A stretch of DNA of 64,000 nucleotides from Dehalogenimonas sp. WBC-2 (lineage in GTDB: Bacteria > Chloroflexota > Dehalococcoidia > Dehalococcoidales > Dehalococcoidaceae), in assembly GCA_001005265.1 (NCBI GenBank), contig CP011392.1, positions 620,001 to 684,000 of the forward strand, read 5' to 3'. Position 1 is the stretch's first letter; each line of letters opens with the position of its first letter. Positions 1 to 64,000 of this stretch are shown here, piece after piece. The translations under genes were made by a program, and so were the position numbers. The notes below the pieces were generated by a model. That model was not told the DNA's origin and ran no database searches. It saw only the letters and a list, made by a program, of their open reading frames with translations.

Positions 1-488
1 GGAGTAACGGTCTTCAGATCAAGGGTCTCTTCTGCGGTGAAAGCCTCCGACAGGCTGTGGACGGCCACGACCTCACCGACGAGGAGTTGGTGATCTCCAT
101 AAGGGCGGTTGTCACTGAGTTTGCATTCATAAGCGGCGTAAGCATCGGAAAGGACGGGAGCGTTCACTTTTAGCGGGATGTCTTTGGCGATATTAAATGA
201 TTCAAATTTGTCGATGGCGGCACCTTTGCTGCCACCGATAGCGGCGATTAGGCCGGCTGCGGCGGCGGGCAGGAAGTTGACGGTGAATTCACCGCTTTCC
301 AGAATCATTTTATAGGTTTGACGCCGGGGTGAAAGCGATACGCCGAAGAGCGGCGGATTAAACGATAGCGGGGAGTGCCATCCGGCGGTCATGGCATTGG
401 ATTTGCCGTTATGATAGGCGGTGACCACCACGGCGATACGCGGATAGTGGTGATAGAAAGCGCCGGTGTTTTCAGATACCTGTTTCAT
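1..488 (-). CDS. flavin reductase family protein (FMN-binding split barrel), C-terminus cut by window edge
   Basis: The reading frame is open from an ATG at 488 to the window edge, about 162 codons. The translation begins MKQVSENTGAFYHHYPRIAV and contains VVVTAYHNGKSNAMTAGWHS and PPLFGVSLSPRRQTYKMI, the pattern of flavin reductase-like FMN-binding proteins. In these, the segment after the first strand contacts FMN and a short 'SP.R.T...I' stretch follows. A GAGGT ribosome binding site lies 9 bases before the ATG. Proteins of this type reduce or bind flavin for partner oxidoreductases; the partner here is unknown. The C-terminal end is outside the window, so exact family and length cannot be judged. 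Confidence 0.82.
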   Translation of the reverse strand, partial: MKQVSENTGAFYHHYPRIAVVVTAYHNGKSNAMTAGWHSPLSFNPPLFGVSLSPRRQTYKMILESGEFTVNFLPAAAAGLIAAIGGSKGAAIDKFESFNIAKDIPLKVNAPVLSDAYAAYECKLSDNRPYGDHQLLVGEVVAVHSLSEAFTAEETLDLKTVT

Positions 489-620
489 TTTTGTGTTACC
501 TCGGGGCGGTTGTTTAGATTTATGACCGTGGAGTGTTATTCATTATATCATCCCTGGTGGCGGGCGGCGATGGGGGGCCTTCACGAAGCACAAATATCTA
601 ATGTCTAAATCCCTTCGGCA

Positions 621-1053
621 AACTCCCCTAGTGCTAACTCGGGACAGGCAGGACAGGCCTAAACAAGTCCAAAATACAAAGGTTCAAAGTATAAAACTGG
701 GACGTGGATTCTCCGCTTTTGCGTAGAATGACAGTAGGGAGATAAGACGGGAAGAGGAAGACCCTTCGACAGGCTCAGGGCGAACGTAATTTTAAGGGCA
801 TGCCATCTACAAGTTCCCCGAGTGCTAACTTGGGGCAGGCAGGGCGAATGTATTGTTTAACGATGGATTTGTTGGTTGTATAGGTGCGATTGCCATCCAT
901 CGACTTCGTTCCCGAGTACTAACTCGGGGCAGGCAGGGTAGACGTAGTTTTAAGGGAATGCCATCTACAAGGCTCACCGAGTACTAACTTGAGGCAGTCA
1001 TAGCAGACGGTGATTAATGGATTCTCCGCTTTCGCGTAGAATGACAATGGGGT
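621..1053. repeat. cluster of dispersed hairpin-type intergenic repeats
   Basis: This 580-base gene-free interval holds several repeat families and no credible gene. Four copies of a unit around CCGAGTRCTAACTYGGG followed by CAGGCAGG lie near 624-655, 815-845, 910-940 and 976-1000. The copy at 911-928 is a perfect hairpin: CCCGAGT, loop ACTA, ACTCGGG. A larger direct repeat of about 67 bases relates 786-852 to 944-1010. A second unit, TGGATTCTCCGCTTT-(T/C)-GCGTAGAATGACA, occurs at 705-733 and 1018-1046. A third, CCCTTCGACAGGCTCAGGG, is at 762-780. I recall similar short intergenic elements from other bacteria. They are probably non-autonomous REP-like sequences; no transposase is nearby. Confidence 0.75.
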
Positions 1054-1069
1054 GGGGCGCGCCCTGGCC

Positions 1070-2122
1070 TTACAGGTTGAGGGCTTTTTCCATGGCGGAA
1101 AGGTTGGCAGCTACTTCTATGAACTGACCGGAGAAGCCTTTAATGGCGGTGTCCGCGTCTTTAAGACCGCTGCCGGTGATGACACAAACAGCGCGGCTGT
1201 CGCTGAAATCATGGCCTTTACCCCGCAGCTTGATCAGCCCGGCCAGGGAGGCGGCGGAGGCCGGTTCACCAAAGATGCCGCCTTTCTCAGCCATGAAATG
1301 GTAGGCGGCAAGTATCTCATCATCAGTGACAGAGTCAATGATGCCACCGGATTCATCCCGCGCCGCAACGGCCTGTTTCCATGAAGCCGGATTACCGATG
1401 CGGATGGCGGTGGCAATGGTTTCAGGTTTATCCACCGGATGGCCCAGGACGATAGGGGCAGCGCCTGCCGCCTGGAAGCCCATCATCTTAGGGGTTGACA
1501 TAACAATACCGGCGTCACGGTATTCCTTGAAACCTTTCCAGTAGGCGGTGATGTTGCCAGCGTTGCCCACCGGCAGGAATAGCTGGTCGGGCGCTGAACC
1601 CAGCGCATCGCAGATCTCAAAAGCGGCGGTCTTCTGGCCTTCTATGCGGTTAGGATTGACTGAATTGACCAGAGCGATAGGGTGCTTCTGTGCCAGCTCC
1701 TGAACCATCCTCAGGGCATCATCAAAGTTGCCGTCAATCATGATGATCCTGGCCCCATAGACGATGGCCTGGGCCAGCTTGCCCAGGGTGATCTTGCCTT
1801 TGGGGATAACGATAATAGATTCGATACCAGCGGAAGCGGCATAAGCCGAAGCGGAGGCTGAGGTATTGCCGGTGGAGGCGCAAACGACAGCCTTATAGTC
1901 TGATTCCAGCGCCTTGGCGACGGCCATGACCATGCCGCGGTCCTTGAAGGAACCGGAAGGATTGCAGCTTTCTAATTTGAAATAAAGCTCTTTGACGCCA
2001 AGTTCTTTTTCTAACCGGGAGGAACGCACCAGCGGCGTATCGCCCTCACCCAGGGTAATGAGCGGCGTTTTAGCGCTTACCGGCAAGTATTTTTTATATC
2101 GGGCGATGACGCCGTTTTTCAT
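1070..2122 (-). CDS. thrC: threonine synthase
   Basis: This 350-residue protein is a PLP enzyme that converts O-phosphohomoserine to threonine in the cytoplasm. It carries the fold-type II signature around [13 protein letters not shown] (about residues 52-64), where the lysine forms the PLP Schiff base. It also has a [16 protein letters not shown] phosphate/PLP-binding stretch and a C-terminal VITGSGLKD. Length fits the short bacterial/archaeal threonine synthases. The ATG at 2122 abuts the TAA stop of the upstream homoserine dehydrogenase with no gap, so the two are very likely translationally coupled as consecutive steps of threonine synthesis. Confidence 0.95.
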
Positions 2123-3424
2123 TTAAATCCCAACCCTGACGAAATTATTGACCGCCTTAATGGATGTCAACTGCCGCAGACTGTCAACGGCCTGAGTTAC
2201 GGCGCTCTCACGCGCCAGGTGAGTCATGATGACCACCTCAGCGGTCTCTACCGCCTCATCTACTTCTTTTTGAATGACCGAGGCGATGCTGATGCCGTTG
2301 TCCCCGAACACCGAGGCGATATCAGCCAGAACACCCGGCTTGTCAGCTACTTCAAGCCGGAAGTAGTAGCGGGTTACCACGTCACTCATCGGCAACAAAC
2401 GCTTGCCGCTGTTAAGACGCCAGCGCATGCGGTTGCCAGAGGATGAAGCGACATCCTGGGCGGCGGCCAGCACATCACCGATGACTGCCGATGAGGTTGC
2501 CAGAGCGCCAGCGCCCTGGCCGGAAAAGATGACATCACCAACCAGGTCTCCGGTGATCAAGGCGGCATTAAAGACACCATCTATATTGGCCAGGAAGTTG
2601 TCATAGGGCACGAAGACCGGGTGAACGCGCAGTTCCACGGCACCGTCAGCCTCCCGTGCAATGGCCAGCAGTTTAATGACAAAGCCCAGTTCAGCGGCGT
2701 ACTCAAAGTCTCTGGATTCAAGTTGAGTGATGCCTTCACGGTAGATATCGTCGGGCTTGACCTCTGTCTGGAAAGCCAGCATGGCCATGATAGCCAGTTT
2801 ATATACCGAGTCGAAGCCTTCAATATCGTTAGCCGGATTGCGCTCGGCGTAGCCCAATTGCTGAGCCTGTTTAAGGGCGTCGGCGAATTCTATGCCTTCT
2901 GACGCCATGCGGGTCAGGATGTAGTTGGTGGTGCCATTGATAATGGCGTAGATGCCTTTGATCTCATTGGCGGACAGGTCGTATTGGAAAGGCTGCAACA
3001 GGGGGATGCCGCCACCGACGCTGGCCTCAAACCTCAGCCCGACGTTGTGCCGGCGCGCCAAATCAAGCAGTTCAGCGGCGTGCTTTGCGATGACTTCCTT
3101 GTTTGAACTGACAACATGGAGGCCGGCCGACAGCGCCCGTTCCAGATAGTTGAAGGCCGGGTATTCACCGCCCATGGCTTCAATAACAATATCCAGGCCG
3201 GGGGTATTAAAAAAGTCATCGTCATCGGTGGTGAAAAGTCCCGGGGCGAATTCGGCAACAATCGGCCGGGTCAGGTCCTGGGGGGCCACCTTGATGCGGC
3301 GCAATTCAACCGGGCAGCCGATCTGCTCAGAAAGCCGGGCGGCGCGGTTACGCAATTCCGTGGCTACGGCACCGCCAATAACGCCGATACCTATCAGCCC
3401 GATTCCAATATTGCGTTTAGTCAT
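2123..3424 (-). CDS. hom: homoserine dehydrogenase with C-terminal ACT domain
   Basis: This 433-residue enzyme reduces aspartate-semialdehyde to homoserine. The N-terminal Rossmann motif is IGLIGIGVIGGAV (residues 8-20). The catalytic domain contains the signature region around EGFDSVYKLAIMAMLAF. The last 80 residues (FRLEVADKPGVLADIASVFGDNGISI) form an ACT domain, the usual site of threonine feedback inhibition. It sits 18 bases downstream of the foldase gene and directly before thrC, giving a probable foldase-hom-thrC transcript. Confidence 0.95.
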   Translation of the reverse strand: MTKRNIGIGLIGIGVIGGAVATELRNRAARLSEQIGCPVELRRIKVAPQDLTRPIVAEFAPGLFTTDDDDFFNTPGLDIVIEAMGGEYPAFNYLERALSAGLHVVSSNKEVIAKHAAELLDLARRHNVGLRFEASVGGGIPLLQPFQYDLSANEIKGIYAIINGTTNYILTRMASEGIEFADALKQAQQLGYAERNPANDIEGFDSVYKLAIMAMLAFQTEVKPDDIYREGITQLESRDFEYAAELGFVIKLLAIAREADGAVELRVHPVFVPYDNFLANIDGVFNAALITGDLVGDVIFSGQGAGALATSSAVIGDVLAAAQDVASSSGNRMRWRLNSGKRLLPMSDVVTRYYFRLEVADKPGVLADIASVFGDNGISIASVIQKEVDEAVETAEVVIMTHLARESAVTQAVDSLRQLTSIKAVNNFVRVGI

Positions 3425-3442
3425 ATAAAAAAGGTTATCCTT

Positions 3443-4729
3443 TTATTTAGTGGACTGTTCGGCAATTAAATCACGCTGTTCTTCAGTCAATTCGGTTCTC
3501 TCGATGATATTAGCCGGATCGGCCTTGATCTCACCCAGCCAATCAGAGAAGACTTTGTCCAGGAGCGTATTGCGGTCATCCTCAGAATAAGCCCGGTCAT
3601 CTTCAACCGCTGCCACTTGATACAGCCAGTATGCGCCCACCGTATTGGCATCTTTAGTCAAAATAGGCTGACTAAGTTCATCAAGCGGGGTGCTTTCACT
3701 GAAAACGTAGGTGTCATAGGCGGCTGCGGTTTCACCGAGGGTCAGCAGACCCAGGTCACCGCCGTTATCCTTGGAGGCACTATGCTGAGACATCTCCTCA
3801 GCCACAGTGGCAAAATCGTCGCCATCCAGGAGCCGTTGCCTGGCCTCTTCAGCTTTTTCGATAGTGGGTAGTAAGATACCGAACACCTGAGCCTTCAAAA
3901 GGTCGTTCTCAGTTTTTCGCTCAGTCACCTTGACGATCCAATAACCGAGTTGTTTGCTCTTGGCGTCATCGTAAAAATAATTGATTTCGCCAATAGCGGC
4001 ATTGTTCACCGCTGTGTCCAGTCCGGTAGCGAAAAGGAGTCCATCTAGAATACCGGCGGGATGGAAGCCTATATCGCCCTTATCGGTGATGGTTGTGCTG
4101 TCCAGTGAGAGTTCTGCCACGATGTCGGCAAAGACCTCACCGTCGGCCAGGCGGGCTTTAACTTCTTCAGCTTGAGCGGCGCTTTCCAGAAGCATTATCA
4201 GTGATTGCCGCTGGCTGCCGGAGGTTGGAACGAGGGTGTCAAAATGTTCAGCGTAGAGTTTTTTAGATACCTCAGAAGCATAAACAATATCTCTGGTTGC
4301 GGCGTTATTATCTAAACTATATTCTTTGAGCAGGTCTTTGACCTCTTGATCACTTACGGTGATGCCCAGTTCGGCAGCAGCCTGTTTCATGAGCTCGTTT
4401 TGTTCAATTTGCTCCAAAGCATAGTCGATATATAAATAAGCATAGGTGGGGTCACCCCCGGTGAAGATATTCACCACTTTGGAAACATATCCCGCATTGA
4501 AGCTGGTGCCGTTAACCGTGAGCACGGTTTTTTGCAATGGGATGTAAACCGGCAACAACCACTGGGTGACCAGGCCTACACCAAGGAAAAGGACGACAAT
4601 ACCAATAACCCCCAATCCCACCCAGCGGGTTATTGCCTGGCGTTTACGCTGGATGGACAGTTTTGATTGAGCTTTTTGGGACAGGGTGATGCCCTGATGC
4701 GCGTGGTGTTTATGTTTCTGTTTGGACAA
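3443..4729 (-). CDS. membrane-anchored peptidyl-prolyl isomerase, SurA/PrsA-like, two PpiC domains
   Basis: This 428-residue protein has a basic, His/Lys-rich cytoplasmic N-terminus and one transmembrane helix at about residues 36-62 (WVGLGVIGIVVLFLGVGLV). The rest should lie outside the membrane. After a SurA-N-like helical region come two parvulin-type modules. The first (about 190-275) contains DGEVFADIVAELSLD and GDIGFHPAG. The second (about 280-390) contains DGDDFATVAEEMSQH and GGDLGLLTLGE. These match the PpiC pattern of a short helix followed by a Gly-Asp-hydrophobic-Gly turn. The likely role is folding of secreted proteins. Its position ahead of hom-thrC probably reflects shared transcription rather than function. 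Confidence 0.85.
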   Translation of the reverse strand: MSKQKHKHHAHQGITLSQKAQSKLSIQRKRQAITRWVGLGVIGIVVLFLGVGLVTQWLLPVYIPLQKTVLTVNGTSFNAGYVSKVVNIFTGGDPTYAYLYIDYALEQIEQNELMKQAAAELGITVSDQEVKDLLKEYSLDNNAATRDIVYASEVSKKLYAEHFDTLVPTSGSQRQSLIMLLESAAQAEEVKARLADGEVFADIVAELSLDSTTITDKGDIGFHPAGILDGLLFATGLDTAVNNAAIGEINYFYDDAKSKQLGYWIVKVTERKTENDLLKAQVFGILLPTIEKAEEARQRLLDGDDFATVAEEMSQHSASKDNGGDLGLLTLGETAAAYDTYVFSESTPLDELSQPILTKDANTVGAYWLYQVAAVEDDRAYSEDDRNTLLDKVFSDWLGEIKADPANIIERTELTEEQRDLIAEQSTK

Positions 4730-5003
4730 CTGATTAACCTCGTTTCCTCGTATAACGTAATATTGTTACCAGATGATAGCAACAAACTATGTGAATTTTA
4801 TGAAGGGCATCATTGTCACTTGTTCAGGCAAGCCGGTCTTGCATGTTCTGAGTGACCCACAAAAGCCACATTATAAGCTCACTCCAAATACCAAAAATCA
4901 GCCCATTATACGTTTAACTCAGTCACGTTTGCAAAGTACTATATCCTAGACATTGCGCCAATAAGCAAGTCCCAGCAAAATATTAAATAAATCAAACTTA
5001 CTA
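4730..5003. other. divergent intergenic region
   Basis: This AT-rich region separates the minus-strand foldase operon from the plus-strand DUF2089 operon. Apart from the plus-strand promoter at its right end I see no gene and no strong repeat or hairpin. Confidence 0.6.
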
Positions 5004-5031
5004 TTGACTTATTCTAAATATAGAGTATAAT
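5004..5031 (+). promoter_or_regulatory. sigma70-type promoter of the DUF2089 operon
   Basis: TTGACT at 5004-5009 and TATAAT at 5026-5031 are separated by 16 bases, close to the sigma70 consensus. The first gene starts at 5062 behind a GGAGG, giving a leader of roughly 25 bases. Confidence 0.75.
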
Positions 5032-5061
5032 GTATGGATAAAGTTCATATGGAGGTCTGTA

Positions 5062-5433
5062 ATGGCAAAAGAATGGGTTGAGCTGACAAAACTAACCGGC
5101 GGGCAAACGATAGTCGTCGAGCGTGTCCGGCTGCCGGAGTCGGGCATCGCGATAGAGGGGGAATTTATTCTGCCTTCGTTAGCCCAGCTTTCGGGAGACG
5201 ACCAGGTTTTCATCATGGCTTTTGTGGGGGCACATGGTTCTATTAAAGACATGGAACGCTTTTTTGGCATCAGTTATCCTACCGTGAAGAATCGGCTGGA
5301 CAAACTAGCTTCACAACTTAAAATGGTTGAAATGGTGCCTTTGTCCCTTAATGAGAGCAATGAAGATGTACTGGGGCTTTTGGAAAAGGGTGAAATTAAT
5401 GCCGATGAGGCGCTCAGGAGGATGGGCAAATGA
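5062..5433 (+). CDS. DUF2089 family protein, putative transcriptional regulator
   Basis: This 123-residue protein lacks the zinc ribbon found in some relatives and starts directly with a short beta region. A helix-turn-helix follows at about residues 58-85 (GSIKDMERFFGISYPTVKNRLDKL). The C-terminal helix pair VLGLLEKGEINADEALRRM resembles a SHOCT-like module. GGAGG lies 6 bases before the ATG. The stop overlaps the ATG of the next gene by 4 bases (ATGA). Family membership is from recalled pattern. The HTH suggests control of its own operon, but the ligand and targets are unknown. Confidence 0.8.
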   Translation: MAKEWVELTKLTGGQTIVVERVRLPESGIAIEGEFILPSLAQLSGDDQVFIMAFVGAHGSIKDMERFFGISYPTVKNRLDKLASQLKMVEMVPLSLNESNEDVLGLLEKGEINADEALRRMGK

Positions 5434-5708
5434 ATTGGCCACCGTTACTGCTGCACCTGCGGATCCCAACCAGCGATGGTTTTTTTGGGCTATGGCTGCC
5501 ATGGTTTTTGATTTATCCGATACTGCTGGCATTGATGCTGATAGCCTTGCCAATTGTTATCATCATTGCCTTGATATTGCTACCAACCGGAAAAGCGCGT
5601 CTGTTGATTATGGGCGGTCCATATGTTTGGAGAATACTATTTTCAATGCGCGGGCTTAACGTAGATATTAACGACGGCCCTAAACGGATGACCTTCAATT
5701 TTGTTTAA
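5430..5708 (+). CDS. small membrane protein of the DUF2089 operon
   Basis: This 92-residue protein has one long, very hydrophobic stretch (about residues 20-53: LWLPWFLIYPILLALMLIAL and onward), enough for one or two membrane helices. A short, more polar C-terminal tail ends RGLNVDINDGPKRMTFNFV. Its ATG overlaps the stop of the DUF2089 gene by 4 bases, implying coupled translation. The family is not recognised. Position between a DUF2089 regulator and a SHOCT-like protein suggests one part of a membrane-stress or envelope-sensing unit; that is inference. Confidence 0.7.
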   Translation: MNWPPLLLHLRIPTSDGFFGLWLPWFLIYPILLALMLIALPIVIIIALILLPTGKARLLIMGGPYVWRILFSMRGLNVDINDGPKRMTFNFV

Positions 5709-5737
5709 CTTTAAATTCTAAGAACGGGAGAATAAAA

Positions 5738-6157
5738 ATGACTGACAATCGAAAACGTATACTGGAAATGCTGGAGGCGGGTAAGATAAGCACCGCTGAA
5801 GCCATGAAATTACTTGAGGCTATGGAGAAAGCGGACACTGAACCTAAGCATGAAGCCCGCAAGATCAAATTCTTGCGGGTGTTAGTGGATAATCCGGGTG
5901 GTAAGAAAGGGGAGGGTAAAGCTGATAAAGTAAATGTCCGCGTACCGGTATCACTTATCCGCGCAGGCATGAAATTCACCTCTCTAATACCCCAGGACGC
6001 CGCCGGTCAGGTTGAAGGCGAGCTAAAGAAAAAGGGTATCAATCTGAACCTGAAGAATCTGAAAGGTGAAGACATTGAAGAATTAATTACCGCACTGGCG
6101 GAACTTGAGGTCGACATTGACGGTGGTGAGGGTAAGGTCCGGGTCTTCGCTGAATAG
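5738..6157 (+). CDS. SHOCT-like domain protein, third gene of the DUF2089 operon
   Basis: This 139-residue soluble protein begins with a two-helix SHOCT-like module (NRKRILEMLEAGKISTAEAM at residues 4-23, then KLLEAME). A basic linker follows, and then a C-terminal region with repeated short hydrophobic/charged strands (VNVRVPVSLIRAGMKFTSLI). It resembles the N-terminal part of YvlB/LiaX-type or DUF4097-associated proteins, from memory. A GGGAG ribosome binding site precedes the ATG, which starts 29 bases after the membrane protein. The same two-helix motif appears at the C-terminus of the DUF2089 protein, suggesting an interaction between the two. Confidence 0.7.
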   Translation: MTDNRKRILEMLEAGKISTAEAMKLLEAMEKADTEPKHEARKIKFLRVLVDNPGGKKGEGKADKVNVRVPVSLIRAGMKFTSLIPQDAAGQVEGELKKKGINLNLKNLKGEDIEELITALAELEVDIDGGEGKVRVFAE

Positions 6158-6188
6158 CTCAGAGAAAGTGTCGTACAGCTGAAATCTT

Positions 6189-6413
6189 ATGTTTATAGAT
6201 GAAAATACAATTGATTATGCCTTGGACAGGCATACCGGGTTCAGGCAAGAAGCTGAGCGGTATAGGACATCCTTGGGATTTACCAATAATATCACAGCCG
6301 CTGGAAACGAAAATAGACAAAGTATCCGAGGAATGGTTGATCTATTGAATAATTTAGAAATTAAATTCAATGGCAAACAGCAAGTTATCACAATCAGAAT
6401 TGATGCTAGATAG
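6189..6413 (+). CDS. hypothetical 74-residue protein, doubtful
   Basis: An open frame in the same direction as the DUF2089 operon, 31 bases after it. No family is recognised, there is no clear ribosome binding site, and the composition is polar (MFIDENTIDYALDRHTGFRQ). It could be a decayed or chance frame. It is kept only because it lies between operon genes and does not overlap anything. Confidence 0.25.
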   Translation: MFIDENTIDYALDRHTGFRQEAERYRTSLGFTNNITAAGNENRQSIRGMVDLLNNLEIKFNGKQQVITIRIDAR

Positions 6414-6458
6414 ATTAGTACAGTTTGAGTTAATTAAAATTAATATGAGGAGTGAAAC

Positions 6459-6602
6459 ATGAACAAACAATGTGGCGCCAGTGGAGGAGCTATCTGGTTT
6501 ATCGGCTGGCTTTTTACCATTGGTTTTGTTGACCTGTCTTTTTGGAAAATAGTTCTGGGTATCATTGTGTGGCCGTTTTATCTAGGTCAGGCATTAGCTT
6601 AA
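6459..6602 (+). CDS. 47-residue membrane peptide
   Basis: A short frame starts at an ATG preceded by GAGGAG (6 bases away) and ends in TAA. The protein begins MNKQCGASGGAIWFIGWLFT and continues with a hydrophobic helix ending IVWPFYLGQALA. One or two membrane segments with glycine/tryptophan-rich turns look like the small membrane proteins found beside SHOCT/DUF2089 operons. The good ribosome binding site and clear membrane pattern support a real gene despite its size. Confidence 0.6.
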   Translation: MNKQCGASGGAIWFIGWLFTIGFVDLSFWKIVLGIIVWPFYLGQALA

Positions 6603-6781
6603 ATAGCCAGAGATAAAACCAGAGGTCATTTTGTGGCCAGCCTATCAATATACCGCGGCTGTGAGGCTGCGGGGGTGGCGGTTTTGGGTCATTGGCAGGG
6701 CGTAAAACCCAGCCATCTTGGTTAGGTAACAAAAAACACTGGTTTAGTGTTTTGGGAATATAATCTTTTTGCAGATCCAAT

Positions 6782-6810
6782 TTTACAAGCATCTTCTTTT
6801 ATGATATAGT
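6782..6810 (+). promoter_or_regulatory. promoter of the small RNA
   Basis: TTTACA at 6782-6787 and TATAGT at 6805-6810 with 17 bases between. It predicts transcription from about 6817, just upstream of the structured sequence that ends in a strong terminator. Confidence 0.65.
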
Positions 6811-6815
6811 ATCAG

Positions 6816-6966
6816 TAACCTGGTGAATAACTAGGCGCATGGGCGAATGGTCACGAACCCTAGAAGCTAAAACTCAGCGAAATACTAGTCTAGTAGTTGA
6901 GGTTTGAGGAACTGCTCGGTAGCCCAGATAATCTGAGTCCCTGAGAAATCAGGGGCTTTTTTATTT
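6816..6966 (+). ncRNA. free-standing structured small RNA, about 150 nt, family unknown
   Basis: The interval has a promoter in front, an intrinsic terminator behind and no credible reading frame. Visible pairings: CTAGG 6831-6835 with CCTAG 6859-6863; AAACTCAGC 6870-6878 with GTTGAGGTTT 6896-6905 (one bulged G); and, nested inside, TACTA 6883-6887 with TAGTA 6891-6895 around a GTC loop. A conserved-looking single-stranded stretch GGGCGAATGGTCACGAACCC lies in the first stem. I compared it from memory with SRP, tmRNA, 6S and the common riboswitch cores (TPP, cobalamin, c-di-GMP, SAM, glycine) and found no match. It could be a trans-acting sRNA, a divergent 6S RNA, or a leader; the terminator and the 138-base gap before the next gene favour an independent RNA. 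Confidence 0.6.
6937..6966 (+). terminator. intrinsic terminator of the small RNA
   Basis: The stem GTCCCTGA (6937-6944) pairs with TCAGGGGC (6949-6956) around a GAAA tetraloop and is followed by a T-rich run. It is a textbook Rho-independent terminator. Confidence 0.88.
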
Positions 6967-7103
6967 TGACCGACCTTAGCCAAACCATTAAGTTAACATT
7001 GGGAAAAGTGTTTATTTGCATATACATAACAGTCACTTAAACGTAGCATCTTCAGGGGTTGTTATTCCTTGTGCCATGTTCTGATACCGGTTAGAATGCT
7101 GGA

Positions 7104-7871
7104 ATGAAAATAATAAGGTTTACAACACCCGACACATTGGAGCGATACGGAATAATCGAGGGCGATAGCGTCAGGGAATTACGGGATCAGCCCTTCCGCG
7201 AAATTGATTACAGCGGCAAGTTATATGCACTAGATTCAGTGAAGCTGCTGGCACCGTGCATACCCAGCAAGATTGTGTGTCTGGGAGTAAATTATCACGG
7301 TCACGCAAAGGAAATGAAACATGCAATCCCTGACGCGCCATTGATATTCTTAAAACCGTCAACGGCGGTTATCGGTCCGGGGGCTGATATTCTGTACCCG
7401 CCTTCTTCACAGCGGGTTGATTATGAAGCGGAACTGGCGGTGGTGATAAAAAAACCTGTCTGGCGGGTCAGCAGGGCGGCGGCGCTGGATTGCGTGCTGG
7501 GTTATACCTGTTTTAACGATATAACAGCACGTGATTTGCAGAAACAAGACGGCCAATGGACCCGCGCCAAGGGGTTTGATACTTTTGCGGCTATCGGCCC
7601 GTGGATCAGCACCGAGCTTAATGCTTCATCTTTAACGGTAGAAGCTTGTTTGAACGGTGAACGTAAACAGCACGGAAATACGGCCGATCTTATCTATCCT
7701 ATTGATTATCTCATTCACTTTATATCCCATGTGATGACCCTGCTGCCCGGGGATGTCATTGCCACCGGTACGCCCAGCGGTATCGGGCCGATGCAGATTG
7801 GCGATACCATTGAAGTTAGCATAAGCGGCATCGGCACCCTTACAAACCATGTTGTCTGTACGGTGCCATGA
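7104..7871 (+). CDS. fumarylacetoacetate hydrolase (FAH) family protein
   Basis: This 255-residue protein starts MKIIRFTTPDTLERYGIIEG and has the FAH catalytic core. That core includes VCLGVNYHGHAKEM, the metal ligands in RVDYEAELAVVI (Glu/Glu) and CFNDITARDLQ (Asp), and the closing GDVIATGTPSGIGPMQIGDTIEV. Relatives with this domain order are 2-hydroxyhepta-2,4-diene-1,7-dioate isomerase-like, acylpyruvase or oxaloacetate decarboxylase enzymes acting on C-C or keto-enol bonds in a Mg/Mn-dependent way. The exact substrate cannot be read from sequence. It stands alone, 138 bases after the small RNA terminator. Confidence 0.88.
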   Translation: MKIIRFTTPDTLERYGIIEGDSVRELRDQPFREIDYSGKLYALDSVKLLAPCIPSKIVCLGVNYHGHAKEMKHAIPDAPLIFLKPSTAVIGPGADILYPPSSQRVDYEAELAVVIKKPVWRVSRAAALDCVLGYTCFNDITARDLQKQDGQWTRAKGFDTFAAIGPWISTELNASSLTVEACLNGERKQHGNTADLIYPIDYLIHFISHVMTLLPGDVIATGTPSGIGPMQIGDTIEVSISGIGTLTNHVVCTVP

Positions 7872-7911
7872 TGCAATGATTTACAGAGCTAATTGATCAG
7901 TCGCACCAATG

Positions 7912-8286
7912 TTATTTTATATATTCTTTGATGTCACTCCGGGTCAGGTAAACGATCTGTAAAACCCCGATGACTGTGCCGACAGGGAAAAAGAGCAGGC
8001 TGATGCCGCCGTGTACCAGGCTCATGATGCGACCATATTCCCGCCCGCCAAGGAGTCCAAAACCAGCAGCCAGAGCGACGGCCATAAAGAGTAGAAGAAC
8101 AAGCCCGGCGATGACCAGACTGAAATAGATCCAAGGGCCGGAAAGATCAAAGTCGACGCCTCGCTGCATCCACCATGACTGTGATTGAAGCGCAAGCATT
8201 AAAATACCACCAAGTCCAACCAGAGAGAAAAATGCAGTAATAAATTCCCAAACGGCAATGAGAATCAATAAATCTGATTTTTTCAT
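7912..8286 (-). CDS. small integral membrane protein, 124 residues
   Basis: Three to four membrane helices are visible: KSDLLILIAVWEFITAFFSL, WIYFSLVIAGLVLLLFMAVA with the following AAGFGLLG, and ISLLFFPVGTVIGVLQIVYL. Short loops and a C-terminal TRSDIKEYIK complete it. An AGGAGCAGCAAC sequence precedes the ATG. The family is not recognised with confidence. It is convergent with the FAH gene and divergent from cobO. The region upstream of its start contains a 17-bp perfect inverted repeat. Confidence 0.65.
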   Translation of the reverse strand: MKKSDLLILIAVWEFITAFFSLVGLGGILMLALQSQSWWMQRGVDFDLSGPWIYFSLVIAGLVLLLFMAVALAAGFGLLGGREYGRIMSLVHGGISLLFFPVGTVIGVLQIVYLTRSDIKEYIK

Positions 8287-8317
8287 GTTGCTGCTCCTTA
8301 AATGTAGCTAAGTTTCA

Positions 8318-8358
8318 TTCTATGACCTGATTGAAATAGTGTCAATCAGGTCATAGAA
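8318..8358. repeat. 17-bp perfect inverted repeat between divergent genes
   Basis: TTCTATGACCTGATTGA at 8318-8334 is repeated in exact inverse at 8342-8358 with a 7-base loop (AATAGTG). No T-run follows on either strand, so a terminator is unlikely. It lies in the divergent interval between the small membrane protein and the cobO promoter. A regulatory palindrome or the remains of a small mobile element are possible. Confidence 0.85.
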
Positions 8359-8426
8359 GCAGAGTAGATCGGAAACATCGAATAGTACAAATAGTTACCC
8401 AGTCAAATAGCGGTATTTCTGATTCC

Positions 8427-8455
8427 TTGACACTACGAAATGGCCTTGTTAAACT
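8427..8455 (+). promoter_or_regulatory. promoter upstream of cobO
   Basis: TTGACA at 8427-8432 and TAAACT at 8450-8455 are separated by 17 bases and lie about 60 bases before the gene start. No cobalamin riboswitch core was recognised in the leader. Confidence 0.6.
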
Positions 8456-8512
8456 GGATAAGTTTGAGCGTTCTAAGGTCTTTTCCCCGATGTTTGATAC
8501 CGGAGGCTTGTG

Positions 8513-9076
8513 TTGACCCAGAGTGAAATATCCAATAATGGTTGCAGACTGGAAAAAGGTCTGGTTAACATATTCACCGGTCATGGCAAAGGTAAAACAT
8601 CTGCGGCAATAGGCACCTCAATCAGGGCGGCTGGTCACGGTCTAAGGGTTTATATGCTTTTCATGTTGAAAGCCAATGAAGTCTTTGATCATGGCGAGTT
8701 CAAAGTATTGAAGAGTCTGCCAAACGTTACGGTGAATACCTTTGGATATCGGGGATGGGCGCGGAAAGGCAATATCCAGCCTGAGTATCAACTTGAGGCT
8801 CTTGCGGCGTTTGAAGCTGCCGAAAAGGCCTTGCACAGCGGTGAATATGATGTCATTGTTCTTGATGAAATCAACAGTGCCGTAAGCAGCGGTCTGATAG
8901 ATATAGAAAAAGTCATCAGCCTGATTAAAAATAAACCACCTTGTGTTGAAATAATCCTTACCGGCCGCAATGCCGACCCGCGATTGGTGGCGATGGCCGA
9001 TCTGGTATCTGAGATACTGATGATCAAGCATCCGCTTAATGAAGGAATTAAAGCCCGCAAGGGCATAGATTACTAA
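8513..9076 (+). CDS. cobO: cob(I)yrinic acid a,c-diamide adenosyltransferase, CobO/BtuR type
   Basis: This 187-residue enzyme transfers the adenosyl group of ATP to cobalt(I) corrinoids, the last activation step in B12 salvage and synthesis. The P-loop TGHGKGKTSAAIG lies at residues 22-34, followed by VYMLFMLKANE, VIVLDEINSAVSSG (Walker-B-like) and VEIILTGRNADPRLVAMADLVSEI, all typical of CobA/CobO/BtuR. A TTG at 8513 is chosen over GTG 8510 because CGGAGG at 8501-8506 then has a 6-base spacer. Corrinoid salvage is central to organohalide-respiring Dehalococcoidia, which fits the proposed lineage. Confidence 0.92.
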   Translation: MTQSEISNNGCRLEKGLVNIFTGHGKGKTSAAIGTSIRAAGHGLRVYMLFMLKANEVFDHGEFKVLKSLPNVTVNTFGYRGWARKGNIQPEYQLEALAAFEAAEKALHSGEYDVIVLDEINSAVSSGLIDIEKVISLIKNKPPCVEIILTGRNADPRLVAMADLVSEILMIKHPLNEGIKARKGIDY

Positions 9077-9099
9077 TAATATTTTCGGAGGAGCGCCCC

Positions 9100-10191
9100 A
9101 TGAAAATCACCCTTAGTGTTATAAAGGCCGACATCGGCGGCTATGTAGGTCATTCAGACTCTCACCCGGACTGCATGTGTGAGGCAGATAATGCCCTGGC
9201 TAAAGCTAAAAAGAGCGGATTGCTGATTGATTATCACGTGACTAAATGCGGTGATGATCTTCAATTGATCATGACCCATCAAAAAGGTGAGAACAACGGA
9301 GACATTCATGAACTGGCCTGGGATACTTTTGTGTCCTGCACCGAGGTGGCCAAGAAGTTAAAGCTCTACGGCGCCGGGCAAGACCTGCTGGCTGACGCTT
9401 TCTCCGGTAATATTAAAGGCATGGGGCCAGGTGCGGCAGAGATGGAGTTTGAAGAACGGCAGTCTGAGCCGGTGGTAATCTTCATGGCTGATAAAACCTC
9501 CTCCGGCGCCTGGAATATGCCTCTCTATAAAATGTTTGCTGACCCATTCAACACTATTGGCCTGGTGATTGCCGAGAATATGCATATGGGTTTCCAGTTT
9601 GAAGTCCATGATGTTAAAGAAAGCAAGAAAATCATGTTCTCCACCCCGGAAGAAATTTATGATCTGCTGGTTTTCATCGGCGCCGCCAACCGCTATCCGG
9701 TCAAGGCGGTCTATACCAAGAGCGGAGAGATAGCCGCCTCCTCATCCACCCAGAAACTGGCTCTCATCGCCGGGCGCTATGTCGGCAAAGATGATCCGGT
9801 GTGTATCGTCCGCTGTCAGGGTGCTTTCCCCGCCGTCGGCGAGGTTCTTGAACCGTTTGCCAAACCCTACTTTGTTGAAGGCTGGATGCGCGGTTCCCAT
9901 TATGGACCATTGATGCCGGTAAGTGTTGCCGACAGTCTGCCGACCCGCTTTGACGGACCGCCACGGGTTATCGCTCAGGGATTCCAGCTGGCAAACGGAC
10001 GGCTGGTGGGCCCGCGGGACTTCTTTGCCGACCGCTCATACGACAAAGCCCGTGAAATGGCAAATGATATGGCTTACATCATGCGGGAGCACGGGCCTTT
10101 TGAACCGCACCGGCTGCCGCTGGATGAAATGGAATATACCACCATGCCGCAGGTTTCCCGAAAACTCGAAAAACGATTCATGCCGATATAG
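9100..10191 (+). CDS. fbp: archaeal-type (class V) fructose-1,6-bisphosphate aldolase/phosphatase
   Basis: This 363-residue protein starts MKITLSVIKADIGGYVGHSD and keeps the family blocks DDLQLIMTHQKGENN, HELAWDTFVSCTEVAKKL, LYGAGQDLLADAFSGN, FMADKTSSGAWNMPLYKMFADPFNTIGL and GWMRGSHYGPLMP. Enzymes of this family carry both FBP aldolase and FBP phosphatase activity at one metal-dependent site and make gluconeogenesis one-directional. They occur in archaea and deep-branching bacteria. GGAGGAG precedes the ATG by 6 bases. Length and motifs are complete. The hairpin terminator downstream closes the unit. Confidence 0.93.
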   Translation: MKITLSVIKADIGGYVGHSDSHPDCMCEADNALAKAKKSGLLIDYHVTKCGDDLQLIMTHQKGENNGDIHELAWDTFVSCTEVAKKLKLYGAGQDLLADAFSGNIKGMGPGAAEMEFEERQSEPVVIFMADKTSSGAWNMPLYKMFADPFNTIGLVIAENMHMGFQFEVHDVKESKKIMFSTPEEIYDLLVFIGAANRYPVKAVYTKSGEIAASSSTQKLALIAGRYVGKDDPVCIVRCQGAFPAVGEVLEPFAKPYFVEGWMRGSHYGPLMPVSVADSLPTRFDGPPRVIAQGFQLANGRLVGPRDFFADRSYDKAREMANDMAYIMREHGPFEPHRLPLDEMEYTTMPQVSRKLEKRFMPI

Positions 10192-10205
10192 CTTAAACAC
10201 TGAAT

Positions 10206-10255
10206 CCGATACCCCTGCTTTGCGTTGGACGTGGAGAGGGGTATCGGATTTTTAT
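10206..10255 (+). terminator. intrinsic terminator after fbp
   Basis: CCGATACCCCT (10206-10216) pairs perfectly with AGGGGTATCGG (10237-10247) and is followed by ATTTTTATTT. Confidence 0.85.
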
Positions 10256-10329
10256 TTGGAGTTAAAACAGATGCGATCGCAGATTCCCTCTTTATTTCCG
10301 ATTCTCGACACCAGCTCCATGGATGAGTG

Positions 10330-10944
10330 ATGCCTGAATTATTATTGGCGACCAATAATAAGGGGAAAGTGCGGGAATACCACACACTGTTAAGGGATTG
10401 CGGTTATAGATTGGTCACTCCTGCCGATAAAGGTATATCAATTGAAGTGCCGGAAATCGGAAAATCCTTTGTTGAGAATGCCGTGTTGAAAGCCAAAGCC
10501 TTTGCCGCTGTGTCGGGGTTATTAACGCTGGCTGACGATTCCGGATTGGAAGTTGACGCTCTGGGCGGGGCGCCGGGGATATATTCTGCCCGCTACGCCG
10601 GTGATAAATCCAGCGACACGGATAATATTGACCTGTTACTTCACAATCTGACAGATGTGCCCGAAGACGGACGTTCCGCCCGCTTTCGCTGCGTTATCGC
10701 TATCGTCAGTCAGAGCGGAGGGACGCTTTGGACAGAAGGCAAGGTTGAGGGTACTATCGCTTCCGAAGCAAAAGGCCGGTATGGGTTTGGCTATGACCCG
10801 GTGTTTTATTTACCTGAGTTAGGCAAAACCATGGCTGAGCTTACGCCGGAAGAAAAAAATTGTCTGAGCCATCGTGCCAGCGCCGCATCGGCGGCATGCA
10901 GACTGCTGAAACAAATGAATAATAGTACTCAAAAGGGTATATAG
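10330..10944 (+). CDS. rdgB: XTP/dITP diphosphatase (non-canonical purine NTP pyrophosphatase)
   Basis: This 204-residue house-cleaning enzyme hydrolyses ITP, dITP and XTP to monophosphates. The N-terminal ATNNKGKVREY nucleotide-binding signature, LTLADDSGLEVDALGGAPGIYSARYAG and GRYGFGYDPVFYLPELGKTMAEL are the Ham1/RdgB blocks, and SHRASA is near the C-terminus. The ATG at 10330 gives the family's usual short N-terminus; a GTG lies one codon upstream. Transcription must start after the fbp terminator. Confidence 0.94.
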   Translation: MPELLLATNNKGKVREYHTLLRDCGYRLVTPADKGISIEVPEIGKSFVENAVLKAKAFAAVSGLLTLADDSGLEVDALGGAPGIYSARYAGDKSSDTDNIDLLLHNLTDVPEDGRSARFRCVIAIVSQSGGTLWTEGKVEGTIASEAKGRYGFGYDPVFYLPELGKTMAELTPEEKNCLSHRASAASAACRLLKQMNNSTQKGI

Positions 10945-10993
10945 TCTAGTAATAGGTAAAAAACAATATTGACTGGCATTTCAGTCGCCGGGC

Positions 10994-11024
10994 TTGATTT
11001 AAGAGTACTAGTTCCTATAAGATA
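10994..11024 (+). promoter_or_regulatory. promoter with a spacer element shared with the uspA promoter
   Basis: TTGATT at 10994-10999 and TAAGAT at 11018-11023 (18-base spacer; TATAAG at 11016-11021 is an alternative). The spacer carries GTACTAGTTCC, and the 20 bases 11005-11024 match 54270-54289 at 18 positions. The downstream genes are the nucleotidyltransferase and acetyl-CoA synthetase. Confidence 0.5.
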
Positions 11025-11094
11025 GATATACTGCCTCAAAATTCAACCTGGACCCCATAATCAACCGACATAGAAGGTGAGTGCCGGTGTTTTT

Positions 11095-12177
11095 ATGAAA
11101 GCTCTGATTCTTGTTGGTGGCCTCGGTACCCGGTTGAGGCCTCTCACCATCAATACCCCAAAGGCGATGATGCCTGTGTTAAACAGGCCATTCATGGCGC
11201 ATGTCATTGACCATCTGCGTAAACACGGCGTTGATGAAATAATCCTTACCCGGGGACACCTGGCAAAGCAGATGGAAAGTTATTTCGGCGACGGTTCCAA
11301 GTTAGGGATTACCATCAGATATATCGATGAAAGCCGTCCGCTGGGTACTGCCGGCGGTATAAAAAATTGCGAACAGTATTTGAACGACACCTTCTTTGCG
11401 CTGAACGGAGATGTATTCTCGACCATAAACCTCACCGAAATGTTGAAGGCTCACCGGGGAAAAGGGGCTGTGGCTACCATCGCATTAACCCCGGTGGAAA
11501 ATCCGTCAGCTTTCGGTCTGGTGGAGACTGAAAGCGACGGACGTATCAAGCGTTTTATCGAAAAGCCTAAACCGGACGAAATGACTACCGATATGATCAA
11601 CGCCGGATGCTACATCCTGGAGCCCGAAGTCCTGGGATACATCCAACACGATACGGTCACCAGCATCGAACGGGAAACCTTTCAGTCATTACTTAAAAAT
11701 CACAGGCCATTCTATGCTTACAATGACCGTGAATCCTACTGGATAGATATGGGAAACCGGGATAAATATTGCCAACTCAATATGGACATGCTGACCGGAC
11801 GTTGCCCTTGCCCGGCACTTAGTTCTGGTGTGCAGACGGGCGAGGGTACCGTTGTCGACTCATCCGCTAAATTGGAGGGACGGGTTGTGGTGGGCAACAA
11901 TTGCCGCATCGGGGCTGGCGTTACAATTGCGGGCCCGGCTATATTCGGCGACAACTGTACCATCAGCGATAATTCCTTCATCGGCAATGCGGTCTTCTGG
12001 AACGGAGTTAAAGTCGGTAATAATTCATCAATCGATAACTCGATACTGGCCGATAACTGCCTGGTCTCAGAATGTAGCCGGATTTCCACCTCGGCGCTGG
12101 CCGACGGTGTTTTTATCCCTTCAAGCATGATATTAATCGACTCTCAGATATGGCCCGGTACGATTTTAAGTAATTAA
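11095..12177 (+). CDS. sugar-phosphate nucleotidyltransferase with left-handed beta-helix domain
   Basis: This 360-residue protein starts MKALILVGGLGTRLRPLTIN, with the GGxGTRLxPLT nucleotide-binding loop. Further features are KAMMPVLNRPF, FFALNGDVFSTI (metal-binding Asp), FIEKPKP and an N-terminal GT-A-like domain to about residue 235. Hexapeptide repeats follow (VVGNNCRIGAGVTI, IFGDNCTISDNSFIG, VKVGNNSSIDNSIL). This is the pattern of mannose-1-phosphate guanylyltransferase/GlmU-like enzymes; GDP-mannose synthesis would supply the mannosylglycerate pathway encoded at 39538, but substrate is inferred. A GTG at 11077 in frame is an alternative start. acsA follows after 15 bases. Confidence 0.85.
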   Translation: MKALILVGGLGTRLRPLTINTPKAMMPVLNRPFMAHVIDHLRKHGVDEIILTRGHLAKQMESYFGDGSKLGITIRYIDESRPLGTAGGIKNCEQYLNDTFFALNGDVFSTINLTEMLKAHRGKGAVATIALTPVENPSAFGLVETESDGRIKRFIEKPKPDEMTTDMINAGCYILEPEVLGYIQHDTVTSIERETFQSLLKNHRPFYAYNDRESYWIDMGNRDKYCQLNMDMLTGRCPCPALSSGVQTGEGTVVDSSAKLEGRVVVGNNCRIGAGVTIAGPAIFGDNCTISDNSFIGNAVFWNGVKVGNNSSIDNSILADNCLVSECSRISTSALADGVFIPSSMILIDSQIWPGTILSN

Positions 12178-12192
12178 GAGGGAGGAAGAAAA

Positions 12193-14169
12193 ATGACTCA
12201 AGCAGATTCTCGAGTAGCCCACTTACCCACCGGAAGTTACTACACCCCATCGGGCAAATACGATGATCTTTGCCGCCGCGCCGAGGAGGACCCTGAAGGC
12301 TTTTGGGCGGAACAGGCTCAGGACCTTGACTGGTTCAAGCCATGGGATAAAGTCCTCGATTGGAAAGTACCATATGCGCGCTGGTTCGTCGGTGGTAAAC
12401 TGAATTTGTCCTACCAGTGTCTTGACCGGCACATGAAAACTGACACCAAGAATAAAGTTGCCTTCTACTGGGAAGGCGAACTGGGTGACACCCAGGTGCT
12501 CACTTACGCTGAAATGTACCGCCAGGTTAATAATGTTGCCGGGGCTCTAAAGAGGCAGGGTATAGGCCGGGGCGACAAGGTGGCGATCTATCTGCCTATG
12601 ATCCCGGCGCTGCCGGTGTTCATGCTGGCCTGTGCCCGCATCGGCGCACCGTTCACCGTTATTTTCTCAGCGTTTTCCGGAAAAGCGCTGGCCGACCGGG
12701 TTGAGGATACCGATGCCAAGATTATCGTTACCGCCTCGGGAATGCACCGCCGCGGTAAGATCCTTCCGCTAAAGGACAACGCTGTCGAGGCGGCGAATCT
12801 CTGCAAGTGTGTAGAGAAGATAATAGTTGTTAAACACACCGGCCACAACGTCGAAATGGATCCGGAACGTGATGTCTGGTTGTCTGACATTCTGGCAGAC
12901 AGCGACGAATACGTCGCCCCTGAGGAAATGGATTCCAATGATCCGTTGTTTATCCTGTACACTTCCGGCAGCACCGGCAAACCGAAGGGTATCCTTCATG
13001 GCACCGGCGGCTATTCGCTGTGGGTCGCCAAGACGATGCAATGGGCGTTCGATACCGACAAGGAAACGGTGTGGTGGTGTACCGCCGATATCGGTTGGAT
13101 CACCGGCCATAGCTATGTTGTCTTTGCGCCTATGGAACTTGGTCTGACATCCGTGATGTACGAAGGCGCCCCGGATTATCCGACTCTCGACCGCTGGTGG
13201 GCCATCATCGCCAAGTACGGTGTCACTATTCTTTATACCTCGCCCACCGCCATCCGCATGTTCATGCGTCACGGAGAAGAATGGCCGGCAAAACACGACC
13301 TGTCCAGTCTGCGGATACTGGGTTCGGTCGGCGAGCCGATCAATCCGGAAGCCTGGCTGTGGTATTACCGGAATATCGGCCATGAGCGGATTGCCATTTC
13401 AGATACCTGGTGGCAGACGGAGACCGGTGGTTTCATGATCTCGCCGACTCCCGGGATTCAAACCCACCCGTTGAAGCCCGGTTCGGCGACCAAGCCGATG
13501 CCCGGCGTGGTGCCGGCAGTGCTGGATGCTGACGGTAAAGAATTGCCGAACGGTGAAACAGGCTTCATCGTAATTAAGAAACCGTGGCCTGGAATGTTGC
13601 TGGATATTTATCGCAATCCCGAACTCTACCAGAGCACTTATTGGTCACGGTTCCCCGGTTACTATCTGCCGGGCGACTATTGTATGAAAGACCAGGATAA
13701 CTTCCTGTGGCTCTTGGGCCGCGCTGATGAGGTTATCAAAGTGGCGGGCCACCGTATCTCGACGGCTGAATTGGAAAGCGCTATCGTCGGACATGCGGCA
13801 GTGGCGGAAGCGGCGGCGACATCCCGTCCCGATGAGGTCAAAGGAGAAGCCATTATCCTCTTTGTGACCTTGCGCAAGGGAACTCCGCCTTCAATTGATA
13901 TCAAGAATGAACTTACCCGTCACTTAAGGGCAACTATCGGCACTCTGGCAACGCCTGAAGAGATATTCTTTGTTAATCTGCTGCCCAAAACACGCAGCGG
14001 CAAGATCATGCGGCGTCTGCTCAAAGCTGTGGCCACCGGGGCTACTATCGGCGATACGTCCACTTTAGATGACGGCGCTTCTGTTGATGAGGCAAAGGCG
14101 GCCTTTGCCGAGCTTACTGACAGCGCACATCACTACAAATCGTCAGGGACGAAACCAGATATAAAGTAG
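12193..14169 (+). CDS. acsA: acetyl-CoA synthetase (AMP-forming)
   Basis: This 658-residue enzyme activates acetate to acetyl-CoA via acetyl-AMP. The AMP-binding core YTSGSTGKPKG is at about residues 256-266. YPTLDRWWAIIAKYGVTILY, SDTWWQTETGGFMI and LPGDYCMKDQDNFLWLLGRADEVIKVAGHRIST follow in the family order. The C-terminal KTRSGKIMRR contains the catalytic lysine (about residue 604), the known target of regulatory acetylation. The gene has GAGGGAGGAAG before its ATG. Acetate is the usual carbon source of Dehalococcoidia, so this is a central anabolic entry point. A strong terminator follows. Confidence 0.95.
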   Translation: MTQADSRVAHLPTGSYYTPSGKYDDLCRRAEEDPEGFWAEQAQDLDWFKPWDKVLDWKVPYARWFVGGKLNLSYQCLDRHMKTDTKNKVAFYWEGELGDTQVLTYAEMYRQVNNVAGALKRQGIGRGDKVAIYLPMIPALPVFMLACARIGAPFTVIFSAFSGKALADRVEDTDAKIIVTASGMHRRGKILPLKDNAVEAANLCKCVEKIIVVKHTGHNVEMDPERDVWLSDILADSDEYVAPEEMDSNDPLFILYTSGSTGKPKGILHGTGGYSLWVAKTMQWAFDTDKETVWWCTADIGWITGHSYVVFAPMELGLTSVMYEGAPDYPTLDRWWAIIAKYGVTILYTSPTAIRMFMRHGEEWPAKHDLSSLRILGSVGEPINPEAWLWYYRNIGHERIAISDTWWQTETGGFMISPTPGIQTHPLKPGSATKPMPGVVPAVLDADGKELPNGETGFIVIKKPWPGMLLDIYRNPELYQSTYWSRFPGYYLPGDYCMKDQDNFLWLLGRADEVIKVAGHRISTAELESAIVGHAAVAEAAATSRPDEVKGEAIILFVTLRKGTPPSIDIKNELTRHLRATIGTLATPEEIFFVNLLPKTRSGKIMRRLLKAVATGATIGDTSTLDDGASVDEAKAAFAELTDSAHHYKSSGTKPDIK

Positions 14170-14185
14170 GTTATTTCGGGAAAAA

Positions 14186-14218
14186 AGAGCGGCGGATTCT
14201 ACCGCCGCTCTTTTTTAT
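14186..14218 (+). terminator. intrinsic terminator after acsA
   Basis: AGAGCGGCGG (14186-14195), loop ATTCTA, CCGCCGCTCT (14202-14211), then a T-run. Confidence 0.9.
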
Positions 14219-14326
14219 CATCACTGATTTTGGCGAAAAACTTCCGCATGTCACCAATCAGTGATAAGTAGTTCGGCCGCTGCTTCCGGTATAATATCCC
14301 GGTTTGAATTGAAGGAGAAAACAAGA

Positions 14327-14752
14327 TTGCAAAAGACAACGATTATGATATTGGCGATTTTTATGGCCCTTTGGGTGATGGGTTGTGCTAATAATTCTAG
14401 CACGACGACGTCAACTGGGCAGATTATCGAAGAAGTCACCGTTACAGAGGCGTACAATCTTATTCAGGATAATAGTGACAAAGCTGCCTTTTTCATACTG
14501 GATGTGCGAACCCCCAGTGAATTTGCCTCAGGGCATATTGAGGGATCGATACTGATAGATTTTAATGCCTCTAACTTCAGGACAGAAGTGGATAAGTTGG
14601 ATAAGAGCAAACGTTACCTGGTGTATTGCCGTACCAGTAACCGATCCGGCCAGGCAGTAAGTATCATGAAAGACCTGGGATTCAAAGAGGTTTATGATGT
14701 GGACGGCGGTATCGTGGCCTGGGAGGCGGCGGGTTTGCCGATAGTCACCTAA
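14327..14752 (+). CDS. rhodanese-domain lipoprotein
   Basis: The 141-residue product begins, from a TTG with GAAGGAG 9 bases upstream, with a lipoprotein signal: MQKTTIMILAIFMALWVMGC, lipobox VMGC. An ATG at 14345 is an alternative start. After a Ser/Thr linker comes a single rhodanese domain: AFFILDVRTPSEFASGHIEG, then LVYCRTSNRSGQAV with the active-site cysteine loop, then VYDVDGGIVAWEAAGLPI. It should be anchored on the outer face of the membrane and handle sulfane sulfur or act as a redox/thiol protein; the specific substrate is unknown. Confidence 0.88.
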   Translation: MQKTTIMILAIFMALWVMGCANNSSTTTSTGQIIEEVTVTEAYNLIQDNSDKAAFFILDVRTPSEFASGHIEGSILIDFNASNFRTEVDKLDKSKRYLVYCRTSNRSGQAVSIMKDLGFKEVYDVDGGIVAWEAAGLPIVT

Positions 14753-14769
14753 GAGTATTGATCTAACGG

Positions 14770-15549
14770 TCAGGAAATCAGCACCACTTCAAATTCAGTT
14801 TGAAGTGGTGCTTTTTTATCGATATCCCAATCGAATAGCAGGATGGCTGCTCCGGGTCCTGAGTAACCTATCAGCCGCTTACCATCTACAGCGACCAGGC
14901 TTGAAGCATCCTCAAAGCTAAGGGCATGCTCAACACCTGTCCGGTTACATACCCAAACAGGGACACCGGTCTCCTGACTGCGTTTTTCCCAGCAGCTCTC
15001 GGGGGGACATGGAGTTTCGCCCCAGTTGGCAACCGACACGATAATGTCGGCTCCTTTTGCCGCCAGGCCAGCTGCCAGGTCAGGGTTCCAGGCATCGGCG
15101 CAAATGAGTATACCAAGTTTTAACCCCTGGAGTTCGATAACTTCCAGTGACTTACCTGTGTCTGCCCATGACTCGGTGCAATGGGCCCGGTGAATATTGA
15201 TCTTGCGATGTGTCCCGGCGACCTTGCCTTCAGGTGACAGGACGAAGACAGAGTTATACAGGGTATGGTCATCATCGTCATGCTCCGCGGTTGCAAGCAG
15301 GATTGTTATTCCGAGTTGTCCAGCAAGACCGGTCATGTGTTTGAGCCAAAGATCTGATTCAGGGCCAAGCCAATTGGTACCGATATAGTCGGCAAAGTGA
15401 TAACCACTTTCAGCGAGTTCCGGGGTAATAACGAATTTAGCGCCCGCAGAGGCGGCAAGGCGCACGTTTCGCTCGATCAAGGCACGGTTAGCACTGAGTT
15501 CGCCCGGTCGCGGGTCAATATGAAGCAAAGCAACTTTTAGTTTAGCCAT
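14770..15549 (-). CDS. carbon-nitrogen hydrolase (nitrilase superfamily)
   Basis: From the ATG at 15549 the protein has 259 residues and begins MAKLKVALLHIDPRPGEL, the usual nitrilase-superfamily start. A GTG at 15582 would add 11 residues without a ribosome binding site. The catalytic triad is visible: Glu44 in ITPELAESGYHF, Lys116 in GTHRKINIHRAH, and Cys150 in GILICADAWNPD. These enzymes hydrolyse amides or N-carbamoyl compounds; the substrate is not predictable here. It stands alone between the rhodanese gene and a two-component system. Confidence 0.85.
   Translation of the reverse strand: MAKLKVALLHIDPRPGELSANRALIERNVRLAASAGAKFVITPELAESGYHFADYIGTNWLGPESDLWLKHMTGLAGQLGITILLATAEHDDDDHTLYNSVFVLSPEGKVAGTHRKINIHRAHCTESWADTGKSLEVIELQGLKLGILICADAWNPDLAAGLAAKGADIIVSVANWGETPCPPESCWEKRSQETGVPVWVCNRTGVEHALSFEDASSLVAVDGKRLIGYSGPGAAILLFDWDIDKKAPLQTEFEVVLIS
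14782..14817. terminator. terminator inside the 3' end of the convergent nitrilase gene
   Basis: CACCACTTCAAA (14782-14793) pairs with TTTGAAGTGGTG (14799-14810), followed on the plus strand by CTTTTTTAT. It ends the rhodanese transcript while lying within the last codons of the opposing gene. Confidence 0.8.
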
Positions 15550-15627
15550 AAACTTAGTCCAATATTCTCTAATGACAAACACCCGTAAGTGGGGTGAATC
15601 ACGCTTCGGTGCCAGGAAGATATTTGG

Positions 15628-16326
15628 TTATTCCGGTTTGGCTAATTGGTATCCGGCTCCAATGCGGGTTAACAACAGTTTGGGATCGGATGGATTTTCC
15701 TCGATCTTTTCTCTCAGGTGACGGACATATACCTTAAGGCTCTCGGCGGCACCGGGGTATTCTTCACCCCACAGGGCGCGGGCAAGGGCGGCGTGACTCA
15801 CCGGATGGCCGACATTGCGCATCAACTGGCTCAATACAATGCCTTCAGTCCGGGTCAGGTTAATTTTATGACCTTTCAGTGTCAGGTCACGGATCGAAGG
15901 GCCGATACTCATGCCGCCCACAGTGAGCGGCAATTCATCGCTGGATGTTTCATGGCGGCGGAGAATGGCCTTAACTCTGGCCAGAAGTTCCATCTGGCGG
16001 AAGGGTTTGACGATATATTCATCAGCGCCGAGTTCCAAACCGCGGACAATATCTGCCTCGTCTCCTCGGGCGGTGAGGATAATTACCGGCACATGGCTGA
16101 AGCGGCGGATTTCTTTTAAAACGTTGAAACCACTGGTATCCGGCAACCCCAGATCAAGGATGACCAGGTCTGGATTGTGTTTTTCCACCAGGGCAATGCC
16201 CTCTTCCCCGGAGGAGCTTGAAAGAAAGGTTGCCTGCGACCACCTGATTTTAAAGGTCAGAGTAACGGCCTCTATGATTTCGTCATCATCTTCAATGAGT
16301 ACTACGGTCATCTCCGGTTTATTCAC
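15628..16326 (-). CDS. OmpR/PhoB-type response regulator
   Basis: This 232-residue protein has a receiver domain (acidic pocket IEDDDE at about 11-16, phospho-acceptor Asp58 in LVILDLGLP, VIILTAR, Lys in IVKPFRQ). A C-terminal winged helix follows (NLTRTEGIVLSQLMRNVGHPVSHAALARALWG and KVYVRHLREKIE). The receiver residues are canonical. Its start overlaps the stop of the upstream sensor kinase by 4 bases, so the pair is a typical co-translated two-component system. Confidence 0.92.
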   Translation of the reverse strand: MNKPEMTVVLIEDDDEIIEAVTLTFKIRWSQATFLSSSSGEEGIALVEKHNPDLVILDLGLPDTSGFNVLKEIRRFSHVPVIILTARGDEADIVRGLELGADEYIVKPFRQMELLARVKAILRRHETSSDELPLTVGGMSIGPSIRDLTLKGHKINLTRTEGIVLSQLMRNVGHPVSHAALARALWGEEYPGAAESLKVYVRHLREKIEENPSDPKLLLTRIGAGYQLAKPE

Positions 16327-17558
16327 TTTACGTTCTCCATCTTATTAGCCAGCGGCAGGGTAAAATAAAATATACTGCCCTGGCCTTTTTCACTATTGAA
16401 CCAAATCTCGCCACCTTGTAAGGTTACAAGCATTTTACATAATGCTAACCCAATACCCATACCATCATTGGGATCCGCGTCCCTCTCGACTCTATAATAG
16501 GGCTGAAAAATATTAACCTGTTCCGCGGCGCTGATGCCCCTTCCGGTATCAGAAACACTCAGTCGTAACATTTTACCACTAACCTGGGCTGCAAGTGTAA
16601 TCTGGCCGCCACGGGGGGTGAATTTAGCTGCATTGGTAAGCAAGTTCAGTAAAATCTGGCGCAGACGGTCTTCATCAGCCATAACCGGGGGTATTCTATC
16701 GGCAAGGACGAGCTCCAGTGATTGATGCTTGCGATCAAATTGCGGTGATATCTCGGCTGCCAGATCCAGGAGTAGAGGCGTAACCTGGAGTTGCTGGCGG
16801 GAAACCTTCAGGACACCCATCTCGCCGCGGGCAAAATCCAGTAAATCATTGATGCGCCGTTCTAAATTCAAGGCGCCGCGATATATATTGCCTGCCAAAC
16901 GGAGTTCGACTTCACCTTCCAATATTTCCAACAGGGCTTCCCCGGAGGCAATAAGGGGGGTTAAGGGGGTTTTAAGCTCGTGTACCAGTGACCGGGTAAA
17001 GTCGATACGCTTGCCGATCTCTGTTTCTAATGCCTGACGTAATTCCTTTTCACGGTTATATAAACCGGTAAGTGTTTGTTCCGCCTTTTTCCTGATGGAA
17101 ATATCACGTGAGATTGAAAGGGCTACCAATTTTTCCCCGAGTTGGAAAACATGGGAACTTACTTCTACCGGGAAATTTCTGCCATCACGAGCTCGATGGG
17201 TGGCTTCAAAAGTGCCGCGGTAGTCTGTCGTCAACTGAGGTGCGGCAGAATTGATATCTTCGGGTATACCGGTTGAGATATCCGAAAACTTCAATCCAGG
17301 CATTTCATGGATGTTATAACCTAGACTGCGCGCGGCCACACCATTAGCCTCAAGAAGGATTGATGGCTTGCCCAGATGCACTTCCCAAAGAAAAATAGCA
17401 TCGTTGGCATTATGAAAAATGGTGCGGAACACCTCTTCATTTTCAAAGAGGAGGTGTTGTTCTGTGGCTTTACTTGAGGAGACCGTTCTAGGATCAGGCA
17501 CGAGTTTCTTGTGGATACCTGGTAAACCAGCATCGCTTTCGTTCATGTCTGGTTCCAT
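16323..17558 (-). CDS. PAS-domain sensor histidine kinase
   Basis: This 411-residue soluble kinase has no membrane segment. A PAS domain spans about 35-160 (FRTIFHNANDAIFLWEV, ending KLVALSISRDISIRKKAEQ), with a short coiled linker. HisKA follows, with the phospho-His in FTRSLVHELKTPLTPLI. The HATPase contains the N box (QILLNLLTNAAKFTPRGGQ), DTGRGIS (G1) and GMGIGLALCKML (G2). The stimulus should be cytoplasmic and sensed by the PAS domain. It is the partner of the response regulator whose gene it overlaps. A second ATG 12 bases downstream at 17546 is an alternative start. Confidence 0.92.
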   Translation of the reverse strand: MEPDMNESDAGLPGIHKKLVPDPRTVSSSKATEQHLLFENEEVFRTIFHNANDAIFLWEVHLGKPSILLEANGVAARSLGYNIHEMPGLKFSDISTGIPEDINSAAPQLTTDYRGTFEATHRARDGRNFPVEVSSHVFQLGEKLVALSISRDISIRKKAEQTLTGLYNREKELRQALETEIGKRIDFTRSLVHELKTPLTPLIASGEALLEILEGEVELRLAGNIYRGALNLERRINDLLDFARGEMGVLKVSRQQLQVTPLLLDLAAEISPQFDRKHQSLELVLADRIPPVMADEDRLRQILLNLLTNAAKFTPRGGQITLAAQVSGKMLRLSVSDTGRGISAAEQVNIFQPYYRVERDADPNDGMGIGLALCKMLVTLQGGEIWFNSEKGQGSIFYFTLPLANKMENVK

Positions 17559-17603
17559 TATACAATATGAGAGTTATATTGACATTATTTGGGGGAACTA
17601 TTA

Positions 17604-17894
17604 TTGACGGATAAAACAGCGTCAATCAAAGCGAATTCTGAAATATTGCTGTGCCGTTGTGCTGATTGTCCTTTGAGCCCTGTCGAAAAGTGCAATAGCA
17701 GTCAGCTTAAGGAAGTACTGGCAAGTATCTTTGACAATGAAATACCTGCCAAAGCACCAGCGCTCTACTGTTTGCGGCAACAATCACCTTTGACTTGTCA
17801 TAACACTGACAACGATGAAGGCTGTCTATGCCGCGAATGCGACCTTTTACCTGACCGGCATAGGGTCTTTTATTGCCGGTCAGGTGAGTCTTGA
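17604..17894 (+). CDS. small cysteine-rich protein, DUF2769-like
   Basis: The 96-residue product starts at a TTG 7 bases after GGGGGA. Twelve cysteines form repeated modules: LCRCADCPLSPVEKC, then ALYCLRQQSPLTCH, then CLCRECDLLPDRHRVFYC. The CxCxxC-x-L pattern resembles DUF2769 proteins, known mostly from archaea and strict anaerobes. Metal or FeS binding is likely but unproven. It is divergent from the sensor kinase and its 3' end overlaps the convergent GNAT gene by 25 bases. Confidence 0.7.
   Translation: MTDKTASIKANSEILLCRCADCPLSPVEKCNSSQLKEVLASIFDNEIPAKAPALYCLRQQSPLTCHNTDNDEGCLCRECDLLPDRHRVFYCRSGES
17849..17885. terminator. inverted repeat at the convergent gene ends
   Basis: ACCTGACCGGCA (17849-17860) and TGCCGGTCAGGT (17874-17885) are perfect inverse copies around a 13-base loop, lying within the overlapping 3' ends of two convergent genes. 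T-rich sequence follows a few bases downstream on the plus strand. A bidirectional terminator is the simplest reading. Confidence 0.55.
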
Positions 17895-18370
17895 TTGTTC
17901 TTTTTAAAAAAGATCACCAGATCATCACCCCGGTCATAAAAATCCGGGACACGCGCTATTTCTGAATAACCGCATCTTTGGTAGAATCGGCGGGTTTTAT
18001 CATATTGAGGCGTCGAAGAGGTCTCAAGCATCACCTGCCAGCCGCCATGCTTTTGTATGGCTTTCTCAGCAAGGTCCATTAGTTTCCGTCCGGTACCCTG
18101 ACCTTGGGACGACGGCTCTACAGCTATCCAGTATATTTCCCAATTACCTTTACAGAGCGGCGTATTGCCAAAGCATACATAACCGATGACACGACCATCT
18201 GCCTCAGCAACTATGGTGTAATACCCGGAGGTTAATGGATTCAATACACAGGCATCCAGCACCTCTTCGGCTACCGGCAGTTCATCCGGCGCGAATTCCG
18301 GGATACGGCATAATAGCTCCATTAAGGCAGGTTTATCATTGAGCTCCAGCGGCCGATAAATAACGCTCAT
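17870..18370 (-). CDS. GNAT-family N-acetyltransferase
   Basis: This 166-residue protein begins MSVIYRPLELNDKPALMELL. Its acetyl-CoA motif A reads IYWIAVEPSSQGQGTGRKLMDLAEKAI, and motif B ends in TRRFYQRCGYSEIARVPDFY. Length is that of single-domain GNATs, shorter than the beta-lysine acetyltransferase AblB. Its start codon abuts the stop of the upstream ATP-grasp gene with zero gap, so it is the fourth gene of the aminomutase/ATP-grasp operon. Acetylation of an amino group on that pathway's product is a reasonable inference. Confidence 0.85.
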   Translation of the reverse strand: MSVIYRPLELNDKPALMELLCRIPEFAPDELPVAEEVLDACVLNPLTSGYYTIVAEADGRVIGYVCFGNTPLCKGNWEIYWIAVEPSSQGQGTGRKLMDLAEKAIQKHGGWQVMLETSSTPQYDKTRRFYQRCGYSEIARVPDFYDRGDDLVIFFKKNNQDSPDRQ

Positions 18371-19363
18371 TTATTTGACCAAACCGAAATCAATGATTTT
18401 GGACACCATAGCCTTATAACTAAGCCGGGCAGCCTTAACCTGACGGGCAACCCCTGTGCCGGGAGCTATATCAGGGTTGGCATTCACCTCCATGACCACT
18501 GGATGCCCATCCTTGTTGAGCCTCATATCCACCCGCCCATAACCTTGACAACCAATAGCCTTAAAGGCCATTAAAGCGGTTGATTGGATCGCCGCCCGCA
18601 AATCCGGAGTCACATTTGCCGGGCACTGCACCGCAGTATGTGCGAAATACATGCTTTTTGGCTCCCATTTGGCGGCAAAAGTGAGGATTTTGGGTAATCC
18701 TTCAGGCAATGTATAAATAATCTCTGAAAGCGGCAACACTACCGGTGAATCAACACCCCAGACGGTGGCATTGAATTCCCGCCCCTCCAGGAATTCTTCA
18801 ACCAGCGCGGCTGTGCCGTCGTAGCGATTCACCATGGCATCAACTTCACGTGACAGAGCATCCATATCGAAAACGACGCTTTTTTCTGACAGACTGTGGG
18901 AAGCATCATCGGCGCGAGGTTTGACGATGCAGGGAAAGCCCAGGTGGAAGCGGTCAAGGTCACGCGCGGTCAAGAGTTGCTGATTGGCGGTACGGACGCC
19001 ATTGGAGCGCAGACGTTGATTGGCTGCAGCTTTGTCCAGAGCCAAAGTAAGAGTTTGTGATGATGAACCAGTAAAAGGTAGTCCTAATTTTTCCACAAAG
19101 CCAGCTATCACGGCTTCGGTAGCCGGCATGCCGGCGAATCCTTCGAATAAGTTAAAGACAATATTAACGCGAAGCTTGCTGAGTGTTTCATAAACACTCT
19201 CTATTGGTAAATTCAGCGGTAACTCAACATAATCATAACCAAGCGCTCTAATTGCCCGCCGCACTGCTTTGACGGCGTCAAGCACGCCGTTTTCCGCCTC
19301 GGATTCACCCAGCATGTCATAACTTGAGGGCATGGGCTGATTATAGATTAAGGCTATCTGCAT
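18371..19363 (-). CDS. ATP-grasp ligase, D-Ala-D-Ala ligase-like (second of a pair)
   Basis: This 330-residue protein has a Ddl-type layout. The N-terminal domain contains NIVFNLFEGFAGMPATEAVIAGFVEKLGLPFTGS, the central part has FPCIVKPRADDASHS and AALVEEFLEGREFNATVWG, and the C-terminal part has the metal-binding VVMEVNANPDIAPGTG. The family couples a carboxylate to an amine with ATP hydrolysis. The omega-loop and substrate residues of true Ddl are not obvious, and a cell needs only one Ddl, so a different substrate is likely. Its start overlaps the first ATP-grasp gene by 10 bases. Confidence 0.85.
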   Translation of the reverse strand: MQIALIYNQPMPSSYDMLGESEAENGVLDAVKAVRRAIRALGYDYVELPLNLPIESVYETLSKLRVNIVFNLFEGFAGMPATEAVIAGFVEKLGLPFTGSSSQTLTLALDKAAANQRLRSNGVRTANQQLLTARDLDRFHLGFPCIVKPRADDASHSLSEKSVVFDMDALSREVDAMVNRYDGTAALVEEFLEGREFNATVWGVDSPVVLPLSEIIYTLPEGLPKILTFAAKWEPKSMYFAHTAVQCPANVTPDLRAAIQSTALMAFKAIGCQGYGRVDMRLNKDGHPVVMEVNANPDIAPGTGVARQVKAARLSYKAMVSKIIDFGLVK

Positions 19364-20367
19364 AGTTGGGGGTACCTTGCCAGGGCACTGCTGAAAATAG
19401 TCCGGATAAGTTTGTCATGACTCCAACCCATTTGAGTTATCAGTATATAGAGGTCACTGTCCACAGATAATCCTGGCAAGGGATTGATCTCCAGAAAATA
19501 CGGCGTGCCATCGGTTGCAATACGAAAATCAATGCGACTGAAATCACGGCACCCCAGCGTAGTGAATACGGTAAGCGCCTGGGCTTTGATGTGTGAGATA
19601 ATACTCGGGGACAGACGAGCAGGATACTCATAATCAACCAATTGCTTGTAGTCCCGTTTTATTTCCAGAGAATATATGAAGTGCCCGGTTTTTTGCCGCG
19701 GCACAATCCGCATCGGCAGTACCAGCGGTTCTGTCCCGTCTGCCGCAAAATTACCGATGATGCCGCAGGTAACCTCATCACCATCAATGAACTCTTCAGC
19801 CATTACCGTCTGTCCATAGCTGTTAAGGAGGGCGTTCACCCGTTCCGCCACTTCATTTGGGGAATTGGCCATTGAAGTCAACCGAATGCCTTTGCTTGAG
19901 CCTTCAAAAGCCGGCTTAATAAAAGCAGGGAAACGGAATCCGGCCCAATCCAAGTCTTTTAAATCATCAGCTGACCTGAAAACATGCCATTTGGGAGTGG
20001 TTATCCCCGCAGACCGAAGCAGTTGTTTAGTTAGTGGCTTGTCTAAGGCTATTGACAGCGTTTGAGGATCAGCGCCGGAATAGGGAATGCCCAGCATCTC
20101 CAGTACCGCAGGTACCTGGGCCTCCCGGCCGCGATAATTGCCCCGGCCTTCAGAGATATTAAAGACGAAATCAACACTTGTTTCCAAGATGTTATTCAGA
20201 AACTGCCGTCCACCGCCAAGCCGGACCGTTTGATGTCCGGCATTCTCAATGGCGGCGGCCAGGAGGTTTATTGTTTCTGTGGAATCGTATTCTTCTAAGG
20301 CATCATCAGGGGCGGCGGCCGTGGCGCTCACCTCTTGTTTAAGGTCGTACGCCAGCCCTATCTTCAT
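19354..20367 (-). CDS. ATP-grasp ligase, D-Ala-D-Ala ligase-like (first of a pair)
   Basis: This 337-residue protein has the same three-domain pattern as its downstream neighbour: DFVFNISEGRGNYRGREAQVPAVLEMLGIPYSGAD, then FPAFIKPAFEGSSKGIRL, then TVMAEEFIDGDEVTCGIIG, and YFLEINPLPGLS in place of the usual Asn-x-x-PG metal loop. Its ATG at 20367 lies 29 bases inside the 3' end of the aminomutase gene, so translation is tightly coupled. Two paralogous ATP-grasp enzymes in tandem suggest sequential amide bonds or two related substrates. Confidence 0.85.
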   Translation of the reverse strand: MKIGLAYDLKQEVSATAAAPDDALEEYDSTETINLLAAAIENAGHQTVRLGGGRQFLNNILETSVDFVFNISEGRGNYRGREAQVPAVLEMLGIPYSGADPQTLSIALDKPLTKQLLRSAGITTPKWHVFRSADDLKDLDWAGFRFPAFIKPAFEGSSKGIRLTSMANSPNEVAERVNALLNSYGQTVMAEEFIDGDEVTCGIIGNFAADGTEPLVLPMRIVPRQKTGHFIYSLEIKRDYKQLVDYEYPARLSPSIISHIKAQALTVFTTLGCRDFSRIDFRIATDGTPYFLEINPLPGLSVDSDLYILITQMGWSHDKLIRTIFSSALARYPQLCR

Positions 20368-21637
20368 TTTTTACCTCAATTGATTTCAAGTCTGGTTTGA
20401 GTTGCGGCGGTGTCGAGCCTGTCTTGGATCTGCGGGCCGGGATTGAACGGGTCGGGTTAGCGAAATGACTGATATGACCCTCATAATTTCTGACGACCAA
20501 CTCTTGTTCATTATGGCTCAATACGTAATTGGGGGCCAGTGGAATTTTGCCTCGACCATCAGGTAAGTCAATAACATAGTTGGGAATGGCCAGACCGGAG
20601 GTATGTCCGCGCATGCCTTCTATTATACGCAAGCCGACTTCCACCGGCGTCCACAGGTGCTCGGTACCCTGTACCTGGTCGCATTGAAAGAGATAGTAGG
20701 GACGGACCTTGGCCTTGAGGAGTCCATGGCACAGTTTTAACTGGGTGTTCACAGTGTCATTGATGCCCCTCAGCAAGACGCTTTGGTTGTTGACCTGGAC
20801 GCCAGCACGAAGCAGACGGTCGCAGGCGGCGGCGGCTTCCGGGGTTATCTCATTGGGGTGGTTGAAATGGGTATTCAACCAGATAGGTCCGTATTTGGAC
20901 AACATGGAGCAGAGTTCATTGTCAATTCGCTGCGGCAGCACTACCGGGAAGCGGGTGCCGATGCGGATGATCTCCACGTGTTCAATGGTGCGCAGCGCGG
21001 CTAAAACTGTTTCTAACCGGCGCGTCGAAAGGGTCAGAGGATCGCCGCCGGAAATTATGACGTCCCGGATCTGGGGATTCTTGCGGATATAATCCAGCAT
21101 GCGTTCCACTTCGTCCGGAGTATGAACCCATCCGCCGTTACGCCATTCACGTTTGCGAGTGCAATGGCGGCAGAGCATAGGGCAAATATCGGTAAGCACC
21201 ATTAAGACCCGGTCAGGGTAGCGATGAACCAGGCCGGGCACGACAGAATGGTGGCCTTCTTCAAGAGGATCTTCCCGGCCATTACCGGGAGCTATTTCCA
21301 GGACACACGGTACTGCCTGTTGTCTGATAGGATCGGCGGGATTGTTGCTATCCATCTGGCAAAGATAGTATGGGGTAATTGAAAGAGGGTAACGTGAGGA
21401 AACCAATTTAAGACGGGTACGGTCTTTTACTGAAAGCGGCAGAAAACGGGATAACTCTTCTATGGAGGTGATGCGGTTCCGGAAGTGCCAGCGCCAATCA
21501 TTCCATTCATTGTCACTGACGTTAGCGTAAAATTTTCTCCGGTTAAACTGTGACAGGGAAAGGGGGGGCTCGTCGGGTTCAGCACAGGGGGAGGGGGGGT
21601 CGGCTTCGTCTCCATTGTTGAGGGTTTCTTTGTGCAT
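20339..21637 (-). CDS. lysine 2,3-aminomutase family radical SAM enzyme
   Basis: This 432-residue protein carries the radical SAM triad CPMLCRHC (Cys152, Cys156, Cys159), RDVIISGGDPLTL, PVWLNTH-like PIWLNTHFNHPNEIT and the PLP lysine in DGRGK (Lys364). The two aspartates that bind the lysine side-chain amine in clostridial lysine 2,3-aminomutase appear conserved (Asp320 in FQCDQVQGTEH and Asp357 in NYVIDLPDG), favouring lysine over glutamate as substrate. The C-terminal cysteine/zinc tail of clostridial KamA is missing. It heads a four-gene operon with two ATP-grasp ligases and a GNAT. The product would be beta-lysine. Confidence 0.88.
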   Translation of the reverse strand: MHKETLNNGDEADPPSPCAEPDEPPLSLSQFNRRKFYANVSDNEWNDWRWHFRNRITSIEELSRFLPLSVKDRTRLKLVSSRYPLSITPYYLCQMDSNNPADPIRQQAVPCVLEIAPGNGREDPLEEGHHSVVPGLVHRYPDRVLMVLTDICPMLCRHCTRKREWRNGGWVHTPDEVERMLDYIRKNPQIRDVIISGGDPLTLSTRRLETVLAALRTIEHVEIIRIGTRFPVVLPQRIDNELCSMLSKYGPIWLNTHFNHPNEITPEAAAACDRLLRAGVQVNNQSVLLRGINDTVNTQLKLCHGLLKAKVRPYYLFQCDQVQGTEHLWTPVEVGLRIIEGMRGHTSGLAIPNYVIDLPDGRGKIPLAPNYVLSHNEQELVVRNYEGHISHFANPTRSIPARRSKTGSTPPQLKPDLKSIEVKNEDRAGVRP

Positions 21638-21734
21638 TTTATTAGCTCCTAAAAATTACTGCTTTAATTGTAGCAAAACTGGCTGTGGCGTCAATAGCGG
21701 ATTAGCTTTGAGCCAGCTTCGGTGAAAAAATATT

Positions 21735-23204
21735 TTATAATGGCCACGGTGGATAAGGCTCTATCAAACGTTTTTGTTCTGGCTGTGGGGATTGAAATTT
21801 TACCATCCGTTTTTGGAGTATTAATGCAATCCAATTACCGGCAGACATAAGTAAAGAAATAACCCAAGCTATTACCGGACGAGCAACAGCGGTCAACGAC
21901 CCTTTATGCTCTTCAATTAACATCCGATTGTGACCAGCCGATATGATCCGAGGTAATAAGGTAATTACCACGCTTCCCCGCAACAGTCCGGATAGAAGAA
22001 AAAGCGTCAGGAAGCTATACCCTGCTATCTCCGGCAGCCGTGTGGCTAAGAGACCGCCTAAGAGAGCCCCGGCACAAATGGCCAATCCGGACAGTGCATT
22101 AAAAAGAGCGATGACGCGCGTCCGGCGTTCAGGAGAGGCAGATTCATACAGCAGATTGGTGCTTGCCAGGTTGAAGCCACTCCAGGCGATGCCGGAAACG
22201 GCTTGGATGGCAATTAAATAGGGTAAACTGTGTCCTCCCAGCCAAAGCACAGGAACGAGCGGAATAATATATGAGGTCATGCGAACAACTTTTAATTGGC
22301 CGTGTTTATCAGCCAGTCGGCCCCAGAAGCCCATAAATAGAAAATTGAAAATAGTGGCAGAGGCAGTGACAATGACGAAAGCGCCATAACTGAAGCCTAG
22401 GTCTTTTAACATGTAAACGGTAAAAAAGGGTGCCGCAATATGTGTTGCCATCATCATTGCCGCTACATATAAACTGAGACGGCCGCCGCCGCTGACAGGC
22501 AGTTTTTTCAACTCTTTGAATGGGTTGAATTTATCAGGGCATCGGTGTGAAGGAGGTTCATACATGCGAGTTAGGAAATATGCTGATGCCAGCCGGAACA
22601 ACATTGCACCGCCTAATAATACGGAAAATCCAATCATGACCTGTTGCCCTGACAGCTCCAGCACCAGTCCGCCGACAAGGAATCCGCCTAAAAGAGCCAT
22701 GCCGCCGATCTTATTACGGGTCCCGAAATAACGGCCGCGCATGCCGGCTGGCACAAGATCGGCCATCATACTGCCCCAGGCAGGATTACCGAGAGCGCCG
22801 AATACACTGCCAGCGGTGAAAAGGACGATAAGCCACCATACCCCTGCGCCGTCGAATATTTGAGGCAGCAGCAATATTGGCAACCATAAAAATGCCTGTA
22901 CCAATACCACCGGCAGGATGAACATCTTGCGAGTCTTCAGTCGCTCAGATACGAACGGTGAACCAAGTTGTGATATGGCCAAGGCCAGATTAGGCAGACT
23001 GGCTAACAGACCGATCTGGCCGGTAGATGCCTTGAGCGCCAGGGCGAAGGGGGTAATGAAGTCCTGGGTGAATCCCAGCATGGCGTTATAAGCCGCGCCA
23101 TCGAATATCGAGAATCGGAGACTTTTATTAACTTTAGGATCGGCGGCGAAAGTTTTCATTCTAGCCTGGACTCGTTTGGAGAGGGCCACAGTGAGGCGAT
23201 ACAA
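21735..23204 (-). CDS. major facilitator superfamily transporter
   Basis: Up to 489 residues with about 12 membrane helices. SLRFSIFDGAAYNAMLGFTQDFITPFALAL opens the N-terminal half. GAVFGALGNPAWGSMMADLVPAGMRGRYFGTRNKI carries the conserved inter-helix loop after TM4, and its C-terminal counterpart is NLLYESASPERRTRVIALFNALSGL. The listed start is a TTG; an ATG at 23159 (MKTFAADPKVNK) is equally plausible, and neither has a clear ribosome binding site. The substrate is unknown. Confidence 0.85.
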   Translation of the reverse strand: MYRLTVALSKRVQARMKTFAADPKVNKSLRFSIFDGAAYNAMLGFTQDFITPFALALKASTGQIGLLASLPNLALAISQLGSPFVSERLKTRKMFILPVVLVQAFLWLPILLLPQIFDGAGVWWLIVLFTAGSVFGALGNPAWGSMMADLVPAGMRGRYFGTRNKIGGMALLGGFLVGGLVLELSGQQVMIGFSVLLGGAMLFRLASAYFLTRMYEPPSHRCPDKFNPFKELKKLPVSGGGRLSLYVAAMMMATHIAAPFFTVYMLKDLGFSYGAFVIVTASATIFNFLFMGFWGRLADKHGQLKVVRMTSYIIPLVPVLWLGGHSLPYLIAIQAVSGIAWSGFNLASTNLLYESASPERRTRVIALFNALSGLAICAGALLGGLLATRLPEIAGYSFLTLFLLSGLLRGSVVITLLPRIISAGHNRMLIEEHKGSLTAVARPVIAWVISLLMSAGNWIALILQKRMVKFQSPQPEQKRLIEPYPPWPL

Positions 23205-23609
23205 GCTTTTGTGTTGGGGTTCTTTTAAGCTGGTAGCGACTAACCAAGGGATTAAGCATCACAGCAAAGGGGACGCAAGTGATGGCCATGAGGAATACAT
23301 GCAATTTAGACGTCATATGAATATCGGCGGGAAAGATGAGCAGTCCTTTACAACAAATGTAAAAGAACCATGCTTTAACTCAGGCGTTTTGGTCAGTGGT
23401 TGGGGCAGTATAGCGGTAGTGCTAAAACCCGGTGCTGCGGGCCACAGAGTTAGTGCGCGAGGCTTTTTCTACTGCCTTATACCCCTCTAAAATTAAATAT
23501 TCGGTAAAATGAAAACATGGCTAATAAAACATGAATAGTATATCATGTATTATCGGCCTGTTCAAGGGCGATATGGTTATTATGGAATTTGTTTATAGGA
23601 GAGACGAAA
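23205..23609. other. gene-free interval with a possible structured segment
   Basis: No credible gene is present in about 400 bases between the divergently arranged MFS gene and the winged-helix gene. GGCAGTA at 23404-23410 can pair with TACTGCC at 23470-23476. The enclosed sequence has a CCCG-GTGCTG-CGGG hairpin and a T-run (CTTTTTC), a weak hint of a structured leader RNA. Otherwise nothing stands out. Confidence 0.35.
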
Positions 23610-23948
23610 TTGGCTGAGTGGGCTTTTTTAACCAATCACGCTTTAGTCTTGAGCATAATGGCTCAACATAATAGGGTAATTGCCCGGGATATAAGTCAAA
23701 CAATCGGTATCACTGAACGAGCTGTGCGGAAGATCATTGCCGACCTGGAGCGGGACGGTTATATCTCAAAAAAGAAAGAAGGCCGTCGCGTCAAATATAA
23801 GATAAACTCTGAGATGACATTACGTCATGATACTCATCGGGAGATAGCGGTCGGCAGTTTTTTGGAAGTGCTGGGGTGGAAAAGGCGTCACCGTAAGACC
23901 AAGGCAGCAGTTGTTATACCACCTCCTGCCAACGATGCTTCACTTTAA
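23610..23948 (+). CDS. winged-helix transcriptional regulator
   Basis: The 112-residue protein starts at a TTG with AGGAGA 7 bases upstream. The N-terminal two-thirds is a compact winged helix: LTNHALVLSIMAQHNRVIAR, then ISQTIGITERAVRKIIADLERDGYI (recognition helix) and KKKEGRRVKYKIN (wing). No ligand or metal-binding domain is attached; the C-terminal tail is basic and short. It resembles small ArsR/MarR-like HTH proteins. mntP lies 150 bases downstream in the same direction. Confidence 0.75.
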   Translation: MAEWAFLTNHALVLSIMAQHNRVIARDISQTIGITERAVRKIIADLERDGYISKKKEGRRVKYKINSEMTLRHDTHREIAVGSFLEVLGWKRRHRKTKAAVVIPPPANDASL

Positions 23949-24099
23949 GGTTGAGGATTCCCTATTTTTATAGGTAGCGATGTTATTTGGTTATTGTTTC
24001 CTTGTTCGCACTTTTGGAATGTACAATCCAACATAATATAGACGCTTAAAAAACCCGTTTGAGACATCAGGTTACAATCTGCTAGACTTGCCGTTACAC

Positions 24100-24681
24100 A
24101 TGGAATTCATAACGATACTTTTAATCGCGTTAAGCCTATCGGCTGATTGCTTTGCGGTATCTATCTGCGGCAGTATCAGCATGGGCGCTTCGCTTGACCG
24201 TGCCCGCCAGTTTAAGGTGGCCGCATATTTTGGTTTTTTCCAATTCGCCATGCTGCTGGTCGGCTACCTGGCTGGCAGTACCGTAGCTAGCCTGATCGAG
24301 AGCTTCGATCATTGGGTTGCCTTTTTCCTGCTGGTCTTTATAGGCGGACGGATGATTATAGAATCGTTTGAAAAAGGAAAAGAGGAAGTGCTGGATATTA
24401 GCCGGGGGAAGGCACTCCTGGGTTTGTCCGTGGCTACCAGCATAGATTCACTGGCGGTTGGACTGACTTTTGCATTCATACAAGTATCTATCATACCTGC
24501 TGCGGTTTTAGTGGGCGTCATCGCTTTATTTGCAACACTGGCTGGATTTGCAACCGGCAGGCGACTGGGTAATGTTATCGGCAAGCGGGCAGAACTGGTT
24601 GGCGGCCTGGTTTTAGTCGGTATCGGCGTTAATATATTAGTACGAGGGTTTTCAGGTGGATCATTCATGGCCCCAATTTAG
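24100..24681 (+). CDS. mntP: manganese efflux pump MntP
   Basis: This 193-residue protein has six membrane helices and the two DUF204 repeats. The first carries IALSLSADCFAVSICGSISMG and the second LSVATSIDSLAVGLTFAFIQ, each with a membrane-embedded aspartate that defines this Mn2+ exporter family. The ATG at 24100 gives the family N-terminus. No yybP-ykoY manganese riboswitch core was recognised upstream. Confidence 0.9.
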   Translation: MEFITILLIALSLSADCFAVSICGSISMGASLDRARQFKVAAYFGFFQFAMLLVGYLAGSTVASLIESFDHWVAFFLLVFIGGRMIIESFEKGKEEVLDISRGKALLGLSVATSIDSLAVGLTFAFIQVSIIPAAVLVGVIALFATLAGFATGRRLGNVIGKRAELVGGLVLVGIGVNILVRGFSGGSFMAPI

Positions 24682-24732
24682 TGAATGTTCATATACCTTA
24701 TTAACAACGAATGGTTAATTAGATAAAAGATT

Positions 24733-24946
24733 TGCCGTTTCGTTGATTAATACCGATAGGTTTAAAATCTAAATACGGCAATGTTGGCAATAATATGCCG
24801 TATATTACATGTTACACGATTCTAATCGTGTGGAACGAAAGTGTTGCCGTGTTGTGTCGGTAATAAGTTTGAAATAAAACCGTAAAATGGCTATAATCGT
24901 ATTGTAATTTCAGAGCTTGCCTCATATGGTAACGTACTGCCGTATT
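24733..24946. repeat. recurring TGCCGT(A/R)T motif upstream of the glutamate synthase operon
   Basis: TGCCGT occurs at 24733, 24796 (TGCCGTAT), 24845 and 24938 (TGCCGTATT), and in inverse orientation at 24772-24780 (AATACGGCA). The copies at 24772-24780 and 24796-24804 face each other as an imperfect inverted repeat. A perfect palindrome ACACGATT-CT-AATCGTGT lies at 24813-24830. The motif may be an operator for an unidentified regulator. Confidence 0.5.
24860..24908 (+). promoter_or_regulatory. GlnR-like half-site array and promoter of the glutamate synthase operon
   Basis: Five 5-base half-sites start exactly 11 bases apart: GTAAT 24860, GAAAT 24871, GTAAA 24882, ATAAT 24893, GTAAT 24904. 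The order GTAAT-n6-GAAAT matches the actinobacterial GlnR box gTnAC-n6-GaAAC. A sigma70 promoter overlaps it: TTGAAA 24869-24874, 17 bases, TATAAT 24892-24897. Two of the half-sites therefore coincide with promoter elements and are not independent evidence. Confidence 0.6.
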
Positions 24947-24966
24947 ATTGACAAGGTAGGTGGTTT

Positions 24967-25431
24967 ATGAAAAAGATTCATATCCAAAAAGACATATGTA
25001 TCGGTTGCGGTCTTTGCCGCGTTTATTGCGCTACCCAGCACTCAGATTCAAAAGATATTATTAAAGCCCACCGTAAGGAATCTCCTAAGGCTATACCGAG
25101 GTTAAAAGTGGAGCGGCAGAACGATACCAGTTTTTCAGTACCGTGCCGTCATTGTGATGAACCTTGGTGTGTTTATTCATGTCTGACCGGTGCTATGAGC
25201 AAAGACCCTGTAACCGGCGTGGTAACTTCAGATCCGGATAAGTGCATAGGTTGTTGGACTTGTGTTGTTTCCTGCCCAAACAGCGCTTTGGTTAAAGACA
25301 CGCTGACCAAGGTGGTGAAAAAATGCGATTTGTGCCCGGGTTTAGAAATTCCAGCCTGTGTTGCCAATTGCCCTAATGAAGCTATCGTTCTAATCACCGA
25401 TGACACTCCTGTGGCGGTTGCCAAGAAGTAA
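24967..25431 (+). CDS. ferredoxin-type protein with four 4Fe-4S motifs
   Basis: This 154-residue soluble protein resembles the electron-transfer subunits of DMSO-reductase-like enzymes but has no signal peptide. The four cysteine sets are CIGCGLCRVYC, CRHCDEPWCVYSC, CIGCWTCVVSC and CDLCPGLEIPACVANC, enough for four cubane clusters. It is the first gene of the glutamate synthase operon, so it probably feeds electrons to the FMN subunit at 29264, perhaps via the FAD oxidoreductase at 26050. hisH starts 4 bases after its stop. Confidence 0.85.
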   Translation: MKKIHIQKDICIGCGLCRVYCATQHSDSKDIIKAHRKESPKAIPRLKVERQNDTSFSVPCRHCDEPWCVYSCLTGAMSKDPVTGVVTSDPDKCIGCWTCVVSCPNSALVKDTLTKVVKKCDLCPGLEIPACVANCPNEAIVLITDDTPVAVAKK

Positions 25432-25435
25432 ACCT

Positions 25436-26053
25436 ATGATCGCCATTATTGATTATGGGGCAGGTAATTTGCGCTCGGTATCAAACGCCATTTCGTTACT
25501 GGGTTACGAATCATGCGTGACTAGCGATCCCGATGATGTGCTGTCGGCTGACGCGGTCATTCTGCCGGGAGTAGGAGCGGCTGCCAATACTGTAAGTTCC
25601 CTCACCTCGCGCGGCTTGAGTCAGGCTTTGAAAGAGATAATCGCCCGGGACTCACCTCTTTTTGCTGTCTGCGTCGGGTTACAGGTGTTATTTGAGGAGA
25701 CAGAAGAGGGTGGAGGATGCCAATGTCTCGGTTTGTTACCGGGAAAGGTCAAAAGACTCCATTCCGGGCTCAAAGTGCCGCATATGGGTTGGAATAATGT
25801 GACGCAAACCCAAAAGCACCCGCTGTTTGAAGGTATTGAGGACGGCAGTTATTTCTATTTTGTTCACAGTTACTATGCTGAACCGGACGACCGGGCATCG
25901 GTCATCGGTGAGACAGATTATGGCCTTAAGTTTGCCTGTGCTGTGGCATCCGGCCGGATGGTGGCGACTCAATTCCATCCTGAAAAAAGCGGCGCGGCAG
26001 GTCTTAGAATGTACGGCAATTTTTTAAAAATGGCGCTTGGGGGAAAAGAATGA
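25436..26053 (+). CDS. hisH: imidazole glycerol phosphate synthase, glutaminase subunit
   Basis: This 205-residue class I glutamine amidotransferase begins MIAIIDYGAGNLRSVSNAIS, the HisH N-terminus. The nucleophile is Cys79 (FAVCVGLQVLFEE) and the triad His/Glu lie in ATQFHPEKSG. VKRLHSGLKVPHMGWNNV is the HisF interface region. It releases ammonia from glutamine for HisF. The stop overlaps the next ATG by 4 bases. It lies in the middle of glutamate synthase genes, separated from hisF by two of them. Confidence 0.94.
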   Translation: MIAIIDYGAGNLRSVSNAISLLGYESCVTSDPDDVLSADAVILPGVGAAANTVSSLTSRGLSQALKEIIARDSPLFAVCVGLQVLFEETEEGGGCQCLGLLPGKVKRLHSGLKVPHMGWNNVTQTQKHPLFEGIEDGSYFYFVHSYYAEPDDRASVIGETDYGLKFACAVASGRMVATQFHPEKSGAAGLRMYGNFLKMALGGKE

Positions 26054-27342
26054 AGACCAAGTATCTTGTTATCGGCAACTCGGCCGGCGGCATCGGCGCG
26101 GCGGAGGCCATTCGTGAAATAGACTCCCGCGGGGTGATTACCATCGTAGGTGAAGAGCCCTATGCCGCTTATTCGCGGCCGCTTATTTCTAAATATGTAT
26201 CAGGAGAGTACACCCCGGATGCCATGCGGATTCGCCGGGCTGATTTCTATGATAAGAACTGTATTGATCTGAAACTGGGTCATAAGGCCTATAAGATGGA
26301 CGTTACCGCGCGAAAAGTTACGCTGGATGACGGTACAGAAATCGAGTACGAAAAACTGTTACTGGCAACGGGTGGCAAGCCCATTGTTCCCAAGATGGAG
26401 GGTATGGGAAAGGCTGGTATTTTCAACTTTATTACCTTGGCTGATGCCAAAAAGGTTGAAGAGTACCTGCCAGATGTGAGACGGGCGGTGGTCATTGGTG
26501 GCGGTTTGATAGGTATCAGCGCCACGGAAGCCCTGGTCAAGCGGGGCATTAAAGTGACCGTGGTTGAAATGAAGAGTTATCCCCTTAATACCATCCTCGA
26601 TGAGCCTGCAGGACGAATAGCCGAATATGCCATCAAAAAGTACGGCGTGAACATTATGACCGGGCGGACGGTGGCAAAGATTTTGGGTGAAGACCGGGTA
26701 ACCGGCGTGGTCTTCGATGACGGACATGAAATGGTATGCGATATGGTTGTTGTTGCTGTCGGTGTTTTCCCCAAAGTTGAACTGGCTCAGGCAAGCGGCA
26801 TCAATGTGAACCGGGGCATAGTGGTTGATAATCATATGATGACCAGCGTAACCGATATATATGCCTGCGGTGATGCCAGTGAAGCTTACGATTATGTTTA
26901 CGGTGCTGGCCGGCTGTCACCGGTGTGGCCGAACGCTTATATCGGCGGCAGGGTGGCCGGGTACAATATGGCGGGATTACCGACCCACTATAGAGGTGGT
27001 ACGGCTATGAACTCACTGAACTACTTCGGACTGGAGATTGCGACAGCCGGAATGGCATCGCCCCCATCACCGGAAGGCTACGAGGTCTTGAAGAGTGAGA
27101 GTGAAGACTCTTACCGTAAATTGGTGATCAATTCAGAAGATAAGCTTACCGGTTTGATCTTTATTGGAAATATCGACAAGGCGGGTATTTATTTCGGATT
27201 GATGCGTGACCGTATACCGGTAACTGCATTTAAGAATAAATTGTTGGCCGATGACTTCGGTCTGGCGCTCCTGCCCAAGGAAATCATTGAGGAACGTCTG
27301 ACCGGTGCCACTGCTGGCCGGGTCAAGGTCGGCGAGGCTTAA
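26050..27342 (+). CDS. FAD-dependent pyridine nucleotide oxidoreductase
   Basis: This 430-residue flavoprotein has an FAD-binding N-terminus (YLVIGNSAGGIGAAEAIREI), an NAD(P)-binding motif (AVVIGGGLIGISATEALVKRG) and the closing FAD loop VTDIYACGDASEAYDYV. It belongs to the NADH oxidase/nitrite-reductase-like/ferredoxin-reductase group. Within this operon it is the best candidate for the NAD(P)H-linked electron input of the glutamate synthase, replacing the usual GltD. The active-site Cys of coenzyme A disulfide reductases is not apparent (SAGGIG and YSRPLIS region). Confidence 0.85.
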   Translation: MKTKYLVIGNSAGGIGAAEAIREIDSRGVITIVGEEPYAAYSRPLISKYVSGEYTPDAMRIRRADFYDKNCIDLKLGHKAYKMDVTARKVTLDDGTEIEYEKLLLATGGKPIVPKMEGMGKAGIFNFITLADAKKVEEYLPDVRRAVVIGGGLIGISATEALVKRGIKVTVVEMKSYPLNTILDEPAGRIAEYAIKKYGVNIMTGRTVAKILGEDRVTGVVFDDGHEMVCDMVVVAVGVFPKVELAQASGINVNRGIVVDNHMMTSVTDIYACGDASEAYDYVYGAGRLSPVWPNAYIGGRVAGYNMAGLPTHYRGGTAMNSLNYFGLEIATAGMASPPSPEGYEVLKSESEDSYRKLVINSEDKLTGLIFIGNIDKAGIYFGLMRDRIPVTAFKNKLLADDFGLALLPKEIIEERLTGATAGRVKVGEA

Positions 27343-27351
27343 GAGGAAGAC

Positions 27352-28494
27352 ATGAAAAATCTAGCTAAAGTCAGTAATACTTTTGGTGACGGCAAGGTTA
27401 TCGACGCCTGCTCTATTTTTGGCATGATGGATACATCCGGCAAATGCTTTTCGGGCCGGGACATTACCCGGGCCATTGCGAACATGCATGACCGGGGCAA
27501 CGGCTTGGGTGGCGGCTTCGGAGTATACGGTCTTTACCCTCAATACCCGGATTATTACGCTTTTCATATTATGTATGACAGTAAAGAAGGTAAGACCGCT
27601 ACTGAGACTTTCCTCAACGAGTATTTTAATGTCCATCACTCTGAAGAAGTGCCTACTCGTCCGGTAGCAACTATCAAAGACCCGCCAATAGTATGGCGAT
27701 ATTTTTTGGATGCCGATAAGTGCCAACAAGAAGACAAGCTGTCACAGGATGACTATGTTGTCGCCAGAGTGATGGATATTAATTCCAAGATTGATGATGC
27801 CTATGTCTTTTCTTCCGGTAAAAATATGGCGGCGTTCAAGGGCGTTGGTTATCCGGAAGAGATTTCAGAATACTTTTGCCTTGAAAATTATAACGGTTAT
27901 CTTTGGACGGCTCATGGTCGCTTTCCTACCAATACCCGCGGCTGGTGGGGTGGAGCGCACCCTTTCAACATCCTGGATTGGACGGTGGTACATAACGGCG
28001 AAATCTCCTCGTACGGTATTAACCGCCGTTACCTTGAACAATTCGGCTATCATTGTACCCTTCAAACAGATACCGAAGTGGTTGCCTACGCTGTTGACCT
28101 GCTGGTGCGCAAGCATAACTTGCCGATGGAGATTGTCGCTGAAATATTTGCCCCGCCATTATGGAGTGAGATAGAACGAAGACCACCGGAACAACGTGAA
28201 CTGCTAACCGCGCTCCGCCAGGTTTACGGAAGCCTCCTGATGAACGGCCCATTTACCGTAATCATTGCGCATGAGGGAGAGATGGTAGGTCTGACCGATC
28301 GCATCCGTCTGCGCCCGCTCACCGTCGGAGAGAAAGGCAGCATGTTGTATCTTTCCAGCGAGGAGGCCGCTATCCGGCTGATTTGCCCTGACCTTGATCG
28401 CGCCTGGATCCCCATGGGCGGTGAACCGGTCATAGGTTCACTGAAACATCCGCTGGGCTGTCACAAAGAGGCAGTGGCGGGAGGCGTAAGCTAG
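27352..28494 (+). CDS. glutamate synthase, stand-alone class II glutamine amidotransferase domain
   Basis: The 380-residue protein corresponds to the N-terminal ammonia-releasing domain of GltB. The likely nucleophile is Cys20 (IDACSIFGMMD), implying removal of a 19-residue propeptide. Class II features downstream include GRFPTNTRGWWGGAHPFNILDWTVVHNGEISSYG and the TDTEV sequence. It starts 9 bases after the oxidoreductase behind GAGGAAG. The protein resembles the archaeal-type split glutamate synthase, in which this, the FMN domain and the GXGXG domain are separate polypeptides. Confidence 0.9.
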   Translation: MKNLAKVSNTFGDGKVIDACSIFGMMDTSGKCFSGRDITRAIANMHDRGNGLGGGFGVYGLYPQYPDYYAFHIMYDSKEGKTATETFLNEYFNVHHSEEVPTRPVATIKDPPIVWRYFLDADKCQQEDKLSQDDYVVARVMDINSKIDDAYVFSSGKNMAAFKGVGYPEEISEYFCLENYNGYLWTAHGRFPTNTRGWWGGAHPFNILDWTVVHNGEISSYGINRRYLEQFGYHCTLQTDTEVVAYAVDLLVRKHNLPMEIVAEIFAPPLWSEIERRPPEQRELLTALRQVYGSLLMNGPFTVIIAHEGEMVGLTDRIRLRPLTVGEKGSMLYLSSEEAAIRLICPDLDRAWIPMGGEPVIGSLKHPLGCHKEAVAGGVS

Positions 28495-29253
28495 ATGTTG
28501 ACGCGGCGTATCATACCGTGTCTGGACGTTACCGGTGGACGAGTGGTCAAGGGCCAGAGCTTCCTTAACCTCAGAGATGCCGGCGACCCTGTTATGCTGG
28601 CCCAGTTTTATTACCAGCAAGGTGCCGACGAATTGGCATTTCTGGATATCACGGCGACGGTTGAAAGCCGGAAGACGATGGCTTCCATCATTGCTGAGCT
28701 TTCCGGTAAAGTTTTCATGCCTCTGACTGTCGGCGGTGGTATCCGCACCATCGAGGATATGAGAGAGATGCTTATGTCCGGCGCTGATAAAGTGGCTATC
28801 AATACTTCAGCTGTAGCCCGTCCTGAACTGATCACTGAAGGCGCCATCAAGTTTGGCAGCCAGTGCATTGTGGTGGCTATCGACGCCAAGCGTGCCGGTA
28901 AAGGCAAGTGGATTGTGCGCACCCATTCAGCTACCCAGGAATCCGGTCTTGATGCCGTTGCCTGGGCCAGGAAAGCGGCAGAGATGGGGGCGGGAGAACT
29001 CCTGGTGACCAGTATCGACAGTGATGGTCATAAACAGGGCTACGATAATGAATTGAATCAGGCGATATCGGATTCAGTTTCCGTGCCGCTCATCGCCTCC
29101 GGCGGAGCTGGGACGTTGGAACATTTATATGACGCACTTACCATCGGCAAAGCCGACGCGGTGCTGGCGGCAAGTATTTTTCATTATGGAACATATACCA
29201 TCGAACAAACCAAGGATTATCTATCCCAAAGGGGTATTGCCATCAGGCGCTAA
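28495..29253 (+). CDS. hisF: imidazole glycerol phosphate synthase, cyclase subunit
   Basis: This 252-residue TIM barrel is complete. The catalytic Asp11 lies in [17 protein letters not shown] and the second in [43 protein letters not shown] and [19 protein letters not shown] are the phosphate-binding blocks. It makes imidazole glycerol phosphate and AICAR using ammonia from HisH. Its ATG immediately follows the TAG of the amidotransferase gene. No other his gene is in the window. Confidence 0.96.
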
Positions 29254-29263
29254 GGAGCCAATT

Positions 29264-30769
29264 ATGAGAACACTGGTACCCGCAAAATTTGTGGTTGAGC
29301 GAGACCCAAACAAGTGCATTAAATGTCAGGTCTGCGTCAACCAGTGCAGTTTTGACAGTCACTATTATGATGCTGACGATGACGAAATCCGTTGCCGTGA
29401 CGGCAAATGTGTCGGTTGCCACCGTTGCGTCTTGTTCTGTCCCACCGGCGCTCTGACCGTCAAACGCAACCCGCTTGAATATCGGGAGAATTACGGCTGG
29501 AGTCCGGAATATATTGAGGATATTCAGAAGCAGGCCGAGCAGGGCGGCATGCTTCTTACCGGTATGGGCACTGATAAACCCCACCGCATCTATTGGGACC
29601 ACCTGGTGCTTAACGCCTCTCAGGTAACAAATCCGTCTATTGACCCTTTGAGAGAGCCGATGGAAATGGTGACCTATCTGGGCAGGAAACCAGACAGGGT
29701 GGAAATTGACCCGCTTACCGGTAATCTGACCACCAGAATTGCCCCTCAGGTCAAGCTGGATTTGCCGGTCATGTTTTCGGCTATGAGCTATGGGGCCGTC
29801 AGCCTCAATGTTCAGCAGTCGCTGGCGCGGGCGGCGACTGAAATGGGCACCATGTGGAACACCGGAGAGGGTGGCCTGCATCCGTCCCTGGCTAAATACG
29901 GCAACAATACCATCGTTCAGGTGGCCAGTGGGCGCTTTGGGGTTTACTCTGATTATTTGAAATCCGGGCGCATTGTCGAGATAAAGATTGGTCAGGGTGC
30001 CAAGCCAGGTATCGGTGGTCATTTGCCCGGCGAAAAAGTGTCGGCGGAAGTATCGCTGACCCGGATGATCCCGCAAGGCACTGACGCTTTGTCGCCAGCT
30101 CCGCAGCATGATATTTATTCTATCGAAGACTTGTCACAGCTTATCTATGCCTTAAAAGAGGCCACTAACTATAAAGTGCCGATTTCGGTCAAGATTGCTG
30201 CGGTGCATAACTCGGCGGCTATTGCCTCCGGTATGGTCCGGGCCGGCGCCGACATCATCGTCCTGGACGGCATCCGGGGGGCTACCGGCGCCGCTCCCAA
30301 GGTCATTCGTGACAATGTTGGTATTCCCATCGAACTGGCGCTGGCTTCGGTTGATACCAGATTGCGCGCTGAAGGCATCCGTAACCAGGCATCGCTGGTT
30401 ATTTCGGGCGGCATCCGCTCCTCCGGTGATGTGGCCAAGGCTATCGCACTGGGTGCTGATGCGGTCAATATCGGCACTGCGGCGCTGGTGGCTTTGGGTT
30501 GTCGCGTCTGTCAGCAGTGTCATACCGGCAAATGCGCCTGGGGTCTGTGTACCTCTGATCTTAAACTTACCAAACGAGTGAACCCGGAGATTGGGGCACG
30601 GAGAGCCGCTAACCTCCTTAGAGGCTGGGCGCTGGAGATTAAGGATATGCTTGGCGGCCTGGGCGTTAATGCTCTTGAAAGCTTACGCGGCAACCGGTTG
30701 CATCTCAGAGGTATCGGTCTTAACGAGAAAGAATTGGAGATACTGGGCGTAAGGATGGCAGGTGAGTAG
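29264..30769 (+). CDS. glutamate synthase, FMN-binding domain with N-terminal ferredoxin module
   Basis: From the ATG at 29264 (AAGGAG 7 bases upstream) the protein has 501 residues. Residues about 15-65 hold two 4Fe-4S motifs, CIKCQVCVNQC and CVGCHRCVLFC. The rest is the GltB central TIM barrel: PVMFSAMSYGAVSLNVQQSLARAATEMG, GQGAKPGIGGHLPGEKV, VDGAEGGTG replaced by LDGIRGATGAAP, and the 3Fe-4S-type CRVCQQCHTGKCAWGLC. It reduces the 2-iminoglutarate formed from 2-oxoglutarate and ammonia. Ferredoxin is the probable electron donor. Confidence 0.92.
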   Translation: MRTLVPAKFVVERDPNKCIKCQVCVNQCSFDSHYYDADDDEIRCRDGKCVGCHRCVLFCPTGALTVKRNPLEYRENYGWSPEYIEDIQKQAEQGGMLLTGMGTDKPHRIYWDHLVLNASQVTNPSIDPLREPMEMVTYLGRKPDRVEIDPLTGNLTTRIAPQVKLDLPVMFSAMSYGAVSLNVQQSLARAATEMGTMWNTGEGGLHPSLAKYGNNTIVQVASGRFGVYSDYLKSGRIVEIKIGQGAKPGIGGHLPGEKVSAEVSLTRMIPQGTDALSPAPQHDIYSIEDLSQLIYALKEATNYKVPISVKIAAVHNSAAIASGMVRAGADIIVLDGIRGATGAAPKVIRDNVGIPIELALASVDTRLRAEGIRNQASLVISGGIRSSGDVAKAIALGADAVNIGTAALVALGCRVCQQCHTGKCAWGLCTSDLKLTKRVNPEIGARRAANLLRGWALEIKDMLGGLGVNALESLRGNRLHLRGIGLNEKELEILGVRMAGE

Positions 30770-30770
30770 C

Positions 30771-31535
30771 ATGACTAAAACTTCAACGGCTCCCAAAACT
30801 GTTAAAATTGACACCGCCGGCATTTATTACCGCGACTTGAACATAAGGCTGCGGCAATTGGCCGACGAAGGCGTGGAATGCATCGAGCTTGAAAATGTTT
30901 GCGGCCAGCGCTATATCGCTACCGACTTGTCCCGTCCTATGAACTTCAAAATCACCGGCACGCCGGGTAACGACCTGGGGGCTTTCATGAATGGCTCTCG
31001 GATAGAGGTATTCGGCAATGCCCAAGACTGCATGGCCAATACCATGAACGCCGGCGAAATCATTATTCACGGTCACGCTGGTGACATTTGCGGCATGGCT
31101 GCTCGTGGCGGCAAGATATTTATCCGCGACTACGTCGGCTACCGTGCCGGTATTCATATGAAGGAATATGAGGATAAAAAGCCGGTGCTGGTTATCGGTA
31201 ATACTGGTCAGGATTTTCTGGGTGAATACATGGCCGGAGGCGTTCTGGCGGTGCTCGGTCTCGGTCTTAAGGAAGGTGAGAAGCATAAGGCCAATTTTAT
31301 TGGTACTGGCATCCACGCTGGTGTTATATATATCAGCGGCGACTTTGAACCTTATCAACTGGGTAAAGAAGTGGGTGTGGCTGAACTTGATGACCATGAC
31401 CGTGAAGTTCTGGGTGGTCTGGTGACCGAGTATTGCGGCCACTTTGGGGGTGATGTTGGTCAGATCATGCAACGACCATTCAAGAAGCTCTATCCCAAGT
31501 TCCTGCGCCCTTATGGCCGGATGTATGCTTATTAA
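30771..31535 (+). CDS. glutamate synthase, GXGXG (alpha-subunit C-terminal) domain
   Basis: The 254-residue protein is a right-handed beta-helix of the GXGXG family: MNFKITGTPGNDLGAFMNGS, EIIIHGHAGDICGMAARGGKIFI, VLVIGNTGQDFLGEYMAGGVLAVLGLG. This domain is structural and links the amidotransferase and synthase sites in GltB. The ATG at 30771 has AGGTGAG in front; a GTG at 30762 overlapping the previous gene is an alternative. It is the last structural gene of the operon. Confidence 0.9.
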   Translation: MTKTSTAPKTVKIDTAGIYYRDLNIRLRQLADEGVECIELENVCGQRYIATDLSRPMNFKITGTPGNDLGAFMNGSRIEVFGNAQDCMANTMNAGEIIIHGHAGDICGMAARGGKIFIRDYVGYRAGIHMKEYEDKKPVLVIGNTGQDFLGEYMAGGVLAVLGLGLKEGEKHKANFIGTGIHAGVIYISGDFEPYQLGKEVGVAELDDHDREVLGGLVTEYCGHFGGDVGQIMQRPFKKLYPKFLRPYGRMYAY

Positions 31536-31650
31536 ATCAACATCAAGCATCAAAAACCAGATTCAAAATAGACTTAAAATACAAAAATTTAACGCAATTA
31601 AAGTATCGGGATTTAAGGTTTGATTTTAGTCGTATTGAATTCAGGTAATT
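31536..31650. other. AT-rich spacer before the GlnR-like gene
   Basis: The stretch around 31540-31600 (ATCAAGCATCAAAAACCAG and following) has the repetitive 'ATCAAAAAT' texture of a dispersed intergenic repeat seen in many bacteria. No terminator hairpin is evident, so read-through from the glutamate synthase operon into the regulator gene is possible. Confidence 0.35.
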
Positions 31651-32313
31651 TTGTTTAGTATATTGATCCTGGCTGAAGAAACGGACAAAACCCGGGAAAT
31701 TAAAGTCCGATTATCCCGGGAAGGCTATAATTGCGTTCTGGCTCCGGCAGGAGATAACCCCGGGCGTCTGCTGAGTCAATACTCTCCCAGTCTGGTGGTA
31801 CTGGATGTGGCCACCGATGGGGAATGGCCGGATATTCTGGCTGACGTGCATGAAAAAAGGCCGCATCTGATGCTCATGGTATTCAGACACCGGCTGGGTG
31901 AACTCCTTGTTGATGATACTATCGATGATTTTGTGCTTAAGCCTTTTGATGTTGATGAGCTGTTGATCCGTATCCGGCGACAGGCGGTCAAAGCCAACGC
32001 CGCTCCAACCAGCGCAGTTATTACCGCCGGCGAACTGATCATAGATACCGACCGTTGTGAGGTTACCTTGGGGGGCATGGCGGTAGAACTGACCTTCCGC
32101 GAATACGAACTCCTCAAGTTCCTGGCCTCCAACCGCGGCCGTGTATTCAGCAGGGAAGTACTTCTCAATAAAGTCTGGGGTTACGACTATTTCGGCGGCG
32201 ACCGCACGGTGGACGTACATATCCGGCGGCTACGGTCCAAGATTGAAGAGCTTGACCAGGTGTACGTTGAGACGGTACGGAATATCGGCTACCGTTTTAA
32301 ACGGAATATTTAG
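31651..32313 (+). CDS. GlnR-like OmpR-family transcriptional regulator
   Basis: The 220-residue protein starts at a TTG. Its receiver has Asp52 (LVVLDVATDG) and Lys97 (VLKPFD), but the usual Thr/Ser switch position reads MVFRHR and the acidic pair is Glu9-Glu10, so it is partly degenerate. The winged helix (LTFREYELLKFLASNRGRVF, VWGYDYFGGDRTVDVHIRRL and VETVRNIGYRF) matches actinobacterial GlnR almost word for word as I recall it. No kinase gene is adjacent. It follows the glutamate synthase operon and precedes glnN and amtB-glnK. Sites fitting a GlnR box occur upstream of three nitrogen loci in the window. Confidence 0.75.
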   Translation: MFSILILAEETDKTREIKVRLSREGYNCVLAPAGDNPGRLLSQYSPSLVVLDVATDGEWPDILADVHEKRPHLMLMVFRHRLGELLVDDTIDDFVLKPFDVDELLIRIRRQAVKANAAPTSAVITAGELIIDTDRCEVTLGGMAVELTFREYELLKFLASNRGRVFSREVLLNKVWGYDYFGGDRTVDVHIRRLRSKIEELDQVYVETVRNIGYRFKRNI

Positions 32314-32520
32314 CCAGTTACCCCAGTATTAAGTAGTAAAATATTTCAAATCCTGCATTCCAACCCAAGATGTCGTGTGAACGAATTGTTTTGACACAAA
32401 TACCTGTTTTTTGATAGCTGGAGTTTTGATTCAAGCAACAATCCGCAATTATGGTCAACAGTAGGGAAAACGGGGATAAACCATCCTTTGACTTCACTCT
32501 CTGCGACTAGGAAACGGGAA
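32314..32520. other. convergent spacer between the GlnR-like gene and glnN
   Basis: Nothing recognisable besides the glnN terminator at its right end. Confidence 0.5.
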
Positions 32521-32556
32521 AGGGGGCGACTCATGACACGCAACGAGTCGCCCCCT
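32521..32556 (-). terminator. terminator hairpin after glnN
   Basis: AGGGGGCGACTC (32521-32532) pairs perfectly with GAGTCGCCCCCT (32545-32556) around a 12-base loop. It lies 15 bases after the glnN stop; on the minus strand it is followed by pyrimidine-rich TTTCCCGTTTCC. Confidence 0.75.
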
Positions 32557-32570
32557 CATTATAACCGAGT

Positions 32571-34682
32571 TTAGAAATTGAATAACAATTTAGTGTAGCT
32601 CGGCATCGGCCAGTAATCGGCATCAACAACGGTTTCCAGCATGTCTGCATCCTGGCGCAACTCGCCCATTGCCGTGAAGACAAGGTCGCGATAGGCAACG
32701 GCCTGGGCTTTTGTATCGCCGTGCAGATGGGCTGAGGTTTTGATCGCCTTCTCAAGTTTTGCCAGGTTGGCGCTGAATGATTTCATGGAGTCGCTGATCT
32801 GGCCGAACAAGGCTTTCTCTACATCGGTGTTACCATCTATAGCTTCGACACTGCTGATGGAGGATGCCAGGTCAGCTCTGTAGCCGATAACGGCGGGCAG
32901 GATCTGGCGTTTGGACATCTCAACCATGGTCAAGGCTTCGATGTTGATAGTCTTGATATAGATTTCATATTGGATTTCGCTGCGGGATTCCATTTCGACG
33001 CGGGAAAAGACGCCGTGTTTTTCCATCAGGGCGATGTTCTTTTCGGCGCGGAGGACCGCGATGGCATCGACAGTGGTGCGGATGTTGGGCAGGCCGCGTT
33101 TCTCAGCCTCAACGACCCATTCCTCAGCATAGTTGTTGCCGTTGAAGATGACCCGCTTGTGCTTCTTGATGACCTCAAAGATGATGGCGCCGATCTCTTT
33201 CTGGACGTCGTCGGCCTTTTCAAGCCTGTCGGCGAACTGGTTGAGGCTCTCGGCGACGATGGTGTTAAGGCTGAAGTTAGCCTGGGCAATCGACTGCATT
33301 GAACCGACCATGCGGAACTCGAACTTGTTGCCGGTGAAGGCAAAGGGCGAGGTGCGGTTTCGGTCGGTGGCGTCCTTGGGCAGATTCGGCAAAGACGTGG
33401 TGCCCAGGTTCATGATGCCACCGGACTTGCTCTTGGTGGCACCACCGGCCTCAATCTGGTTGAGGATATCGGTCAACTGTTCGCCGAGGAAAATGGAGAT
33501 AATCGCAGGGGGAGCCTCGTTGGCGCCGAGACGGTGATCATTGCCCGGGCTGGCGGCGGAGACGCGCAGTAAGTCGGCATAATCATCGATGGCCTGGATG
33601 ACGGCGCTCAAGAAAACAAGGAACTGTAAGTTTTCATGCGGGTCCTTACCGGGATCAAGCAGATTTTGCCCTTCATTGGTGGACATGGACCAGTTATTGT
33701 GCTTGCCGGAGCCGTTGATACCGGCAAAAGGCTTTTCATGGAGCAGGCAGACGAGTCCGTGGCGCAGTGCCACTTTCTTCATCGTCTCCATGGTCAGCTG
33801 ATTGTGGTCGGTGGCGATGTTGGTGGTGGTGAAGATCGGGGCTAGTTCATGCTGCGCCGGCGCAACCTCGTTATGCTTGGTCTTGGCGGCTACGCCCAGC
33901 TTCCACAGTTCTCTATCCAGTTCCGACATGAAAGACGCGATCCGGTCCTTGATGTTGCCGAAGTAATGGTCTTCCAATTCCTGTCCCTTGGGAGGTTTGG
34001 CACCGAACAGGGTCCGGCCGGTAAGAATCAGATCTTCGCGCAGGTCGAACATCTTTTTGTCGATGAGGAAATACTCCTGCTCGGGGCCGACGGTGGTGGT
34101 GACCCGCTTGACCGTTTTATTGCCAAGAACTCGAAGTACCCGGAGTGCATGACGGTTCAGAGCGTCCATTGAGCGTAGTAATGGGGTCTTCTTATCCAGG
34201 GCTTCACCGGTATAGGATGCGAAGGCGGTGGGGATGCACAGCGTGCCGTCCTTGACGAAAGCCGGAGAAGTGCAGTCCCAGGCGGTGTAGCCGCGGGCTT
34301 CGAAGGTGGCGCGCAGGCCGCCGGAAGGGAAAGAGGAGGCATCCGGTTCTCCCTTGATGAGTTCCTTGCCGGAGAACTCCATGATCATGCGTCCGTCAGG
34401 GGTAGGCGCAATGAAAGAGTCATGTTTTTCCGCGGTGATGCCGGTCATGGGCTGGAACCAGTGAGTGAAATGGCTGGCGCCTTTGTCGATTGCCCAGTCT
34501 TTCATTACCGAGGCCACCACTTCCGCAACCTGCGGATCAAGAGGGGATGCGTCCTCTATTGTCTGCCTCAAGGATTTGTAGATCTCTTTCGGCAACATCT
34601 GGCGCATGACAGAGTCATTGAAGACGTTACTTCCATAGATATCGACCAGGGAAACCGTCTCTTTTCCGTTTGGATGGTGCAT
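32571..34682 (-). CDS. glnN: glutamine synthetase type III
   Basis: The 703-residue protein has the size and blocks of GSIII. The N-terminus is [34 protein letters not shown] and [23 protein letters not shown] follow, then [11 protein letters not shown] (metal ligands), [12 protein letters not shown], and [16 protein letters not shown] (ATP/glutamate region). It forms glutamine from glutamate, ammonia and ATP. It is one of three glutamine synthetases in this window. GAGGAG precedes the ATG. No convincing GlnR-like array was found upstream of it. Confidence 0.96.
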
Positions 34683-34973
34683 TGTTGAAACTCCTCTATA
34701 TATTAAATATGCTCTACACTAGATTGAAGTCCGGCGGCCGATGGTTGGAAGAGGCGTCTGGTTATGGACACAAGATCTGACGCTTCATTATGGTTCTTGG
34801 GCATTGATAACACGGGTTGAGTGGGGATGAGGAGAGCGGGGGAAATTTCCATTGCCTAATGATATTGAATAATGGGGCCGGGGTCAAGAAGAGGTTTGGA
34901 TTTCTTTTTCGACATCCGCATATCAGGCATTACAATCTGTCAATTTTAATAAAACGCGCAAGATGCCAATGTG
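34683..34973. other. intergenic region upstream of glnN
   Basis: About 290 bases with no gene. I searched it for 11-bp spaced GTAAY/GAAAY half-sites on both strands and found no array comparable with those at amtB or the glutamate synthase operon. Confidence 0.5.
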
Positions 34974-35384
34974 CTATTTCGAAGATTTATTTTTAATGGT
35001 GCCTTTTGTCTTGCCTGCCTTCAACTTGGCGCTGTTATAATTAACCGTAGATTGGATGAGCATCTTTAGTGAGTTCTCATTTATCTTGTCGTCTTTGTAG
35101 ATATCGATAGCCCGCCACTGCTTGCCGCCCAATTCAGCATTGAAGATTTTGTTTGGATCTGAAAGGCTGGCTCCATTGGGAAAGGTTATCTTTACCTTGT
35201 CTTTAAAGGCCTTGGCTAAACAGACTATTCCATTGTGAGACCAGACAGGAGTTCCCATCCATTTCAATTCCTCTATTATCTCGGAATCGGCATCATGGAT
35301 AATCCTTCTGATGCTGGCAAACATGATGCCGCGCCAATCAGCAAGATTTGCGATGATATCGTCAATAATTAGACTTGCGTTCAT
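34974..35384 (-). CDS. DUF1801 family protein
   Basis: This 136-residue soluble protein matches the YdhG/DUF1801 pattern: IDDIIANLADWRGIMFASIR near the N-terminus, then EIIEELKWMGTPVWSHNGIVCLAKAFKDKVKITFPNGASL with its conserved Trp, and LGGKQWRAIDIY. The C-terminus is Lys/Ser-rich. The function of the family is not established. It sits alone between glnN and amtB. Confidence 0.8.
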   Translation of the reverse strand: MNASLIIDDIIANLADWRGIMFASIRRIIHDADSEIIEELKWMGTPVWSHNGIVCLAKAFKDKVKITFPNGASLSDPNKIFNAELGGKQWRAIDIYKDDKINENSLKMLIQSTVNYNSAKLKAGKTKGTIKNKSSK

Positions 35385-35636
35385 TTTTGTGTGGTCCCTT
35401 CTAATAACACTTTATCATATGTTGTACGAACATTGGGAGGTTGGTTTGATAGACGTTAATTAGCCTACCCAAATTCGGTACTTACCCCAATTCCTAGATG
35501 AATATGACTGACTTTTGCAATGATGTTGAAAATTGCATCGCGACCTTCTGTTAGTAGGTGAAGGAGGGATAAAAGCGGAACGCTTGTTAGTTATCATCCT
35601 AATTTCATCGAGAAAAACAGGGTTGTTGTGTGCTTT
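35385..35636. other. upstream part of the amtB leader region
   Basis: No gene is present. The GlnR-like array begins at its right end. Confidence 0.5.
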
Positions 35637-35724
35637 GTAATATAACCGAAATATAATGGTAACATCCATGTAACATCAGTGTAATCGGCAGGTAATAACC
35701 AGTTGTTAAACTAGTGTTAATAAT
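35637..35724 (+). promoter_or_regulatory. GlnR-like operator array upstream of amtB
   Basis: Six half-sites begin exactly 11 bases apart: GTAAT 35637, GAAAT 35648, GTAAC 35659, GTAAC 35670, GTAAT 35681, GTAAT 35692. Two related TGTTAA sequences continue the grid at 35704 and 35715. The geometry (5-base core, 6-base spacer) and cores equal the actinobacterial GlnR box gTnAC-n6-GaAAC. The array ends about 20 bases before the amtB start, so the transcription start must lie close to its downstream end or inside it. An in-grid TATAAT lies at 35652-35657. Confidence 0.7.
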
Positions 35725-35744
35725 TTAGAAAGGGAGGTGCTAAT

Positions 35745-36950
35745 TTGGATACAGGTGATACGGCCTGGATTCTCGTCTCTACTGCCTTGGTGATGTTGAT
35801 GACACCCGGAGTAGCCTTGTTCTACGGCGGCATGGTACGCAAAAAGAACCTCATCTCTACACTGATGATGAGTTTTGCCGTGCTGGCACTAGTCTCAATT
35901 CTGTGGGTGGTCTTTGGTTACACACTGAGCTTTGGTCCGGATGTGGCCGGTTTTATCGGCGGACTTGATTTCCTGGGACTTAAAGATGTGGGTATGGAAG
36001 CCACCAGCACTACCATTCCTGATCTACTCTTTATGATGTTCCAGGGCATGTTTGCTATTATCACCGTGGCGCTCATTACCGGCGCGGTGGTGGAACGTAT
36101 AAAATTCAGCACACTATTGGTTTTTGCCATTCTGTGGCTCGGTCTTATATACGGACCGGTGGCACACTGGGTGTGGGGCGGCGGCTGGCTGAGTGAGCTG
36201 GGGGCGCTGGATTTTGCCGGCGGCACCGTAGTTCATATCAACGCCGGTGTTTCAGCGGCGGCGCTGGTTACCATCCTTGGCTCTCGCAAAGGATTTGGCA
36301 AAGAGTCAATGGAACCTAACAACATTCCTATGGTCATGCTGGGTGCGGCTCTGCTGTGGTTCGGCTGGTTCGGCTTCAATGCCGGTAGCGCTCTGGGAGC
36401 CAACGGCGGCGCTGCCAACGCCTTTGTCACTACAAACACTGCGGCGGCCGCAGCAGCCTTGGTGTGGATCCTTCTTTCATGGAGAACGCGCAAGCCTACT
36501 CTGCTCGGGGCTGTCACCGGCGCGGTGGCTGGACTGGTGGCCATTACTCCGGCAGCGGGTTTCGTAACCCCGATGGCAGCAATCGCTATCGGCGCAGTTG
36601 CCGCTCTGGTTTGCTACTGGGCAATGAGCTTCAAAGCTAAAAAGGGATTCGATGATTCACTTGACGTCATGTCGGTTCACGGTGTCGGCGGTATCTGGGG
36701 CGCTTTGGCTACCGGTATCTTCGCCACTGCCGCGATAGGCGGCGCTGACGGAGCCTTGTTCGGTAATGTGGAACAACTTGGGATCCAGGCCATAGCAGTG
36801 GCGGCAGTAGCTGCTTACGCCTTCTGCGGTACCTGGATTATTGGCAAGGTACTGGACAAGACGATGGGTCTGCGGGTCAAGGAAACTGAGGAAGTTGTCG
36901 GTCTTGACATCTCACAACACGGTGAACGCGCTTACGGAGGTATCAGGTAG
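35745..36950 (+). CDS. amtB: ammonium transporter
   Basis: The 401-residue protein starts at a TTG behind AAAGGGAGGTG. It has 11 membrane helices with the Amt signatures: WILVSTALVMLMTPGVALFYGGMVRKKN, VHINAGVSAAALVTILG (first pore histidine), MVMLGAALLWFGWFGFNAGSAL, and DVMSVHGVGGIWGALATGIFA (second pore histidine). It conducts ammonium across the membrane. The PII gene follows with no gap (stop TAG, then ATG), the classical amtB-glnK pair in which PII blocks the channel under nitrogen excess. Confidence 0.96.
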   Translation: MDTGDTAWILVSTALVMLMTPGVALFYGGMVRKKNLISTLMMSFAVLALVSILWVVFGYTLSFGPDVAGFIGGLDFLGLKDVGMEATSTTIPDLLFMMFQGMFAIITVALITGAVVERIKFSTLLVFAILWLGLIYGPVAHWVWGGGWLSELGALDFAGGTVVHINAGVSAAALVTILGSRKGFGKESMEPNNIPMVMLGAALLWFGWFGFNAGSALGANGGAANAFVTTNTAAAAAALVWILLSWRTRKPTLLGAVTGAVAGLVAITPAAGFVTPMAAIAIGAVAALVCYWAMSFKAKKGFDDSLDVMSVHGVGGIWGALATGIFATAAIGGADGALFGNVEQLGIQAIAVAAVAAYAFCGTWIIGKVLDKTMGLRVKETEEVVGLDISQHGERAYGGIR

Positions 36951-37289
36951 ATGAAAAAGATTGAAGCTATCATCCGTGAGGAACGGCTGGACGCGGTCAA
37001 GAAAGCCCTTGAGGAAAAAGGACTGGTTGGCATGACCGTCACTGAGGTGTCAGGTCGCGGCCAGCAGAAGGGCATTCCTCTTCAGTGGCGGGTTGGAGAG
37101 TACCGGGTGGACTTCCTGCCCAAACTGAAAGTTGAAATGATCTGCCATGACGATGATTGCAGCGTAGCGGTGGAGGCCATCATGAAGGCGGCCAAGACCG
37201 GACGTATCGGCGACGGCAAGATATTTGTCATGCCGGTGGATGCGGCTTACCGCATCCGCACCGGAGAGACCGGAGAATCAGTAGTTTAA
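36951..37289 (+). CDS. glnK: nitrogen regulatory PII protein
   Basis: The 112-residue protein is complete: MKKIEAIIREERLDAVKKAL, the Walker-like GRGQQKG ahead of the T-loop, and a T-loop reading IPLQWRVGEYRVDFLPK with the uridylylatable Tyr position kept. The C-terminal signature is TGRIGDGKIFVMPVDAAYRIRTGETGE. It should bind ATP/ADP and 2-oxoglutarate and gate AmtB. A fragment of a second PII gene lies at 43225-43380. Confidence 0.96.
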   Translation: MKKIEAIIREERLDAVKKALEEKGLVGMTVTEVSGRGQQKGIPLQWRVGEYRVDFLPKLKVEMICHDDDCSVAVEAIMKAAKTGRIGDGKIFVMPVDAAYRIRTGETGESVV

Positions 37290-37307
37290 ATCAACTAATT
37301 GTTTCAG

Positions 37308-37350
37308 AAAAGCTGGCACAGACGAAAACCTGTGCCAGCTTTTCTGTTTT
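37308..37350 (+). terminator. intrinsic terminator after glnK
   Basis: AAAAGCTGGCACAG (37308-37321) pairs with CTGTGCCAGCTTTT (37330-37343), followed by CTGTTTTT. Confidence 0.9.
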
Positions 37351-37458
37351 TAAAAGATGGCGCTTATAGAGATATAAATACCGGTATCCGTCATCTTATG
37401 GTCATCTTCATATGCTATAATTCAAACTATCAATAATTCCAAATAATTGGAGTGCATT

Positions 37459-38493
37459 ATGTTGGGCTTAGCAGCGATTAAGCAATTGGCCGGGTTGGAA
37501 CTCCGTAAAGTCTTTAAAGGTAAAGCTTTTTATATCGTGACGGCTCTGATAGTCATCTTCGTCGGGCTGGCAGCAATTAACACCAGCGGTATTCAATATC
37601 AGAGTCAAGAAGATATGATGCGGCAGCAACTGGATCAAAGTCTTTTAGAACTGGACAGAGGTCAGTTTGGGAGTGTTCTTACGGTATTCGAGAACGGTGG
37701 GAGCTTTGGCCCTCCTCCGGGGATCGATCCGATCGGTAAACCGCTACGGGATGAAACGGGCACACTGATTCCTGAGAACATTGAGTTCTATAGACAGATG
37801 TATACCAATTATGTTGAAGAGCAAATTGCATCTTTACCGCCTGAAAATAGCATTTCAGACTGGTCAGCTATTGGGAATACTGCCAATCAAGTAGCCAGTA
37901 TGGTACCCATGATGGCGGCAGTTCTGGGTGTTGGCATCTTTGCCAGCGATTTCAAGGGAGGATACCGTCTCATGATAAGCCGCGGTGTGAGACGATCTAA
38001 TCTAATGGCAGCCAAATTGTTTACATCATTGGGCGTGGCTTTATTATTAACCCTGGTTTTTACTGCGGTATTGACGTTTGGTATTTTATTTTCCGGCAAT
38101 GCAGACGGCGTTTCTGGAATAACGGCATCATCATTGCTTGGGATATTTTGGGTGGGGTTGCTGATGTTTACTGCTTATATGCTTGTTGGTGGTGCTATTG
38201 GCGTAATTCTGGCGTCACCAAGCTCTGCAATGGGTGCAGCATTGGCTTTTGCTTTCATTTCCGCTAGTTTTTTCTTCAATTTAACGCCCAAGGATGATTT
38301 TTTCCTGGCAGCCTTTTCTCCAGTATCTTTAGGGTATAATTTTAATAGTTTGATGTACTACGTCTGGCGTGCCGGAGAAGAAACGGACCGCTATCGGTCT
38401 GTGATCCTTTCAGTAGTGATTGCCGTTACGTATATAGGCATTTATGTTAGCGCGATATACTACGTTTTCAACAAAAAGCAGTTGAAAGGCTAA
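37459..38493 (+). CDS. ABC-2 type transporter permease
   Basis: From the ATG at 37459 (TTGGAG 8 bases upstream) the protein has 344 residues. One helix (AFYIVTALIVIFVGLAAINT) is followed by a large extracytoplasmic loop of about 110 residues (IQYQSQEDMMRQQLDQSLLEL onward). Five C-terminal helices follow, from VASMVPMMAAVLGVGIFASDF to YIGIYVSAIYYVF. That is the ABC-2/ABC-transporter permease layout. The FKGGYRLMISRGVRRSNLMAAKLF segment is the usual cytoplasmic coupling loop. The ATPase gene follows after 6 bases. Confidence 0.88.
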   Translation: MLGLAAIKQLAGLELRKVFKGKAFYIVTALIVIFVGLAAINTSGIQYQSQEDMMRQQLDQSLLELDRGQFGSVLTVFENGGSFGPPPGIDPIGKPLRDETGTLIPENIEFYRQMYTNYVEEQIASLPPENSISDWSAIGNTANQVASMVPMMAAVLGVGIFASDFKGGYRLMISRGVRRSNLMAAKLFTSLGVALLLTLVFTAVLTFGILFSGNADGVSGITASSLLGIFWVGLLMFTAYMLVGGAIGVILASPSSAMGAALAFAFISASFFFNLTPKDDFFLAAFSPVSLGYNFNSLMYYVWRAGEETDRYRSVILSVVIAVTYIGIYVSAIYYVFNKKQLKG

Positions 38494-38499
38494 AATCAA

Positions 38500-39393
38500 A
38501 TGAGTACTGAATCAATTGTAAAAACCGAGAATCTTACTCGCCGTTTTAAGGAAATAACAGCGGTAAAAGACCTTAATATAGAGATCAAACGGGGTCAGGT
38601 ATACGGCTTTCTGGGGCCCAACGGCAGCGGAAAAACGACAACAATTGCTATGATGCTGGGATTGATAACACCTAGTGCAGGAAAGGTAAGTCTTTTCGGT
38701 AAGGCACTGTCGCCTGACATGCTGAAGCGTGTCGGTACCGTGATGGATTCGGGTGGATTCTACCCCAATTTTTCCGGTTTTGATAACCTGCTTAATTTTG
38801 GAAGTTTGCATAAACCGGCTGACAAGAAAAAGGTGATGGAAGCACTTGAAACAGTGGGACTTGCCTCTCGGGCCAATAGCAAATATTTTACGTATTCCAT
38901 GGGCATGAAGCAGCGTTTATCCATAGCATTAGCCATGCTGGATGATCCTGAATTCTTTATATTTGATGAACCGACCAATGGTATGGATCCGGAGGGTATT
39001 GCCGAAATCCGCAGTCTGATCGTGAAATTAGCGAAACAGGGCAAGACGGTCTTTCTGGCCAGTCACTTGCTGGCTGAGGTCGAGCAGGTTTGCAGCCATC
39101 TGGCTATTCTGAAAAAGGGTGTTGTGGTGAGGCAGGGATCTTTGCGTGAACTTCTTTCCAAGGATGACAGGGGAGAACTGGAAATAATACTAGGCGATCT
39201 TGTTCGTGCTGAAGCAATACTGCAGGGTGCAGGTTTTGATGTTAGAGTTGAAAATGACCGGTTGATAACCAAGGTGAGTGAAGGTGATGCTGAAAAGATA
39301 TCAGTGCTTCTAGTCAGCGGCGGATTGCCGATTAGGGAAATGCGACTCAGTAAAACTAATTTGGAAGACGTGTTTATGGAAGCGACGGGCTGA
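38500..39393 (+). CDS. ABC transporter ATP-binding protein
   Basis: This 297-residue nucleotide-binding subunit has Walker A GFLGPNGSGKTTTIAMML, signature YSMGMKQRLSIALAML, Walker B FFIFDEPTNGMDPEG and switch His in FLASHLLAEVE. The C-terminal extension is that of ABC-2 drug/antibiotic exporters. It pairs with the permease immediately upstream. Substrate unknown. Confidence 0.93.
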   Translation: MSTESIVKTENLTRRFKEITAVKDLNIEIKRGQVYGFLGPNGSGKTTTIAMMLGLITPSAGKVSLFGKALSPDMLKRVGTVMDSGGFYPNFSGFDNLLNFGSLHKPADKKKVMEALETVGLASRANSKYFTYSMGMKQRLSIALAMLDDPEFFIFDEPTNGMDPEGIAEIRSLIVKLAKQGKTVFLASHLLAEVEQVCSHLAILKKGVVVRQGSLRELLSKDDRGELEIILGDLVRAEAILQGAGFDVRVENDRLITKVSEGDAEKISVLLVSGGLPIREMRLSKTNLEDVFMEATG

Positions 39394-39537
39394 ACTGTTG
39401 CGGTTTGGGTGAACAAGTGGATGGGAATGTTATAGTTTAAGGACTAAGCAGTTAGCTATTTTGGTCAAATCGGCCCTATAAATCCATCCGAAATCTCTAA
39501 ACAACAAAGACCCTCTTGGTGAGGGAGGAGGCAAAGT

Positions 39538-41601
39538 ATGCGTTTAGAAAGAACGCGCCAAACTGAACATATAGGTTCTGTATCTATTTATGGCGTGCGC
39601 CGTGTATTGGAACTTGATTCCGGAGCCAAGAATCCTCAGATTAATGAAAACGCCGAAGTGCAGAAGATAGAACGTGAAGCCATCGATGAGATTGAAAAAA
39701 AGATGGTTATCGTTCTCCCGATCAAAAATGAGGACGTCAAGGTTTTCGAAGGTGTGTTGTCTGCCATGCCCCACGATTGTTTTATCATCGTTCTGTCCAA
39801 TAGCCAGCGTGGCGAGATAGATACCTTCAGAGTAGAGCAGGATATTCTAAGCCGTTTCTGCCAGACTACCAAGCGGCAGGCGATGATTGTTCATCAAAAA
39901 GATCAGGTGGTTGCCAGTGCCGTGTCCGCAGCCAATTATCCCGAGATACTGGGTGAAGATGGATTGATCAGGGACGGCAAGAGTGAAGGGATGATCCTGG
40001 GAATCCTGATGGCTAAGCTGCTGGGCAAAGAATACATTGGTTTTATTGATACCGATAATTATATACCGGGTGCGGCGCTGGAGTATGTTAAACATTACGC
40101 CGCGGCTTTCAGTCTGGCCAAGACCCCATATGTGATGACCCGCATTCAGTGGCGCTATAAACCAAAGATTATGGGTGAACTGTATTTCAAGAAATGGGGG
40201 CGCGTCTCGGAGATCACCAACAAGCATCTCAATAATCTGGTTTCGGCCATGGGGAAATTCGAAACGGATGTAGTTAAGACCGGTAATGCCGGTGAACATG
40301 CCATGAGCCTGGCGCTGGCAGAACGTCTGAATTACGGCACCGGTTATGCTGTTGAGACTGAAGAGATTATCTCCATTCTGGAACAATTCACCGGCATGCT
40401 ACCGATTACTAATAAAGATGCCTCGGAAAAAGGGGTGGAGGTGTTTCAAACCGAAACAGTCAACCCTCATCTTCATGCCGATAAAGGGGATGAACACATT
40501 GTTCTGGAGATGATGCAACCCAGTTTGTCGGTTATCTATCACAGCCCGCTGTGTCAGGAGAATACCAAGGAAGCGATTATAAATGAACTGGTCGAAGCCG
40601 GTGCCATTGAGGCCGGACAGGAACCCCCGAAGGTGAAACTTATGCCGCCGCCGCAACAAGCTGATATGGCTCGTTTTTCCGGGGCATTAAGCGCTGATTT
40701 ATATCGATTCTTTGTACCTGAAGGACTGCCGCTGCCGATCAGCGGCAACCGAAACCTGAGTGAAGAGGTCAAGAAGGTCATATTTACCGATTTGGATGGG
40801 ACGATGCTGCATCCGGCGACATATTCTTATACTCCGGTACTGGGAACATTGCGGCAGATTCAGTCTAAAAATATCCCCCTTATTTTCTGTTCATCCAAGA
40901 CGCGCGCTGAACAGGAAATGCTGCGGCAGGAACTGGGTATCGGCGATCCTTTTATCACTGAGAACGGGGCAGCGGTATTTATTCCGAAGGGGTATTTCCA
41001 CCGGCCTTATTCTTATGACAAAGTAGTGGGGGATTATACGGTTATTGAGTTTGGGATGCCTTATACTGAGGTAAATCACAAGCTGGGGCAGGTGCTTGAG
41101 GAGGTGCGTGAGGGATTACTTAGAAACGCCTGGCTGGGCAGCCTGACTGTCAGCTGCTTTGGCGATATGAGTATTGAAGAAGTGGCCATGGAGACCGGAC
41201 TGAATCTAAAAGCGGCCGAGATGGCTAAGCGGCGTGAATATTCCGAGACGATGAAAGTTCAGGGCGGCCGTCAGGCGGTGGAATTGCTCTTGAGTGAACT
41301 CAAGAAAGCTGGATTAAATCACGCTTTTGGGGGCCGTTTCTATACAGTCTCCGGCGGTAACGATAAAGGCAAGGCGGTTAAGATATTGACCGAAATATAT
41401 AAACTCAACTTTGGTGCAGTGATGACCTTCGGTATCGGTGACTCAGAGAACGATGCCCCGATGCTGGCCGCGGTCGATAGGCCGATGCAGGTGCAGAACC
41501 AGTCTCAACGCTGGGTTAAGCTCAAGGTTCCGCAAATGGCATTCATCAAAGGAATTGGCCCGGAGGGCTGGAGCCGCGGCATTGCGGAATTGTTGACATA
41601 A
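39538..41601 (+). CDS. mgsD: bifunctional mannosyl-3-phosphoglycerate synthase/phosphatase
   Basis: This 687-residue fusion makes the compatible solute mannosylglycerate from GDP-mannose and 3-phosphoglycerate. Residues 1 to about 400 are a GT55 glycosyltransferase (MVIVLPIKNEDVKVFEGVLS, EYIGFIDTDNYIPGAALEYV, GNAGEHAMSLALAERLNYGTGY). From about 412 it is a HAD phosphatase: Asp418/Asp420 in IFTDLDGTML, FCSSKTRAEQE, and FGIGDSENDAPMLAAVD. Dehalococcoides is known to carry the same fusion; most organisms have two separate genes. GAGGGAGGAGG precedes the ATG. Likely role: osmotic or general stress protection. Confidence 0.95.
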   Translation: MRLERTRQTEHIGSVSIYGVRRVLELDSGAKNPQINENAEVQKIEREAIDEIEKKMVIVLPIKNEDVKVFEGVLSAMPHDCFIIVLSNSQRGEIDTFRVEQDILSRFCQTTKRQAMIVHQKDQVVASAVSAANYPEILGEDGLIRDGKSEGMILGILMAKLLGKEYIGFIDTDNYIPGAALEYVKHYAAAFSLAKTPYVMTRIQWRYKPKIMGELYFKKWGRVSEITNKHLNNLVSAMGKFETDVVKTGNAGEHAMSLALAERLNYGTGYAVETEEIISILEQFTGMLPITNKDASEKGVEVFQTETVNPHLHADKGDEHIVLEMMQPSLSVIYHSPLCQENTKEAIINELVEAGAIEAGQEPPKVKLMPPPQQADMARFSGALSADLYRFFVPEGLPLPISGNRNLSEEVKKVIFTDLDGTMLHPATYSYTPVLGTLRQIQSKNIPLIFCSSKTRAEQEMLRQELGIGDPFITENGAAVFIPKGYFHRPYSYDKVVGDYTVIEFGMPYTEVNHKLGQVLEEVREGLLRNAWLGSLTVSCFGDMSIEEVAMETGLNLKAAEMAKRREYSETMKVQGGRQAVELLLSELKKAGLNHAFGGRFYTVSGGNDKGKAVKILTEIYKLNFGAVMTFGIGDSENDAPMLAAVDRPMQVQNQSQRWVKLKVPQMAFIKGIGPEGWSRGIAELLT

Positions 41602-41631
41602 CGCCTTAATAATCACTCGAATCGTCAAAGA

Positions 41632-41662
41632 AATAAGCGCCTCTCGAAGAGAGGCGCTTATT
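41632..41662. terminator. bidirectional terminator between mgsD and glnA
   Basis: AATAAGCGCCTCTC (41632-41645), loop GAA, GAGAGGCGCTTATT (41649-41662). The stem is perfect and its A/T-rich ends provide a T-run on both strands, serving both convergent genes. Confidence 0.88.
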
Positions 41663-41680
41663 TCAATAACCGGACAGGAA

Positions 41681-43117
41681 CTAGATATCAAAGTACATAT
41701 GGAATTCCCACGGATGCGGCCGGAGGCGGATAGCATCCACTTCCTGTGTCCGCTTATAGTTTATCCATACATCAATGACATCCTTGGTGAAAACATTGCC
41801 TTTTAGAAGGAAGTCATGATCTTTCTCTAAAGCGTCCAAGGCGGCTTCAAGAGAAGATGGGACGGTTCGTATTTTGGCGGCCTGAGATTTGGGCAGATCG
41901 TACAGGTTCATATCCATTGGTTTGCCGGGATTTATCTTGTTCTGGATACCATCCAGGCCTGCCATCAGCATTGCCGCCATAGCCATATAGCCGTTAGCAG
42001 TGTTGTCCGGGCAGCGGAATTCCAGACGTTTGGACTTGGGGTTAGAGTTGTACATCGGGATACGGACCGATGCAGAGCGGTTGCGGGCAGAATAGACCAG
42101 ATTGACCGGAGCTTCATACCCGGGCACCAGGCGCTTGTAAGAGTTGGTAGTGGGGGCGCAGATGGCCATCAAAGCGTCAGCGTGCTTCAAGAGGCCGCCG
42201 ATGTAGTGAATAGCGGTTTCACTAAGGAGCGCGTAGCCATCTTTGTCAAAGAATAGATTTGTACCATTTTTCCAGAGGGACTGGTGAACGTGCATGCCGG
42301 AACCGTTATCTTTGAATAGGGGTTTTGGCATGAAAGTGGCTACTTTGCCCTCTTTTTTGCACATATTCTTAACGATGTATTTGTACCATTGCATCTGATC
42401 GGCCATCTTGACCATTGGCCCAAAGCGCATGTCAATCTCGCATTGACCGGCGGTGGCGACCTCATGATGATGAACCTCAACGGGAATCCCGGTTTCCATC
42501 ATCTTGAGGATGATGCGGCTACGGAGGTCCTGCAGCGAATCAAGTGGAGGTACGGGGAAATAACCTTCTTTGTAGCGCGGTTTGTAGCCTAGATTATGAG
42601 AATTACCATCATTGTCAGAGTTTTCGACACGGGCAGTATTCCAAGAACCTTCAACCGAATCCACGTTGTAATAGGCAGTGTGCTCGTTTTGTTCAAACTG
42701 TACGTTGTCAAAAATGAAGAATTCCATCTCGGGACCCCAATAGCTGACATCGGCGATGCCGCTGCTCTTGAGGTAGCCTTCAGCCTTCTTGGCAATGAAA
42801 CGCGGGTCACGTGAGTATGGTTTACCTGAAGTGGGGTCAAAAATATCGCAGATGATGGATAAAGTGGGTACTTCCAACATCGGATCGAAGATGGCTGTGT
42901 CGGGGTCTGGCATAAGGAGCATGTCGCTCTCATTGATAGCCTGAAAACCCCGGATGGAAGAACCATCGAAGCCGATGCCTTCCGACCAGATATCATCACC
43001 TAGTTCGGTTACCGGGATGGAAAAATGCTGCCAAAGACCAGGTAGATCATTGAATTTGAAATCGACGATCTGGATGCCTTTTTCTTTGCAATACTGATCA
43101 ATTTCTGCTGGTTTCAA
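41681..43117 (-). CDS. glnA: glutamine synthetase type I (478 residues)
   Basis: The protein begins [30 protein letters not shown]. It has [68 protein letters not shown] and [10 protein letters not shown], all GSI blocks. NLYDLP near residue 406 keeps the tyrosine that is adenylylated in GSI-beta enzymes. Length also fits GSI-beta. The start is a TTG after GAGAGGAGA. A GlnR-like array lies about 60-90 bases upstream, and a PII remnant lies beyond that in the same direction, suggesting an ancestral glnB-glnA unit. Confidence 0.95.
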
Positions 43118-43178
43118 GGTATCTCCTCTCTCTTGCCGCTACCGGCCGGATATTTTCACTACATTTTACCTGATAAAT

Positions 43179-43216
43179 ATTTCTAATAAATTACGTTTTT
43201 GTTTCGACTGGTTATA
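43179..43216 (-). promoter_or_regulatory. GlnR-like box upstream of glnA
   Basis: On the minus strand, reading toward glnA: TATAA (43216-43212), GAAAC (43205-43201), GTAAT (43194-43190), GAAAT (43183-43179), each 11 bases apart. The GAAAC-n6-GTAAT-n6-GAAAT part follows the alternating a/b half-site order of actinobacterial GlnR sites. The first element is weak. Confidence 0.6.
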
Positions 43217-43224
43217 TATTAATG

Positions 43225-43380
43225 CTAGATAACCGTCTCACCGTTACGAATCTGGAACGCCGTTTCAACCAGCATGACGAAAACCTTGCCGTCGCCGATG
43301 TTGCTGGTCTTGGCCGCTTTTTTAATAGCTCGACGGCGCGGCGGAAGTGAGTATTCATGCGTGTCGCCGGCACTAGCCAT
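43225..43380 (-). pseudogene. C-terminal remnant of a PII (GlnB) gene
   Basis: A 51-codon frame from ATG 43380 to TAG at 43225 encodes MASAGDTHEYSLPP, then RRRAIKKAAKTSNIGDGKVF, then VMLVETAFQIRNGETVI. The last 35 residues align with the PII C-terminus (compare [27 protein letters not shown] in the intact glnK of this window). The N-terminal two-thirds, including the T-loop, is missing and the first 14 residues look unrelated. There is no ribosome binding site of note. It is most likely a deletion remnant of a second PII gene that preceded glnA; a translated mini-protein is possible but less likely. Confidence 0.8.
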
Positions 43381-43452
43381 GTGATTTTAGCTTATCCATA
43401 TTTCCAAGAGATCATGCAATCATTAATTACCTGTAACATGAGTTTTCCGTGA

Positions 43453-43458
43453 TATAAT
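43453..43458 (+). promoter_or_regulatory. -10 element of the second glnA
   Basis: TATAAT lies 30 bases before the TTG start and 17 bases after a poor -35 (CCTGTA). GTAAC at 43433 and ATTAA at 43422 are 11 bases apart but do not form a convincing array. A weak -35 suggests dependence on an activator. Confidence 0.45.
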
Positions 43459-43487
43459 CGTATCGAATATATCAAGGAGGAGCGCAA

Positions 43488-44843
43488 TTGGCTAAGACCC
43501 GGTCAGAGTCCATTGAATATGTCCTGAAGATAGCAAAGGATAAGAAGGTTAAATTTATCAGATTGTGGTTCACTGATATTCTGGGGCAGCTTAAAAGTTT
43601 TGCCATCACCGTCAATGAACTGCAAGGTGCACTGGAAGAGGGGATGGGGTTTGATGGGTCATCAATAGAAGGTTACGCCCGAATTGATGAAAGCGATATG
43701 ATGGCCTTACCCGACCCCGACACCTTTAGAATTTTGCCCTGGCGGACTAACAAGGATGAACATAATGTCGCCAGAATGTTTTGCGACATCAAGAAACCGG
43801 GCGGAGAGCAGTTTGCGGGCGACCCCAGGTATGTGTTGAAACGGGTACTAAAGGAAGCGGCTGACCTGGGCTATACCTACTATGTCGGCCCCGAGCTGGA
43901 GTATTTTTATTTCAAGGATGAGAAAAAAGATCAGAAAAGTACCGAGTTTGTTGACAACGGGGGCTACTTTGATCTGACACCTCGCGATGTAGCTTCTGAC
44001 TGGCGCAGAGAGACTGTCCTTACATTAGAGGATATGGGTATTGATGTGGAGTATTCTCATCATGAAGTGGCACCATCGCAGCATGAAATTGATATTCGTT
44101 ACCGCGATGCCCTGACTATGGCTGATAATGTTATGACCTACCGGCTGGTGGTCAAAGAGATCGCCTTAAAAAACGGTATTTATGCCTCGTTTATGCCCAA
44201 GCCGGTTTTCGGTCAAAATGGATCCGGTATGCATTGCCATCAATCTCTGTTCAAAGGTGAACGGAACTCATTTTTTGACGTCGCCGATCCTTACCACTTG
44301 TCTGATACGGCACGGCATTATATCGCCGGTATCTTGAAGCACGCCCCCGAGTTCTGCGCCGTGACCAACCAATGGGTGAATTCCTACAAGCGCCTGGTGC
44401 CCGGATACGAGGCGCCGGTATATATTTCCTGGGCCCGGCGTAACCGCTCCGATCTGGTCAGGGTTCCCGAGTACCGGCCCGGTAAAGAAAATGCCACCCG
44501 GATTGAACTGAGGTCTCCAGATCCAGCCTGCAACCCGTATCTGGCTTTTGCCGTGATGCTCGCAGCAGGCTTGGAAGGCATCAAAAATAAATATGAGGTG
44601 CCTAAACCGGTAGAAGAGAACGTTTATGAAATGAGTGAAAAGGAGCGGCAGGCAAGGGGTATTGAAACACTGCCGGGCAGCCTCGAAGAAGCTATCAAAC
44701 TGCTGGAGAAAAGTGATCTAATGCGTAAAACTCTGGGAGATCATGTTTTTGAGGCATTTGTTGCCAATAAAAAAATTGAATGGAATCAATACCAGGCCTA
44801 CGTCACCGATTGGGAACGAGAAAGGTACCTGCCAATTTTGTAG
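43488..44843 (+). CDS. glnA: glutamine synthetase type I (451 residues)
   Basis: The TTG start follows AAGGAGGAG. The protein has IRLWFTDILGQLKSFAITVNELQ, GFDGSSIEGYARIDESDM, YYVGPELEYFYFKD, HHEVAPSQHEIDIRYRDAL, MPKPVFGQNGSGMHCHQSLF and RNRSDLVRVP. The shorter length and the Bacillus-like VNELQGALEEGMGF region point to GSI-alpha, which lacks adenylylation control (the corresponding C-terminal text is NVYEMSEKERQARGI). It is divergent from the PII remnant/glnA pair. Distinct regulation of the two GSI forms is likely. Confidence 0.95.
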   Translation: MAKTRSESIEYVLKIAKDKKVKFIRLWFTDILGQLKSFAITVNELQGALEEGMGFDGSSIEGYARIDESDMMALPDPDTFRILPWRTNKDEHNVARMFCDIKKPGGEQFAGDPRYVLKRVLKEAADLGYTYYVGPELEYFYFKDEKKDQKSTEFVDNGGYFDLTPRDVASDWRRETVLTLEDMGIDVEYSHHEVAPSQHEIDIRYRDALTMADNVMTYRLVVKEIALKNGIYASFMPKPVFGQNGSGMHCHQSLFKGERNSFFDVADPYHLSDTARHYIAGILKHAPEFCAVTNQWVNSYKRLVPGYEAPVYISWARRNRSDLVRVPEYRPGKENATRIELRSPDPACNPYLAFAVMLAAGLEGIKNKYEVPKPVEENVYEMSEKERQARGIETLPGSLEEAIKLLEKSDLMRKTLGDHVFEAFVANKKIEWNQYQAYVTDWERERYLPIL

Positions 44844-44948
44844 TCCTTTAAAGAATGGATCCTTGGTTGAGGGCGTAGATTCACTCTCAACTCATTCATG
44901 ACTTTGCAAGACTTTCAGGAGTCCTGTAGCGTATCAGGAGATACAAAA

Positions 44949-44981
44949 AAGCGATGGTGGTCAATTTGACCACCATCGCTT
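44949..44981. terminator. bidirectional terminator
   Basis: AAGCGATGGTGGTC (44949-44962) pairs with GACCACCATCGCTT (44968-44981). It sits between the convergent second glnA and the MMPL gene and has A/T runs on both sides. Confidence 0.85.
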
Positions 44982-45000
44982 AAAGCTTTTCTGGTTCTTT

Positions 45001-47328
45001 TTAACTTCTATAATCTATAGTTTCCTCGACATTTACTGGAATCGGAACCGGAGACGGCACCAACCCACCGATCCCGTGGTTGCGTTTTGGTGCATGGTAA
45101 TGCTCGGTTGGAGCATATTCCGCGGTCGTTTCTTCACCGATGCTTAGATTCGGTAACCAGTTGAGCCATTTAGGCAGATACCAGTTCCGGTCGCCTAAGA
45201 GACTCATTGTTGCGGGGACCAAAACAGAGCGGACGAGGGTGGCATCAACGAACACTGCAATCGCCAAACCGAAGCCCATTTGTTGGAACATCACCATATC
45301 ACCCAGGGCAAACCCCCCGAAGACAGCGACCATAATAAGGGCGGCGCCGGTGATCAATTTGCCAGTTGATGACAGACCGAAGGCGATAGACTCCGCTGTG
45401 TTGCCAGTTTGCAGGTAACGTTCACGGATGCGGGACAACAGGAACACCTGATAGTCCATTGAAAGTCCGAATAACAGGGAGAAGAGCATTAAAGGCAACC
45501 AGCTTTCAATAACATCAACCTGCATGAAGCCTAAAAGGTCAGCGCCGATACCTTTCTGGAAAACAAGGACCAGCAAGCCGTAAGCAGCTCCGACGGAAAG
45601 GAGGTTCATCAGAATAGCGGTCGCAGGGATGACTACCGACCGGAAAGCTACCATAAGGATGATGAATGACAATGACAGGACGAAAGCGAAAATGAAAGGA
45701 GTGTAGTTATCTGTCGTTTCATTGAAATCCAGGGTACCTGCTGTAGCGCCAGTGACTAGAACACGAACAGGTGCCTGGTTGAATGATTGAGGAATCAGCT
45801 CCGTGCGCAGAGCAGCCACGGAATCCATTGAAATCTTGCTTTGGGGATCACCGGCGATAGCGGCGTAGATTATCGCCAGGTTCTTGTCTGGGTAAGTTTG
45901 AAGGTTGGTACCACTATAGGTGGAATCCGCATTGATAGCGGCGACGAGGCTGTCAATGGCCGACTGAGTGGCTGTTGATTTGATATCACCATCAATAACA
46001 ATGATAGCGGGAGCATCAACTCCCATGTGGAACTCTTGTTGGAGAACCATATATCCGGCTTTGGCGCGGAGGTTATCAGGAAGGCCGGAGATGCCTGACA
46101 TACCTGTGTTCTTATCAAAGTAGGGGGTCAAAGCCATGATCAGGACACCCGCCACCAGTACCATACTGATAACAGGTTTGTGAGTGACAATTTTTACTAT
46201 TCCGGACCAAAAGCCGGTGGCTGTAGTTGATATATCTTTTTGATCAGCTTTCTGGCTGAAAGGCATACGGACCGCATTGAGCCTATCGCCAAGGAGGCTG
46301 ATAATGGCTGGCAACAGTGTCATTGAGGCGACAATAGCAGTAACTACCACCAAGATTGAACCGATTCCCATTGATTTGAAGATTGATAACGGAAAAAATA
46401 AGAGACCGATGAGTGCTAAAACAACGGTTATGCCGGAGAAAAAGATTGATCGATTGGCGGTGGCACCCGTAATAGCAATAGCATCAATCTTGTCAAAGCC
46501 CTTTCGGCGTTCTTCACGATAGCGGGAGACAACGAAGAGTGAATAATCGATACCAACTGCCAGACCCATCATCGTTATCATGTTAGTGACAAAGAAAACC
46601 AGGTCCATTGCCTGCCCAACCAGAGCTGTAAGGCCCAGAGCGGCAACTATTGCCACGATACCCAGTGCAATAGGTAGAAGTGCGGCAACAATGGCACCAA
46701 ATACGATTGCCAGCACGACTAGAGCGACCAGAATCCCGATAGTTTCACCTTTGGACATTGTGTCTTCGGCCAATTTCATTGTATCGGCATTGAAGGAAGC
46801 TGTTCCGGTATAGAAGATCTCTAAGCCGCTGGCTGCCGCGAAAGCGTCGCCAACAGTGTAGACCTGGTTGACGTAGTCGGCACCGTCTTCAGGCATGATC
46901 AGAGGGATGAGCATACTGTGGCGATCAGCGGATACCAGAGACTCATCGCCGGTGAGATAGTAGTTGACGCCACCCTTGATAACCCCGTCGCCCAGTGCAG
47001 TGAGGTCGGTGAAAAGCTTTTCGACACCGATGCGGTATGCTGGATCATCTACGGTAAGGGTAGCAGAGCGAATGATGATCATTTCATCGTTAGTCGATTC
47101 TGCTTGAGTGTCGGTCTGCGGTCCGGCGAGACGCTCTGTGATTAGAGTATCGGCTTGAAGTGATTCTGTATTATTGGAAATGGTTACTTCATTGACCAGC
47201 GCGCTACCCAATAAAGTAACCATAAGACCGATGGATACCACCAAAGAGGCTCCCCATATGCCGATGGTTACCCAAGGTCGGCGAGCTGAGTTTCGGGCCA
47301 GGGCCGCAATGCCCTTGTTTAGGTTCAT
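45001..47328 (-). CDS. MMPL/RND-family membrane transporter
   Basis: This 775-residue protein has about 12 helices in two repeats. Each repeat has one N-terminal helix, a large external domain (about 35-180 and 400-520) and a bundle of five. The bundles contain FVTNMITMMGLAVGIDYSLFVVSRYREERRKG and LMLFSLLFGLSMDYQVFLLSRIRERYLQTGNT, the conserved TM4 Asp-Tyr motif and following cytoplasmic segment of MMPL proteins. AGGAGG precedes the ATG. These export lipids or drugs using the proton gradient; the substrate is unknown. Confidence 0.93.
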   Translation of the reverse strand: MNLNKGIAALARNSARRPWVTIGIWGASLVVSIGLMVTLLGSALVNEVTISNNTESLQADTLITERLAGPQTDTQAESTNDEMIIIRSATLTVDDPAYRIGVEKLFTDLTALGDGVIKGGVNYYLTGDESLVSADRHSMLIPLIMPEDGADYVNQVYTVGDAFAAASGLEIFYTGTASFNADTMKLAEDTMSKGETIGILVALVVLAIVFGAIVAALLPIALGIVAIVAALGLTALVGQAMDLVFFVTNMITMMGLAVGIDYSLFVVSRYREERRKGFDKIDAIAITGATANRSIFFSGITVVLALIGLLFFPLSIFKSMGIGSILVVVTAIVASMTLLPAIISLLGDRLNAVRMPFSQKADQKDISTTATGFWSGIVKIVTHKPVISMVLVAGVLIMALTPYFDKNTGMSGISGLPDNLRAKAGYMVLQQEFHMGVDAPAIIVIDGDIKSTATQSAIDSLVAAINADSTYSGTNLQTYPDKNLAIIYAAIAGDPQSKISMDSVAALRTELIPQSFNQAPVRVLVTGATAGTLDFNETTDNYTPFIFAFVLSLSFIILMVAFRSVVIPATAILMNLLSVGAAYGLLVLVFQKGIGADLLGFMQVDVIESWLPLMLFSLLFGLSMDYQVFLLSRIRERYLQTGNTAESIAFGLSSTGKLITGAALIMVAVFGGFALGDMVMFQQMGFGLAIAVFVDATLVRSVLVPATMSLLGDRNWYLPKWLNWLPNLSIGEETTAEYAPTEHYHAPKRNHGIGGLVPSPVPIPVNVEETIDYRS

Positions 47329-47498
47329 GCTTATTTTCCTCCTTTTATTTACTGATAATATAGTCTCAATTAAGTGGCTCTTTAACCGCCGTCAGGGTGG
47401 ATTTCTTACTGGTATGGATATTAGTTTTTTAGCTGGTCAAACAGACAGGTGATTTATAACGGATCTAATGTGAATTGATCTTTCTCTGGAAATATTGC

Positions 47499-47657
47499 TC
47501 ATCTGTCCATAAACCGGTTCACTCCACCGTTCTGAAAATAGTATTCTCGGGGGTTATCAGGAGGTGAGCGCACAGGGATAGACTTGGTGTCTTGTCTGCC
47601 AGAATTACCGGTCAGAAGAATGATAAATCCAGTTACGACTATAAATACGATCAACAT
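47499..47657 (-). CDS. 52-residue single-pass membrane peptide
   Basis: The frame runs from ATG 47657 to TGA at 47499, with AAGGAGA 8 bases before the start. The peptide begins with a membrane helix, MLIVFIVVTGFIILLTGNSG, followed by a polar tail with Arg/Asp and SPPDNPREYYF. The strong ribosome binding site and the helix-plus-tail pattern argue for a real gene. The family is unknown. It lies just downstream of the regulator cluster's terminator and upstream of the MMPL gene, and could be co-transcribed with the latter. Confidence 0.65.
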   Translation of the reverse strand: MLIVFIVVTGFIILLTGNSGRQDTKSIPVRSPPDNPREYYFQNGGVNRFMDR

Positions 47658-47693
47658 AAATTTGGTCTCCTTGATTTTATAAAAACAGCATAA

Positions 47694-47738
47694 AACAGAA
47701 ACCCGTCAAGTTCTTCAGGCATTTGACGGGTTTCTGTT
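47694..47738 (-). terminator. terminator after the sensor/regulator cluster
   Basis: AACAGAAACCCGTCAA (47694-47709) pairs perfectly with TTGACGGGTTTCTGTT (47723-47738). On the minus strand it is followed by TTATGCTGTTTTTATAA. The 16-bp stem closes the minus-strand transcript that includes the genes from 50880 down to 47844. Confidence 0.85.
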
Positions 47739-47843
47739 AGGACTAGAAGTCGGGTTTTTGTACTGGACAATTGGAGAGGTCAGGCAAGGTTTGCTATCTC
47801 TCAGATCGGACAGTTTCACAACGGTGCAACTGCCGAGTTGCGT

Positions 47844-48233
47844 TTACGATACCTGAGTACCAGGATTATTGTTAGATTCAAGGTTATTGGTGAAATTGCT
47901 AAGTACTGCCATAATATGTTCAGGGTTATCGCTTTTTGAAACGTAGTAATCGGCCCCCGCAGCAATAGCTTCATTGCGCCGATCCAGACAGCAATCCAAC
48001 ACAATTATACTTGTCTGACAGACGTTCTTTAACGCCGTGATTTGTCCTTTTGGCCAACAACCGAGCATTTCCCATTCAACCAGTATCAATCCTGGTTTGG
48101 ATGAAGCGACAAGATTTAATAATCCAGCCAGTTCATCAGTTCCGCCAACAAATTCCATGCCGTCATACTGTTCAAGCAATAAACGCAAAGCCGAGCGCGC
48201 GCTTTGCTGACGGTCAGCAAGGATAAACTTCAT
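47844..48233 (-). CDS. stand-alone pseudo-receiver domain protein
   Basis: This 129-residue protein has a CheY-like fold pattern (MKFILADRQQSARSALRLLL, then LILVEWEML, then ITALKN...TSIIVLDCCLD and AAGADYYVSKSD) without an output domain. The phospho-acceptor position is Glu53 instead of Asp, the acidic pair is reduced to Asp7, and the switch Thr/Ser is Asp80; Lys100 remains. It therefore cannot be phosphorylated in the normal way; the Glu may mimic the active state. It lies 126 bases after the NarL-type regulator on the same strand and may be a connector for that system. Confidence 0.75.
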   Translation of the reverse strand: MKFILADRQQSARSALRLLLEQYDGMEFVGGTDELAGLLNLVASSKPGLILVEWEMLGCWPKGQITALKNVCQTSIIVLDCCLDRRNEAIAAGADYYVSKSDNPEHIMAVLSNFTNNLESNNNPGTQVS

Positions 48234-48359
48234 CAGTTACCACCTTCCACGTTATAGGATCGATGTTTATAAACTATGTTATCGCAAACCAAACACCAGT
48301 ACATCCAGCAGATGGGGGGATTTCATACTGGTCATCCGGACAGTATTGATCTGGTTTGC

Positions 48360-49001
48360 TTAAATTTTGATTAGTTTTTGTTTAAGAGCCTGAGAAACAG
48401 CTTCGGTACGGCTGGTAACGCCAAGTTTTGATAGAATATTGCTGACGTGAAATTTAGTGGTGGAAGGTGAAACGCCTAAGTTTTGCGCGATAGCTGTGTT
48501 GGGGAGACCTTCGACCATCAGTGACAGAATTTCTTTTTCCCGGGCTGTGAGGTCATAATCACGGGCGGTGGGGTTGCGCATTTCTTGAATTAGAACCTGG
48601 GTGGCTTCGGAAGAGAGTTTTGATTGACCGATGACTGCACCACGAATGGTGGCTATCAGTTCACCGGCTGTGACTGTTTTCAGCAGGTAACTCATTGCCC
48701 CTGCTTTCAAAGCTCCATCAACCTGCTCTTTTTCTTTGAAGCTGGTGAGAATAACGATCTTGAGATCCGGCCAGCGTTCGTGGATTACTTTGGTGGCCGT
48801 TACTCCATCCATGATCGGCATCAACAGGTCCATAAGCACCACATCGGGTTTCAGTCGGTCACATTGCCGTATTGCTTCAGCGCCGTCGGCGGCTTCGCCA
48901 ACCATTTCAAAACCTTCTTCAGCCAAAAGCATTGCAGCGAGGCCACTTCTTACTACGCTATGGTCATCTGCTAGTAAAACCCGAATTGGATTCACGTTCA
49001 T
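48360..49001 (-). CDS. NarL/LuxR-family response regulator
   Basis: This 213-residue regulator has a canonical receiver (Asp12-Asp13, Asp58 in VVLMDLLMP, VILTSFKEKEQ, Lys in YLLKTV). Its LuxR helix-turn-helix reads LTAREKEILSLMVEGLPNTAIAQNLGVSPSTTKFHVSNILSKLGVTSRTEA. Its start overlaps the stop of the histidine kinase fragment by 4 bases, so it is that kinase's partner. Confidence 0.93.
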   Translation of the reverse strand: MNVNPIRVLLADDHSVVRSGLAAMLLAEEGFEMVGEAADGAEAIRQCDRLKPDVVLMDLLMPIMDGVTATKVIHERWPDLKIVILTSFKEKEQVDGALKAGAMSYLLKTVTAGELIATIRGAVIGQSKLSSEATQVLIQEMRNPTARDYDLTAREKEILSLMVEGLPNTAIAQNLGVSPSTTKFHVSNILSKLGVTSRTEAVSQALKQKLIKI

Positions 49002-49648
49002 TTCAACTCCTCTTTATGTTCATCGCTCCAGATAACAGTAATTTCGGTGCCTTTATCGGGAATACTTTTTATTTGTAGATCCGCATTAATGTTAATAGCC
49101 CGTTCCTTCATAATCCCTAATCCTAAACTGGTATGAGCCGACGTGTCAGGGTCAAACCCATGACCATTATCAATGATGTTCAGTGTGATTGAGTGATTCG
49201 AGCATTCTAAGCTGACCTCTGCATGGGAGGCTCCCGAATGTTTGGCAATATTATTAAGTGATTCCTGAACGATACGGTAGAGCGCCATTTTTACATCAGA
49301 TGGTGGTTCGGCACATTTACCACGAATTGTAACAGCGACGGGAATGCGCCACCTTCCTGTAATGGATTCGGCAAGCTGATGGATAAGATTTTCCAGTTCG
49401 GATTCAGCTAAAGCCGAAGGTCTCAATTCAAATAAGAGTGAGCGCATCTCCGCCAGGGCGCCACGCGTTAATTGCCTGACCTCTTCCAGTCGGCGGCGTC
49501 CTTCATCGGGATTTTTATCCCAGATTTTAGGAAGGACTTCGGAAATAATGCTTGCTGAAAACAATGTTTGGCTTACCGCGTCATGCAGGTCGCGTGCTAA
49601 ACGATTACGCTCATCCGCAACGGCCTGTTGCCAAGCCTGGGTGGCCAA
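48998..49648 (-). pseudogene. histidine kinase, C-terminal half of a frame-split gene
   Basis: The 216-residue fragment has HisKA_3 (ERNRLARDLHDAVSQTLFSASI, phospho-His) and a HATPase_c (MALYRIVQESLNNIAKHSGA, NIIDNGHGFDPDTS, SLGLGIMKERA). The apparent TTG start lacks a ribosome binding site. The same frame is open further upstream as GKLKEILCVGIDRTEQKRSE, the normal end of a PAS/PAC domain, and this abuts the PAS fragment that stops at 49705. One extra G near 49712-49718 would restore a single protein of about 630 residues. Confidence 0.85.
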
Positions 49649-49704
49649 CGTCTTTTCACTGCGTTTTTGTTCGGTACGATCAATACCGACACAAAGAATC
49701 TCCT

Positions 49705-50880
49705 TCAGCTTCCCACCGGCATAAAGATAGGCTGGTTAGTCCAAACTATCCAAACCCGCTCTCCATTTTTCCGCATGTTTTCATTTTCGTTAAGCCGGTA
49801 TTCATCAGGGTTATTGACAAGGTTCTGGATCATCTTGTCTAGATCGGTGTTTGCGGAATCCCGAGGGGGGACAATAGTGCCAATGATGCTCCTGCCAAGG
49901 ATTTCCGATTCTGTAAATCCAAAGAACCGTTGTGCAAATTCGTTGAAAAAAGTGACACGGGCTGTTGTGTCTATTTCCAAAATAATGGTGTTGCCGCTTT
50001 CAACAAGATGCCGGTATTTAGTCTCACTCTTACGCAGAGCCTGCTCAACGTTCTCACGGAGAAGTATTTCTTCTTTTAATTGTGTATTGGCTAACTGTAG
50101 TTCAAGAGTTCGTTCTATTACGCGGATCTCCAGACTCTCTCTGGTCAGTCGTAGTTCAGCTTCAGCTTTTTTGCGCTCGGTGATGTCCAATACTTGACCG
50201 ACTGTTTTGTAATTCCCGGAAATATCTTGAATTAGAGTTGAACTGATTTCAACACGCCTTTTTTCACGCTGGGCGTTTATGATGTTAAATTCATATCGTG
50301 AAGGAACACTTTCCCCGCGTCTTCTCCGGTAGTACATATCGACAACAGTAAGGGCACTCTCTTCATCCATGAATTCACGGAAATCATGCCCGACTACCTG
50401 GTCTATTGGCAGACCGAGTAATAGGGAAACCATATCATTGGCATAAGTGACTTGAAACGAATCATCTATTGTGAAGATACCCGAATGTGAATATTCCACA
50501 ATTGAACGGAACATTTGCTCCGATTCCATCCGAGCAGTTTCAGCGCGTTTAAGCGCTGTTATGTCGCGGTGAATGGCCAGTAAGACCTTCTTGCCACCAA
50601 TTTCAATACGATTGAGACTGACCTCTGTATCAAATAGGGTACCGTCAAATTTTCGGTGCTGCCATCTGAAAATTTGGGGTGTGCCTTCAAAAGCCGCTTG
50701 AATAAAACTCGAAGCCTTGTCTTTGGAAAATTGTCCGTCAGGTTGAACCGCGGGTGAGAACCTTTCGGGGGTTGTCCCGAGGAAATGACCGCATGTAGCG
50801 CCCAGTAATTTTTCAGCCTCAGTGTTGCAGTCAATACAACAACCTGTTTCATCTAATATCAATATAGCCTGGTTTTCCAA
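49705..50880 (-). pseudogene. PAS-domain sensor, N-terminal half of a frame-split histidine kinase
   Basis: The 391-residue fragment has three PAS/PAC modules. PAS1 (about 1-112) ends VLLAIHRDITALKRAE. PAS2 (about 118-240) ends VGQVLDITERKKAEAE, with a coiled-coil to 285. PAS3 (from about 288, YRHLVESGNTIILEID) breaks off at RVWIVWTNQPIFMPVGS. The start is a TTG right after an in-frame TAA, with a poor ribosome binding site. No membrane helix is present. It is non-functional as a kinase unless the frameshift is a sequencing error or is bypassed. Confidence 0.85.
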
Positions 50881-51048
50881 TTAAATGACCAGCCTCGTTT
50901 TCAAACCGGGTACCGGATGCATATTACACCTTCAAGTAAAGAACACTCAATCAATAGTATATGAAGTGGGCAAGAGATAAATCAACTCAAGTCTGATCTT
51001 TTGTCTAGTTAAAACCCATCATTCCGGCCGGTTACATGGCTCCGATAG

Positions 51049-51795
51049 ATGAATATACTTTTTATAGTGAACGAATACATTCAGAATACAGAGTCCTTGA
51101 AGAGTATAACTGTACGTATTCCATGGTTTGGCAGAATGGTGGAAAGGGGATGTCTGGCATTCCCACTGCTTTTTTTAGCGGGTACCGCTATAGTAGAAGC
51201 CAGGTTACCGGAATACAACCGTATCTCACAAACCATAAGTCAATTGGCGTTGGGTTCTTGGGGATGGATTGAAAACGTTTTATTCGTATTATTCGGGTTA
51301 CTGCTACTTGGGATTTCTTTAAGACTAAAAGAAGCCTGTATTCCATTGACTGTAGCAGGGATAGCCTTTTTTGTGATTGCGCTTTGTCCCACCCAGAGTA
51401 TTGGAGATCCACGGACGTTTACTAATGCAATTCATGAATTTGCGGCCATGACTACCGCTGCAATGCTACCGGTGACTTGTTTCAAGATGACGAATTCAGG
51501 TGGTAATTCCTTGAACTTTGATTTGATCAGGACTGTTTGCGTGACTGTTGGGGTTTGTGGCCTCGTTTTAAATTTGCTCGGTTTTGTGATGTTTTTCGGC
51601 GACCGATCTTTGATGGGGATCGTGGAACGTTTGATCATGTTGAACGGATTGGTATGGCTGCAGGTGGTTGGAATATATTTTATGCAACTCAGTGGTGGAA
51701 CTCAAAGACAGAATTTTTATAAAAGTTGGTTGAATATTTTCAACAGACGGCGGCCTATTGTTGTGGAAGTCGATCATCGTCACAGCAATCATTAG
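51049..51795 (+). CDS. DUF998 family membrane protein
   Basis: The listed frame gives 248 residues with six or seven helices. RGCLAFPLLFLAGTAIVEARLPEYNRISQTISQLALGSWGWIENVLFVLFGLLLL is the typical DUF998 opening: TM1, then the S-x-x-x-S-x-L loop, then TM2. TNAIHEFAAMTTAAMLPVTCF, VCVTVGVCGLVLNLLGFVMFF and GLVWLQVVGIYFMQL follow. The true start may lie downstream of 51049, since the first 25 residues are not membrane-like. Function unknown. Confidence 0.75.
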   Translation: MNILFIVNEYIQNTESLKSITVRIPWFGRMVERGCLAFPLLFLAGTAIVEARLPEYNRISQTISQLALGSWGWIENVLFVLFGLLLLGISLRLKEACIPLTVAGIAFFVIALCPTQSIGDPRTFTNAIHEFAAMTTAAMLPVTCFKMTNSGGNSLNFDLIRTVCVTVGVCGLVLNLLGFVMFFGDRSLMGIVERLIMLNGLVWLQVVGIYFMQLSGGTQRQNFYKSWLNIFNRRRPIVVEVDHRHSNH

Positions 51796-51873
51796 TGGTG
51801 CTTTAAACCCCTGATGGTATTATAATCACACAGTGTGTTAAAACTGAGATTCAATGTATCGGGTCAATGAAGC

Positions 51874-53214
51874 TTGATTATCAAAAATTGGAACAACCTT
51901 GGAACAACACCTGCCCGCCGCCGTGCTCTTGACATAATCGAAGCCGGTATTGTGCGGGTGTTGCCACAACGTCTTCTTGAAGACTCCCTGAAATTTGATG
52001 CATTAAATCATTCTCTTACGATAATGGGCGATGAATATCGGCTGAGTAGTGGCCGTTTGTTTATTATCGGCGGCGGTAAGGCGGCTGGTGCGATGGCTGA
52101 AGCAGTAGAAGACATTATTGCTCCGAGTTTAATTGAGGCCGGTTTAGTCGTTACCAAGGGTGGTGAATACCACACACAACGCCTTAAAACGTTAATTGCC
52201 GGACATCCAATTCCGGATGACCGTGGCGCACAGGCGGTTTCTGAGATACTAAAGTTAAAAACTGATTTTTGTATCGGGGAAGATGATCTGGTTCTTTGTC
52301 TCATATCTGGTGGCGCTTCAGCTTTAATGCCAGCGCCGGTACCTTGTGTTTCCTTAAGTGATAAACAAATTACCACCGGATTGCTAATACACTCCATGGC
52401 TAGGATTGAAGAGATAAATGTGGTAAGGAAGCATTTGTCACTGGTGAAGGGTGGTAAACTGGGGCAGTATTTCGCTCCGGCAACTGTAATCTCGCTTATT
52501 ATCTCTGATGTGGTCGGTAACGATACAAGATCCATTGCGTCGGGTATGACAGTAGCCGACCCGTCAACATTCGGTGACGCCATAGCCATACTCGAAAAAT
52601 ATGGAATAATAGGTCATGTACCGGCGAGTGTCACAAGGCATTTGGAAAAAGGACTGAACGGGGTAGAGCAGGAAACACCAAAAGAACTGGCTAACTGCCG
52701 GAACTATATCATCGGTGATAATCGCATGGCGCTGGAGGCAATGGCAACCTCGGCCACCGGTATGGGACTGGAGCCTTATATCGGAACTTCCGAACAAACC
52801 GGTGATACCACGGTGGTAGCTTCTGAACGAGCGGCTCAATTCATTGGCGGGAAGTATGCCGGTTATGATGTTGTCCTGTTAGGTGGCGAAACGACGCTGA
52901 AAGTATCACAAAAGGCTGGAAGTGGCGGCCGTAATCAGCACTATGCCGCGTTATCAATGTTGGCGTTTTCAGATTACACCACCCCCTGGTTGGTTGCCAG
53001 CATTGGAACAGATGGAACCGATTACTTGCCTGATGTTGCAGGGGCAATAGTTGATCAGGAGTCTTTAATTTCAGTTCGGCGCCAGGGACTAGACATAAAG
53101 TCATATCTGGATAACTTCGATAGCAACGGGTTAATGAAAAGAATTGGGCACTCGCTTGTCTTTACTGGAGAGACGGGCACCAACGTGGGCGACATAATGC
53201 TTTATATGCGCTGA
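51874..53214 (+). CDS. glycerate 2-kinase (GckA/MOFRL family)
   Basis: This 446-residue protein has a DUF4147 N-terminal domain with LFIIGGGKAAGAMAEAVEDII, GHPIPDDRGAQAVSEIL, DLVLCLISGGASALMPAP and INVVRKHLSLVKGGKLGQ, and a C-terminal MOFRL domain with VVLLGGETTLKVSQKAGSGGRNQHYAALSML and VASIGTDGTDYLPDVAGAIVD. It phosphorylates D-glycerate to 2-phosphoglycerate. Conceivably it salvages glycerate from mannosylglycerate turnover, but the mgsD gene is 10 kb away and no hydrolase is evident. The TTG start has a weak ribosome binding site. Confidence 0.9.
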   Translation: MIIKNWNNLGTTPARRRALDIIEAGIVRVLPQRLLEDSLKFDALNHSLTIMGDEYRLSSGRLFIIGGGKAAGAMAEAVEDIIAPSLIEAGLVVTKGGEYHTQRLKTLIAGHPIPDDRGAQAVSEILKLKTDFCIGEDDLVLCLISGGASALMPAPVPCVSLSDKQITTGLLIHSMARIEEINVVRKHLSLVKGGKLGQYFAPATVISLIISDVVGNDTRSIASGMTVADPSTFGDAIAILEKYGIIGHVPASVTRHLEKGLNGVEQETPKELANCRNYIIGDNRMALEAMATSATGMGLEPYIGTSEQTGDTTVVASERAAQFIGGKYAGYDVVLLGGETTLKVSQKAGSGGRNQHYAALSMLAFSDYTTPWLVASIGTDGTDYLPDVAGAIVDQESLISVRRQGLDIKSYLDNFDSNGLMKRIGHSLVFTGETGTNVGDIMLYMR

Positions 53215-53273
53215 AGGCTAAATAATCTTTAAAAATCCTTTAATTTGGCTGGACGCGGTGGTATCATATCGAT

Positions 53274-53495
53274 ATGCTTGAGGGAAAGTGTCCAAAATGT
53301 GGTTATGAATGCTCTGGCTGGGGGCTAAGTTTCCCACGTCATCAAATGTGTGCTCGTTGCGGCGCTGGTTTGCTTATAAGTGAAGATGGACAGCCCATGG
53401 GGGTTGGTTATTCGCCCTTTAACGCTGAAAAAGAATTAGATAACGAAATACAAGACAGCATCAGCGTCAAAAAAAGCCCTCAGGAAAATCGCTAG
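53274..53495 (+). CDS. small zinc-ribbon protein
   Basis: This 73-residue protein begins MLEGKCPKCGYECSGWGLSF and continues to MCARCGAGLLISEDGQP. The CPKC and CARC knuckles form one zinc ribbon, followed by a polar tail. There is no clear function. It is short but motif-rich, so probably real. Confidence 0.7.
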   Translation: MLEGKCPKCGYECSGWGLSFPRHQMCARCGAGLLISEDGQPMGVGYSPFNAEKELDNEIQDSISVKKSPQENR

Positions 53496-53570
53496 TTTTT
53501 TGTACTTCTTACCTGCCACTGATACCCCTGATTTGCCAACTTCAAGATATTCCACCAATGGTGATGGGAT

Positions 53571-54110
53571 CTATTTGATAAGAGAACTGATTGATTTAAA
53601 CTGTTCTGCCTTGGCCGTCCGCAGTAATTCAAAAAGGGCCATCTCCACGCCGGTCAATTTTGCCCCTTCTGCGTTGAGCCTGTTTAGCGCAAGTTCTTTG
53701 TTGTCATGAGTTCTGGACGCGACACAATCAGTGATGACATGGGTTTCATAACCCTGGCTCAATAGATCGCTTGTTGTTTGAAAAACGCAGATATGGCTCT
53801 CAATGCCGCAGATTAGTATCTGTTTTCGTCCGGTTGCCGCCAATTGATCCATAAATGAGGATTCTGCACAGCAACTGAAGGTGAATTTAGTGATCCGGGA
53901 TGAGTCTGATAGTAGCCCCGCTAATTCAGCGACTGTAGCCCCCAGACCCGCAGGATTCTGCTCAGTTACGATAACCGGGATTTCAAGAATAGCACAACCA
54001 CGGATCAACTTTTGTAAATGTGCTAAAAGAATATCCTTATCAGGTATTACACGGAACAGCTTTTCCTGTACATCTATCACCACTAGCAGGGTGTCATCAA
54101 TTCTTAGCAT
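53571..54110 (-). CDS. isochorismatase-family hydrolase
   Basis: This 179-residue protein has the complete cysteine-hydrolase triad: Asp13 (LLVVIDVQEKL), Lys75 (ITKFTFSCCAES) and Cys108 (CGIESHICVFQTTSDLL). It also has the cis-peptide region VIVTEQNPAGLG. Such small members hydrolyse nicotinamide-like or N-carbamoyl compounds. The substrate is unknown and no pathway partner is adjacent. Confidence 0.9.
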   Translation of the reverse strand: MLRIDDTLLVVIDVQEKLFRVIPDKDILLAHLQKLIRGCAILEIPVIVTEQNPAGLGATVAELAGLLSDSSRITKFTFSCCAESSFMDQLAATGRKQILICGIESHICVFQTTSDLLSQGYETHVITDCVASRTHDNKELALNRLNAEGAKLTGVEMALFELLRTAKAEQFKSISSLIK

Positions 54111-54259
54111 AACCCTATCTTTCTATTGAAAATTAAACTGCATTCTACACCAAGAAAGGTTGACTGCCAATTTATATATAGTAAAAGGATGTATAGTATT
54201 AGAATGTATTTAAATGTCTTATAAAATATAAATATGACAAAATATGTGGAAAATACTAT

Positions 54260-54289
54260 TTGCAATATGGTACTAGTTCCTGTATGATA
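54260..54289 (+). promoter_or_regulatory. promoter upstream of uspA-like gene with the shared spacer element
   Basis: TTGCAA 54260-54265, 17 bases, TATGAT 54283-54288. The block 54270-54289 (GTACTAGTTCCTGTATGATA) matches 11005-11024 at 18 of 20 positions. The leader to the gene is about 135 bases. Confidence 0.6.
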
Positions 54290-54429
54290 CCAGCAATTAA
54301 ATCTTCGGAGGAGGCGAAGTTACCACGGGCCTAATCCCAATGGGCAAGGTTCATAAGCGTAATTCGCACTAATCTCGTATCCGGTCAATATTTTCATAAC
54401 TATCGAAATCTCAAGAAAGGAAGGAAGGC

Positions 54430-54873
54430 ATGTACAAGAAAATTTTGGTACCGCTGGACGGGTCCAGTACAGCCGAGGTTGTATTACCTCATGCCAAAGC
54501 ATTAGCTTATTCTGAAGGCGCTGAAATTGTACTTTTGAATGTAGCGTCAAACCCTGCGCAGGAATTTGCCTTCGAAGATCCATCAATTGCAGGCTATTCC
54601 GTGGCACAGCAAGGGGAGAGAGCTTCTAAATACATGGCAAAGGTTTGCGATGATATAAAATCAGCTGGGTTTAAAGTATCGTGTCATTTGCGTGAAGGCT
54701 CAGCAGCCAACACCATTCTCATGGTTTCAGAAGAAATGAATGTTGATGTTATCGCAATGTCTACCCATGGTCGCAATTGGCCCGCCAGCTGGTTGATCGG
54801 CAGTGTAGCTGAGCGAGTTGTACGTCACTCCAAAGTGCCAGTGATGATGATCCGGGCACCAGAGAAAAAATAA
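54430..54873 (+). CDS. universal stress protein (UspA family)
   Basis: This 147-residue single-domain protein begins MYKKILVPLDGSSTAEVVLP and has VDVIAMSTHGRNWPASWLIGSVAERVVRHSKVPVMMI. The Gly-Ser-Val phosphate loop is present, but the G-2x-G part of the ATP-binding motif is altered (HGRNW), so ATP binding is uncertain. AAGGAAGGA precedes the ATG. It is 64 bases upstream of a metabolite symporter and probably co-transcribed. Confidence 0.9.
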   Translation: MYKKILVPLDGSSTAEVVLPHAKALAYSEGAEIVLLNVASNPAQEFAFEDPSIAGYSVAQQGERASKYMAKVCDDIKSAGFKVSCHLREGSAANTILMVSEEMNVDVIAMSTHGRNWPASWLIGSVAERVVRHSKVPVMMIRAPEKK

Positions 54874-54937
54874 TGAGCGAGCAGTTTATCGCTAAACTTT
54901 CAAAAATTAGTAAAAGACAATTTAGAAAGGAGGGATC

Positions 54938-56341
54938 ATGGCAAACATAGTTGATTCCGCTAAACTTGGCGCGCAAAGTCTGAAAAAGGTCATCTTTGCT
55001 TCATCCGCCGGTACCATGATTGAATGGTACGACTTTTACATCTTCGGTTCCCTGGCCACTACCATGGCAGGCAAATTTTACCAAACCGGTACGGACACCG
55101 GAGATATTATTGCCTGGCTGGCGACCTTCGCAGTCGGCTTTCTGGTACGTCCGTTTGGCGCCATCTTCTTCGGCCGTATAGGCGACCTTATAGGGCGTAA
55201 ATTTACCTTTTTGGTTACCATGTCCATAATGGGTTTGGCTACTTTTGCTGTCGGTTTGCTGCCGACCAAAGAGGTGCTGGGAGACTGGGCAGGTATTATC
55301 CTAATCACCTTGCGTATTCTTCAGGGTTTGGCTCTAGGCGGAGAGTACGGTGGCGCGGCTACCTACATTGCAGAGCACACACCACAAGGCAAGCGTGGTT
55401 TCTATACCAGCTTTATCCAAACAACCGCTACTCTGGGTTTGTTTATATCACTGGGTGTTATTCTTACCACTCGAAGTATTTTAGGGGCCGACGCTTTTGG
55501 TGAATGGGGCTGGCGTGTTCCATTCCTTGTTTCTATTTTGTTGGTTGCCATCTCAATGTGGATCCGGTTGTCTCTGCGAGAATCACCAATGTTCCAGAAG
55601 CTAAAAGATACAAAGATGATCTCCAAGAACCCGCTCAAGGAGAGTTTTGCCAATCCTTATAATCTGAAATGGGTGGCGCTGGCGCTTTTCGGCGCTACAA
55701 TGGGTCAGGGTGTTGTATGGTATACTGGCCAGTTTTATGCGCTGTTCTATCTGCAAAAGATCTTTGGTTCACCACTGATAGATTCTAACTTCATTGTAGG
55801 CGCCGCTATTTTGGTGGCCACTCCGTTGTTTGTCTTCTTTGGATGGTTATCTGACAAGATCGGCCGCAAAAAGGTCATGCTAACAGGTATGTTGCTGGCT
55901 GTACTGACATACTATCCCATTTACGGAGCTATGGCGGCTTTTGCCCCAACTGATACCGGTCAGTATTTCCTGTTTGACTATATCGGATATCAGCCGGTGG
56001 TTCTAAGTGCCTTGGTATTCATACAGGTTGTTTATGTGACCATGGTTTACGGACCGATAGCGGCCTTCCTGGTGGAACTGTTCCCAACCAAAATCCGCTA
56101 TACATCCATGTCACTGCCATACCATATCGGTAACGGTGTCTTTGGCGGTTTGGTACCCATCATTGGTTTGGCTCTTATTGAGGCAACGGGCAATAATTTT
56201 GCTGGACTTTGGTGGCCAATGTTCATTGCCGGCACCTGTTTCTTAGTAGGGTTGTTCCTTCTCAAAGAAACAAAGGATGTCGATATCAATGATCCAGATG
56301 CCTCATTTGGCGTACAGGCAAAAGCTGCCGCAGGAAAATAA
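54938..56341 (+). CDS. MHS-family (MFS) metabolite:H+ symporter
   Basis: This 467-residue protein has 12 helices and the MHS hallmarks: FASSAGTMIEWYDFYIFGSLA, FLVRPFGAIFFGRIGDLIGRKFTFL, LQGLALGGEYGGAATYIAEH and RRGFYTS-like KRGFYTSFIQTTATLG. The second half has FFGWLSDKIGRKKVML and VELFPTKIRYTSMSLPYHIGNGVFGGLVP. This is the ProP/KgtP/citrate/shikimate group that imports organic acids or osmolytes with protons. Pairing with a stress protein, and possibly the same regulation as the acsA region, hints at acetate or osmolyte uptake, but this is inference. Confidence 0.92.
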   Translation: MANIVDSAKLGAQSLKKVIFASSAGTMIEWYDFYIFGSLATTMAGKFYQTGTDTGDIIAWLATFAVGFLVRPFGAIFFGRIGDLIGRKFTFLVTMSIMGLATFAVGLLPTKEVLGDWAGIILITLRILQGLALGGEYGGAATYIAEHTPQGKRGFYTSFIQTTATLGLFISLGVILTTRSILGADAFGEWGWRVPFLVSILLVAISMWIRLSLRESPMFQKLKDTKMISKNPLKESFANPYNLKWVALALFGATMGQGVVWYTGQFYALFYLQKIFGSPLIDSNFIVGAAILVATPLFVFFGWLSDKIGRKKVMLTGMLLAVLTYYPIYGAMAAFAPTDTGQYFLFDYIGYQPVVLSALVFIQVVYVTMVYGPIAAFLVELFPTKIRYTSMSLPYHIGNGVFGGLVPIIGLALIEATGNNFAGLWWPMFIAGTCFLVGLFLLKETKDVDINDPDASFGVQAKAAAGK

Positions 56342-56374
56342 TAGTCTAAGTACAAACTAATACGTTGTATTAAT

Positions 56375-56409
56375 AATGGAGGAGGCTCAGGCCTCCTCCA
56401 TTATTTTTT
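56375..56409 (+). terminator. intrinsic terminator after the MHS symporter
   Basis: AATGGAGGAGGC (56375-56386), loop TCAG, GCCTCCTCCATT (56391-56402), then ATTTTTTAT. Confidence 0.92.
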
Positions 56410-56678
56410 ATCTTCGATGGAATTGTCCAAGCGTAAATATTTTTCATACACCCCCGCTAGACAACAGACCATATTGATAGCCGTTCAATGACTAAAGAAG
56501 AATGAACCTTAGGTGATGAAACAATAGGGAAATCGACAGATTAAAATAGTTATAGGGTTTGTTGACGGATGAGGTTAAACTATTATTTCAACAAGGTGGT
56601 ATAGACTATGGGTGGTCGATAGCCCAAATAAATGGTAGTTAAGTCCCCGATGCTTTAAGCAGAATGGAGGGTATTCGG
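56410..56678. other. gene-free interval
   Basis: No credible gene, hairpin or promoter stands out in this stretch. Confidence 0.5.
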
Positions 56679-56789
56679 TTGGATATAAACGGAATAGGAA
56701 AACCTACCAGAGTTCTGAAATCACTAAAGAAGAAACCACGTCACCGTTTGGCTACTGATATAACTAGATTTTATAGTTCTTCTCTATAG
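56679..56789 (+). CDS. possible 36-residue peptide, doubtful
   Basis: A TTG follows ATGGAGGG (7 bases) and opens a frame reading LDINGIGKPTRVLKSLKKKP, then a basic/polar end to TAG at 56789. The start vaguely resembles FlgM-type leader sequence. It overlaps the 3' end of the convergent ABC permease gene. The ribosome binding site is good, but length and overlap make it uncertain. Confidence 0.25.
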   Translation: MDINGIGKPTRVLKSLKKKPRHRLATDITRFYSSSL

Positions 56790-57574
56790 ATTCGCTTAAG
56801 AGCCAGAAATACGAAAAGCGCCGAAAGTCCCAAGGTGATGGAAAATGTTAATGGCCAATACTCAGCACCCTCAGCGATGACAAAACTGGAGCCAATTTCA
56901 AGCAAACTGCCGGGTAGCAGGAATGGAAGCCAGTCGGCTATATTCCCTAACGCGCCGATCAGGAAGATTTGAATCAAAATTAGTGCCAGAGGAATGCCCA
57001 TGACTGGAACACGGCTGTTGAACATGGTGCCAAGCATTAATGTTAGTGACAGATAAAAAATTACCGCTACAACAATGGTTAAGAAAGCCCCCAGGAAAGG
57101 GATGACTGGCACCATGGAATGCTGTGCTAATGACAACTGTCCGTAAGCGATGAAAGCCTGAAGGAAAACGGCCGTGGTTAAAAAACTGGAAGTCAACGCG
57201 AGGAATTTTGCAATAATAAAACCTGTCCGTGAGACTGGCTTTGAAAGGACCCAGGACGCCGTGCCGGATTTTTTTTCACCGATAATAGATCCCGATGCAA
57301 TTACTGCGGCACCCATAGGAACAAGTACCCCAGAAAGCAATACATAAGTAATGAAGCTAGTAGTGGCTAGTTGGGTGTTAGAATCCAGTTCAACTACCAT
57401 AGCCAAGATCATATTTATAAGAACCATCCACACCAGGCTGTGGGCGAGAAATGTTTTGATATTCCAAACCCGTTCCAGTTCACGCCGAAAGACATTTGAA
57501 AAACCAACCCGCCAGCCTCTGGCTTTGACCGGCTCCATTTCAGCCATATTGTGGAAAACGCTAACTTCAGCCAA
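56771..57574 (-). CDS. ABC-2 type transporter permease
   Basis: This 267-residue protein has six helices: FLAHSLVWMVLINMILAMVV, ITYVLLSGVLVPMGAAVIASGSI, FIIAKFLALTSSFLTTAVFL, FLGAFLTIVVAVIFYLSLTLML, MGIPLALILIQIFLIGALGNI and FSITLGLSALFVFLALKRIY. ISGEKKSGT-like IIGEKKSGTASWVLSKPVSRTG is the coupling-loop signature. Its start overlaps the ATPase stop by 8 bases. Translation may begin at Met10 or Met13. Confidence 0.88.
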   Translation of the reverse strand: MAEVSVFHNMAEMEPVKARGWRVGFSNVFRRELERVWNIKTFLAHSLVWMVLINMILAMVVELDSNTQLATTSFITYVLLSGVLVPMGAAVIASGSIIGEKKSGTASWVLSKPVSRTGFIIAKFLALTSSFLTTAVFLQAFIAYGQLSLAQHSMVPVIPFLGAFLTIVVAVIFYLSLTLMLGTMFNSRVPVMGIPLALILIQIFLIGALGNIADWLPFLLPGSLLEIGSSFVIAEGAEYWPLTFSITLGLSALFVFLALKRIYREEL

Positions 57575-58523
57575 CGCGTTCTTCCTCCACCAAACTCATA
57601 AATACTTCCTCCAGTTGATGCTTGCGACGTCCGAAATCGACTACAAAAATACCTCCGGAATTTAATGCCAGCCGCAATAGATTTCCTTCAGCTAATTCAA
57701 TGTTATTTACTACCACATCCCAAGTACACTGACCGTTATCGGAATCCCGTGACATCCTGCTGATCCAGGTTTGGGCGCTCAATGTCTGATGTAGTGCATT
57801 TGAATCTCCACGGGTTACCATAATATAAGATGAATCCCTGTCCGCCAGCAGCTTTTCAATACTTGACTGAGTTACCAACTGACCTTTGTTGATAATAATA
57901 ACTTCATCGCTGACCCGCTGTACATCACTCAGGATATGGGTGGAATACAGGATAGTAGTCTTCTGCCGTAAATTCATCAGCAATTCCAGCACATCACGCC
58001 GGCCCATGGGATCAAGCGATGCTGCCGGCTCATCGAGGATAAGCAGGTCGGGGGCATGAATATAGGCCTGAGCGATACCTAATCTTTGCCTTTCACCAAC
58101 AGAAAATCCTTTAATAGGACGGTCAGCTACCCGGTTCAGGCTAACCATATCTAATGTTTCATCAATTCGCTTCTCAATAAGATTCTTCGGGCCTTCATAA
58201 AAAAAGTGGCACACGAAGCGTAATGTCTGCCTTGCGGTCATATACTCATAAAATCTGGGATCCTGAGCCAGATAACCGACACGTTTTCGAATCTCAATAC
58301 TGTCGTTGGCGATATTCATGCCAAAGACTGAAGCTGTACCGCTGGTTGGCTGCTGTAGTCCTAAAAGAAGCTTGATAGTAGTGGTCTTGCCTGCTCCATT
58401 GGGACCAAGAAAACCGATGATGGCATTCTCTCTGACAGTAATGTTCAGAGAGTTGACAGCCGTGATATCTTCGTTGAAAATTTTTGTCAGCTCTATGGTG
58501 CTGACAACCACGGCATCAGACAT
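57567..58523 (-). CDS. ABC transporter ATP-binding protein
   Basis: The 318-residue subunit has Walker A GFLGPNGAGKTTTIKLLLG, a Q-loop (YLAQDPRFYEYMTARQTLRF), signature FSVGERQRLGIAQAYI, Walker B LLILDEPAASLDPMGRRD and switch His in YSTHILSDVQ. The signature reads SVGERQ where SGGQxQ is usual, a tolerated variant in export ATPases. It pairs with the downstream permease. Confidence 0.92.
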   Translation of the reverse strand: MSDAVVVSTIELTKIFNEDITAVNSLNITVRENAIIGFLGPNGAGKTTTIKLLLGLQQPTSGTASVFGMNIANDSIEIRKRVGYLAQDPRFYEYMTARQTLRFVCHFFYEGPKNLIEKRIDETLDMVSLNRVADRPIKGFSVGERQRLGIAQAYIHAPDLLILDEPAASLDPMGRRDVLELLMNLRQKTTILYSTHILSDVQRVSDEVIIINKGQLVTQSSIEKLLADRDSSYIMVTRGDSNALHQTLSAQTWISRMSRDSDNGQCTWDVVVNNIELAEGNLLRLALNSGGIFVVDFGRRKHQLEEVFMSLVEEERVG

Positions 58524-58744
58524 GTCATTAACCCTCCCGTCCGGGTAATGATAATCATGTGTTTATAAACCAAGATTAACTTTATGATTAAACTACATAT
58601 TTGTCAAGAAATGTTTAGCTACCTGGAAGTCTAGGAAAAATATTTTATTTTTCCGCATAATTGTATAATATATAGGAACCTCTCCAGGAACAATACCAGA
58701 CTGGTGGAAGAACCTGGCAGGGCGTTGTGTTGCAGGAGGTCTTC

Positions 58745-59539
58745 ATGGGCGGAGAAGTCTTGGTTCTGGGCATCATCGCGATGGGTACCTGGCTTATCCC
58801 TTTTTTTGGCCTGCCTGTACCGATAATTGGTCTGGTCTGGGGTGTCCTCATTTTGCGGCGGCGACCTGCCAAAAAAGGTATGACTATTAGTGGCGTCATA
58901 CTGAGTTCTATTGGTCTGTTCCTTGCAGTCAGTTACACTATTATTTCAGTCTTAGGAACTGCTCCAGATATCTTCAATACTTCACCAGGCAATAATGATG
59001 GGGTTGTTTCACCACCCCCAGGTTCGGTTGAATGGCAGGCAGATGGTGTAATTGAACCAGGTGAGTATAAGAACTATCAGAATTATAGTGCAGGTGTTCA
59101 GATTTATTGGATGAATGATGATCAGTTTGTGTATATTGGAATCAAAGCCGTTACTGAAGGTTGGGTTGCGGTAAGTTTTATTGAAGAGTTGCGTAGTGGT
59201 GGAGAGGACACCATTATGGGATATGCCGACTCATCGAAGCAAGGTCATATCTTTGATTTGTGGGCATCAACACAGCCTGATGGAACCAAAGAGAACGATC
59301 AACAATTAGGAGGTCAGTCCAGTATGCTGGATTGGGCGGCTGTAACCATCATACAGGTTGACGAAGAACAGGATGCTTCCAATACCGTGCTTGAATTCCG
59401 ACGGCGGCTGAGTACCGGAGATGTGTATGATATCCAGCTTTTGGCCGGACCAAATCTAATCATCTGGTCTGTTGGCAGCACTGATGATATCAATAACAGT
59501 CCACTCTACCGGGGTTATGGCGTTATCGAACTGGAATAA
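58745..59539 (+). CDS. membrane-anchored DOMON-domain protein
   Basis: From the ATG at 58745 (AGGAGG 5 bases upstream) the protein has 264 residues. Two helices at the N-terminus (VLVLGIIAMGTWLIPFFGLP and GMTISGVILSSIGLFLAVSY) flank a short basic loop. A linker with SPPPGSVEW leads into a beta-rich domain (VEWQADGVIEPGEYKNYQNY, FVYIGIKAVTEGWVAVSF, DTIMGYAD, VLEFRRRLSTGD, GYGVIEL) matching DOMON, a heme- or sugar-binding fold usually outside the cell. The Met/His heme ligands are not certain. Function unknown. Confidence 0.78.
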   Translation: MGGEVLVLGIIAMGTWLIPFFGLPVPIIGLVWGVLILRRRPAKKGMTISGVILSSIGLFLAVSYTIISVLGTAPDIFNTSPGNNDGVVSPPPGSVEWQADGVIEPGEYKNYQNYSAGVQIYWMNDDQFVYIGIKAVTEGWVAVSFIEELRSGGEDTIMGYADSSKQGHIFDLWASTQPDGTKENDQQLGGQSSMLDWAAVTIIQVDEEQDASNTVLEFRRRLSTGDVYDIQLLAGPNLIIWSVGSTDDINNSPLYRGYGVIELE

Positions 59540-59688
59540 TAATAGGTAATGCTGTCATATTATTATTTAGTTGGCATGAGTAATTTCAGACTATTGTAGC
59601 CTGTAGTATCGGCATGGGATAGTGGATGTTGAGGGTGCTGAAGGTCAATCTCCAGTCGAGGATGTGATAGAAGGTGATTATATCTGGA
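59540..59688. other. spacer with a possible coding remnant
   Basis: A 30-codon plus-strand segment ending at about 59709 reads VDVEGAEGQSPVEDVIEGDY, then IWITARFLR and stop. It looks protein-like but has no start or ribosome binding site; it could be the tail of a lost gene. Nothing else is visible. Confidence 0.25.
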
Positions 59689-60567
59689 TCACCGCACGCT
59701 TTTTACGGTGACAATGACACCGGTCAAAGCTAACAATCCCCCAAGCGCGGCCACTAAAGAAGGCACTTCGTTTAACCATATCCAGGCTATAAAGGTAGCT
59801 ACGATAGGGTTTAAATACATAAAGCTGGTTGCTACTGATGCTGTCGTCCGGGTGAAAACATAGTTCCAAACAAGATAGGCCAAGGCGGCCGGGAATACGC
59901 CCAGATAGATAATTGAAAGAGTTGGCCCGATTGGTGCTTCCGGCAGTTCCTGTATCAGGTCAGGCAGAAAGAACAGCATGAATAAGGTGCCTGCCCAAAA
60001 GGCATAGCAGGTGACTTCCAAAGGGCGATAATAGCGCAGCAGTCGCTTCTGAATAACAAAATAGATTGACGTGCAAAATGCCGCCAATAGTATTAATAAA
60101 GCTCCACCTTCTATTTGTAGATGCCCCCCCTCGCCCAGGGCTATTAGACCAATGCCGCCGAAACTTATGGCGATGCCTGCCCACTGGCGATTGCAGATGG
60201 TTTCTTTGAGGGTAATTATTGCCAGAAGACCGGTAAAGATGGGCACTGCACCTATTATGAAGCTCGCGGAAGCTGCAGTAACCGTGGTTTCACCAAAAGC
60301 AAGCAATACATGGTAAAGGGTGATTCCGACAAAGCCACCCAAAACAATCCATGGCAGGTCGGCCAGTCTTGGCCAGCGAATCCCTTTAGTTATAATCGAG
60401 TAGACCCCGAGGGTGACCGAGGCTACCAAAAAACGGAAGAGTACCAGAGCGCCGGGGGTGTAACTTTCCAACCCGGCACGGATACCGGCGAAAGAGGACG
60501 CCCAAAATATGAGAGTGATGCCAATTGCCAGCAAAGCCCGCTTGTCAACGCCGGTGATTGCTCCCAA
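59689..60567 (-). CDS. EamA/DMT-superfamily transporter
   Basis: This 292-residue protein has ten helices in two EamA repeats: LLAIGITLIFWASSFAGIRAGLESYTPGALVLFRFLVA and ALLILLAAFCTSIYFVIQKRLLRYYRPLEVTCYAFWAG. The final GLLALTGVIVTVKSVR completes the fold. These export or import metabolites such as amino acids; specificity is unknown. It starts directly at the stop of recN (60568). Confidence 0.9.
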   Translation of the reverse strand: MGAITGVDKRALLAIGITLIFWASSFAGIRAGLESYTPGALVLFRFLVASVTLGVYSIITKGIRWPRLADLPWIVLGGFVGITLYHVLLAFGETTVTAASASFIIGAVPIFTGLLAIITLKETICNRQWAGIAISFGGIGLIALGEGGHLQIEGGALLILLAAFCTSIYFVIQKRLLRYYRPLEVTCYAFWAGTLFMLFFLPDLIQELPEAPIGPTLSIIYLGVFPAALAYLVWNYVFTRTTASVATSFMYLNPIVATFIAWIWLNEVPSLVAALGGLLALTGVIVTVKSVR

Positions 60568-62313
60568 TTAATTGACCTTTAGACTTTCAGTATAGTCTGT
60601 GGCACAATCTAAAAGCTCTCTGGCTCCGGCACTATTGGCCGGCGAAACAGTGTTGCCATATAACATCAACGACAATTCTTCAACACGGTCCTGGCCATTG
60701 ATTTCCTTCCAGCAACTAATAGTACGGTTGTCAACGATTTCTTTGCGAACGCTGAAATGGTGACTGGCATAAGAGGCGATTTGTGGCAGATGAGTGACAC
60801 ATATAACCTGGTGATTCAGTGCCAGGGCGGCCAATTTACGTCCGATTATATCGCCGGAGCGTCCGCCCACCCCGATATCAATCTCATCAAAGATGAGCAC
60901 CGGTGACCGGTCAGCTCTGGACAGGGCGGTTTTAAGGGCCAGAGTAAAACGGGAAAGTTCACCTGTGGAAGCGATTTTTTCCAACGGTTTAGCCGGTTCG
61001 CCGGGGTTAGTGGCGGCAAGGAACTCGATACGGTCAACTCCGGTGCCGGAATAGGTCAAACAGGAGCCATCAGGCATCTTTAAACCACTTTCCGACTCAT
61101 CCTGCCTCACAATGATTTGGAATTGCACCTTTTCCATACTAAGCTCGTGAAGTTCCTGGTTTACGGCTTGCTCCAGTTTAGCCGATGCGCTGGAGCGTTT
61201 TTTGGCGAGTTCAGATGCCATTACTCCCAGTTTTTGGCGCACGACAGATACTTTTTGTCGCAGTTCTGTAATCCTTTCGTCAGAACCATCGATTATTGAA
61301 AGTTCATTGCGGGCGTAGTCAGCAAATGCATGGATTTTCTCTACAGATTCACCATACTTGCGTTTCAGGTCACGGATCAATCCGATGCGAATTTCAATCT
61401 CCTCAAGAAGTGCCGGGTCATATTCAAGTCCGGCATAGTATGAGCGAAGATCGCGTACATTTTCTGTCAGATTGGACATTGCGTCCTGCACTGCGGCCGC
61501 TGTGGTGGCTAACGAATTGTCAATAAAGTTAAGCTTGTCCAAGGCGGAAACGGCTTGTGACAGCAGGAAAATGGCTGATATTTTCTCAGCGGTATCATCA
61601 CCGTCGATTGCCTGAATGGCTTGAAAGGTTAATTCCTTGAGTTTTTCTGACGAAGAAAGCACTGTTCTTTCATTCTCAAGTTCAGTATCCTCATTGAGCT
61701 TGATATCGGCCTTATCGATTTCCGCGATTTGGAACCTGAGATAATCCCGTTGCCGGGAATGGTCGATGGTTTTTAAGGTGAGTTCATTGATCTGTTTTTC
61801 TAAATCATGCAGGGCTTGGAATTCCTGCTTATAAGCAGTCTTCAATTCCATCATCCCGGCATAGGCGTCAAGAAAATCAAGATGGGTTGACTTTTCCATC
61901 AGCGACAGATGTTGACTTTGTCCATGGATATCAACGAGTTGTCGGCCGAGTTCAATCATCTGGTGGCGGGTAACGATATCACCATTTAATCTTATCGTTG
62001 TCCGTCCACCGCGCTTTAGATTAAGGGACAATACAACCTGGCAGTCATGATCGAGCTCAATGCCTTTTGTTGTTAACCAGTCGGCGACATCGGATCGAGT
62101 TTGAATATCAAAAATGCCTTCCAACCGTGTTTCATCGGCACCATGCCGGATAGCAAATTCTTCAAGACGACCGGTCATGAGGGCGTCTACTGCGTCCACC
62201 ACCAGAGATTTGCCGGCACCGGTCTCACCGGTTAATACATTGAATCCAGCGCCGGGCACCCAGTCAAAGTCATCAATGATACCGAAATTTTTAACTCTTA
62301 AACGTACCAGCAA
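60568..62313 (-). CDS. recN: DNA repair protein RecN
   Basis: This 581-residue SMC-like ATPase acts at double-strand breaks. Walker A TGETGAGKSLVVDAVDALM is at about residues 29-47. A long coiled-coil pair (about 155-370) follows. The C-terminal half carries the signature TSGELSR-like IASTGELSRFTLALK and Walker B PVLIFDEIDIGVGG. VDIHGQSQHLSLM is the RecN-specific block. Complete and of normal length. Confidence 0.95.
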   Translation of the reverse strand: MLVRLRVKNFGIIDDFDWVPGAGFNVLTGETGAGKSLVVDAVDALMTGRLEEFAIRHGADETRLEGIFDIQTRSDVADWLTTKGIELDHDCQVVLSLNLKRGGRTTIRLNGDIVTRHQMIELGRQLVDIHGQSQHLSLMEKSTHLDFLDAYAGMMELKTAYKQEFQALHDLEKQINELTLKTIDHSRQRDYLRFQIAEIDKADIKLNEDTELENERTVLSSSEKLKELTFQAIQAIDGDDTAEKISAIFLLSQAVSALDKLNFIDNSLATTAAAVQDAMSNLTENVRDLRSYYAGLEYDPALLEEIEIRIGLIRDLKRKYGESVEKIHAFADYARNELSIIDGSDERITELRQKVSVVRQKLGVMASELAKKRSSASAKLEQAVNQELHELSMEKVQFQIIVRQDESESGLKMPDGSCLTYSGTGVDRIEFLAATNPGEPAKPLEKIASTGELSRFTLALKTALSRADRSPVLIFDEIDIGVGGRSGDIIGRKLAALALNHQVICVTHLPQIASYASHHFSVRKEIVDNRTISCWKEINGQDRVEELSLMLYGNTVSPANSAGARELLDCATDYTESLKVN

Positions 62314-62419
62314 ATTTCAAATTCTACCGTAATTTTGGCTTCAATTGTGGCATAAATGGAGTAGGGGTACAAATAGAAACCTTGGTCAATCACTAACAAC
62401 GAAATTGCGGTGAGGATTC

Positions 62420-64000
62420 TCAGGGGTTATTTTTAATGATAGTAGCGGTAATTCCCAAGTGATCTGACGCAGTACCGGTGACTAGCTCCACATTGGTCCA
62501 ACCTAGGTCGGCAGAAACCCAAATATAGTCAATGCGCTGGTATAAGTCGTCAGCACGAAAAGTGAATGCTGGCGGCGGCTCAATTGACTGAAGGACATCC
62601 TGTAAACCGGCGGCACGCATAAGGTCGATCTCGGGATCCTCAGGTTCGGCATTGAAGTCTCCCATGATTATGGTATCACTGGTGTTGCCGAAGAAATCAA
62701 GAAAAGCGGTAACTTGTGCCACGCGTATATCTGAATCATCTGCGACGTGATGCAGGTGAATGTCAATCACCTGAAAATTTTTCCCTCCGACTTCAATAAT
62801 CATAGAAATAAAACCGCGTTCAAGCGGCAGGTCTTGAGACGGCAGAGGGATATTGGTTGCCGAAATTATGGGATAGCGGGATAATATTGCGTTTCCCCAG
62901 AAAGCACCGGATGTAGACCCGAAATAATGTGGCATACCGAGACGCACAGATAACCACTCCAGCATATCTGTGCGGCCGCTTACCAGCCAACCTCGGGAAA
63001 TCTCTTGGAGAGCAATTATATCCGCGCCGCTGCTTTCAATGCTTTTAGCCAAAGCTTCCAGGTCCAGCCATCCGTCAGCGTTAAATCCATTATGCAGATT
63101 GTAGGTGATGACCTTTAACGGGAAGCCGGTGTCCGCTGTACTGGGAGTTGGTTTGGTCATAACCAGTCCTAATGGCAGGGTCAGAGCAATTAAGCCGGTC
63201 AGGATGCCTAAAAACCATTGCTGGCGTCGGATGCGAAGCCTCGGCCCCATATGACGAAGTGAGGTCATTGCTCCGCCAGCCACTAACACTGCGGCCACGG
63301 TCAAAATGATGGAATTGTTGTAGGGAAGGGCGATTTGATAAACGGCATAATAGCCAAGGATAAAAATAACTAGCAATAGCATGCCGATGCCGTTGGCGAG
63401 TGGCAATGACATAGAACCACCGCGGCGGGTGCTGGCGGAAAGTCCGATAATAACCGCGAAGAAGAGCTGCGAAGTAGCAACAACACCGATGAAAAACAGT
63501 ATCCCTTCAAGCCAGCCTGCCAGATAAGGGAAAAAGATGAAAGTTATTAGCAGACCTGCTGAGAACAGGGTGATAAAATAAATCGTATCTTCGTGTAAAG
63601 AATGGAAATAATAAGCTGCTATTATCCCGATTACCTGGGCGGCGGCAATCAATAAAAAGGTCAGACCGGTATCCCATCCGGTCAAAGTAGAAAGTGCGGG
63701 AATGTTCTGAAGGATGAGAAGTTGTAAAAAAAGGAATGGGCCGACCGAAAGCCAGGCCCCCGCCTTGTTTCTGAGGTTTGGGGTACTTATGGGATGCCGC
63801 TTGTAGTAGTTTTTAAAGGCAAGGAATGATAGTACCATCGCAATTATGGTGGTCACTAAAATGGGGAACAGACTTTGTTGCCAGGCAAGATCATAGGTTC
63901 CAGCTGCGCCGTAAATCAAGGTGTCCAAAGCAATACCACCCAAGAAACCACCGGCAAAGAGCGGCATAGCCAGGTTATCATGCCGTCTGACTTCATCAAC
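62420..64000 (-). CDS. membrane protein with endonuclease/exonuclease/phosphatase domain, N-terminus cut by window edge
   Basis: The frame has no stop up to the window edge; upstream of the ATG at 63967 it reads VDEVRRHDNLA, so the real start is probably beyond 64000. At least nine helices are followed, from about 270 residues before the end, by an EEP domain: VITYNLHNGFNADGWLD, IIALQEISRGW (metal Glu), IDIHLHHVADDS, TIIMGDFNAEPEDPE and GTASDHLGITATI, all catalytic motifs present. This layout recalls membrane-anchored EEP proteins linked to lipid or GPI-like metabolism; the substrate is unknown. Confidence 0.88.
   Translation of the reverse strand, partial: VDEVRRHDNLAMPLFAGGFLGGIALDTLIYGAAGTYDLAWQQSLFPILVTTIIAMVLSFLAFKNYYKRHPISTPNLRNKAGAWLSVGPFLFLQLLILQNIPALSTLTGWDTGLTFLLIAAAQVIGIIAAYYFHSLHEDTIYFITLFSAGLLITFIFFPYLAGWLEGILFFIGVVATSQLFFAVIIGLSASTRRGGSMSLPLANGIGMLLLVIFILGYYAVYQIALPYNNSIILTVAAVLVAGGAMTSLRHMGPRLRIRRQQWFLGILTGLIALTLPLGLVMTKPTPSTADTGFPLKVITYNLHNGFNADGWLDLEALAKSIESSGADIIALQEISRGWLVSGRTDMLEWLSVRLGMPHYFGSTSGAFWGNAILSRYPIISATNIPLPSQDLPLERGFISMIIEVGGKNFQVIDIHLHHVADDSDIRVAQVTAFLDFFGNTSDTIIMGDFNAEPEDPEIDLMRAAGLQDVLQSIEPPPAFTFRADDLYQRIDYIWVSADLGWTNVELVTGTASDHLGITATIIKNNP

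Follow-up and report, generated by a model that had tools for sequence, protein, structure and literature searches.

A putative GlnR-type operator on a -35-less promoter upstream of amtB in Dehalogenimonas sp. WBC-2 and its conservation in Dehalococcoidia

The stretch of DNA analyzed here (referred to as the window) comprises 64 kb of the Dehalogenimonas sp. WBC-2 genome and contains the amtB-glnK genes, preceded by an array of short direct repeats, as well as two glutamine synthetase genes, glutamate synthase (GOGAT) genes, and a gene for a regulator of the OmpR family, which is proposed to bind the array. The features are listed in Table 1. The DUF1801 gene, which lies on the other side of the amtB leader, showed no sign of belonging to a nitrogen circuit.

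Table 1. Genes and regulatory features of the window, with positions in the window
Feature	Position	Strand	Remarks
Archaeal-type glutamate synthase genes (FMN domain, GXGXG domain)	29243..31535	+	Immediately upstream of the regulator gene
glnR-like orphan regulator gene, OmpR family, degenerate receiver	31651..32313	+	Proposed to bind the array
glnN-type glutamine synthetase gene	32571..34682	-	Between regulator gene and amtB; no array here
DUF1801 gene	34974-35384	-	Divergent from amtB; in the window
Six GlnR-type half-sites, strict 11-bp period	35637..35696	+	Spans about -82 to -23, counted from the predicted transcription start
Promoter-proximal pair GTAAT-n6-GTAAT	35681..35696	+	Over the -35 region; without a TTGACA-like -35
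Extended -10 element TG-T-TAAACT, TGTTAAACT	35704..35712	+	Aligns with the -10 of orthologous promoters
amtB, ammonium transporter, TTG start	35745..36950	+	TIGR00836, 476 bits
glnK, PII signal protein	36951..37289	+	PF00543
glnA, type I glutamine synthetase	41681..43117	-	TIGR00653, 666 bits
-10 element TAAAAT of glnA	43163..43168	-	At +15, counted from the first base of the last half-site; composite motif
Second array, GAAAC-n6-GTAAT-n6-GAAAT	43179..43205	-	Before glnA; GWAAY scan, composite motif

The six half-sites upstream of amtB start at 35637 (GTAAT), 35648 (GAAAT), 35659 (GTAAC), 35670 (GTAAC), 35681 (GTAAT) and 35692 (GTAAT). When both strands of the 64 kb were scanned for the word GWAAY at periods from 8 to 14, runs of at least three words were found at a period of 11 only, namely the six-word run at 35637 on the forward strand and a three-word run at 43205 on the reverse strand. 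In 100 dinucleotide-preserving shuffles of the window, three-word runs occurred at a mean of 0.01 per window, and runs of more than three words were absent from all of them. A preliminary description of the locus, made from the sequence alone, had reported six half-sites at 35637-35692, each 11 bp from the next, and all of these coordinates were right. It had also taken two TGTTAA words, at 35704 and 35715, to continue the phase of the array, and this part failed. Alignment with orthologous promoters identified these words as the -10 element and its downstream flank, so that a count of eight half-sites was rejected and the number is six.

The -10 hexamer, TAAACT (35707-35712), is preceded by TG, and its first base lies 15 nt downstream of that of the last half-site. 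From this element, the amtB transcription start is predicted to lie near 35719, and the second TGTTAA word falls around this position. The normal position of a -35 element would be between the last two half-sites of the array.

In order to examine the conservation of this arrangement, amtB leaders were drawn from the genus, the sister genus (inferred, in part from its gene content, to be Dehalococcoides), the order and the class. Spacing statistics were obtained from 83 leaders, all from genomes with a close orthologue of the regulator. Half-site pairs at distances of 11, 22 and 33 numbered 133, 81 and 61, versus 0.55, 1.0 and 1.2 in shuffles, and each of the remaining distances from 5 to 35 was represented by 0 to 4 pairs. 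At least two half-sites in register were found in 74 of the 83 leaders, and the 11-bp periodicity was much stronger on the coding strand. The half-site pattern was retained in G+C-rich genomes of the class, and distant leaders often resembled the actinobacterial consensus, as in genome G174 (GTAAC-n6-GTAAC-n6-GAAAC-n6-GAAAC). Across 196 whole genomes of the class, about 179 triple arrays were counted against 33 matches to reversed-pattern controls (totals of the listed rows), 14 of the latter coming from one genome.

One alternative explanation is that the periodicity arises by chance or from composition, such as an A+T-rich spacer or curvature, without any dedicated regulator. GTAA words are plentiful in A+T-rich leaders, and phased A-tracts do occur in promoters. 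However, three-word runs were as rare in dinucleotide-preserving shuffles as stated above, the pattern persists where the genome is rich in G+C, and the period is 11 with a strong preference for the coding strand. Chance and curvature were rejected on the basis of the comparative data and the shuffles, which leave this alternative with virtually no room.

The array is not universal. Some genomes bearing GlnR, for example G122, G154 and G185, had an amtB leader without an array. One family (f50) has GlnR-like proteins (E about 1e-57 to 1e-60) without arrays at amtB, and its genomes contain no triple array at all, which indicates that GlnR and the array do not always co-occur. It is possible that the f50 regulator reads another word or acts on other genes. 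The amtB leaders of f50 genomes (G057, G084, G101, G115, G127, G146 and others) share a different block, GTAACCAG onward. Two array-bearing genomes, G080 and G183, carry divergent GlnR-like proteins. Because of these two groups of genomes, the co-occurrence of GlnR and array was not used as a clean test; a comparison of their presence and absence was dropped, since its apparent match had been produced by a 1e-60 cut-off. The amtB leader of G080 (C8:62668-62727), an A+T-rich genome with a very divergent GlnR-like protein, contains six consecutive GAAAC/GAAAT half-sites.

For the position of the array relative to the promoter, 80 leaders containing two or more in-register half-sites were aligned on the last half-site; a few of these came from genomes whose regulator match fell below the cut-off. 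In 47 of these 80 leaders from the class, the -10 pattern TANNNT began exactly 15 nt downstream of the first base of the last half-site, and none of the other offsets between 5 and 39 was occupied in more than 8. No -35 consensus was seen in the orthologous amtB leaders aligned in this way. The promoters are thus arranged as for a PhoB-type class II activator, where the proximal half-site keeps a fixed distance to the -10 and a -35 element is absent.

It could be argued that the array is instead a repressor site, and that, under nitrogen-rich conditions, protein bound over -38 to -23 obstructs RNA polymerase. The proximal half-sites do overlap the -35 region, and some genes are repressed by actinobacterial GlnR (PMC4140684). 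However, the lack of a -35 consensus in the aligned leaders is expected for activator-dependent promoters, and the same geometry activates amtB in Streptomyces (PMC5826061). The same geometry is also known to be activating at phoA. Repression is considered very unlikely.

Further candidate targets of the proposed activator were sought with a composite motif, GWAAY-n6-GWAAY-n10-TANNNT, the reversed pattern serving as a control. In the whole source genome (1,725,728 bases in one contig), three matches and no control matches were found, and the next genes were amtB (with glnK), glnA and nifH. Eleven genomes of the family yielded 38 matches versus 7 controls, mostly located before amtB, a second amtB, type I glutamine synthetase genes of two kinds, and glnN.

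In the sister genus, glnA is preceded by four half-sites in register, GTAAC-n6-GAAAC-n6-GAAAT-n6-GAAAT, and this Dehalococcoides-like array is essentially equal to the actinobacterial a-b-a-b consensus (PMC10704036). Within the window, no arrays were found before hisF-gltB, glnN or the regulator gene itself. Orthologues of glnN in genomes G004, G005 and G006 have GTAAT-n6-GTAAC and a -10 element in front, and the glutamate synthase operon of the sister genus, which ends beside the regulator gene, opens with GTAAT-n6-GAAAT-n6-GAAAT. A three-half-site array was observed at the head of the ferredoxin-hisH-oxidoreductase-GOGAT-hisF operon of the sister genus (L381:6582-7140, minus strand; also in G008 and G009).

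Few genomes of the class have the nifH gene (4 of 294), and among eight genomes of the genus it was found in the source genome only; strain WBC-2 has been described as the only Dehalogenimonas carrying nif genes (PMC13390414). The three nifH genomes that encode a close GlnR (the source genome, G000, together with G010 and G099) all carry arrays before nifH, with four half-sites in G099. In the fourth nifH genome, G046, no array was found at nifH, and the best match to the regulator profile was weak. Since no sigma-54 was found in the source genome or in the other genomes of the genus and family tested, control by sigma-54 was rejected, and control of the nif genes by NifA is unlikely.

The nifH array of the source genome, the third of its composite matches (G000, C1:564098-564129, minus strand, outside the window), consists of GTAAC, a weak TTAAT, GTAAT and GAAAT on an 11-bp grid with TATAAT at +15; a further half-site pair lies more upstream, and nifH and a PII-like gene follow. 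In G010, a divergent GlnR-like regulator of 239 amino acids, whose receiver lacks the pocket residues, heads a modABC-nifH cluster (L323:6642-7361, minus strand) and has its own three-half-site array. It may be a nif-specific paralogue of GlnR.

The product of the regulator gene at 31651 matched the winged-helix domain PF00486 with 97.5 bits and the receiver domain PF00072 with only 19.7 bits, under the cut-off. Its best matches among solved structures were GlnR of Amycolatopsis and Mycobacterium, ahead of RegX3 and MtrA, whether the search used the sequence alone or a profile built from 24 relatives. The entries concerned (8hig, 8hih and 8hml) are named only as OmpR-family or transcriptional regulators, and we take them to be the GlnR entries described in PMC10704036.

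A first phylogenetic tree, without outgroups, could not decide the relationship, and 31 canonical OmpR-type regulators from Streptomyces, Micromonospora, Clostridia and Dehalococcoidia were then added as outgroups. The GlnR proteins of Dehalococcoidia and of actinobacteria were split together from all 31 canonical regulators (SH-aLRT 100), and the DNA-binding domain alone gave the same split (SH-aLRT 85). The Dehalococcoidia branch was placed beside the actinobacterial clade and not inside it; the two branches may reflect either common ancestry or an old transfer, between which the analysis does not decide. These trees come from quick searches that left many forks unresolved, and the branches on the GlnR side are long. 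Among the three OmpR-type proteins of the source genome in the tree, only the 31651 product falls on the GlnR side.

The pocket residues of the receiver are D/E-D-D-T-K in every canonical row shown and A-E-D-V-K in the 31651 product. The pocket Thr is missing in every GlnR row from both phyla, including the long-branch nif paralogue, which has unrelated letters at these positions. The strict feature of actinobacterial GlnR, a conserved Asp-50 with partners Arg-52 and Thr-9, was not met: the equivalent of Asp-50 is kept in the genus and is Glu, Leu or Asn in other families, and the equivalent of Arg-52 is not conserved. The 31651 protein was therefore placed in the wider GlnR family only. No histidine kinase gene adjoins the regulator gene, whose neighbors are the GOGAT genes and glnN.

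In the class, 95 genomes carry the regulator gene as well as amtB, and in 39 of these the regulator gene immediately precedes amtB. In the source genome the two are separated by 3.4 kb that include glnN, and for this reason the gene order of relatives was relied upon rather than adjacency alone. The regulator gene follows the glutamate synthase genes both in the window and in the sister genus.

A further alternative is that another regulator of the OmpR/PhoB family, of a phosphate or redox type that uses 11-bp direct repeats, binds the array and that the 31651 product is a bystander. Proteins of this family generally use 11-bp direct repeats, the PhoB box lies at an equal distance from the -10, and the source genome encodes further OmpR-type regulators. 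Against this, the arrays sit before nitrogen genes, the gene order described above links the regulator to amtB and, in both genera, to GOGAT, none of the other OmpR-type proteins of the genome in the tree joins GlnR, and the half-site is gTnAC/GaAAC and not CTGTCAT. This alternative is regarded as very unlikely.

The preliminary description had named the 31651 product as an adjacent regulator of the OmpR family, which is partly correct, since the protein is an OmpR-type member of the GlnR family but its gene is not next to amtB. Its inference that a GlnR-like circuit controls ammonium uptake is supported by comparison, with binding still inferred. It had proposed looking for the 11-bp grid in orthologous amtB leaders and, in related genomes, upstream of glnA, gltB and glnN; the former check was passed across Dehalococcoidia, and in the latter the grid recurred at glnA, glnN and GOGAT, and also at nifH. 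It had further stated that no described GlnR regulon was known in this class. Consistent with this statement, no link between GlnR and Chloroflexota was found in the titles or abstracts of the literature searched, and nitrogen control in Dehalococcoidia therefore appears likely to be undescribed, as far as a search of titles and abstracts can tell.

These analyses establish the array and its conservation, its constant spacing to the -10, which genes lie downstream, and the kinship of the protein. These findings are very probably explained by an activator that is encoded at 31651, belongs to the wider GlnR family and acts on promoters without a -35; binding, activation and the nitrogen signal are inferred. 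As part of this explanation as a whole, the array is very likely the operator of a GlnR-type nitrogen regulator, for which there are no binding data. According to this model, GlnR-like dimers would line up head to tail on the DNA, each 11-bp half-site being bound by one winged-helix domain, and the last two half-sites would stand in for the missing -35, the bound protein recruiting sigma region 4. Such recruitment at the proximal half-sites would turn on amtB-glnK, in the manner of PhoB at phoA and of actinobacterial GlnR at amtB. The proposal that activation replaces the -35 is drawn from the 15-nt spacing, which is that of phoA, from the amtB geometry of Streptomyces and other actinobacteria, and from the GlnR activation complex. 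The six-site array would be expected to give a strong or prompt response of amtB. The predicted regulon would also take in glnA and nifH, and GOGAT and glnN in relatives. Control would be independent of classical phosphorylation, and the signal is inferred to be nitrogen limitation; the sensing step has not been identified.

Dehalococcoidia include organohalide respirers that are used for groundwater clean-up. For these bacteria, the present analysis names a regulator, its operator, the promoter arrangement and a regulon, nitrogenase included, that can be put to the test; it also brings a second phylum into the well-studied actinobacterial GlnR system. Since the two phyla agree in promoter geometry, the rule of a half-site, 15 nt and a -10 could serve as a simple finder of GlnR targets in unannotated genomes. 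A bolder reading, which in our judgment has equal chances of being right or wrong, is that a GlnR-family switch was ancestral to Actinomycetota and Chloroflexota and not an actinobacterial invention, and that it directly drives the nitrogenase of Chloroflexota without sigma-54 and NifA.

Several known systems can be compared with the one proposed here. The GlnR of Bacillota, a MerR-family protein that controls nif genes in Paenibacillus (PMC6191146), shares only its name and its nitrogen role and is not the system seen here. It belongs to an unrelated protein family and uses a different kind of operator. The proteobacterial NtrC/NifA system with sigma-54 likewise controls amtB-glnK, glnA and nif genes, whereas the promoters described here have a -10 of the sigma-70 type in genomes in which, where tested, no sigma-54 was found. 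The PhoB system of E. coli (phoA, pstS) has the same 11-bp direct repeats in place of a -35, and upstream of phoA the proximal GTCAC was confirmed in the sequence to start 15 nt before TATAGT. PhoB differs in its half-site, in its canonical, phosphorylation-dependent receiver and in its phosphate genes.

The closest counterpart is the GlnR of actinobacteria (Streptomyces, Amycolatopsis and Mycobacterium), with boxes at amtB-glnK-glnD, glnA, glnII and nasA and the half-site consensus gTnAC-n6-GaAAC (PMC10704036). In its activation complex, four DNA-binding domains are arranged head to tail, and the receiver domains form a tetramer that bridges to RNA polymerase (PMC10704036). The sensing step of actinobacterial GlnR is still largely unknown. 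The two systems share the OmpR fold, the degenerate receiver, the orphan gene, a near-identical recognition helix (GGxRTVDVHxRRLRxK), and gTnAC/GaAAC half-sites every 11 bp at amtB and glnA. Six GlnR sites are also present at Streptomyces amtB, of which a2 lies on the -35 (PMC5826061), and the distance of +15 to the -10 is also shared. In actinobacterial amtB leaders, A and T occupied the -10 positions of the +15 register in 5 of 7 by rule, and other offsets gave at most 1. The Dehalococcoidia system differs in its phylum, in forming a sister branch that is not nested, in a phospho-Asp that is not conserved across the order and an Arg-52 that is not conserved, and in the location of its regulator gene beside GOGAT and amtB, with nif genes among its predicted targets.
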